A stretch of 33,039 bases of DNA. Source: Bdellovibrio sp. (GTDB taxonomy: Bacteria; Bdellovibrionota; Bdellovibrionia; Bdellovibrionales; Bdellovibrionaceae). The notes below the pieces were generated by a model that was given only the letters and a program-made list of their open reading frames with translations, was not told where the DNA came from and made no database searches. Shown here piece after piece: positions 1 through 33,039 of this stretch; the stretch's first letter is position 1, and each line of letters starts with the position of its first letter. The position numbers and the translations under genes were made by a program. The stretch lies in contig JANYDD010000016.1 of NCBI GenBank assembly GCA_025359945.1, forward strand, positions 1 through 33,039, read 5' to 3'.

Positions 1-74
1 ACCGCTTTTACAGCGCGTACTCTCATATCTTCTAGGGTTTGATGGTCTAATTTTCTGGCGTCAGTTTTTTTCAT
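1..74 (-). CDS. IS630 family transposase, N-terminal fragment (cut by window edge)
   Basis: Read on the minus strand from the ATG at 74-72, the frame gives MKKTDARKLDHQTLEDMRVR followed by AVKAV. This resembles the start of IS630-type transposases, where the residues lead into a helix-turn-helix DNA-binding domain. The DDE catalytic part is beyond the window. It differs from the copy at the right end at one residue (Ala6 here, Gly6 there). The family call rests on a short N-terminal stretch and on the TA at the element boundary. Confidence 0.7.
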   Translation of the reverse strand, partial: MKKTDARKLDHQTLEDMRVRAVKA

Positions 75-92
75 AACCAATTAAAACATATC

Positions 93-2321
<2,229 letters not shown>

Positions 2322-2335
2322 ACTTGGGGTCCAAT

Positions 2336-2761
2336 GTGGATATTTTTACAGCTGCCAGAATTGGGGATACTGTTGCGATTCGACGGATAGTCGAATCCGG
2401 ATTTTCTGTAAACAGCAAAAACGAAAAAGGGCATTCTGCATTGATGCTGGCAAGTTACTACGGCCACTTCGAAGCGACTCAACTTCTTCTTCACTTTGGT
2501 GCAGATGTAAATAGTGTCGACGACAGTTCAAATTCAATTTTAATGGGCGTAGTTTTTAAAGGGCACGCAGCCATTTTCGAGTTGCTTGCGCAGGCGGGTG
2601 CCGATCTAGACCAAATCAATAAAAAAAAGCAAACGGCGATGGATTTCGCCGTGATGTTTGGCCGCAGAAGTTTAATTTTTCGAATTAATCAGCTTCAAAA
2701 CTCATCTCGATCTGACGGAAAATTCGAACAAATAAAAACTTGGGCGCAGAATTTGGTTTAA
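2336..2761 (+). CDS. ankB: Ankyrin-repeat protein, AnkB-like catalase partner
   Basis: Small protein (141 aa from the GTG at 2336) made of about four ankyrin repeats, with typical phrases such as GHSALMLASYYGH and LLLHFGADVNSVDD. There is no signal peptide. In other bacteria (for example Pseudomonas katB-ankB) an ankyrin gene next to a catalase is needed for full catalase activity, and the position just after katG suggests the same role here. A TTG at 2324 would add four residues, but GGGG at 2326-2329 is well placed for the GTG at 2336, so I prefer that start. It is very probably co-transcribed with katG and so shares the consequences of the upstream IS insertion. Confidence 0.8.
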   Translation: MDIFTAARIGDTVAIRRIVESGFSVNSKNEKGHSALMLASYYGHFEATQLLLHFGADVNSVDDSSNSILMGVVFKGHAAIFELLAQAGADLDQINKKKQTAMDFAVMFGRRSLIFRINQLQNSSRSDGKFEQIKTWAQNLV

Positions 2762-2762
2762 G

Positions 2763-2794
2763 GGCGGCCAAAAAAACTTTTTTTTCGGTCCGCC
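2763..2794. terminator. Imperfect A/T-cored hairpin between convergent genes
   Basis: GGCGG at 2763-2767 pairs with CCGCC at 2790-2794, CC with GG, and the A run (2770-2776) with a T run (2779-2785). It lies in the 40-base space between ankB (+) and a minus-strand remnant. The T run is inside the stem rather than after it, so this is not a textbook intrinsic terminator. Confidence 0.3.
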
Positions 2795-2801
2795 TGTTCG
2801 A

Positions 2802-3266
2802 CTATTCCATTTGGGCAACAGAACTTTTATCTGATTTTTCTGGGACCACCTTCATTTGCTGCAGCAAGAGATCTATTACCTCTTTAAAGATGGGCGCAGC
2901 GTGTTCGCCGCCATGAGGATTGCGATCCCTGGAATTTGTTTGATCAATCACACCGACGTAAACAACAAGCCTAGGATTTTGCACTGGCGCAAAACCCGCA
3001 ATGCCGCGCTGACCAACAAGGTTATCGTGCCGGGGAACTCCCGGCCAATAGGCTGAACTGGTTTTGCCCGCAGGACTGTAAATCGTGCTTTGCGCATTCC
3101 TACAAGTTCCCTTATTAACGACTCCAACCAAAATAGATTTCACCTGATTTGAAGTTTCTGGAGAAATGACTTGCTTTATTTTTTCTCCGGTTGTCGCTGA
3201 ACTTGAAAACTCTATCGGCTTCAGCAATTTTTTTTGAACTCTTTCGATGGAAAGGACGGGATGCAA
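2802..3266 (-). pseudogene. C-terminal fragment of an FtsI/PBP2-type transpeptidase
   Basis: About 154 codons that align by eye with the end of class B penicillin-binding proteins. A 'KQVISPETSNQVKSILVGVV' segment, the beta3 region SPAGKTSSAYWPG, the GFAPVQNPRLVVYV strand and the HGGEHAAPIFKEV helix appear in the normal order. The catalytic SxxK and SxN motifs, the dimerisation domain and the membrane anchor are all absent. The invariant KTG is KTS (Lys68-Thr69-Ser70 of this frame). The only start is a TTG at 3266, with a TGA in frame shortly upstream and no Shine-Dalgarno. It therefore looks like the 3' remnant of a deleted PBP gene. It lies 21 bases after the next upstream gene on the same strand. 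Confidence 0.75.
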
Positions 3267-3287
3267 GTTTTTTTCGGTAGTTCAAAT

Positions 3288-4478
3288 TCAGTGTATGTTC
3301 AGACGGCGTTTTCTGGGGCGCAGATTTAAACTTTCAGATGGATCTATCGGCATTTGGCTTTCAAAGATTTTAATTTGTTTTCTAGCTGCGTCTTTGACCT
3401 TTTCATCGGGAATTTTCTCGCACATTTGCAGCAGATCCACCATCTTCTGCGGATGTGGTTTTGCCATGAGTTCCGGGTGCTCGTATTGGTCCTCTAAAGC
3501 GCGAGAAGAAATTAAAGTTTTAGTCGAATCCTCAAGCCCCTTAAATGCCGGACCAGAGTTTTCAATCATCGAAATTAAAGCCACACGCCGTGCTTGCAAA
3601 GCAGCTTCGTCTAATTTCTGCGCATTTTTCTTATCGACCAGTTGGTTGCAGCTGCCCTTGCCATCTCGAGGCATTCGCCCAGATTTTTCTGTCCCACAAT
3701 GAGCAAATAAGCGTTCGGGCTCGCCTGGTTTTTGATTCAGTTTAATTTCGCATTGTTTACGATTTGATTCCCCAGCTTCAATCAAACCAAAAGCCAATAA
3801 TAGATTGGACTCTTCAATCGGTATCAAACATCGCGCACTTTTCAGATTCTCAAAATCTAAAAACTCAAAACTGTCTTCGCGAAAAAAAAGGTAGAGCCCT
3901 TTACGACCGGCACGGTTAGCGGGGACTGCCACCGGCCCTTTTGGAAAATCAAACAGACTTCCCGTTTTTAAATCCTGAGTGCTGGGGGTCACCTCGGCAA
4001 AAACACCAAGACCAAGGTAACAGTGCTCGTACGCGGTAAGATTTTTTTCTGTCAAAGAGGTGTCACCCAAAAGCTGAGGGTCAAAGGGCGTCCGGCGATA
4101 GGCTTCTTCCACCATTCCAATATCTCCAACGGTCACAGTTTCACCTTGAACGTAATTTGCACTTTGCAGTAAAAGATTTTTTATCTCGGCTTGCTCCGTA
4201 GACTTGATCAAAGCCAGCAAAGTAGATTCGCCCTTATCGGTTTTGAGTTTCTGACCGAGAAATGTCTTCAGCGCATCGATCGATTTTTGAATTTCATTTT
4301 TATCTTGTTGCTCAAAAAGATCAGTTTTTATTTTCCGAACTTGCGTAAAAGCCTGTGCCGTTTTTTTTGTAAGTTCGCTTTCCTCAACCGCTGCTCTTGC
4401 AAAATAGCAAAAAAATATCAGCACGAAAACGAGAATTCTACGCATGAGCGGGCGACAAAAGAAATCAAAAACAGCCAT
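3288..4478 (-). CDS. Secreted protein of unknown function
   Basis: Not recognised. The 396-aa product starts with a charged segment and a hydrophobic stretch (about residues 12-29, MRRILVFVLIFFCYFARA), followed by an alanine-rich site that fits signal peptidase I, so it is probably periplasmic or secreted. The mature part is mixed alpha/beta and carries six cysteines spread through its C-terminal two thirds, compatible with disulfides outside the cytoplasm. The C-terminus is basic (RPRKRRLNIH). The ATG at 4478 is chosen because AAGGAT lies about nine bases upstream. The internal ATG at 4445 would give a cleaner signal peptide but has no Shine-Dalgarno. The gene follows terC after 100 bases and precedes the broken PBP gene. 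Confidence 0.7.
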   Translation of the reverse strand: MAVFDFFCRPLMRRILVFVLIFFCYFARAAVEESELTKKTAQAFTQVRKIKTDLFEQQDKNEIQKSIDALKTFLGQKLKTDKGESTLLALIKSTEQAEIKNLLLQSANYVQGETVTVGDIGMVEEAYRRTPFDPQLLGDTSLTEKNLTAYEHCYLGLGVFAEVTPSTQDLKTGSLFDFPKGPVAVPANRAGRKGLYLFFREDSFEFLDFENLKSARCLIPIEESNLLLAFGLIEAGESNRKQCEIKLNQKPGEPERLFAHCGTEKSGRMPRDGKGSCNQLVDKKNAQKLDEAALQARRVALISMIENSGPAFKGLEDSTKTLISSRALEDQYEHPELMAKPHPQKMVDLLQMCEKIPDEKVKDAARKQIKIFESQMPIDPSESLNLRPRKRRLNIH

Positions 4479-4578
4479 TTGAACTATCCTTAAAAAATCT
4501 ATGGACCTGTCTTTAAGAATACTCCGATTTGACCACGAATCCAGTCTAAGAGATTAGCTAGACTTTTGGCTTTCTCAT

Positions 4579-5550
4579 TTATGTTTTTCTTTTAGCGTGC
4601 AAAATAGAAAATAAAATGGAACTTCCGATCAGACTTGCAATTATCAATAGCGACCAAGTGACCGGAAAGTGACCTCCGAAAAGTTCGTTGAGATGCACCA
4701 TCTTGGCTCCTACAAACACAAGCACGGCGGCCAATCCGTACTTAATATACGCAAACTGGTCCATCACATGGGCCAGCATAAAGTATAGCGACCGTAGCCC
4801 CAGTATGGCGAAAATATTACTGGTAAAAACGATAAGAGGCTCTTTTGTGATTGAAAAAATCGCCGGTACCGAATCAATCGCAAAAATGATATCCGTCAGT
4901 TCAATAAAAACCAAACTTAAGAAAAGCGGGGTGACAAACAAAAGTCCGTTTTTTCTTACGAAAAACTTTTGACCCTCGATCTCGGGATGAATGCGAAAAA
5001 CCTTACGCATCTGCTTTACCAAAAAATTATTTTCTAAATTTTGTGTTTCAGTTCCGGCAAAAAACATTTTTAAGCCGGTCAAAATCAGCAAACCGCCGAA
5101 GAAAATAACCGCCGCTTTGTATTGCATCAACACAGAACCCAGCGCGATGAACCCGCCTCGAAAAAGTAAGGCGCCTAAAATTCCCCAAAACAAAACGCGA
5201 TGCTGATAAATTCGAGGAATTCCAAAGTACGAAAAGACAACGGCAAAGATAAAAATATTATCAATGGCTAAAGTTTTCTCGATCACGAAACCGGTCAAAT
5301 ATTCCAACGCTAGCTGTTTCGGAAGCCCGGGCTCGGAAGCGCCAAATTTATCCTGTCCGTAAATGTAAAACAAATAATTGAAAATCAGCGATAATGATAT
5401 CCAGACCACCGTCCATCGAGCGGACTCTTTAATAGAAACTTCGTGCGCTGTCCGATGAAATACGCCAAGATCCAGCGCCAAAAGCGCTAATATAAACCCA
5501 GAAAAAATTAAATAAAAATACCAGTATTCGGACCAAGGAAAATAAACCAA
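4579..5550 (-). CDS. TerC/Alx family integral membrane protein
   Basis: 323-aa polytopic protein with about nine hydrophobic segments and the family's conserved acidic membrane motifs: EKTLAIDNIFIFAVV near residue 90 and ELTDIIFAIDSVPAIF near residue 225. Known members (Alx, TerC, YkoY) are linked to manganese export, metal loading of exported proteins, or tellurite resistance; the substrate here cannot be told from sequence. The start is a TTG at 5550, supported by a strong GGAGG six bases upstream. It lies 45 bases downstream of rlmN on the same strand, so the two are probably co-transcribed. No metal riboswitch fits in so short a gap. Confidence 0.9.
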   Translation of the reverse strand: MVYFPWSEYWYFYLIFSGFILALLALDLGVFHRTAHEVSIKESARWTVVWISLSLIFNYLFYIYGQDKFGASEPGLPKQLALEYLTGFVIEKTLAIDNIFIFAVVFSYFGIPRIYQHRVLFWGILGALLFRGGFIALGSVLMQYKAAVIFFGGLLILTGLKMFFAGTETQNLENNFLVKQMRKVFRIHPEIEGQKFFVRKNGLLFVTPLFLSLVFIELTDIIFAIDSVPAIFSITKEPLIVFTSNIFAILGLRSLYFMLAHVMDQFAYIKYGLAAVLVFVGAKMVHLNELFGGHFPVTWSLLIIASLIGSSILFSILHAKRKT

Positions 5551-5595
5551 TGGAAACCTCCGTGTGATTTATTTTGGCCAACGACTAGAAAAGTT

Positions 5596-6702
5596 TCAAG
5601 AAGAGAGATCGGGATTTTCAAAAAATCTTTTATGAAGACCCCCGATGCGAGAGTTTGAGGTGTCCATTTCGATGGGTTTATTTTCAATTTCACTGGTCAG
5701 CTGCCCGCAGGCTGCATAAATATCCCGACCCATTGTTCGACGAAGCAAAACGTGCGCGCCCAATCGGATCAATTCGCTGTGAAATTTTTCAACCTGCTGA
5801 TCGGTGGGTCGTTGGTATTCGCTACCTGGATGCTCGTTGAATGGAATGATATTAATTTTGCAAGGCACACGGCGAACTAAACGCACCAACTCTCGGGCGT
5901 GCTCAAGGTGATCGGTCACACCTTTCAATAAAACGTATTCGAAAGTAATTTTATCTCTTGAGGCTCGGTAGTGGTCTTCGCAAGCTTTCAACAAATCTTT
6001 CAAGGGAAACTTTTTGTTGATCGGCATGATTTGATTTCTGATTTCATCATTGGGCGCATTTAATGATACCGCCAGGCGAACTCCTGCCTGGGCCACCAAC
6101 GGAATTTCTGGAACAAGACCCGAAGTTGAAACGGTGACTTTTCGTTTCGAAAACTGTCGGCCGAAGGGTGAGTGAAGAATCTCGACACTTTTAAAAACAG
6201 CATCCGGGTTGTCCAAAGGTTCGCCCATACCCATAAAAACAATATTGGTTAATCGCAAAGGGGCGATGGCTTCTTCGACTTTTAAAAACTGACCTACAAT
6301 TTCGCTGGCATCCAATCGCTGTTTTAATTTTTGCTTCCCAGTAAAACAAAAATCGCAGGCCATATTGCAGCCCACTTCAGATGACACACAAAGGGTCAGG
6401 CGATCGTCTGATGGTATCACCACGGCTTCAACGGTTTTCCCACTGGCCAAAGAAAATAAAAATTTTTGAGTGCCATCTCGGCTGATCAAATGAGTTTTAA
6501 TTTCGGGAAGGTGAAAATGAAATTTCTTTTTAAGTTCTTCACGAAAATCTTTTGAAAGATTTGTCATTTGGTCAAAATCAGTTATTTTTTTCTCGAAGAC
6601 CCATTTGTAAAGCTGTTCGGATCGAAATTTTTCTTTTCCAAAACGCGCTAAATTTTGATGAAGGTCCTGCAAAGTAAAATTAAAAAAATTCTCTGTCTTC
6701 AT
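5596..6702 (-). CDS. rlmN: Dual-specificity RNA methyltransferase RlmN
   Basis: Radical SAM enzyme that methylates C2 of adenosine 2503 in 23S rRNA and of adenosine 37 in some tRNAs. The 368-aa length is normal. The Fe-S cluster motif CNMACDFC (Cys112, Cys116, Cys119) and the SAM-side motif GMGEPLDN (about 158-165) are present. The C-terminal acceptor cysteine, Cys332 in GRDIYAACGQL, is also present. The N-terminal accessory domain (MKTENFFNFTLQDL) is typical, which supports the ATG at 6702. It lies between hldA (52 bases upstream) and terC in a run of minus-strand genes. Confidence 0.96.
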   Translation of the reverse strand: MKTENFFNFTLQDLHQNLARFGKEKFRSEQLYKWVFEKKITDFDQMTNLSKDFREELKKKFHFHLPEIKTHLISRDGTQKFLFSLASGKTVEAVVIPSDDRLTLCVSSEVGCNMACDFCFTGKQKLKQRLDASEIVGQFLKVEEAIAPLRLTNIVFMGMGEPLDNPDAVFKSVEILHSPFGRQFSKRKVTVSTSGLVPEIPLVAQAGVRLAVSLNAPNDEIRNQIMPINKKFPLKDLLKACEDHYRASRDKITFEYVLLKGVTDHLEHARELVRLVRRVPCKINIIPFNEHPGSEYQRPTDQQVEKFHSELIRLGAHVLLRRTMGRDIYAACGQLTSEIENKPIEMDTSNSRIGGLHKRFFENPDLSS

Positions 6703-6754
6703 AAACCGGATCTATACCCCAAGGACTAAACTTTTACCAACTTTCAAACGCCCG

Positions 6755-7753
6755 CTAAAGACTTTCTATGTACTGCAAAAGCTTATCTTGCGGACAATCC
6801 ACACAACCGACCTGCCCCACCACGTAGCCGGCCGCATAGTTGGCGATCTGGCAGGCCTCTTGAATAGTCAGGCCCGACGCCATTCCTAAGGTTAAAGCGG
6901 CGATAACTGTGTCACCAGCTCCGGTCACGTCATACACTTCTCGGGCTGAAGTAGGAATTTTAAAGCTTTTCCCGCCCGAAAACACGGTCATCCCCTCTTT
7001 GCCTTGAGTAATTACTAAAAACTGGCTTTCAGTTTGTTGAATCAAGTTTTCGCTGACTTCGCGAAGAATTTGCTCCCGGGATTTTTCGGAATGATTAGCT
7101 TGGCCCGCAAGCACCCCCGCTAAAACCAAAGATTCGTCGAAATTGGGTTTAAAAAGAAAACAGCCTTTGTAAAACAAAGCTTTTTGTTTTCGCGACGGAT
7201 CTACAAAAACCGATTTTTTGTACTGGCTGCAGATTCTCATCAATTCGGGTAAAATCTGCTCGGTGACCACGCCTTTCGCGTAGTCCTCGACGATAACGGC
7301 ATCGACCTGCGGAACCAAGGTTGCCAAATGGCCCAGCAATTTTTTCTGAGAACTTTCGGACAGTGTGACCTGAGTCTCGTAGTCGATTCGGACTAGGTGG
7401 TGATGCTGAGCCATCACCCTGGATTTTTTAATGGTTGGGCGATCGCTGTCTTCGACTAAATAATCAGTAGCTACGTTTTTGGATTCGCATATCTTACGAA
7501 AGGTTTGCTGATCGCGATCGCGACCCACGACAGAAACCAAATACGGAATCCCCTTCAGGCTTGAAATATTCTGAGCCACATTCCCTGCCAAGCCCAAACG
7601 AAAATCTTCCTGAAAAACTTCAAGGATAGGAACCGGAGCCTCGGGAGAAATGCGTTTCACTTCGCCCTGAATGTATTCATCCAAACCGACGTCACCGAAA
7701 ACTAAGATTTTTTTCCCCTCAAACGCGGCCAGCTTTTCTTCGATTTGTTTCAT
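6755..7753 (-). CDS. hldA: D-glycero-beta-D-manno-heptose-7-phosphate kinase
   Basis: PfkB/ribokinase-fold kinase (332 aa) that phosphorylates heptose 7-phosphate at C1, an early step in making ADP-heptose for the LPS inner core. The N-terminal part has KILVFGDVGLDEYIQGEVKR and the glycine-rich RLGLAGNVAQN segment typical of RfaE1/HldA. The C-terminal anion-hole and catalytic motif is TGAGDT, with the base Asp281. The adenylyltransferase domain found in fused HldE proteins is missing, so a separate hldC/rfaE2-type gene is expected elsewhere. The ATG at 7753 follows the hydrolase stop by 10 bases and sits next to a 14-bp tandem duplication. Confidence 0.92.
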   Translation of the reverse strand: MKQIEEKLAAFEGKKILVFGDVGLDEYIQGEVKRISPEAPVPILEVFQEDFRLGLAGNVAQNISSLKGIPYLVSVVGRDRDQQTFRKICESKNVATDYLVEDSDRPTIKKSRVMAQHHHLVRIDYETQVTLSESSQKKLLGHLATLVPQVDAVIVEDYAKGVVTEQILPELMRICSQYKKSVFVDPSRKQKALFYKGCFLFKPNFDESLVLAGVLAGQANHSEKSREQILREVSENLIQQTESQFLVITQGKEGMTVFSGGKSFKIPTSAREVYDVTGAGDTVIAALTLGMASGLTIQEACQIANYAAGYVVGQVGCVDCPQDKLLQYIESL

Positions 7754-7757
7754 ACGG

Positions 7758-7785
7758 TCTCTTTCATTGGGTCTCTTTCATTGGG
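7758..7785. repeat. 14-bp tandem duplication at the hydrolase-hldA junction
   Basis: Two perfect copies of TCTCTTTCATTGGG (plus strand) at 7758-7771 and 7772-7785. The first contains the hydrolase stop codon (TGA, read on the minus strand at 7766-7764). Both copies carry the AAAGAGA stretch that can serve as the hldA Shine-Dalgarno sequence. Confidence 0.9.
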
Positions 7786-9440
7786 CGCACAGCCTGGGGT
7801 GCGCGCAGTAGAAGTTTGCCATCCTTAATTTGCGGACGCCACAGAAAATTTAATCTTTGCAACAGGGCCTTCGATGAAACTTGCGGCGGTAGCGCCAATT
7901 TCGTCAACGGAATGGACCAGCTTTGTTTTTTTGGAAAAAGCTGCGGCAGCCACAGAAAACGTGGCTGACTAAAGGTAAGCCGCACAGATTCTTGTTTAGA
8001 TCCGGGTGCATTTTGCATATTCCAAACTACTGACCAATCTTCTTCGAAGGCGAATTTTTCTTGGTCGAGCTCAAAAACCATTTCATCCAAGGCGACTTTT
8101 GTTGGCTCCAAAAAATTTTGCCACAACGGGCTTAGAGACAGCCACTGATAGGCGCCGGGCAAGCTGCAGTGCACGCCCTGATTTAAAAGCATAAACCGCG
8201 CTTGTGTAGCTGTTGTTAAGATTTTTCCAGTATTTAAATCGAAGGGGACAATGGGATCTTGAATCGTAGAAACTACCAGCAGCGGAGTTTGGATTTTAGG
8301 AACTATGGGTAAAAAATCATGCAGCTTCCAAAAATCTAGCGCAGCAGTCTCTTTCATTTCTTTGGGAAAATTTAAATGCGCTTTTTGGATTCTTTGCGCC
8401 CAGTTTTTGTGCTCGAGGCTTTCAAAAAGTGCGGCCAAGGGGCGTTCGCCGTTCAGTTGTGGATAGCGTTTTTCTAAACCATTCCATCTGAATCGCGACC
8501 ACTCGTTCAAACTCCATTCGGCCAAATGGCTTTGCACGTGCCAATCCATCGACCGCCTAAGATCGATCAAAGGACAGAAAGCCATCGACCGCGCGATCAC
8601 TTTTTTTCCACCGACAGGATTGAGGTCACTTAACCTAGAACCCAGAAAAACACCCTGCCCACCCATACTGATCCCAGCTAAAATCACTTCTGAAAACATT
8701 TTTGAAATGTTTTGCTTTTTGTCCGTAAGCAATTTCGCGATTTGATAGTTTTGAATTCCCTCTTCAACTCCGGCCAAAGAAAAACTAGCATTGCGCCCGA
8801 TAGCTTCTTGGCTAGTCGAGCTTTCCAACACCAGAACGTTAAAATTCATTTGCTCGAAAAATTGCAAAAGCAAAAAACGCTCGGGCAAGAACTCCGTGGA
8901 GTTAGAAAAAATTCCCAGTCGCAAAATCACCAAGGGCCTGTGCACTTTAGAATTTTGCAAAACCAAAAAACCTTTGGTCTGAACGCCATCAGGAAGATGA
9001 AGCACAACATGTTTTCCCGATGGATAATGATCGACATCTAGCCGCAACATCATCGTCCGATAAAAACTAGCAAAACTAGAAACAAGCGGCAGGCGAGCAC
9101 GTTGAAATTTAGTTTCACAATCGGCCAAAATCGAAGAGTATGGATCGGCCTTCGCGAACTGCCCAGCCAAATAGTCGTAGTCAAGACAGCGGGACAAGGT
9201 GCCATCGAAAACCGCTTCGGGAATATACTTTAAACTTTCAATCTCAATAAGTTTCGCCCAAAATGGATACCTGGCAGTACGCGCCCCATCACTCTGCGAA
9301 TTTTCCAAAACCTGCAGCTCGGGCGAACCGATCGAGTCGAAGTCGATGGGACTAGCCTGTGCAAAAGAAATAAGAGCGACGGCCAGAAAAAAGTTACCGA
9401 TTGACCGAGTAGTGAGAATCTTTGAGGTCTTGGGTCGCAA
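7764..9440 (-). CDS. Exported alpha/beta hydrolase, function unknown
   Basis: 558-aa protein with an N-terminal signal peptide (hydrophobic residues about 15-29, ending ISFAQAS). The alpha/beta-hydrolase core shows a nucleophile elbow GISMGG (Ser258), a likely acid Asp395 in STIQDPIVPF and a likely base His424 in NQGVHCSLPGA, in the canonical order. A C-terminal extension of about 110 residues follows. Substrate unknown; a periplasmic esterase, lipase or acyltransferase is possible. The only usable start is a TTG at 9440, with AGGA rather far upstream (about 13-16 bases); an in-frame TAG blocks anything earlier. It is the first gene of a minus-strand run leading to hldA and rlmN, but a role in envelope synthesis is only inferred from that position. 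Confidence 0.8.
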   Translation of the reverse strand: MRPKTSKILTTRSIGNFFLAVALISFAQASPIDFDSIGSPELQVLENSQSDGARTARYPFWAKLIEIESLKYIPEAVFDGTLSRCLDYDYLAGQFAKADPYSSILADCETKFQRARLPLVSSFASFYRTMMLRLDVDHYPSGKHVVLHLPDGVQTKGFLVLQNSKVHRPLVILRLGIFSNSTEFLPERFLLLQFFEQMNFNVLVLESSTSQEAIGRNASFSLAGVEEGIQNYQIAKLLTDKKQNISKMFSEVILAGISMGGQGVFLGSRLSDLNPVGGKKVIARSMAFCPLIDLRRSMDWHVQSHLAEWSLNEWSRFRWNGLEKRYPQLNGERPLAALFESLEHKNWAQRIQKAHLNFPKEMKETAALDFWKLHDFLPIVPKIQTPLLVVSTIQDPIVPFDLNTGKILTTATQARFMLLNQGVHCSLPGAYQWLSLSPLWQNFLEPTKVALDEMVFELDQEKFAFEEDWSVVWNMQNAPGSKQESVRLTFSQPRFLWLPQLFPKKQSWSIPLTKLALPPQVSSKALLQRLNFLWRPQIKDGKLLLRAPQAVRPMKETQ

Positions 9441-9658
9441 GTTTTCAGAGTCCTTTCCTGAACACTAGATCTAACTCGAACGAGTCGACTTTTCAAACTA
9501 ACAAGTTTTTTGAAGATGATCTCATCGGCACAAAGGAAGTGATCGAGATTTCTTCACTTTTGCGGAAATGGCTTGGTCCGCAAACAGGTGACAGATCCCA
9601 TCCGAATTATTAGTCAACATGGCCTCACCCCAAATGACGGTACCCAATTTGTCTTCTT

Positions 9659-9686
9659 TTGAGTCACTGGACGTTTGTCCTAAAGA
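9659..9686 (+). promoter_or_regulatory. Weak candidate promoter for the phage-fibre-like lipoprotein
   Basis: TTGAGT (9659-9664), a 16-base spacer and TAAAGA (9681-9686) lie 28 bases before the ATG at 9715, in the 274-base region between two divergent genes. The -10 match is poor. No clear Shine-Dalgarno precedes the ATG. Confidence 0.25.
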
Positions 9687-9714
9687 TTTACGTTAAAAAG
9701 CCGATCAGTTCGAT

Positions 9715-11073
9715 ATGAACAAACAACTAAATGCCAATAAACCTTACCTTTTATTGGCCTTGATCTTTTTAGGCGGCTGTAGCTGGGTTTCGGGTTCTAT
9801 CGAAACAACTGACCTTTCTTTAAAGACTTCCCCTTCGACCGATCCAGCTTACCAAAACGTTTCCGCGTTGTTTGAATTTAAAGCTTCCAATTTAACCCTG
9901 CCATCAATGATGACTTTAACTAGGGCTTCAACAGGGACCTACTGCGATTCAACTGGAAACGTCGTGACCGCGGCAATTAACTCGCCCCGCTTTGATTACG
10001 ACTGCAATACGCTGACCTTGAAGGGACTTCTAGTTGAACCCGCGGCCACCAATTATGTGACCCGTGCTGAAGCCTTTAATAGCGGTTGGTGGGTTCAAAA
10101 TTACTCGATGTCTGTCACGACTGATGCTACCACTGCTCCCGACGGAGCGACCTCTGCTGAGTTGGTAGCAGACACGGACGGCGCCAATGTTTCGTTCGTT
10201 CACTTTGCAAAAACAACGGGTGTTGGCAATTCGGATGAATACGTCGCCAGCGTCTTTCTAAAGCAAGGAACGGCAGCCACCGTACGTACTGCTGTGTGGT
10301 TTCTGAATGGTGGCACACAATTATTAAGATATAATTTAATCACTTGGGCGACGATAGATTCGGCTGGTCCATCCTGCTCGGGGGGAGCCGGCACTTGCGG
10401 CATGATCAAATATCCCAACGGCTGGTATCGATTTTGGAGTTGCGGAACAAATAATGGAACTGGAAATACAGAAGTTCGCTCAACCGTAGAAATCTATCCC
10501 CTTGCCCCAGCCGGAACAGGAAATGTCTATGCATGGGGTGGCCAACTAGAACGTGGTTGGGTTCCTACAAGTTATATCCCAACTTCCGTTGGCACAGTGA
10601 CTCGGTCTGCAGATAATTTATTGGTAACGCCCTCGTCAACACTGTCGACTTCGTGGGCTTTGGTGATGATTTTTTCCAAGCCCCTTTACGAGCTTGCGGC
10701 TTCAGCCAGCTCATTTCGATTATTTGATTTCTACTCGTCGGTCAGCCCGACTACTTTGACGACTTCTGCCGCTTACAATGCGGTCAGCACCAAAATAGAT
10801 TTGCTGCAAAATGGATCTAGTACGGCCAGTGTGTCGTCAACTTCGGCGGCATCAGTAATTAATCAGAGCTACACAGTGATCGCCAGCCAGCAACCCACAT
10901 CGACCTCGCTGAAATTAGATTCAGATACAACGGCAAGCTTGTCGCAAACTAGCAGCCTAACACCCAACCGACTGGCGATTTTTGGAACTAGTTCGACTAC
11001 CCAATCTACGGGTCATTTAAAAGAGCTTCGCATCTACGACAAAATCGATACCAGTCAACAAACGCCCAACTAA
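9715..11073 (+). CDS. Lipoprotein with phage tail-fibre-like and LamG-like domains
   Basis: 452-aa protein with a type II signal peptide and lipobox LGGC (Cys22), so probably anchored in the outer membrane. Residues about 65-300 match a pattern common in phage tail or spike proteins. An opening RASTGTY with a D-x-x-G-x-x-x-T-A block is followed by PRFDYD, GLLVEPAATNYV, NGWYRFW, AWGGQLERG and TSYIPTSVGTVTRSAD. The remaining ~150 residues are Ser/Thr-rich and beta-strand-like, ending GHLKELRIYDK, which resembles a LamG/concanavalin fold. The likely role is surface carbohydrate or polymer binding (inference). No other phage genes are nearby. Its compact, low-charge composition contrasts with neighbouring genes and suggests acquisition from a phage source. 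Confidence 0.75.
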   Translation: MNKQLNANKPYLLLALIFLGGCSWVSGSIETTDLSLKTSPSTDPAYQNVSALFEFKASNLTLPSMMTLTRASTGTYCDSTGNVVTAAINSPRFDYDCNTLTLKGLLVEPAATNYVTRAEAFNSGWWVQNYSMSVTTDATTAPDGATSAELVADTDGANVSFVHFAKTTGVGNSDEYVASVFLKQGTAATVRTAVWFLNGGTQLLRYNLITWATIDSAGPSCSGGAGTCGMIKYPNGWYRFWSCGTNNGTGNTEVRSTVEIYPLAPAGTGNVYAWGGQLERGWVPTSYIPTSVGTVTRSADNLLVTPSSTLSTSWALVMIFSKPLYELAASASSFRLFDFYSSVSPTTLTTSAAYNAVSTKIDLLQNGSSTASVSSTSAASVINQSYTVIASQQPTSTSLKLDSDTTASLSQTSSLTPNRLAIFGTSSTTQSTGHLKELRIYDKIDTSQQTPN

Positions 11074-11534
11074 CACCTGTCGAGATTTTGTCCAGTATTG
11101 CGCTGCGGTTGACCATCTAAAATCATGAGACTATCGAGCGCTTTTTTTCAAATCAGACTTAACGGAAGCTCGCGTTGCTGCCAGGGCTTTTTGAATGTCC
11201 GCCTTAAATTTTTTTGGCATTGCCCTTAGTTCCATCTTTTAGTGATTGAGGTCTCGCCAAGAATTCTTGAAGGCCTCGCAACGGGCGAGTTTTGAAACGC
11301 TTCGAACGTCTGGCGCCAACTTGAGTCCCAGATTTTCGCAATCAGTGAAGTGACAGTCTCTGATTTGGAGTTATGGCCCCGAACTTTCCTTTGTCGAACA
11401 AAGATGAAATGCAGGAAACAAAATAATTTTAAGTTAGCCTTGGTCGCACGGCCACAAAAAATCTTTTGATTTGCCGTCGTCGAACTTCTCTTGTTAAATT
11501 TTGGACATCTAAACTTCTGCAGGAGATTTTTAAA
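11074..11534. other. 461-base gap before the dehydrogenase gene
   Basis: No intact gene is visible. The minus strand holds a decayed reading frame at 11131-11370 (listed separately). The final ~60 bases should carry the promoter and leader of the dehydrogenase gene, with AGGAG at 11521-11525 as its ribosome binding site. No convincing terminator was found for the upstream lipoprotein gene. Confidence 0.6.
11131..11370 (-). pseudogene. Possible decayed gene remnant, identity unknown
   Basis: One minus-strand frame reads 43 codons without a start (it includes CHFTDCENLGLKLAPDVRSV). It stops at TAA (11241-11239) and resumes in the same frame two codons later at ATG 11235. From there it gives 34 residues, MELRAMPKKFKADIQKALAA then TRASVKSDLKKSAR, ending at TAG. 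The residue composition is protein-like, which suggests a gene broken by a stop codon. Alternatively the 34-residue part is a genuine small basic protein. No family recognised. Confidence 0.3.
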
Positions 11535-12860
11535 ATGATTTCGCGCGACACCAAATCTGATTTACAGTCCAAAAACCGTACCAATTCTGCAAATTGGGCG
11601 ACAGAAAACCATCTGAATAACCCGCTTTTTTTGGATATTCAAGATTCGATCGACGAAGCCGCAAGACTAATCCAGGCGGATCCCAATGTGGTGGCCAGAT
11701 TAAAAAGACCTAAAAGATGTATCGCCGTTAGCGTCCCTGTTCGAATGGATGACTACTCGGTCAAAGTTTTTTCTGGATATCGCGTTCAGTACAATTCGAC
11801 ATTGGGCCCCTTCAAAGGCGGAATTCGTTACCATCAGGATGTCGAGCTTGGCGAAGTTGTGGCACTTTCTGCTTTGATGACTTTTAAAAACTCGGTGCTG
11901 GGTTTGCCCCTGGGGGGCGGAAAAGGTGGGATCACCGTTGATCCGTCCAAGCTTTCTAGAACCGAAAAACAAAATTTGACTCGTCGATACACTAGTGAAT
12001 TGGGCGATTTTATTGGTCCAACAAAAGACATCCCGGCGCCCGACGTGGGAACTGACCCGCAAACAATGGCTTGGATGATGGACACTTATTCACAAGAACA
12101 CGGCAGTTTCCAACCGGGCGTTGTCACCGGCAAACCCGTTGAAATCGGCGGATCTTTGGGCCGCGCCGGAGCCACTGGGTTGGGCGTTATTTACGTCGCC
12201 GAACGCGCTTTCGAGAAAAAAGGCAAAACCCTAAAAGGTTCAAAATTAGTCATTCAAGGTTTTGGAAATGTGGGTTCGCACGCTGCACTTTACGGTTTCG
12301 AGCGAGGCGCTAAAATTATTGCCGTCAGCGACGTTCAAGGCGGCATCTTTAATGGTGATGGCATTAACATTCCGGAACTTCTGCAGTACTTCAAAGATAG
12401 AAAAACAATTTTAGATTTTCCAAAATCACAAAAGGTGTCGAACGAAGAACTGTTGATGCTTGATTGCGATGCACTGATGCCCTGCGCTTTGGAAAATCAA
12501 ATCACTAGCAAAAACGTCGAGCAAATTAAAGCTAAAATGATCGTCGAAGGAGCCAACGGCCCCGTCGACAACGAGGCCACAAAAATTTTGCACAAACGCG
12601 GAGTTTTTATCGTGCCTGATATTATCGCCAATGGTGGTGGGGTTGTTGTAAGTTATTTTGAGTGGGTCCAAGACATTATGTCTTTCTTTTGGGACGAAGA
12701 CGAAATCAATAAACGTTTGCACGGGATTATTATCAAAGCCTTCGATCGCAGCTACGCCTTGTCGCAGGAAAAAAATGTCGATTTAAGGGCTGCCGCGATG
12801 GGTGTTTCTGTTCAAAGGCTTCAGGGAGCCATGTTACTGCGCGGTCTTTATCCCCGATGA
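11535..12860 (+). CDS. gdhA: Glu/Leu/Phe/Val dehydrogenase (probably glutamate dehydrogenase)
   Basis: Oxidative deamination of an amino acid to its 2-oxo acid plus ammonium, or the reverse, with NAD(P). The start is placed at the ATG at 11535 because AGGAG lies nine bases upstream and the family N-terminus begins near here; an earlier ATG adds 23 atypical residues. From that start the 441-aa protein has GPFKGGIRYH (Lys94), MTFKNSVLGLPLGGGKGG (Lys118, Lys130) and the catalytic Asp170 in PAPDVGTD. It also has a Rossmann motif GFGNVG at 242-247. The length and the substrate-pocket region fit hexameric glutamate dehydrogenase, but leucine-type enzymes are close relatives. It overlaps pyrD by four bases (ATGA), so translation is probably coupled. 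Confidence 0.92.
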   Translation: MISRDTKSDLQSKNRTNSANWATENHLNNPLFLDIQDSIDEAARLIQADPNVVARLKRPKRCIAVSVPVRMDDYSVKVFSGYRVQYNSTLGPFKGGIRYHQDVELGEVVALSALMTFKNSVLGLPLGGGKGGITVDPSKLSRTEKQNLTRRYTSELGDFIGPTKDIPAPDVGTDPQTMAWMMDTYSQEHGSFQPGVVTGKPVEIGGSLGRAGATGLGVIYVAERAFEKKGKTLKGSKLVIQGFGNVGSHAALYGFERGAKIIAVSDVQGGIFNGDGINIPELLQYFKDRKTILDFPKSQKVSNEELLMLDCDALMPCALENQITSKNVEQIKAKMIVEGANGPVDNEATKILHKRGVFIVPDIIANGGGVVVSYFEWVQDIMSFFWDEDEINKRLHGIIIKAFDRSYALSQEKNVDLRAAAMGVSVQRLQGAMLLRGLYPR

Positions 12861-13825
12861 ACTGGATTCCCCCCAGTTTTAGCCATCGTTTTGGTCTGCC
12901 TATTTTAGATTTTATTTACAGTTTGAAAGATCAGCCCGCGGATCCAATTCTGGACGGGAATCCTTTTTCTTGGCGCGGGCTACAATTTAAAAACCGATTG
13001 GGGATCGCCGGCGGTCTGGATAAAAACGCTGATTATATAAAGCTTTGGTCAAAACTTGGGTTTGGATTTTCTGAATTCGGAACAGTGACTCCGCTTCCTC
13101 AAAAAGCAAATCCTGGAAAAATTCTGGATCGGCATTCTGCCACTCAGTCGCTGTGGAACAAAATGGGTTTTCCCAATCACGGAAGCTTAGAGCTAAAAGA
13201 AACTCTAAGAAAAGCGATAGGCGAAAAGCAATCACCATGGCTAATAAATCTTGGGAAAAATCGCCAAACCGCCAATGACAATGCCGTAGCAGATTACTCA
13301 CTGTCTGCAGAAAGATTGAAAGAATTTGCGGATGCGTTTGTAATAAATGTTTCAAGCCCCAACACTCAGGGATTGCGTGACCTGCAGCACGCCAATTCTT
13401 TGCAAAAAATCCTGCGACAAACACAAAGTAACGCGGCAAATATTCCTTTGCTAGTAAAGCTAAGTCCCGACCTAACCGCTTGGGATTTAGAACAATCTGT
13501 GTTGGGAGCCTTTCAGGGCGGGGCCCGAGGGTTTGTCCTGACCAACACTACGTTAAAAAGATTTTCATCTTGGTCGCTGCCCGCTGACGGAGGAATTTCA
13601 GGTGGACTTCTGAAAGAAGAATCTGAAAAATTACTGTATCAGACTTTAAAAATTTTAGGACCTAGCCGAGATGGCCTGCTGATTATTTCTGCGGGTGGTG
13701 TTAGTGACGCGCAGGATTTTCAACGGCGACTTTCGATGGGTGCCGATTTGGTGCAAATTTATTCTAGTTTTGTCTTCGAAGGCCCTAGAATTGTGAAAAA
13801 ACTTTTAGCTGTTGCTCCCAATTGA
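12857..13825 (+). CDS. pyrD: Dihydroorotate dehydrogenase (quinone), class 2
   Basis: FMN flavoprotein that oxidises dihydroorotate to orotate in pyrimidine synthesis, passing electrons to quinone at the inner membrane. The 322-aa sequence has the class 2 signature NVSSPNTQGLRDLQ with catalytic Ser167. It also has an NTTL FMN-site motif, the SGGLLKEES segment and the phosphate-binding SAGGVSD and GADLVQIYSSFVFEGP. The N-terminal helix that docks class 2 enzymes to the membrane is short here but present (about residues 5-25). The start ATG overlaps the stop of the dehydrogenase gene. Confidence 0.95.
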   Translation: MNWIPPSFSHRFGLPILDFIYSLKDQPADPILDGNPFSWRGLQFKNRLGIAGGLDKNADYIKLWSKLGFGFSEFGTVTPLPQKANPGKILDRHSATQSLWNKMGFPNHGSLELKETLRKAIGEKQSPWLINLGKNRQTANDNAVADYSLSAERLKEFADAFVINVSSPNTQGLRDLQHANSLQKILRQTQSNAANIPLLVKLSPDLTAWDLEQSVLGAFQGGARGFVLTNTTLKRFSSWSLPADGGISGGLLKEESEKLLYQTLKILGPSRDGLLIISAGGVSDAQDFQRRLSMGADLVQIYSSFVFEGPRIVKKLLAVAPN

Positions 13826-13847
13826 TTTTAGGTCCTAAAATCACAAG

Positions 13848-14288
13848 GTGGAAGATAAAAAAAGTCGCCCAAAACGAACGCAGTGGATTCCAGTAGCCGC
13901 CGGGCTGATGCGCAAAGGAAATTTGCTATTGTTGGGTCTACGGCCTGCCGATCACAATTTAGCGGGCCTGTGGGAATTTCCCGGCGGAAAAATCGAATCC
14001 GGAGAAATGCCCGATCAGGCCCTGGTTCGTGAATTTAAGGAAGAACTGGGAATCGACGTCGAAGCCGGGGATTTAAAACTTTCGTGTACCCACTCGTACG
14101 GCGACGTCAATATTCTGATTTTATTTTACGAAATTCGGTTTTGGAAGGGCGAACCTAAGCCACTTCACCACTCGCAACTTGAATGGCTAAGCGCCGAACA
14201 AATTTCGCAGCGGCAAATTCCCGAAGCCAACAAAAAAATTTTAGACCGAATTTTTAAATCGCTTGGAATGCCGTGGCCAAAGTCTTGA
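13848..14288 (+). CDS. Nudix hydrolase, MutT-like
   Basis: 146-aa protein with a complete Nudix box, GGKIESGEMPDQALVREFKE followed by ELGI, preceded by LWEFPGG. This arrangement is typical of MutT-type 8-oxo-dGTP diphosphatases, which clean oxidised nucleotides from the pool. The GTG at 13848 is the assumed start; it has only a weak ribosome site, and residues 1-12 (MEDKKSRPKRTQ) may be an extension. The gene begins 22 bases after pyrD and overlaps the next gene by 16 bases. Other Nudix substrates cannot be excluded. Confidence 0.85.
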   Translation: MEDKKSRPKRTQWIPVAAGLMRKGNLLLLGLRPADHNLAGLWEFPGGKIESGEMPDQALVREFKEELGIDVEAGDLKLSCTHSYGDVNILILFYEIRFWKGEPKPLHHSQLEWLSAEQISQRQIPEANKKILDRIFKSLGMPWPKS

Positions 14289-15232
14289 TCTTATCCAGGT
14301 ACTGGGATTCTGAACTAGAACGAATTATACATTCTTTAGTGGGCCTGAACGCCAATCTAACAATGTGTCTGGGCGAATTGCCTAAATCAAATCTACACGG
14401 GCTTCCACAGTTGCATCCCTTCAAAAACTGGAGCTTCACCGAGGCCTTGCTGTTAACTCCGACCCTTTTAAGAAGCTCATTTCAGGCCGTTCATTTTTTT
14501 TTCCAAAAAGACGAAGTACCAAGTCCCGCACATCACTTTTTGGCGCAGTTTTATAAAGTTCTGCAAAAAAAAATGGTAGTTTCTCAAGACCCCACAAGCC
14601 CCGCGTTTGCCGGATCTACCAACTCAGTTTGGGCAAGAAGCGCGTTGAAAACGAAGTTCGCTTCTTGCGAAAATTTGGAAGACCAAGTTTCACAAGAGCT
14701 TAAACTTTTCGTAAAAAAAATGCGGCCGTTCGCACTGATCCCCGACTCGGTAGAAAAGTTCTATCAGGATGCCCAAATCCTTTCTCCACATCTCAGATCA
14801 AACTCGTCAAAACTGAAATTTCTTTTTTTGAAATCACCCCAAAGCTCGACGGCTTTGCCGAATATCAGCTACGTCCCACAAAATGAAATCGAACTTCAGT
14901 ATTTGTTTTCTAAAAGTCAGGCAGCACTGTTGGCTTTTTCTGAATTAGGTTCGGCGCAACTTCAGGCCTATAAGTCGATGATGATATTTTTTAAAATTCC
15001 CTTGGTGATCAGCCCCTGGCAAAAAGAAAAAGTCCCTGGTCTAGTCAGAGATTTAGAGACCGGTTGGGTTTTAGAAACCGGCCTGATGCAATTTCTTAGT
15101 CTGCTGATGGAAAACCCAACTCTGCAGATAGACTTTCAAGCGGGATTCGAGGAAAATCAAAGCCAACGTGATTTCGATCTGCAAACAAATCGGCTGAGTC
15201 GCCTGTACGAAGATTTAATTCCAGGAGCTTAA
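14273..15232 (+). CDS. Divergent GT-B-like protein, possibly an inactive glycosyltransferase
   Basis: 319-aa protein not assigned to a family with confidence. It opens with MAKVLILSRYWDSELERI, resembling the first beta strand of a GT-B fold. It ends with a segment like the C-terminal part of GT4 enzymes (a GWVLETG phrase, then a helix ending NRLSRLYEDLIPG). The usual donor-binding GxG and EX7E motifs are not visible, so it may be a non-catalytic partner of the GT4 gene immediately downstream (seven bases between them). The start is a GTG at 14273, inside the end of the Nudix gene, indicating translational coupling. No signal peptide or membrane segment is visible. Confidence 0.5.
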   Translation: MAKVLILSRYWDSELERIIHSLVGLNANLTMCLGELPKSNLHGLPQLHPFKNWSFTEALLLTPTLLRSSFQAVHFFFQKDEVPSPAHHFLAQFYKVLQKKMVVSQDPTSPAFAGSTNSVWARSALKTKFASCENLEDQVSQELKLFVKKMRPFALIPDSVEKFYQDAQILSPHLRSNSSKLKFLFLKSPQSSTALPNISYVPQNEIELQYLFSKSQAALLAFSELGSAQLQAYKSMMIFFKIPLVISPWQKEKVPGLVRDLETGWVLETGLMQFLSLLMENPTLQIDFQAGFEENQSQRDFDLQTNRLSRLYEDLIPGA

Positions 15233-15239
15233 TAACCCC

Positions 15240-16490
15240 GTGATTTTTTTCTCCCGCAAAAGAAAAACGCAATCTGAACCTTTAAACATTCTGCTAACAG
15301 CGTTTCGCTTTCCAATTTTAGGTCGAGCCTCGGACCATGGTTTTTTGTGGCCCATCGCCAAAGGCCTGGCACAAAGAGGTCATCAAGTATCGGTGTTGTC
15401 CAGTAAAAGCCCCATCGGCAAGGCCCAAATCGAGAGGGACGGAGTTAAAGTTTATTATTTATTCGACGGATTTCCAAATTTTTTGGATTACCGCTTTGAT
15501 CAAGCGGTCTATCTAAAGTTTCGCGAACTGCACCTACAAAACCCATTTGATCTGGTTCACAGTATCGATCGATCTTCCTACCGCATTGGAAAAAACAAAA
15601 AAAAACTGCGTGTTTCTGTGGCTTTTGACGTGGAAGCCACCGATATGGTCCAGCTTTTTTCCATCTTGGGGATGGCCCAAGAAACTTGGCAAAGTTTAAT
15701 TGCGACAGGGGTCGCCCTACTTTACAAGTATCTGACCACGTATTTTGGTCAGGATCGCGAGCTTCTTAAAACTGCCGATGGTGTGTTTGTGACTACGCCA
15801 CAACAGGCGCAATTTTTGGAGCGTTATTATTTTTACCCCCAAGGAAAAACGTACCAAGTGCCTTATGGGATCGAGCTCGGGGATCTGTCACCCAGGATTG
15901 AATCCGAGGAATTAAAAAAAAAATATAACTTTAATGAAAAATCCCGCCTGGCCTTAACTCTTTCAGACATGACAGAACTGCAGACGCTAAAAAATCTTTT
16001 TCAAGCATTTGAAAAAGTCGCAATTAAAAAACCTAATTCTTATCTGGTAGTGATCGGCAACGGGCCCCTGTTTAAGGAAATCGAATTCGAAGCTCTTAGC
16101 CTAGCACTGGGAAGTCGCGTGATTATGACGGGCGCGTTGGCTCCGGAAGAAATTTCAGACTGGATTTCACTGACCGAAGTTTACGTCAATCTAAGCGCTA
16201 GAACGACGGGGTTTGAGCCCACGATGATCGAAGCCATGGCTCAGAAGAAAGTTGTTGTTGGTTCAGAAGTCAGCCCGATCGCTAACATCATCGAAGATGG
16301 GCAGGATGGATTTTTACTTCGGCCGGCGGATGCGGAATCGCTGGCCCAACTGCTTATAGAGATTTTTTCGGGAACTTTATCGACGGCAGAAATTGGTCTG
16401 CGAGCCCGAGAAAAAATCGTCCAGCTGTTTGACACTAAACGAATGGCGCAAGCCATCGAAGACGCTTATAGAAAAATCTTGTCATTATAA
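15240..16490 (+). CDS. Glycosyltransferase family 4 protein
   Basis: 416-aa GT-B protein. The N-terminal domain starts after residue 15 (LNILLTAFRFPILGRASDHG, with an acceptor-side glycine loop). The C-terminal domain has LVVIGNGPLFKEIE, ISDWISLTEVYVNLS, FEPTMIEAMAQKKVVVGSEV and the closing GFLLRPADAESLAQLL. These fit GT4 sugar-nucleotide-dependent transferases. The acid that opens the EX7E motif is replaced by Thr323, while Glu331 is kept, so activity or donor may differ from standard members. The start is GTG at 15240. Its acceptor is unknown; an LPS or surface glycan role is inferred from the class only. Confidence 0.8.
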   Translation: MIFFSRKRKTQSEPLNILLTAFRFPILGRASDHGFLWPIAKGLAQRGHQVSVLSSKSPIGKAQIERDGVKVYYLFDGFPNFLDYRFDQAVYLKFRELHLQNPFDLVHSIDRSSYRIGKNKKKLRVSVAFDVEATDMVQLFSILGMAQETWQSLIATGVALLYKYLTTYFGQDRELLKTADGVFVTTPQQAQFLERYYFYPQGKTYQVPYGIELGDLSPRIESEELKKKYNFNEKSRLALTLSDMTELQTLKNLFQAFEKVAIKKPNSYLVVIGNGPLFKEIEFEALSLALGSRVIMTGALAPEEISDWISLTEVYVNLSARTTGFEPTMIEAMAQKKVVVGSEVSPIANIIEDGQDGFLLRPADAESLAQLLIEIFSGTLSTAEIGLRAREKIVQLFDTKRMAQAIEDAYRKILSL

Positions 16491-16515
16491 TTTTTTTCGC
16501 ACAACCTGAAGCCCT

Positions 16516-16815
16516 ATGACGAAGGCAGATCTTATCAACTTAGTTTCTGAAAAAGCTGCAATAACCCGAGTCAAAGCTGAGACCGTAGTTAACACCATTT
16601 TTGATTCCATGGTCGAAGCCCTACTTCGGGACGACCGGATCGAAATCAGAGGTTTCGGGTCTTTTGTAAACCGCAAATATGATCCGTATGAAGGCCGCAA
16701 TCCCAGAACCGGCCAAGTCATCAAGGTTGAACCCAAAAAACTGCCTTTCTTTAAAGTCGGAAAAGACCTTAAAGATGAAATCAACGGCCACTCGAAAAAG
16801 AAAAATCCCGTTTAG
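16516..16815 (+). CDS. HU/IHF family DNA-bending protein
   Basis: 99-aa DNA-binding protein of the HU/IHF superfamily. The helical N-terminal dimerisation part (MTKADLINLVSEKAAITRVK) and the core IEIRGFGSFVNRKY are present. The beta-arm tip GRNPRTGQ carries the intercalating proline. The phrase YEGRNPRTGQ is closer to IHF beta subunits than to HU, but one sequence cannot settle the subunit. It bends DNA and organises the nucleoid and promoters. The gene starts 25 bases after the GT4 gene; the ribosome site is weak (CTGAAG). Confidence 0.9.
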   Translation: MTKADLINLVSEKAAITRVKAETVVNTIFDSMVEALLRDDRIEIRGFGSFVNRKYDPYEGRNPRTGQVIKVEPKKLPFFKVGKDLKDEINGHSKKKNPV

Positions 16816-16846
16816 AACGAGGACAATACGGGACCGCTGTGGGTCT

Positions 16847-16975
16847 TTAATCCCCGTTAATCCCCAAAAATCGCGCCAGGTCATATACTTTTTCTGATTC
16901 TTCTACGGTCTTGAATTTGCTTGCTCGTAAAAATGGGGACCCGAGAAATGACTCGAAACTGGCTCGAAATTGGGG
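16847..16975 (-). pseudogene. Possible minus-strand gene remnant between ihf and the kinase
   Basis: The minus strand from about 16975 down to a TAA at 16849 encodes a protein-like stretch with no start codon. It includes SFESFLGSPFLRASKFKTVE and EKVYDLARFLGINGD. The frame continues into the antisense of the kinase gene, where it loses a protein-like character. It may be the tail of an older gene truncated when the kinase gene arrived. Chance cannot be excluded. Confidence 0.25.
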
Positions 16976-19027
16976 GTATTTATTTTCGACGTCGGTAATG
17001 AACAAGAAAATTTCAGAAATCTTTTTCGGCAGACACCTGAACTGTTTTGTATGCTGAAGGGTCCAGATCATATTTTTGAATTTGTTAACGAGGCTCATCG
17101 TAGAACTTTGGGTTTTGATGCCACTGGAATGTCTGTGTTGGAAGCTCATCCCGAATCGGTCGAATTGCACGGGATTTTAAACGATGTTTACATCACCGGA
17201 AAGACAGCCCAGCTGTTTGAAATCCCGGTTAACCTGGCCCACCGAATCCGCTATTTCAATTTAACGTATTCGGCCCGCCGAGACGCTAATGCAAAGATCA
17301 ATGGCGTTTTGATTTTAGGTACCGAAGTCAGTAATGATGTCATGATCCGAAATTCTTTGGTCTCGCAAAAAGAGGCTTTGGAATTAACTCTTTCGGAAAG
17401 TTCTGTTGAGCAAATCTTGCACGGGCACGCCAAAATGCTCGAGCTTCAATTGGGTGACGATGTGATGGCTGCAGCCATGCTGGTTTCTGGGGATGGACAA
17501 CGCCTGAAGTTTGAAACTGCGCCCAGTCTTCCAAAAGAATATTCGCAAGCCATTGATCAAATGAAGATCGGTCCTCAGGCGTGTTCGTGTGGAACTGCCG
17601 CCCATCGTAAAATGCCGGTGGTTGTTTCAAATATCGCCACGGACCCTCTTTGGGACGAACATCGAAGTCTAGCATTGTCATTTGGATTGCATGCGTGTTG
17701 GTCGACGCCGATTTTTTCATCAGACAAAAATGTACTAGGAACTTTTGCGATTTACTGTCGAAGCCCGCGCAACCCAACTGTGCGCGAACATCAGTTAGTG
17801 GATTTGGTGACTCGAACTGCCGCTGTGGCCATTGAACGTAAAAAATCAATATCTGATCTTCAGAAAGCTAAAGCTGAAGCTGAAATTGCGAACGAATCAA
17901 AATCCCGATTTTTAGCAAATATGTCTCATGAAATTCGAACCCCGCTAGCGGCCATTTTGGGATTTTCAGAACTTCTGAAAGGACGAACGAAAGAGACCGA
18001 CCCCCAAGCCGAAATTCACTTGCACCGTGTTTTACAGAACGCCAAACAGCTTTCCAGGTTGCTGGATGATTTATTGGATCTGTCGAAAATCGAGGCCGAT
18101 CTGTTTGAAATGGATCGCGAAGAATTTGATTTGCTTGCGGCTTTGGACGATGTGCTTTCAAGCGTTGATCTCATGGCCCGAGAAAAGGGCCTGACCATTT
18201 GTCAGTCGCTGATCGGAAAAATACCACGGGTCGTGTATTCAGATCCGATGCGATTTCGCCAAATTTTAATTAACCTTGTCGGTAACGCCGTTAAGTTCAC
18301 TGAAAAGGGTCGCATCGAAATTCAGATGGAGATTAAGGAGCAGGGTGCAAAAACTCAGCTCTTTGTTCGAGTCAAAGATACGGGGATTGGCTTGTCGACA
18401 GAAAGGCAAAATAAAATTTTTGCCCGGTTTGTTCAAGGCGATACATCTGTATCCAGAAAATACGGCGGATCGGGATTGGGTTTAGTTTTGTCGAGGCGAA
18501 TGGCGCGATTGTTGGGGGGCGAATTGGTCTTAGAAGAAAGTGTCGAAGGAAAAGGAAGCACGTTTGGTTTAACGATTGAAGTCCGAATTCCGGCCCAATC
18601 GGAAGGACCGGGACTTTCTGCGGATTCTGATAAAAATTTATTAAGTCAGAATAAACTGCTGCAGGGCCTACTCGTTTTAGTGGTGGACGATTCAGTCGAC
18701 AATCAAATTATTAGTAAAATGTTTATCGAATCTGCCGGTGCGCAGGTGGAGTTGGCCGACAATGGATTGGATGCGGTTCAAAAGCTAAGCCAAAAAACAT
18801 ACGATGTTGTTTTAATGGATATTCAGATGCCAACGATGGATGGGTACCAAGCTTTAAAAGTCGCGCGCGCCAAGGGTTACAAATGTCCCATTCTGGCTTT
18901 GACCGCCCACGCATTGAAAGATGAAAAAGAATCGTGCTTGGCTGCTGGATTTTCTGGATACATTTCCAAACCCATCAGCCGAAAAGCCTTGATCCGAAGG
19001 CTATCCATCTTCAAAAAACCCGCCTAA
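16970..19027 (+). CDS. Hybrid sensor histidine kinase (PAS-GAF-HisKA-HATPase-REC)
   Basis: 685-aa soluble sensor with no membrane segment. A PAS domain covers about residues 14-120 and a GAF domain about 135-292; the GAF domain carries a CSCGTAAHR motif that could bind a ligand or metal. A HisKA domain has phospho-acceptor His320 in FLANMSHEIRTPLAAILGF. The ATPase domain has N and G boxes (NLVGNAVKFT, DTGIGL, GGSGLGL). The C-terminal receiver domain has Asp573/Asp574 and phospho-acceptor Asp617 in VVLMDIQMP. It should autophosphorylate and pass phosphate internally, then to a phosphotransfer partner not found here. The start is uncertain: a TTG at 16970 with no Shine-Dalgarno is the first available. 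Confidence 0.92.
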   Translation: MGVFIFDVGNEQENFRNLFRQTPELFCMLKGPDHIFEFVNEAHRRTLGFDATGMSVLEAHPESVELHGILNDVYITGKTAQLFEIPVNLAHRIRYFNLTYSARRDANAKINGVLILGTEVSNDVMIRNSLVSQKEALELTLSESSVEQILHGHAKMLELQLGDDVMAAAMLVSGDGQRLKFETAPSLPKEYSQAIDQMKIGPQACSCGTAAHRKMPVVVSNIATDPLWDEHRSLALSFGLHACWSTPIFSSDKNVLGTFAIYCRSPRNPTVREHQLVDLVTRTAAVAIERKKSISDLQKAKAEAEIANESKSRFLANMSHEIRTPLAAILGFSELLKGRTKETDPQAEIHLHRVLQNAKQLSRLLDDLLDLSKIEADLFEMDREEFDLLAALDDVLSSVDLMAREKGLTICQSLIGKIPRVVYSDPMRFRQILINLVGNAVKFTEKGRIEIQMEIKEQGAKTQLFVRVKDTGIGLSTERQNKIFARFVQGDTSVSRKYGGSGLGLVLSRRMARLLGGELVLEESVEGKGSTFGLTIEVRIPAQSEGPGLSADSDKNLLSQNKLLQGLLVLVVDDSVDNQIISKMFIESAGAQVELADNGLDAVQKLSQKTYDVVLMDIQMPTMDGYQALKVARAKGYKCPILALTAHALKDEKESCLAAGFSGYISKPISRKALIRRLSIFKKPA

Positions 19028-19072
19028 ACCCCCGTAGCAGCGCCAAAAAGTGGCACTGGTTAAGATTTGAAC

Positions 19073-19112
19073 ATCGGCGGAATTTCAGGCCAAACTGTGG
19101 CTGGCCGATTTT
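19073..19112 (+). terminator. Probable intrinsic terminator after the kinase gene
   Basis: ATCGGC (19073-19078) pairs with GCCGAT (19104-19109). Inside it CAGGCCA pairs with TGGCTG with one bulged G, and TTTT follows at 19109-19112. It is 45 bases after the kinase stop. The internal loop is asymmetric and the T run short, so strength is doubtful. Confidence 0.4.
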
Positions 19113-19242
19113 GATTCAATAATAATAATGGCTTAGGGCGATCTTAGTTAAAACTCCGACGGACCTCAAATGTAGCCCGGTTTGTGCAACTGATTTCAAA
19201 TGAACTGAACAATTATTTTTTGTCTTAAAGAGGATTTGAAAA

Positions 19243-19977
19243 ATGAAGTTGTTGAAATTTATTAGTTTATCGCGAGTTTCGGTTTTGACTGGTACGGTTT
19301 TGATCACATTGAGTGCATGTGTAAAGCATCCCGAAAAAGCCAAACCCGTGGAAATCTCGATCCCGGACTTTGCGCTGCCAGACCCCACTGTCCCTGATCT
19401 TTCAGGCCTTCAGAAACAGTTGGATCAGCAAAAAGGAGATATCAACAAATTAGTAGATTCGATCAATTTCCCGGAAAGGACCGAAGCTGAAGTGTTAGCG
19501 GCTAATAAAAGTGTGATGTCCACAGAAGAAAAACTTCAGTCGTTAGGATTTCGGTTAATTAAAAGTGAAGACACTGTTGGAAATAAAAAGATCGTTTCTT
19601 TTAATTTCGATGAAACTTTTTATCTTAAGAAGCAGCAAGAACTTTTGTCTGTTGGAGAGGATTCTAAGGAAGAAGGTATTTCTGAAACTCGACAAATTTC
19701 TATTTTGGCAAATGATCAGCAGATTTTCAATATGATCAATGCATTTAGAAGTCAGTTGGTCGAGCAAATCTTGCTGTTTGGACAGTACACCCAAGTCACC
19801 AAAGATGGTCAAAAAACTAGAATAAATAAGCCTCAAAGTTGGATCGACGAGAGAGTAGCTAAAGGCTATGCACTGAAAGAAAGTTTAGACGCTTTTAAAT
19901 TAACCGACCAGCAACAAAAACTTTTAGAAGAAGGATCAACTAAAACGGGAACATCCCAAGCAGAAGTTAAGGAATGA
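19243..19977 (+). CDS. Lipoprotein of unknown function (first of a pair)
   Basis: 244-aa protein with a signal peptide and lipobox LSAC (Cys26). After the anchor comes a proline-rich linker (VEISIPDFALPDPTVPD), then a helical, probably coiled stretch. Next is a segment at about 101-130 (LGFRLIKSED...GN...FDETFYLKK), then a helical C-terminal part ending in polar low-complexity residues. No known domain recognised. The ATG is supported by AGAGGA about nine bases upstream. It lies 67 bases before a second lipoprotein gene whose central part looks related, so the pair may have arisen by duplication and may work together at the envelope. Confidence 0.75.
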   Translation: MKLLKFISLSRVSVLTGTVLITLSACVKHPEKAKPVEISIPDFALPDPTVPDLSGLQKQLDQQKGDINKLVDSINFPERTEAEVLAANKSVMSTEEKLQSLGFRLIKSEDTVGNKKIVSFNFDETFYLKKQQELLSVGEDSKEEGISETRQISILANDQQIFNMINAFRSQLVEQILLFGQYTQVTKDGQKTRINKPQSWIDERVAKGYALKESLDAFKLTDQQQKLLEEGSTKTGTSQAEVKE

Positions 19978-20044
19978 AGCCTCAATGTGGATTTATTAAA
20001 AAAAAAGAAGACGTGAATTTTTAACAAAAAAAAGGAGAAAGAAA

Positions 20045-20848
20045 ATGAAAAAATCCAATATTTTGGCCGCTCTGGTGGGTGTGTCATTTATGGCCATCGT
20101 GGCTTGCCATAAAAACAAAGACAATGGATTTCAGTTGTTAGCGCCAAAAGCCCCCGAGAAGCAAGAAGAAGCAAAAAAAGAAACTCCAGTTCAAAAGACT
20201 GAAGAAAAACCTCGTGTGATAAATTTGGAAAAATCATTGGCAAGTCTTGAAACGCATAGATCCGAGCTTGAAAAGTCTGGAATCGTTTTGACGGAAACCA
20301 AAGATTTCAGCGGAAACCATTTGGGTTTAGATGAAGAATTTTTCCTAAAGACTCGCGGAAACAACAGTGAGTTATCTGACGAAATGATCAAAACTGCGAT
20401 TTCCAATTCCTTGTTGGACATCAACGATCTTTTAGATCCAAAAAATGTTATTAAAGTTGATCAATCTTCAACGGCTGACGGGATCGAGAGATATTTAATT
20501 GGGCGTACTTTAGAAGGTGGAATGGTTTCATCAGTTGCAGTCACAAAGAAAGAACTGGATCAAATCAAAGCAGAACAAGTAGCTTTGAAAGAAATTTTGG
20601 CAAGCTTCGATTCGCAAAGTCCGAGCTCAGAACAAACTACCGCTGCTAAAGCCGACCAGAAACAAGATTTGATCGAAGAAGACCAAAATCCCGATTCGGT
20701 AGGAGATCAAATCAAAGCCGTCTACGAGCAGCAAGCTCAGGAAAAAGAGAACCAAGCTACAGCAAAGTATTTAGAAGAATCAAAAGTTAGAGATGAAGCG
20801 GCTAAAGAAGTCGAAAAAGCTTCGCCTTCGGAAGTTTATCCTAAGTAA
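20045..20848 (+). CDS. Lipoprotein of unknown function (second of a pair)
   Basis: 267-aa protein with lipobox IVAC (Cys21). A charged Lys/Glu/Pro-rich linker (about 34-57) would span some distance from the membrane. The segment at about 77-102 (SGIVLTETKDFSGNHLGLDE then EFFLK) resembles residues 101-129 of the preceding lipoprotein. The C-terminal ~90 residues are Gln/Glu/Lys-rich and probably coiled coil. No known domain recognised. The ATG has a good AGGAG eight bases upstream. An intrinsic terminator follows at 20881-20912, so this is the last gene of its transcript. Confidence 0.75.
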   Translation: MKKSNILAALVGVSFMAIVACHKNKDNGFQLLAPKAPEKQEEAKKETPVQKTEEKPRVINLEKSLASLETHRSELEKSGIVLTETKDFSGNHLGLDEEFFLKTRGNNSELSDEMIKTAISNSLLDINDLLDPKNVIKVDQSSTADGIERYLIGRTLEGGMVSSVAVTKKELDQIKAEQVALKEILASFDSQSPSSEQTTAAKADQKQDLIEEDQNPDSVGDQIKAVYEQQAQEKENQATAKYLEESKVRDEAAKEVEKASPSEVYPK

Positions 20849-20878
20849 TTCAAAAATCTGGTTCTTAAAACAAAGTTT

Positions 20879-22192
20879 TCAAAGTCCGGAAGTTTCTTCC
20901 CGGACTTTTTTTATAAAGCGAAGATCATCAATCTGGCGGGCATTTAAAATTATCATCGCCAGGCGATCAACTCCTAGCGCGATTCCCGCCGATGGTGGAA
21001 AGCCATTCCTCAAACTTTGAATAAATTCAGGATCAATTGGTACGACCGGCCACCCTTTTTGTTTTCTGTTTTGATTGTCTTGCTGCATGCGCGAAAGCTG
21101 CAGGTCCGGGTCATTCACTTCTTGAAAAGCGTTGGCAAGCTCAACCCCTTTCCAATAAACTTCGAAGCGTTGCGCCCAACCCGTCTGGGGATCAAGTTTG
21201 CTGTAAGCGGCCTGGAACGGCGGAAAGTCAGTCACAAACAAAACCTCATTGGGGCTAATGTGAGGTTCAATTTTATCAATCCAGATTCGAAAGAACAAAT
21301 CATCGATCGAATCCAAACCGGAAGCCCCAGCTGATCCCAAATTTAATTTTTGGCAAAGCGCCTGAAATCTTTCCTTGGAATCATGCGGCTGAAGACTTAT
21401 TCCCAGATGGCGCTGGAAAAGCTCTTGGACGCTGAGCCTGTTAAAAACGGGCACGGGCAGATCAAAGATGTGACACATATCTGTAATTAAATTTTCAACG
21501 TCTTTGTGGATTTGTTCCAGGTTTTGAAAAGTTCGATACCATTCCAGCAAATAGAATTCTTGGCTGTGCACGGGGGTGCTTTCGTTGTTTCGAAAAGAAT
21601 TATGGATTTCGAAGGAATTTTTTAACGTCCTAGAGATCACTTTTTTCAATGAAATTTCCGGCGACGAAGGTAAATACAAAGTTTGGCTTTGGTTGTTTTC
21701 TTTCACCTGCACTTCTAAAAAATCAATGGAGGGCTCGGAACCCGGAGTCCGAACCAAAGTAGGAGTTAAAACTTCATCGAAATTTTGTCGGTAAAAAAAA
21801 TCGCGCACGGCACGCAGGAAGGGCGCAAATTTTTCGGCGCAATCACTTGCGGCGATTTTAGTTTCACTTCCAGTCGCGTACAGAATAATTTTTGCGATTT
21901 CGTTTGAACTAGGTTGGGGATTCTTATTAGGACTAGTTCCCCCATTTTTTTGGTGAATGACAAAAAAACCAATAAGGTCCCCGGGCTGAAGAACTTCCCA
22001 AGGCTTGGATCCCGAAGCGCCTAGTTCGACTTTTATCCATTGAACGTTAGCCGACCATTTCCAAATTTCTTGGCCGACGACAACGTGATTTGAATCTATC
22101 TCTTCAATCCGCCCAAAATGCCCAAGGGAGGGATCAAAATTCGGGTATTTCACCCAATAAGAATTCAAAAAAACTTGTCGGGATTCGTTCAT
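20879..22192 (-). CDS. epmA: EpmA-like lysyl ligase with an added N-terminal domain
   Basis: Class II lysyl-tRNA-synthetase paralogue (437 aa). EpmA (GenX/PoxA) activates beta-lysine or lysine and attaches it to a conserved lysine of elongation factor P. The catalytic region, from about residue 118, matches E. coli EpmA closely. Motif 2 is FRNNEST...EFYLLEWYR, followed by RFEVYWKGVELANAFQEV, and motif 3 is GIALGVDRLAMI. E. coli EpmA is about 325 aa and lacks an anticodon-binding domain. Here ~115 extra N-terminal residues contain GRIEEIDSNHVVVG and VLQPGDLIGFFVI, which look like a degenerate OB fold. The gene could be a distinct subfamily or could act on another target. No efp gene is in the window. 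The ATG at 22192 is the only good start. The gene converges on the lipoprotein pair. Confidence 0.85.
   Translation of the reverse strand: MNESRQVFLNSYWVKYPNFDPSLGHFGRIEEIDSNHVVVGQEIWKWSANVQWIKVELGASGSKPWEVLQPGDLIGFFVIHQKNGGTSPNKNPQPSSNEIAKIILYATGSETKIAASDCAEKFAPFLRAVRDFFYRQNFDEVLTPTLVRTPGSEPSIDFLEVQVKENNQSQTLYLPSSPEISLKKVISRTLKNSFEIHNSFRNNESTPVHSQEFYLLEWYRTFQNLEQIHKDVENLITDMCHIFDLPVPVFNRLSVQELFQRHLGISLQPHDSKERFQALCQKLNLGSAGASGLDSIDDLFFRIWIDKIEPHISPNEVLFVTDFPPFQAAYSKLDPQTGWAQRFEVYWKGVELANAFQEVNDPDLQLSRMQQDNQNRKQKGWPVVPIDPEFIQSLRNGFPPSAGIALGVDRLAMIILNARQIDDLRFIKKVREETSGL
20881..20912 (+). terminator. Intrinsic terminator after the lipoprotein pair, inside the 3' end of epmA
   Basis: A perfect 9-bp stem, AAAGTCCGG (20881-20889) with CCGGACTTT (20900-20908), encloses a 10-base loop and runs into seven Ts (20906-20912). 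It overlaps the last ten or so codons of the convergent epmA-like gene. Confidence 0.8.
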
Positions 22193-22332
22193 GGGTCTTC
22201 CTTCGCGTGATGCGGGCAGGATGTCTCAAAGTGCGCAGGCATTTACAAATGATTTTTACTTTACCATAAGGAAGACTAGTTGAACTCATGGCTGCTTTCG
22301 GGTAGCTTCTGTCTCTGAAGAAAGAGGTGTCT

Positions 22333-22680
22333 ATGTCGTATCATTTTAACCCCAAAAAATTAATTTCTGACTTGCGAGGGCCGAAAGGTTTTGGCGCTCT
22401 GATCGAAGAGATCGGAAAAATCAGCCACGAGATTTCAAGTCTCTCTAAAAGCACTCGGCACGAAGCCGAAGCTCGTTTGAAAAAAACCCAAAGCCAAATC
22501 AAAGATTTGCAGGGGCGTTTTTCCGAAGCTCAAAAAGAATTAGATTCTGAGCTTAAGAAAACTTACCTGGTTTTAAAAAAGCGCACTTCAGAAACGGAAG
22601 CCAAGTTAAAAGCTGCACTTAAAGGCAGCCAAAAAAAGCGCTCTAAATCTTCAAAAAAGACTTCTAGTAAATCGGCGTGA
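22333..22680 (+). CDS. Small coiled-coil protein with a basic Lys/Ser-rich tail
   Basis: 115-aa protein of unknown function. Residues about 20-95 are strongly helical with a heptad-like pattern of Leu/Ile and charged residues (KKTQSQIKDLQGRFSEAQKE and onward), predicting a coiled coil. The last ~20 residues are almost all Lys, Ser and Thr (GSQKKRSKSSKKTSSKSA), similar to histone H1-like tails of bacterial nucleoid proteins, so nucleic acid binding is possible. The ATG at 22333 is preferred over the GTG at 22327 because AGAGG lies five bases upstream. No signal peptide. It stands alone upstream of the gcv cluster. Confidence 0.6.
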   Translation: MSYHFNPKKLISDLRGPKGFGALIEEIGKISHEISSLSKSTRHEAEARLKKTQSQIKDLQGRFSEAQKELDSELKKTYLVLKKRTSETEAKLKAALKGSQKKRSKSSKKTSSKSA

Positions 22681-22693
22681 ATCGCCTTTTTTT
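22674..22693 (+). terminator. Possible short terminator at the end of the coiled-coil gene
   Basis: GGCG (22674-22677) pairs with CGCC (22683-22686) around a five-base loop that contains the stop codon, followed by seven Ts (22687-22693). The stem is only four pairs. A second hairpin (AGCGCCC/GGGCGTT, 22694-22715) follows without a T run. Confidence 0.4.
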
Positions 22694-22741
22694 AGCGCCC
22701 TAAGAAAAGGGCGTTAACCGAGTTGGCGCCGCTTGGAACGG

Positions 22742-22776
22742 GGTCATTGAGAGGTTATTGAGTGGGTCATTTTGAA
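22742..22776 (+). promoter_or_regulatory. Three phased direct repeats upstream of gcvP
   Basis: GGTCATTGAGA (22742-22752), GGTTATTGAGT (22753-22763) and GGGTCATTTTGAA (22764-22776) repeat at 11-12 base steps, about one helical turn, and end at the candidate -35 box. This arrangement is what a cooperative activator or repressor site would look like. The binding protein is unknown. Confidence 0.45.
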
Positions 22777-22801
22777 TAAGTTGATTAAGACCAATTATAA
22801 A
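22772..22801 (+). promoter_or_regulatory. Candidate sigma70 promoter of the gcvP cluster
   Basis: TTGAAT (22772-22777), an 18-base spacer and TATAAA (22796-22801) lie 35 bases before the GTG at 22836. AAGGGG at 22823-22828 gives a ribosome site seven bases from the start. Confidence 0.5.
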
Positions 22802-22835
22802 AAAAATAAATTTTAGTTTTTCAAGGGGCAACTGG

Positions 22836-25724
22836 GTGAGTTCAAATTCTATTCTTAGTACAAATTCTGAATTTCAAAATCGTCACATCGGACCAAAAGT
22901 TCACGAAGTTCAGCTGATGCTTCAAGAACTTGGTTTTTCTTCGTTAGAAGAATTGGCTAAAAAAGTAATTCCAAGACAAATTGTTAGTGAATCTACATTT
23001 GAAAATTTGGGCCAAGGCTTATCTGAATATAATTTGCTAAAGAAAATTAAGAACATTGTTTCAGAAAATCAAATTTTTCAAAACTTTATCGGCTTGGGCT
23101 ATTCGAACTGCATCACTCCGCCAGTCATACAAAGAAATATTTTAGAGAATCCGCTGTGGTACACGGCCTACACGCCCTATCAACCAGAAATTTCGCAAGG
23201 TAGGATGGAGTCCCTGTTAAACTTTCAAACCTTGGTCAAAGATTTGACTGGAATGGAAATTTCCAACAGCTCGCTTCTAGACGAAGGGACCGCTGCTGCC
23301 GAAGCCATGAGCATGGCACACCAATTGTGTAAAAATAATTCCAATGATTTTTTAGTTTCGCCATCGCTACACCCTCAAGTGATCGAGGTGTTAAGAACTC
23401 GCGCCGAGCCCCTGGGTCTAAAAATGATTTTGGAAGAACCCAGGCAACATGCTTTTCAAAAAGATTTATTTTGCGTGATTGTGTCCTACCCCACATCAGA
23501 CGGACGCGTTTTGGATTACTCGACGATTGTCGAGAAAGCCAAAGCAAAAGGCGCACTGATGTTAGTTGCGGCAGATTTACTGGCGTTGACTTTACTAAAA
23601 CCCCCCGGAGAATGGGGCGCCGATGTTGTTTTTGGAAACTCACAAAGATTTGGAGTTCCGCTAGGATTTGGCGGACCGCATGCGGCGTTTTTATCAACTA
23701 GGGATGCTTTCAAGCGATTGATCCCAGGGCGTTTGGTAGGTGTTTCGGTGGATAGCCAAGGGGACATGGCCCTGCGATTGACTCTGCAAACTCGCGAGCA
23801 ACATATTCGCCGCGAAAAAGCGACTAGCAATATTTGCACCGCTCAAGTTTTGTTAGCCAATATGGCCGCGATGTACGCCGTGTACCATGGACCAAAGGGT
23901 TTAAAAAATATCGCCTTACGCACTCATAAACTAACTCAAGTTTTGTCGGCGAAATTAAAAAAAATGGGTTTTCAAGTCATAAACGAAAGTTTTTTTGACA
24001 CGCTTTTTGTGCAAACAAAGCTTAGTTCTGAAATCGTTCAGTATTCAAAAAAACTAAAAATTAATTTTAGAATTGTTGATGATCAAACCTTGGGAATTTC
24101 ACTGGATGAAACTTCTGACTTAGAATCTTTATCGTTAATTTTATCCGCTTTTTCGATGGGGCAAAAGTCACAATTCGATTTTCAAAGCGAATTAGATTCA
24201 ACCCCCAAGTTTCAATTTCCTGAAAACTTGGCTAGAGCCTCTTTATTTTTGACTCATCCCGTTTTCAACACCCACCATTCTGAAACTGAACTTTTGCGCT
24301 ACATCACGGCTTTGCAAAACAAGGATATTACTTTAGCGCAGTCGATGATTCCGCTGGGGTCGTGCACCATGAAGCTGAATGCGACCGCAGAATTAATGCC
24401 GGTTTCGTGGCCGGAAATAAACCAAATTCATCCCTTCGCGCCGCTTGAGCAAGCTCAGGGTTATCTAAAGTTAATCCAAGATTTAGAAATGAAATTGCGC
24501 GAGATCACAGGTTTTGCTGCCGTCAGTTTGCAACCCAACGCAGGTTCGCAAGGGGAATACGCAGGCCTTTTGGTCATCCGAAAATATCTGCAAAGTAAAT
24601 CGCAAGGTCATCGAAAAATTTGTTTAATTCCAAGCTCGGCTCACGGGACTAACCCGGCATCTGCGGTGATGGCCGGCTTTGAAGTGGTGGTAGTTCAGTG
24701 CGATGATTTGGGCAATGTGGACGTGGCCGACTTAAAAGCAAAAGCCGAAAAACATAAAGACCAATTGGGCGCATTGATGATCACCTACCCGTCGACTCAC
24801 GGAGTTTTCGAGGAATCGATCAAAGAAGTTTGCGCGATCGTTCACGATTGTGGCGGGCAGGTTTACATGGACGGCGCCAATCTAAATGCCTTGGTGGGAA
24901 TTTGCCGTCCTGGCGAATTTGGTCCCGATGTATCGCATATGAATTTGCATAAAACTTTTAGTATTCCTCATGGCGGCGGCGGCCCCGGTGTCGGACCAAT
25001 CGGAGTCGCTGAACATTTAAAAAACTATTTGCCAACTCATTCAATCACGCCAGAATGCGGCCCCGGAATGGGAATTCCTGCGGTCAGCTCGGCCCCGTGG
25101 GGAAGCGCTAGCATCCTGCCGATCTCGTGGGCTTACATCGAAATGATGGGTGCTGCGGGTTTACGAAAAGCCACCTTGGTTTCAATTCTTAGTGCTAATT
25201 ATTTGGCTAAAAAACTAAATCCTTTTTTCAATGTTTTGTACAAAGGGCAAGAGGGTCTGGTCGCCCACGAATGCATTATCGATTTACGACCCTTTAAAAA
25301 AATTCATATCGAAGTGAACGACATCGCCAAACGCCTGATGGATTTTGGATTTCATTCGCCGACGATGTCTTGGCCTGTGGCTGGAACGCTGATGATTGAA
25401 CCTACCGAAAGCGAATCAAAACCCGAGCTTGATCGTTTTATCGAAGCCATGACAACTATCTACCAAGAAATTCAACAGATCGAAAATGGGACCTATTCTG
25501 AAAATGATAATCCTTTAAGAAATGCTCCGCACACTTTAAAGGTTTTATTAAAATCGGAATGGAACCATTCTTACTCTCGCGAGATCGCAGCCTTTCCAAG
25601 GCCCTGGGTTAAGCAAAATAAATATTGGCCGACAGTTTCAAGGGTCGACAACGTTTACGGCGACAAACACGTAAACTGCTCGTGTCCGCCGATGGAAAAC
25701 TATAAAACAGAAGCCAACGCTTGA
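22836..25724 (+). CDS. gcvP: Glycine dehydrogenase (decarboxylating), P protein
   Basis: PLP enzyme that decarboxylates glycine and passes the aminomethyl group to the lipoyl arm of GcvH. At 962 aa it is the fused single-chain form containing both P1-like and P2-like halves. The N-terminus has the typical RHIGP. The PLP lysine is Lys706 in [18 protein letters not shown]. The characteristic [20 protein letters not shown] and AHGTNPASA segments are also seen. The GTG at 22836 is supported by AAGGGG seven bases upstream. The stop overlaps the next start by four bases (TTGA). A promoter with phased repeats lies just upstream. Confidence 0.97.
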
Positions 25725-26722
25725 CCCAGAGAGTCCTGTTCGTTCGCACGGATAAAATTGGGGACGTGGCGGTGACGCTCCCCCTAGATCAATTAACGCC
25801 CTTTAAATCAAGCGACGCCACTTGGTTAATTCAGCCAATGACAGCCTTTGTACTTCAGAACGCAAACCCCAAGAGAAACTATATAACTGTAGATATGGCA
25901 CGCCCGTTTAATACTTTTTGGAGACTCATTTCTGAAATTCAAAAACGCCAATTTGACGAAGTCTACTTTTTCTTTGGCCCCTGGTGGTTAGCTTTTTTAT
26001 TTTTCCTGCTTCGTATTCCAGTGCGGGTCGGCCGCAAAAGCCAATGGTATAGTTTTTTATTTTTTAATTTCTCAGATCGGCAAAAGCGGCACTTTGGAAA
26101 AAAGCACGAATCCCTTTTTGGGAAGGACCTTGTCGGCCTAAAGTATCCTGAAGTTCAGAATGAAACTTTGCCATTTTTATCTTTACAAGCACCGCAGAAA
26201 AGACAACTGTTTGAGAAGTTTCAAATTTATCCAGGTGATTATTTTATCGTACACCCCGGGATGGCCGGATCTGCGCTGAACTGGCCCACAGCAAACTACC
26301 AGCAGTTGATTCAAAAGCTCTCGATGGCTTCTCAAGTGATTGTCACAGGAACTGCTGCAGATGAAAATTATTTGGCTCCCTTAAAGGCTGATCCCCAGCT
26401 GAGCTCCAATTCGAAAGTTATATTTTTGGATGGTCATTTAAAATCGGAAGAATTTTTATACTTTCTTAAAAACGCTAAAGGCGTCTTTGCCCCTTCTACC
26501 GGAACTTTGCATTTGGCATCTAGTTTAGGCGCGCGCACCCTTGGAATTTATTCTCCCGTTGCAACCCAAAAGTCCGAACGCTGGGGGCCACGAGGTCCAC
26601 AAGTCAAAACGCTCACACCACAGGTAAAATGCCCGGCTGCTTTTTCCTGTTGGAAAGAAAAATGCCCGTTGTACAATTGCCTGGCGCAAATTTCAGTGGA
26701 TGAAGTGATCGGCAATTTGTGA
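25721..26722 (+). CDS. Glycosyltransferase family 9 (heptosyltransferase-like)
   Basis: 333-aa GT-B enzyme of the WaaC/WaaF/RfaQ type, which adds ADP-heptose or a related sugar to the LPS core at the inner face of the cytoplasmic membrane. The N-terminus has [18 protein letters not shown], the family's opening motif. The C-terminal part has [15 protein letters not shown] and [25 protein letters not shown], where the ST-G-T-L-H-LA block binds the donor. The last third has four cysteines ([17 protein letters not shown]), as in many GT9 proteins. The start is the TTG at 25721 overlapping the gcvP stop. It matches functionally with hldA in the window, although it sits among glycine cleavage genes. 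Confidence 0.88.
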
Positions 26723-27828
26723 TCGATCTGAAATCAAAGCCTTATCTATTTTGGAAAAGTCAGCTGGATAAAATCCAGAATATTCTCTTAAAGAACTATC
26801 AGATGAATTTATATGACGCCCAAAATTTGAGAACTTTAGCGGCAGCAATTCTTAAACTCAGCGACCACTATCAAAGTACACAGGATAAATTAAAGATTAC
26901 GGACTGGTCTGATAAAAAAAATCAGATGGCATACTTAGCTTATTTTCACTTCTTGAATCTGCAAAGATCCAGGCGCGTGTTCACGCAGGCTGATCAATTT
27001 AATTTTTTTCAAGGCGTTGAACTGGTCTTGGATTTTGGTTCGGGATTGGGTGCGGGTTCTTACGATTGGAAGGGTGAGAAATTTTTTTTTGACTGGCCCA
27101 CCGCCCATCGCCTCCATCAGCAAATTGCCGATGACGTGCCATCACCAGATCATTGGCGGTCGCAGGATTTAGACCTTTCGGATTTTTTGGCGTTAAAACA
27201 AAAAAAATCAGTTTTAGGAATCTTTTCTTTTTCATTAGTCGAGATGAAATCCTGGCCCGAATGGATTTTTAATTTGGATAAAATTATTTTTATCGAACCA
27301 TCGGTTCAAAATATTTCTAGGGATCTAATGGCTTTGCGACAGACACTGATTGAAAATAGTTTTCAGGTTGTGGCTCCATGCGTGCATCAAGAAGCCTGCC
27401 CGATGCTAACGTATTCAAAAAAAGATTGGTGCCATGACCGACTTGATACCTTTCAGCCCGATTGGTTTAAGGCTTTAGAAACCGTGTTGCCAATTAAAAA
27501 TCAAACCCTCACTTTAAGTTATTTGGCTGTACAAAAAAAAATGGTCACTCAAAAAGAATCTCAGTCCACCGGCGGAAATGCCCGGGTGGTCAGCGACTGG
27601 CTTCCAGAAAAAGGGAAATCTCGTTTGATGATTTGCCAAAATCAGCATCGTCAGTTTTTGTCGGCACTAAAACGAAATTCAGAAATCAATATTGAATTCA
27701 AACGAGGTCAGTTAATTCAACTAGACGACAGCTTAGATTTTATGAAAACATCTGCTGAAATTCGTGTTGAAAGAACCGACCAGGTCAAAGAAATAATCGC
27801 TAACAATGGAGTTTCGGATGGAAATTAA
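26719..27828 (+). CDS. Rsm22/METTL17-like small-subunit rRNA methyltransferase
   Basis: 369-aa protein with a SAM-binding motif LDFGSGLGAGS (104-114) and the signature APCVHQEACPML...DWCH of the Rsm22 family. In mitochondrial members these cysteines hold an Fe-S cluster and the protein assists small ribosomal subunit assembly; bacterial members are poorly studied. Here Cys221, Cys227 and Cys238 form the first group and Cys306 (in LMICQNQH) is a plausible fourth ligand. Target base and activity are unknown. The GTG at 26719 overlaps the GT9 stop (GTGA), and the end overlaps gcvT by 11 bases. It is part of the same tight transcription unit as gcvP. Confidence 0.75.
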   Translation: MIDLKSKPYLFWKSQLDKIQNILLKNYQMNLYDAQNLRTLAAAILKLSDHYQSTQDKLKITDWSDKKNQMAYLAYFHFLNLQRSRRVFTQADQFNFFQGVELVLDFGSGLGAGSYDWKGEKFFFDWPTAHRLHQQIADDVPSPDHWRSQDLDLSDFLALKQKKSVLGIFSFSLVEMKSWPEWIFNLDKIIFIEPSVQNISRDLMALRQTLIENSFQVVAPCVHQEACPMLTYSKKDWCHDRLDTFQPDWFKALETVLPIKNQTLTLSYLAVQKKMVTQKESQSTGGNARVVSDWLPEKGKSRLMICQNQHRQFLSALKRNSEINIEFKRGQLIQLDDSLDFMKTSAEIRVERTDQVKEIIANNGVSDGN

Positions 27829-28915
27829 AAAAACGCCGCTGTATCAAGAGCACCTTAAACAAGGCGCAAAGATGGTTAATTTTGCAGGTTGGTCGATGCC
27901 GATTTCCTATTCGCAATTAATCGAAGAGCACTTGCACGTCAGGCAACATGTGGGTCTATTTGATGTTTCGCATATGGGAGAAGTTCGCGTGCAGGGCGAA
28001 AAAGCCCTGGACACATTGCAATGGCTAACGACCAATGACGTCTCCAAAATTTCGCAGGGACAAGCGCAGTATTCTTTACTGCCCAATTTTCAGGGCGGGC
28101 TAGTGGATGATATAATTGTGTATTGCATGATCCACAATCGCGATTATTTAGTTTGCGTGAACGCGGCCAACAAAGACAAAGATTTTGCCTGGATGAAGGA
28201 AAATAACAAGGGCGCTGAAATCACCGACGAGAGCGATCATTGGGCGCAAATTGCGGTTCAAGGACCACAAGCCATACGAGTGTGCGAAAAACTTTTTAAT
28301 TTGGATTTGTCGGCCATGCCGCCTTTTAATTTTATTTCTTTTTCCTATAAGGGTTCTGCTGCGATTTTGGCAACAACGGGTTACACCGGCGAAAAAGGTT
28401 GCGAAGTTTTTATCGAGAAAAATCGGGCTGCGGATTTATGGATCGATTTATTAAAGTCTGAAGTGGCTAGTGTAAAACCCATTGGCTTGGGTGCGCGTGA
28501 CACCTTACGAACCGAAATGAAATACAGTCTTTATGGCCACGAAATAAACGACACTAGCAACCCTTTCGAGGCCGGCCTGGGTTGGGCAATCAAGCCTGCG
28601 GCCAAAGATTTTATAAATAAGGAAAAAATTCTAGCCTATCAGAAAAATCCAACTCGAAAACTGATTGGCTTTACGATGATCGATAAAGGAATTCCTCGCG
28701 AAAATTATCCCATTATGGATCCTACGACTAAAGAAGTTATTGGTCATGTGACTAGCGGAACGCATTCACCGTCGTTGGGTGAACCCGTAGGAATTGGATA
28801 TGTTCCGACACGATTGGCTCAGCTTGGACAAGAAATTTTGATTGATATTCGTGGTCGCGCCGCGAAGGCGGTTGTTGCAAAAACTCCGTTTGTGAAAACA
28901 AGCTTAAGCCAATAA
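27818..28915 (+). CDS. gcvT: Aminomethyltransferase, glycine cleavage T protein
   Basis: Transfers the methylene group from the aminomethyl-lipoyl arm of GcvH to tetrahydrofolate and releases ammonia. From the ATG at 27818 the protein is 365 aa, normal for the family. It has the N-terminal KTPLYQEHLKQGAKMVNFAG, the FDVSHMGE motif, the GGLVDDIIVY segment with the key Asp, GARDTLRTEM, and the C-terminal SGTHSPSLG. GGAG at 27808-27811 sets the start at 27818 rather than the ATG at 27806. It overlaps the preceding gene. gcvH, which commonly sits beside gcvT, does not follow. Confidence 0.96.
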   Translation: MEIKKTPLYQEHLKQGAKMVNFAGWSMPISYSQLIEEHLHVRQHVGLFDVSHMGEVRVQGEKALDTLQWLTTNDVSKISQGQAQYSLLPNFQGGLVDDIIVYCMIHNRDYLVCVNAANKDKDFAWMKENNKGAEITDESDHWAQIAVQGPQAIRVCEKLFNLDLSAMPPFNFISFSYKGSAAILATTGYTGEKGCEVFIEKNRAADLWIDLLKSEVASVKPIGLGARDTLRTEMKYSLYGHEINDTSNPFEAGLGWAIKPAAKDFINKEKILAYQKNPTRKLIGFTMIDKGIPRENYPIMDPTTKEVIGHVTSGTHSPSLGEPVGIGYVPTRLAQLGQEILIDIRGRAAKAVVAKTPFVKTSLSQ

Positions 28916-28961
28916 ATTTTACTGCAAAAACATTAGCGCGGTCTGGGTCCTGACCTTTGCT

Positions 28962-28989
28962 GGGGGGGGGGCCGCTGCCGGCCCATATT
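28962..28989 (+). repeat. Ten-G homopolymer running into a GC hairpin
   Basis: Ten consecutive Gs (28962-28971) are followed by CCGCTGCC and GGCCC. The last three Gs with CC form GGGCC, which can pair with GGCCC five to six bases on. It is in the 183-base region between gcvT and the convergent lipase gene, with no coding role apparent. Confidence 0.8.
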
Positions 28990-29098
28990 ATTACTTTCTA
29001 CTTCTGGAGAAGATCGGCCACCTCGAGAATTTTTTCATTCGCACCGCTGGGTTGGACTGGTTAACGAGACTGACTGTTGGGGTTCAGTTTCCGGCCAT

Positions 29099-30019
29099 TC
29101 ATTTCTCTGTGTTGGCGCGAGAAAGGTCGCTAGCTAAATCCTGAAATTGCCCATCTAACCATTTCTTTGAAAAATCATAAACCTGTTCCCAACCCGGGCT
29201 GATGGCCAATGAATGATCGCGACCGGGAAACATTCGAAACTCGGTGTATCCGGGAGTATTTTGATAAGCTTTGAAATTCTCAAAGCTAAGTCGTGCCGGA
29301 ATGATGTGATCGTTTTCACCAGCGATGATCAACAGGGGGCCTCGCGCTTTTTTGAAATCAACTTTTCCTGCCGAGCCAAGTGGTCCACGACCAACACGTC
29401 GGGACTCGGGGACATAAAATTCTTCAAAAATCTTTTGCTGGTTTTCTGCAGATTGCTGATTGGTAAAGGCATACGAAAACGCTGACGAATTCATTTCAAT
29501 CGGCTTATCAATCCTGGCGAAAGGATTTAATGCCGGCCAATTCGAACGTAAGAAAGACCAACTGAAAACAAAAATTCCTTTAGGTGGCGCCGAATCTAAA
29601 ACGATAGCGGCCGAACCTAAACCTTCGCTTAATAAGATTTGCGCGACAAGGCCACCCATCGAGTGCCCGATCAAAATCGGTTTTACAGATTTTCCCCACA
29701 GGATTTCGCGATAAAATTCTAAAACTTGACCTAATTGAAGCTGACCCAATTCTTTCAGATGACTTTTAGATTGCTGTTGATGGACTGGCAAATCGTGCAA
29801 AGGCCAAGCAGGCGCTGTAACGCAATATCCATCCGCTTCAAACTTTTGAATCCAACCTGCCCACGAGGCCGGTGTCATAAACATTCCATGAATCAGCATA
29901 ATTTCCTTGGGACAAATCGGGCGAACGGTGGACGATCCCGTCTGCGCCGGACTGACTGAAGTCTGCATTAGAATCAACAGACTCAAAACAAACGTGGATT
30001 TAAAAATAGACAAATTCAT
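29099..30019 (-). CDS. Secreted alpha/beta hydrolase, lipase/lysophospholipase-like
   Basis: Exported hydrolase (306 aa from the ATG at 30019) with a signal peptide, MNLSIFKSTFVLSLLILMQT followed by SVSPAQ. The triad is clear: Ser120 in GHSMGG, Asp237 in AGENDHIIP and His269 in GRDHSLA, with an HG oxyanion motif in LIHGMFM. This fits monoacylglycerol lipases, lysophospholipases or related esterases acting in the periplasm or outside the cell. The start at 30019 is preferred because AGGAGG lies six bases upstream; a longer frame from 30046 adds nine residues with no function apparent. It lies 84 bases downstream of the RCC1 gene on the same strand. Confidence 0.85.
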   Translation of the reverse strand: MNLSIFKSTFVLSLLILMQTSVSPAQTGSSTVRPICPKEIMLIHGMFMTPASWAGWIQKFEADGYCVTAPAWPLHDLPVHQQQSKSHLKELGQLQLGQVLEFYREILWGKSVKPILIGHSMGGLVAQILLSEGLGSAAIVLDSAPPKGIFVFSWSFLRSNWPALNPFARIDKPIEMNSSAFSYAFTNQQSAENQQKIFEEFYVPESRRVGRGPLGSAGKVDFKKARGPLLIIAGENDHIIPARLSFENFKAYQNTPGYTEFRMFPGRDHSLAISPGWEQVYDFSKKWLDGQFQDLASDLSRANTEK

Positions 30020-30102
30020 ATTGGACCTCCTCAAAAGATAGAGCATCCTAACGGATTGAGAAAAAAATTTCGCCTGTTATTTTTATGACACTGTTACTGG
30101 AA

Positions 30103-32724
30103 TCAAAATACGAAAGAAGGCTGGAAAGCACCATTAGAATTCAGCCTTGCCAGCTGCCCCCAGTTATTCGCCCCCCAACAAGTCAGCGATCCATCGGCTA
30201 AAACTGCGCAGGTGTGATGAGTGCTTGCAGAAACACTAAGTACCTCTGGCAGTGTCGACAAGTTATACAGGGACATCTGCGGATAAAAAGCCATGCCATC
30301 CACTAAAAGATCATAACTATTTCTGCCCCAACAAGAAACCCGGCCGCCTGACAAGACAGCACAAGCGTGGGCCCCGCCCACTGAAACGGACTGCGCAGTT
30401 CCCAAATTAACTACCGGCGCGGGCCTCGCATTTAAGTTAGAAAAAAGACTTGCTGAATTGGGACCTAAATAACCCGCAAGATCGATACCCCAGCACGAGA
30501 CAGTGTGGTCAGTTAATACCGCGCACGTTTGATTGTCGCCGGCAGAAATAGATAGAACACCAAAAAGACCTGTAACCGATACTGGTACCGCCGAGTCCAC
30601 GTTTCTTAAATTTCCTAACTGACTGGCAAAATTATAACCCCAACATCTTACGGTCTGATCGGCCAATAGGGCACAGGTATGATTGAACCCAGCGCTTACG
30701 GCGGTCACGGAAGTCAGCCCGGAAACCAGCACTGGAATGCTAGAATCTAGCTTTGATCCATTTCCCAATTGCCCGTAGGAATTCGAACCCCAGCACGACA
30801 CCGTCTCATCCATCAGTAAAGCACAAGTATGGCCGCTACCAGACGCGATCGATTGATTCTTGGATTGAACTGGGGGAAGATTTTTTATTATTTTTGGCGC
30901 ACTTACGGTTCCGTCCGGCTGAGAAATTCCCCAGCAAGAAACTGAATTGTCCGCCAAGACAGCGCAGACCTGCGAGCGTCCTGAAGAGATGGATTTCACG
31001 TTGCTAACTGAAGAAACCAATACCGGAAGATCCGAGGATTTTCCAGGTGCCGTTCCACCCAACTGAGATGAAGAATTGTCGCCAAAACAGCTGACCGAAT
31101 TGTCTTTCATTAAAACGCAGGTGCTAGAATTTCCGGTCACCACTTCTTTGACCGAAGAATTTAATAGCGCCATAGTCGGCGTCGGAAAAGATCCCGAAAA
31201 GCCGTTTCCTAATTGTCCTGAGTTAGAGTTTCCCCAGCAGCTCAAAGATCCATCCGCGACTAATAGACCGCAAGCATGAGAAACTCCGATGGCGATGGAC
31301 TTTACTGCCGGAAGCATCAAAACAGGAACGGGATTCACACTGACACTGTTATCCCAACAGGTCGCCATATCATCACTTTGAATCGCACACGTTTTAAAAC
31401 CACTGCTGGCAAGAGCTTTCACGCCTTTGATTCCCGGAACTTGAAGGGGCAAACCATTTGGCGCGGATCCAATAATACCCCAACAAAAAACTGATTGATC
31501 TGATCCAGAAATAGCGCATGCTTGATTAAGCCCCGCTACGATCGATGATACGTTCGTCAAACCAGCAACTGTTTGTAAACCTTGAGATGACTTTTTTCCA
31601 TTTCCCAATCGGCCATAGGCCCCATCACCCCAACATGAAACCGATTGATCGCTTTGCAAAGCGCAGGTGAAACTTTGCCCCGCCGAGATTTGCACTACCG
31701 ACAAAAGTCCCGGCAATATCATGGGACTTAATTCTTCAGGATTTTCAGATGCGCCAGCCAATTCACCCAAAGCATTGGACCCCCAGCAGGCTACGGTGTC
31801 ATCGCTTAAAATTCCACACGTGTGCTGAGTACCTGCCGATACAGATTTGAACGCTAGGGCGACTACAATTTGGACCGGTGTGGTTTTAGAAACTTTTTTA
31901 CCAATACCCAGTTGTCCGCTATCGTTCGAACCCCAACAGTAAAGCGATCCCTCATCTTTGATCGCGCAAGTGTGATAGGCGCCCGCACTCAGCGAGACAA
32001 CGCCATTCAAATTTAATACTGGCACAGGAACCGAGGAAGAAATGCGTGATCCGTTTCCCAGTTGGCCTTGTGAATTATCGCCCCAGCACGCCACCGAAGA
32101 ATTTTTTAAAACTGCACAACTGTGGCTTCGTCCTGAGACCACGGATTGGTAAACCACTGGCCCATCAAATTTTGAAAACTTACGTATGAGCAGGTGCCGA
32201 CGAAACTCATCAAAACTTTCAGATGCGCTGGCTTGCGTTGCCTCGATAGCCAACAAAGAACTGTCCGGAAAGTGCGAAAGATCCACTTTGACTGGAAAAC
32301 TTTCTAAAGAACCCTTAGGAATTTGAACGCTGGCCGTGACGGGCACAACCGAGGAATTTTGCGGATCAAATAGGGCATATTGAATCTCGATATCGTGATC
32401 GACAGCTGCAGAAATATAGAATTTTTCTTCGATGACCGCACAATCATTGGTTTTGTAATAAGATTTATTAAAGCCAATCACGCCCTGCCCGGCAGTCCGT
32501 TCAGTAGACAAAATGGGACCAGGAACTTGGGTTTTACAATTGTACTCGGACAAGCTGCTAGAGCTGTCGGTTTGAGTTCTTAATATATTAACAGGATTTG
32601 TCGTGTGAAATTTTGCCGCGCAATTTTGGAAGCTGAAGGTCAATCCAAATGCAACAACAACAAAAAAAATAAGGAACAGAAAGCGCTGACGATGAATTTG
32701 TTGACGAGTAAAATAGAACCTCAT
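30103..32724 (-). CDS. RCC1-repeat lipoprotein, 14 beta-propeller blades
   Basis: 873-aa protein with a long N-terminal signal and lipobox-like SFQNC (Cys35), predicting a lipid-anchored surface or periplasmic protein. Residues about 36-190 form a separate domain with few repeats. From about 191 to the end there are 14 RCC1-type repeats averaging 49 residues. Each has a HTCAVL-type strand and a closing SCWG strand, with most repeats also carrying GQLGNG. The paired cysteines in nearly every repeat suggest blade disulfides. Fourteen equals two canonical seven-bladed propellers. RCC1 propellers bind proteins or nucleic acid; the partner here is unknown. The ATG at 32724 has a GGGGG stretch upstream and a good promoter match at 32742-32770. 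Confidence 0.88.
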   Translation of the reverse strand: MRFYFTRQQIHRQRFLFLIFFVVVAFGLTFSFQNCAAKFHTTNPVNILRTQTDSSSSLSEYNCKTQVPGPILSTERTAGQGVIGFNKSYYKTNDCAVIEEKFYISAAVDHDIEIQYALFDPQNSSVVPVTASVQIPKGSLESFPVKVDLSHFPDSSLLAIEATQASASESFDEFRRHLLIRKFSKFDGPVVYQSVVSGRSHSCAVLKNSSVACWGDNSQGQLGNGSRISSSVPVPVLNLNGVVSLSAGAYHTCAIKDEGSLYCWGSNDSGQLGIGKKVSKTTPVQIVVALAFKSVSAGTQHTCGILSDDTVACWGSNALGELAGASENPEELSPMILPGLLSVVQISAGQSFTCALQSDQSVSCWGDGAYGRLGNGKKSSQGLQTVAGLTNVSSIVAGLNQACAISGSDQSVFCWGIIGSAPNGLPLQVPGIKGVKALASSGFKTCAIQSDDMATCWDNSVSVNPVPVLMLPAVKSIAIGVSHACGLLVADGSLSCWGNSNSGQLGNGFSGSFPTPTMALLNSSVKEVVTGNSSTCVLMKDNSVSCFGDNSSSQLGGTAPGKSSDLPVLVSSVSNVKSISSGRSQVCAVLADNSVSCWGISQPDGTVSAPKIIKNLPPVQSKNQSIASGSGHTCALLMDETVSCWGSNSYGQLGNGSKLDSSIPVLVSGLTSVTAVSAGFNHTCALLADQTVRCWGYNFASQLGNLRNVDSAVPVSVTGLFGVLSISAGDNQTCAVLTDHTVSCWGIDLAGYLGPNSASLFSNLNARPAPVVNLGTAQSVSVGGAHACAVLSGGRVSCWGRNSYDLLVDGMAFYPQMSLYNLSTLPEVLSVSASTHHTCAVLADGSLTCWGANNWGQLARLNSNGAFQPSFVF

Positions 32725-32741
32725 CGCACCCCCGTCTGATC

Positions 32742-32770
32742 ATATTACTTTGTTTAAATGCGATATCCAA
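32742..32770 (-). promoter_or_regulatory. Sigma70-type promoter of the RCC1 lipoprotein gene
   Basis: On the minus strand, TTGGAT (32770-32765), a 17-base spacer and TAATAT (32747-32742) lie 17 bases before the ATG at 32724. It is the best promoter match in the window and is left intact by the IS insertion 132 bases further upstream. Confidence 0.55.
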
Positions 32771-32901
32771 TTTTAAAAATATTCCAGCTAGTCAAAGGCA
32801 GGTAGGCTTCAAAAGACGTCTCAAAAAGAGACCCGCGAGACTTTTGTCTACGCCGATTAAGTATCCGGCAATAAGGCTCTTTCGATATTACAAATTCCTA
32901 G

Positions 32902-33039
32902 TATTAATAAGTGCGTTAGATAGTATACATAAACATTGATTTAATTTTCAGATATGTTTTAATTGGTTATGAAAAAAACTGACGGCAGAAAATTAGACCA
33001 TCAAACCCTAGAAGATATGAGAGTACGCGCTGTAAAAGC
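32902..33039 (+). mobile_element. IS630-type insertion sequence, 5' end (right copy)
   Basis: Reverse complement of 4-141 with one mismatch. The block begins with TA (32902-32903) after a divergent flank, consistent with a TA target site. The element reads outward past the window edge. It lies 177 bases upstream of the RCC1 gene start and does not interrupt a recognisable gene. Confidence 0.8.
32969..33039 (+). CDS. IS630 family transposase, N-terminal fragment (cut by window edge)
   Basis: ATG at 32969 begins MKKTDGRKLDHQTLEDMRVR, then AVK and a partial codon at the window end. It is the second copy of the transposase start seen on the minus strand at 1-74, with Gly6 in place of Ala6. The ribosome site is weak. 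Only the first 23 codons are present. Confidence 0.7.
   Translation, partial: MKKTDGRKLDHQTLEDMRVRAVK

Follow-up and report, generated by a model that had tools for sequence, protein, structure and literature searches.

What does Bdellovibrio sp. do with a lipoprotein made of cysteine-paired RCC1 repeats? The ORF that raises this question occupies 30103-32724 on the minus strand of the window (the whole 33,039-nucleotide stretch of DNA analysed here) and encodes 873 aa from an ATG start. We suggest, with a probability of roughly two in three, that the product is an outer-membrane lipoprotein whose paired seven-bladed RCC1 propellers form a rigid, disulfide-stapled binding platform. Such a platform is the most likely role because RCC1 relatives known from outside the cytoplasm either bind proteins, as BLIP-II does, or, like CR4, are believed to have ligands, and by this analogy a binding function would be somewhat favoured.

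Repeats, cysteine pairs and the predicted lipid anchor

We detected 14 RCC1 repeats, starting at residues 194, 244, 294, 345, 394, 437, 476, 527, 578, 625, 675, 725, 779 and 830, with a period of 39-54 residues and the array running to the last residue of the protein; a repeat HMM also counted 14. The Cys pair C-x9/10-C[WF] is present in 14/14 repeats, with a spacing of 10 in 12 repeats and 11 in two, and the second Cys stands in the context CWG in 12/14 repeats, CWD in repeat 6 and CFG in repeat 8. Repeats 5, 6 and 9 are degenerate (39-47 aa, GQLG missing). Membership in the RCC1 repeat superfamily is given by Pfam matches over the curated cut-offs for WD40_RLD (E = 1.4e-130, 436 bits, cut-off 150), RCC1_2 (E = 4.6e-90, 294 bits, cut-off 22) and RCC1 (218 bits, cut-off 21.7). 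The RCC1_2 cut-off was passed at 12 places in the genome search, all of them inside this ORF. A PLDc match (E = 9.5e-05, residues 298-317) is spurious, lying inside a repeat, with no stretch passing alone.

The protein has 31 Cys residues, 28 of them in the repeat pairs, with C35 in the lipobox and C63 and C95 in the N-terminal part; the latter two may form a fifteenth pair, which would leave no Cys over. In the predicted model the pairs lie on neighbouring hairpin strands (for instance, 203 in strand 201-206 and 213 in strand 211-215), and each blade probably contains a disulfide. The genome encodes a 409-aa protein with VKOR and DsbA-like domains and a CPHC motif (L197, G000:C36:20000-23000, minus strand), a second DsbA-like protein and a LolA match; a DsbB match was not detected in the genome. 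The presence of LolA and the VKOR-DsbA fusion makes both lipoprotein sorting and envelope disulfide formation plausible. With its Cys pair in every blade, the protein offers a marker by which extracytoplasmic oxidative folding can be tested directly.

A side observation concerns export. In the set of related ORFs from the same order, a Tat-like RRxFL motif was found in 4/4 ORFs lacking the Cys pair (L074, L080, L086, L107) and in 0/59 ORFs with pairs. A rule linking Cys pairs to Sec and their absence to Tat is only a tendency: the four Tat-like ORFs are alike after the motif and probably represent one family, and the wider phylum set holds two exceptions, a lipoprotein with 14 repeats and one Cys pair (L142) and a Cys-paired ORF with an RRTFV motif and a lipobox (L153).

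The signal peptide (residues 1-34, 32623..32724, minus strand) has a basic n-region and a hydrophobic core (core score 3.59 before the Cys), and a Cys stands at the end of the hydrophobic region, as in lipoproteins. The predicted lipidation site is C35 (SFQN-C-AA, 32620..32622, minus strand). The canonical lipobox is L-[AST]-[GA]-C, and SFQNC deviates from it by having FQN before the Cys; judged from related sequences, [FY]QNC is the form of the lipobox in this lineage, so the lipoprotein assignment rests on comparative evidence. By our own rule, which includes a position limit, a lipobox is present in 46/62 related ORFs of the order (47/63 with this protein included), often at the same place as FQNC or YQNC, and in 25/39 ORFs of the phylum set. 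The [FY]QNC DNA pattern occurs 35 times in the genome, compared with 18 for the reversed control; 30 of the 35 sites were readable, and six of these, including this protein, are lipoboxes by the rule. One more (L169) was missed solely by the position limit, giving six other long ORFs of the genome with [FY]QNC lipoboxes. That the protein is a lipoprotein is hardly in doubt.

The first-pass annotation had proposed fourteen Cys-paired RCC1 repeats, stabilised by disulfides and attached by a lipobox and an N-terminal domain of ~155 residues. The repeats and their pairing are confirmed, with E values far beyond chance; the anchor is backed by the relatives and by other ORFs of the same genome, the N-terminal domain is present as residues 36-190, and the disulfides are likely given the VKOR-DsbA fusion.

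By default, LolA places lipoproteins in the inner leaflet of the outer membrane. C35 is followed by Ala-Ala; in E. coli an Asp after the lipobox Cys keeps lipoproteins at the inner membrane, a rule that may not carry to this phylum. We predict an outer-membrane location with good confidence, and for propellers facing outward we see even odds. The same two-propeller lipoprotein could instead face the periplasm as a scaffold or a BLIP-II-like inhibitor of an envelope enzyme, unrelated to other cells, a less probable but serious alternative. The default delivery to the inner leaflet favours the periplasmic orientation, as does BLIP-II, a solved, secreted seven-bladed relative (PMC9218822). The amplified and diverse repertoire in relatives, with 49 matches in one related genome, fits outward recognition better, and the RCC1 repeat protein MXAN_0889, which PMC4158809 lists as found specifically in Myxococcus xanthus outer-membrane vesicles, also points away from the periplasm, though such a listing does not show topology.

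Neighbouring genes and relatives

The next gene downstream encodes an exported alpha/beta hydrolase (29099..30046, minus strand). The RCC1 lipoprotein could be its partner, for example a binding subunit for its substrate, since both genes lie on the same strand only 56 bp apart. We consider this improbable: in its three best orthologues the hydrolase gene has no RCC1 repeats within roughly 1.5 kb, so the linkage is not conserved in these three. Promoter and terminator scans gave a number of sites about equal to chance and are therefore uninformative about a possible operon.

The gene lies near the contig end (33039) in a source genome of 2.74 Mb, 106 contigs and 96% completeness. At 32963-33037 (plus strand) a 25-codon open frame runs off the contig end; it resembles the beginning of a transposase from an IS element, and such an element would account for the contig break. 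Elsewhere in the window, gcvP and gcvT (22836-28915) enclose heptosyltransferase-like and Rsm22-like genes, and gcvH was not recognised among the scanned ORFs of the window. A 452-aa protein at 9715-11073 (plus strand) matches a phage or GTA head spike fiber domain (NF048003, E = 5.3e-30) and has no Pfam match.

The whole-protein search matched 42 of 59 genomes, the protein's own genome counted, and outside that genome the top match shows 47% identity over residues 193-373 (L003) or 43% over 186-416 (L002). Of 191 genomes sampled across the phylum, 129 contain RCC1_2, compared with 0/14 control genomes. The earlier view that RCC1 folds are known mostly from cytoplasmic or nuclear eukaryotic proteins therefore fails: besides these phylum counts, many of the relatives are lipoproteins, and structures have been solved for BLIP-II and plant CR4, which are secreted or extracellular. 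Members of the RCC1/BLIP-II group in the dataset of PMC9218822 are described there as mostly bacterial, and PMC5941755 mentions an RCC1 repeat domain in sequences from Bdellovibrio that carry the annotation RTX toxin. The protein is a typical member of a family common in these bacteria.

The first-pass annotation had offered prey contact as an example of the role of a surface recognition or adhesion protein. Such a role would suit a lipoprotein whose domains are of a binding type and whose phylum has many RCC1 proteins. Nevertheless, the scan of named genomes revealed relatives in seven records, titled Dehalococcoidia, marine group bacterium Sva0996, SAR202, Anaerolineae, Chloroflexi, Proteobacteria and an unnamed bacterium, with similar Cys-paired proteins in those titled SAR202, Dehalococcoidia and others, and 14 repeats in similar proteins of the first two, so the architecture alone does not point to predation. 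In addition, this is the only RCC1 protein found in its genome, whereas many relatives have several. We consider an adhesin or recognition protein for prey contact unlikely, and the more general binding platform is preferred.

Ring closure and blade number

The AlphaFold2 model was built from an alignment of 17 sequences (the RCC1 lipoprotein and 16 of 24 listed relatives) and has a mean pLDDT of 73.7, with most of residues 190-870 at 80-96 and residues 1-187 largely unmodelled. Foldseek matches to the predicted model were compared by VIA-align. Seven-bladed UVR8 fits each half of the model at 1.6-2.0 A over 326-336 residues. UVR8 4dnv_A aligns to model residues 522..864 (Z 47.4, 1.9 A, 336 residues) and UVR8 6xzl to 187..873 (Z 48.0, 1.7 A, 328 residues), the UVR8 rows that span 187..873 aligning 328 residues at 1.6-1.7 A. 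Each half is thus predicted to be a seven-bladed propeller, and two seven-bladed rings are very probable.

The ranges of these alignments also suggest how the rings close. With 328 residues aligned across a 687-residue range, the simplest reading is that propeller 1 is covered together with a segment close to the C-terminus. On propeller 2, the majority of HERC, RCC1 and RPGR rows begin at 497-516, either ahead of or at strand 513-518, the last of repeat 7, and they stop at 843-845. Because of the UVR8 range and these starts, the rings are probably interlocked in the model, with strand 513-518 belonging to propeller 2 and the C-terminal strand closing propeller 1. Propeller 1 would accordingly comprise residues ~191-512 (31189..32154, minus strand; repeats 1-6 and the first three strands of repeat 7), as delimited by Pfam, repeat positions, the model and the structure alignments. 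Propeller 2 would comprise residues ~513-866 (30127..31188, minus strand; the last strand of repeat 7 and repeats 8-14 without the very last strand), and residues 867-873 (30106..30126, minus strand; model strand 870-871) are predicted to close propeller 1.

Residues 36-190 (32155..32619, minus strand) contain a linker and an unclassified domain, probably beta-rich, with no Pfam match up to E = 10. Among 140 genomes of the order the first 190 residues matched only in their own genome, and a close orthologue with the same N-terminus was not found in the other 139. The single-sequence model of this part has seven strands at low confidence (pLDDT 47). In six relatives examined, a Calx-beta domain at this position was over the Pfam cut-off in three, below it in two and without a match in one. 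A Calx-beta identity, suggested by eye, was rejected here on the lack of a Pfam match, an hhalign probability of 0.1% against the corresponding parts of the relatives, and the pLDDT of 47. Foldseek with that model found nothing at E <= 0.001, a Ca2+-binding domain of NCX1 appearing only at rank 35, too uncertain at this confidence to be of use.

Repeat numbers in the relatives give a second line of evidence on blade grouping. The order set consisted of 60 regions hand-picked from the best matches, in which 62 related ORFs were counted by an HMM built from the repeats of the RCC1 lipoprotein and iterated on this same set: 44 of the 62 have a multiple of seven repeats (27 with 7, 17 with 14) and 58 are within one of a multiple. 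Since the HMM had already seen that set, we added a wider phylum set of 40 further regions from the top of the RCC1_2 genome list, mostly other families, yielding 39 ORFs with at least four repeats and, after dropping seven that run off the fetched DNA, 32 complete ones. Exact multiples were found in 28/32 (14 with 7, 11 with 14, two with 21 and one with 28, the last possibly opening with out-of-frame sequence) and 31/32 are within one, the four exceptions having 13, 13, 12 and 8 repeats. Pooling both sets gives 72 exact multiples, mostly 7 or 14, among 94 ORFs, and 89 within one. Binomial p-values against a one-in-seven chance are about 8e-24 (order set) and 4e-20 (phylum set), and are indicative only, as the proteins are related and the draw was non-random. 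Outside the phylum, L042, L043 and L044 have 14 repeats, L047 and L048 have seven, L045 (a cut ORF) has 13, and three frames of L046 have 8, 8 and 5.

One locus of the order set (L065:4887-8462, plus strand) has two adjacent ORFs in the same frame with 9 and 5 repeats, split by one stop and together making 14; the two frames were entered separately in the count.

The pair of seven-bladed propellers proposed in the first-pass annotation is thus upheld by two of the checks it had named, structure prediction of blade closure (each half a complete seven-bladed fold, 1.6-2.0 A to UVR8) and repeat-number variation in relatives, which is quantised in sevens. A single 14-bladed ring would agree with the lack of a long linker between repeats 7 and 8 (spacing 51), but is almost certainly wrong, as the commonest relatives have seven repeats, each half aligns with a complete seven-bladed structure, and interlocked closure would itself explain the missing linker. 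A longer linker was considered as a sign of the 7+7 grouping and rejected, the median 7-to-8 spacing in 18 ORFs being 51.5 compared with 50-52.5 elsewhere; a spacing of 66 was found only in L096 and L060, apparent near-copies.

Duplication of a whole propeller is unsupported: among 18 ORFs with fourteen repeats, the similarity of repeat i to repeat i+7 reached p < 0.05 in just two (p = 0.085 in the RCC1 lipoprotein), and such a duplication is therefore not visible. A better fit is that blades were amplified one at a time and closed rings were then selected, and blade-wise amplification has been argued across propeller lineages (PMC9218822). Quantisation in sevens with no visible whole-propeller duplication is a good argument that ring closure is under selection; it is the most interesting part of the analysis, the protein alone being ordinary for its phylum. 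The literature searched yielded no publication that deals with this protein or describes quantised repeat numbers in its family. A tentative and rather doubtful generalisation is that blades are amplified singly and only whole rings survive (7, 14, 21, 28), with 14-repeat rings interlocked by strand exchange at both ends, and that in this lineage double rings stapled by disulfides, carried on lipid anchors and also on membrane kinases, serve as a diversifying repertoire for outward recognition.

For the binding platform itself, we propose that the protein would be exported by Sec, lipidated at C35 and transferred to the outer membrane by LolA, and that the VKOR-DsbA fusion would oxidise one cross-strand Cys pair per blade in the 14 blades. 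Propeller 2 would be inserted within the chain of propeller 1: repeat 7 would give its last strand to the beginning of propeller 2, and the final strand of repeat 14 would complete propeller 1. Residues 36-190 would hold the propellers off the membrane, and the propeller loops could bind a protein or glycan ligand.

Comparison with known systems

The seven-bladed RCC1 fold predicted for this protein is also that of UVR8 (the best match, Z 46-48), RCC1, the HERC RLD and RPGR, each of these eukaryotic domains having one propeller in contrast to two in the RCC1 lipoprotein. UVR8, RCC1, HERC and RPGR proteins are intracellular; Ran GEF activity would not be expected of an exported bacterial lipoprotein. 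BLIP-II is, like the present protein, bacterial and exported from the cytoplasm; it is secreted, seven-bladed and RCC1-like, and binds a protein. The structural match to it is weaker (Z 27-28), and BLIP-II has a single propeller with shorter blades and is not lipid-anchored.

The WRAP propeller of Nostoc punctiforme is of the WD40 type and, unlike the RCC1 lipoprotein, has near-identical blades fused to a STAND ATPase. Its 14 blades form two propellers of seven blades each (PMC9218822). Lipoproteins with RCC1 repeats from the same order and phylum (such as L093, L058, L104 and L052) likewise have a lipobox and 7 or 14 Cys-paired repeats, but differ in their N-terminal parts (Calx-beta in three), compared with the unmatched N-terminal domain here.

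The plant CRINKLY4/ACR4 ectodomain (PDB 7a0j, 7a0k) is extracellular and carries Cys-paired RCC1-like repeats, as does the RCC1 lipoprotein. According to PMC4617170, the CR4 ectodomain has seven repeats with the motif C(X~10)CWG, one disulfide predicted per repeat and the Cys pairs on neighbouring hairpin strands, as in our model; the templates used there, RCC1 and BLIP-II, are described in that account as lacking a Cys pair per blade. The repeats agree with the CRINKLY4 motif, 14/14 Cys pairs having 9-10 residues between them, and CR4 7a0k aligns to propeller 1 (194..509; Z 27.0, 2.6 A over 256). CRINKLY4 has one propeller of three strands per blade, a TNFR-like domain, a membrane helix and a kinase (PMC4617170), and the RCC1 lipoprotein has two propellers, a lipid anchor and no kinase match. 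Membership of the CRINKLY4 family was rejected, as the chain ends 24 residues beyond the last Cys and lacks that match.

Three ORFs from relatives (L066:5394-7553, L084:3387-5774 and L070:3567-5936, in G029, G035 and G004) encode a Ser/Thr kinase, a membrane helix and then Cys-paired RCC1 repeats (five Cys pairs, six HMM repeats), the kinase frame of L066 being cut at the contig end. These resemble the plant CR4 receptor kinases in their parts, in reverse order. The outward recognition repertoire tentatively proposed above would be comparable in build to the plant CR4 receptors.
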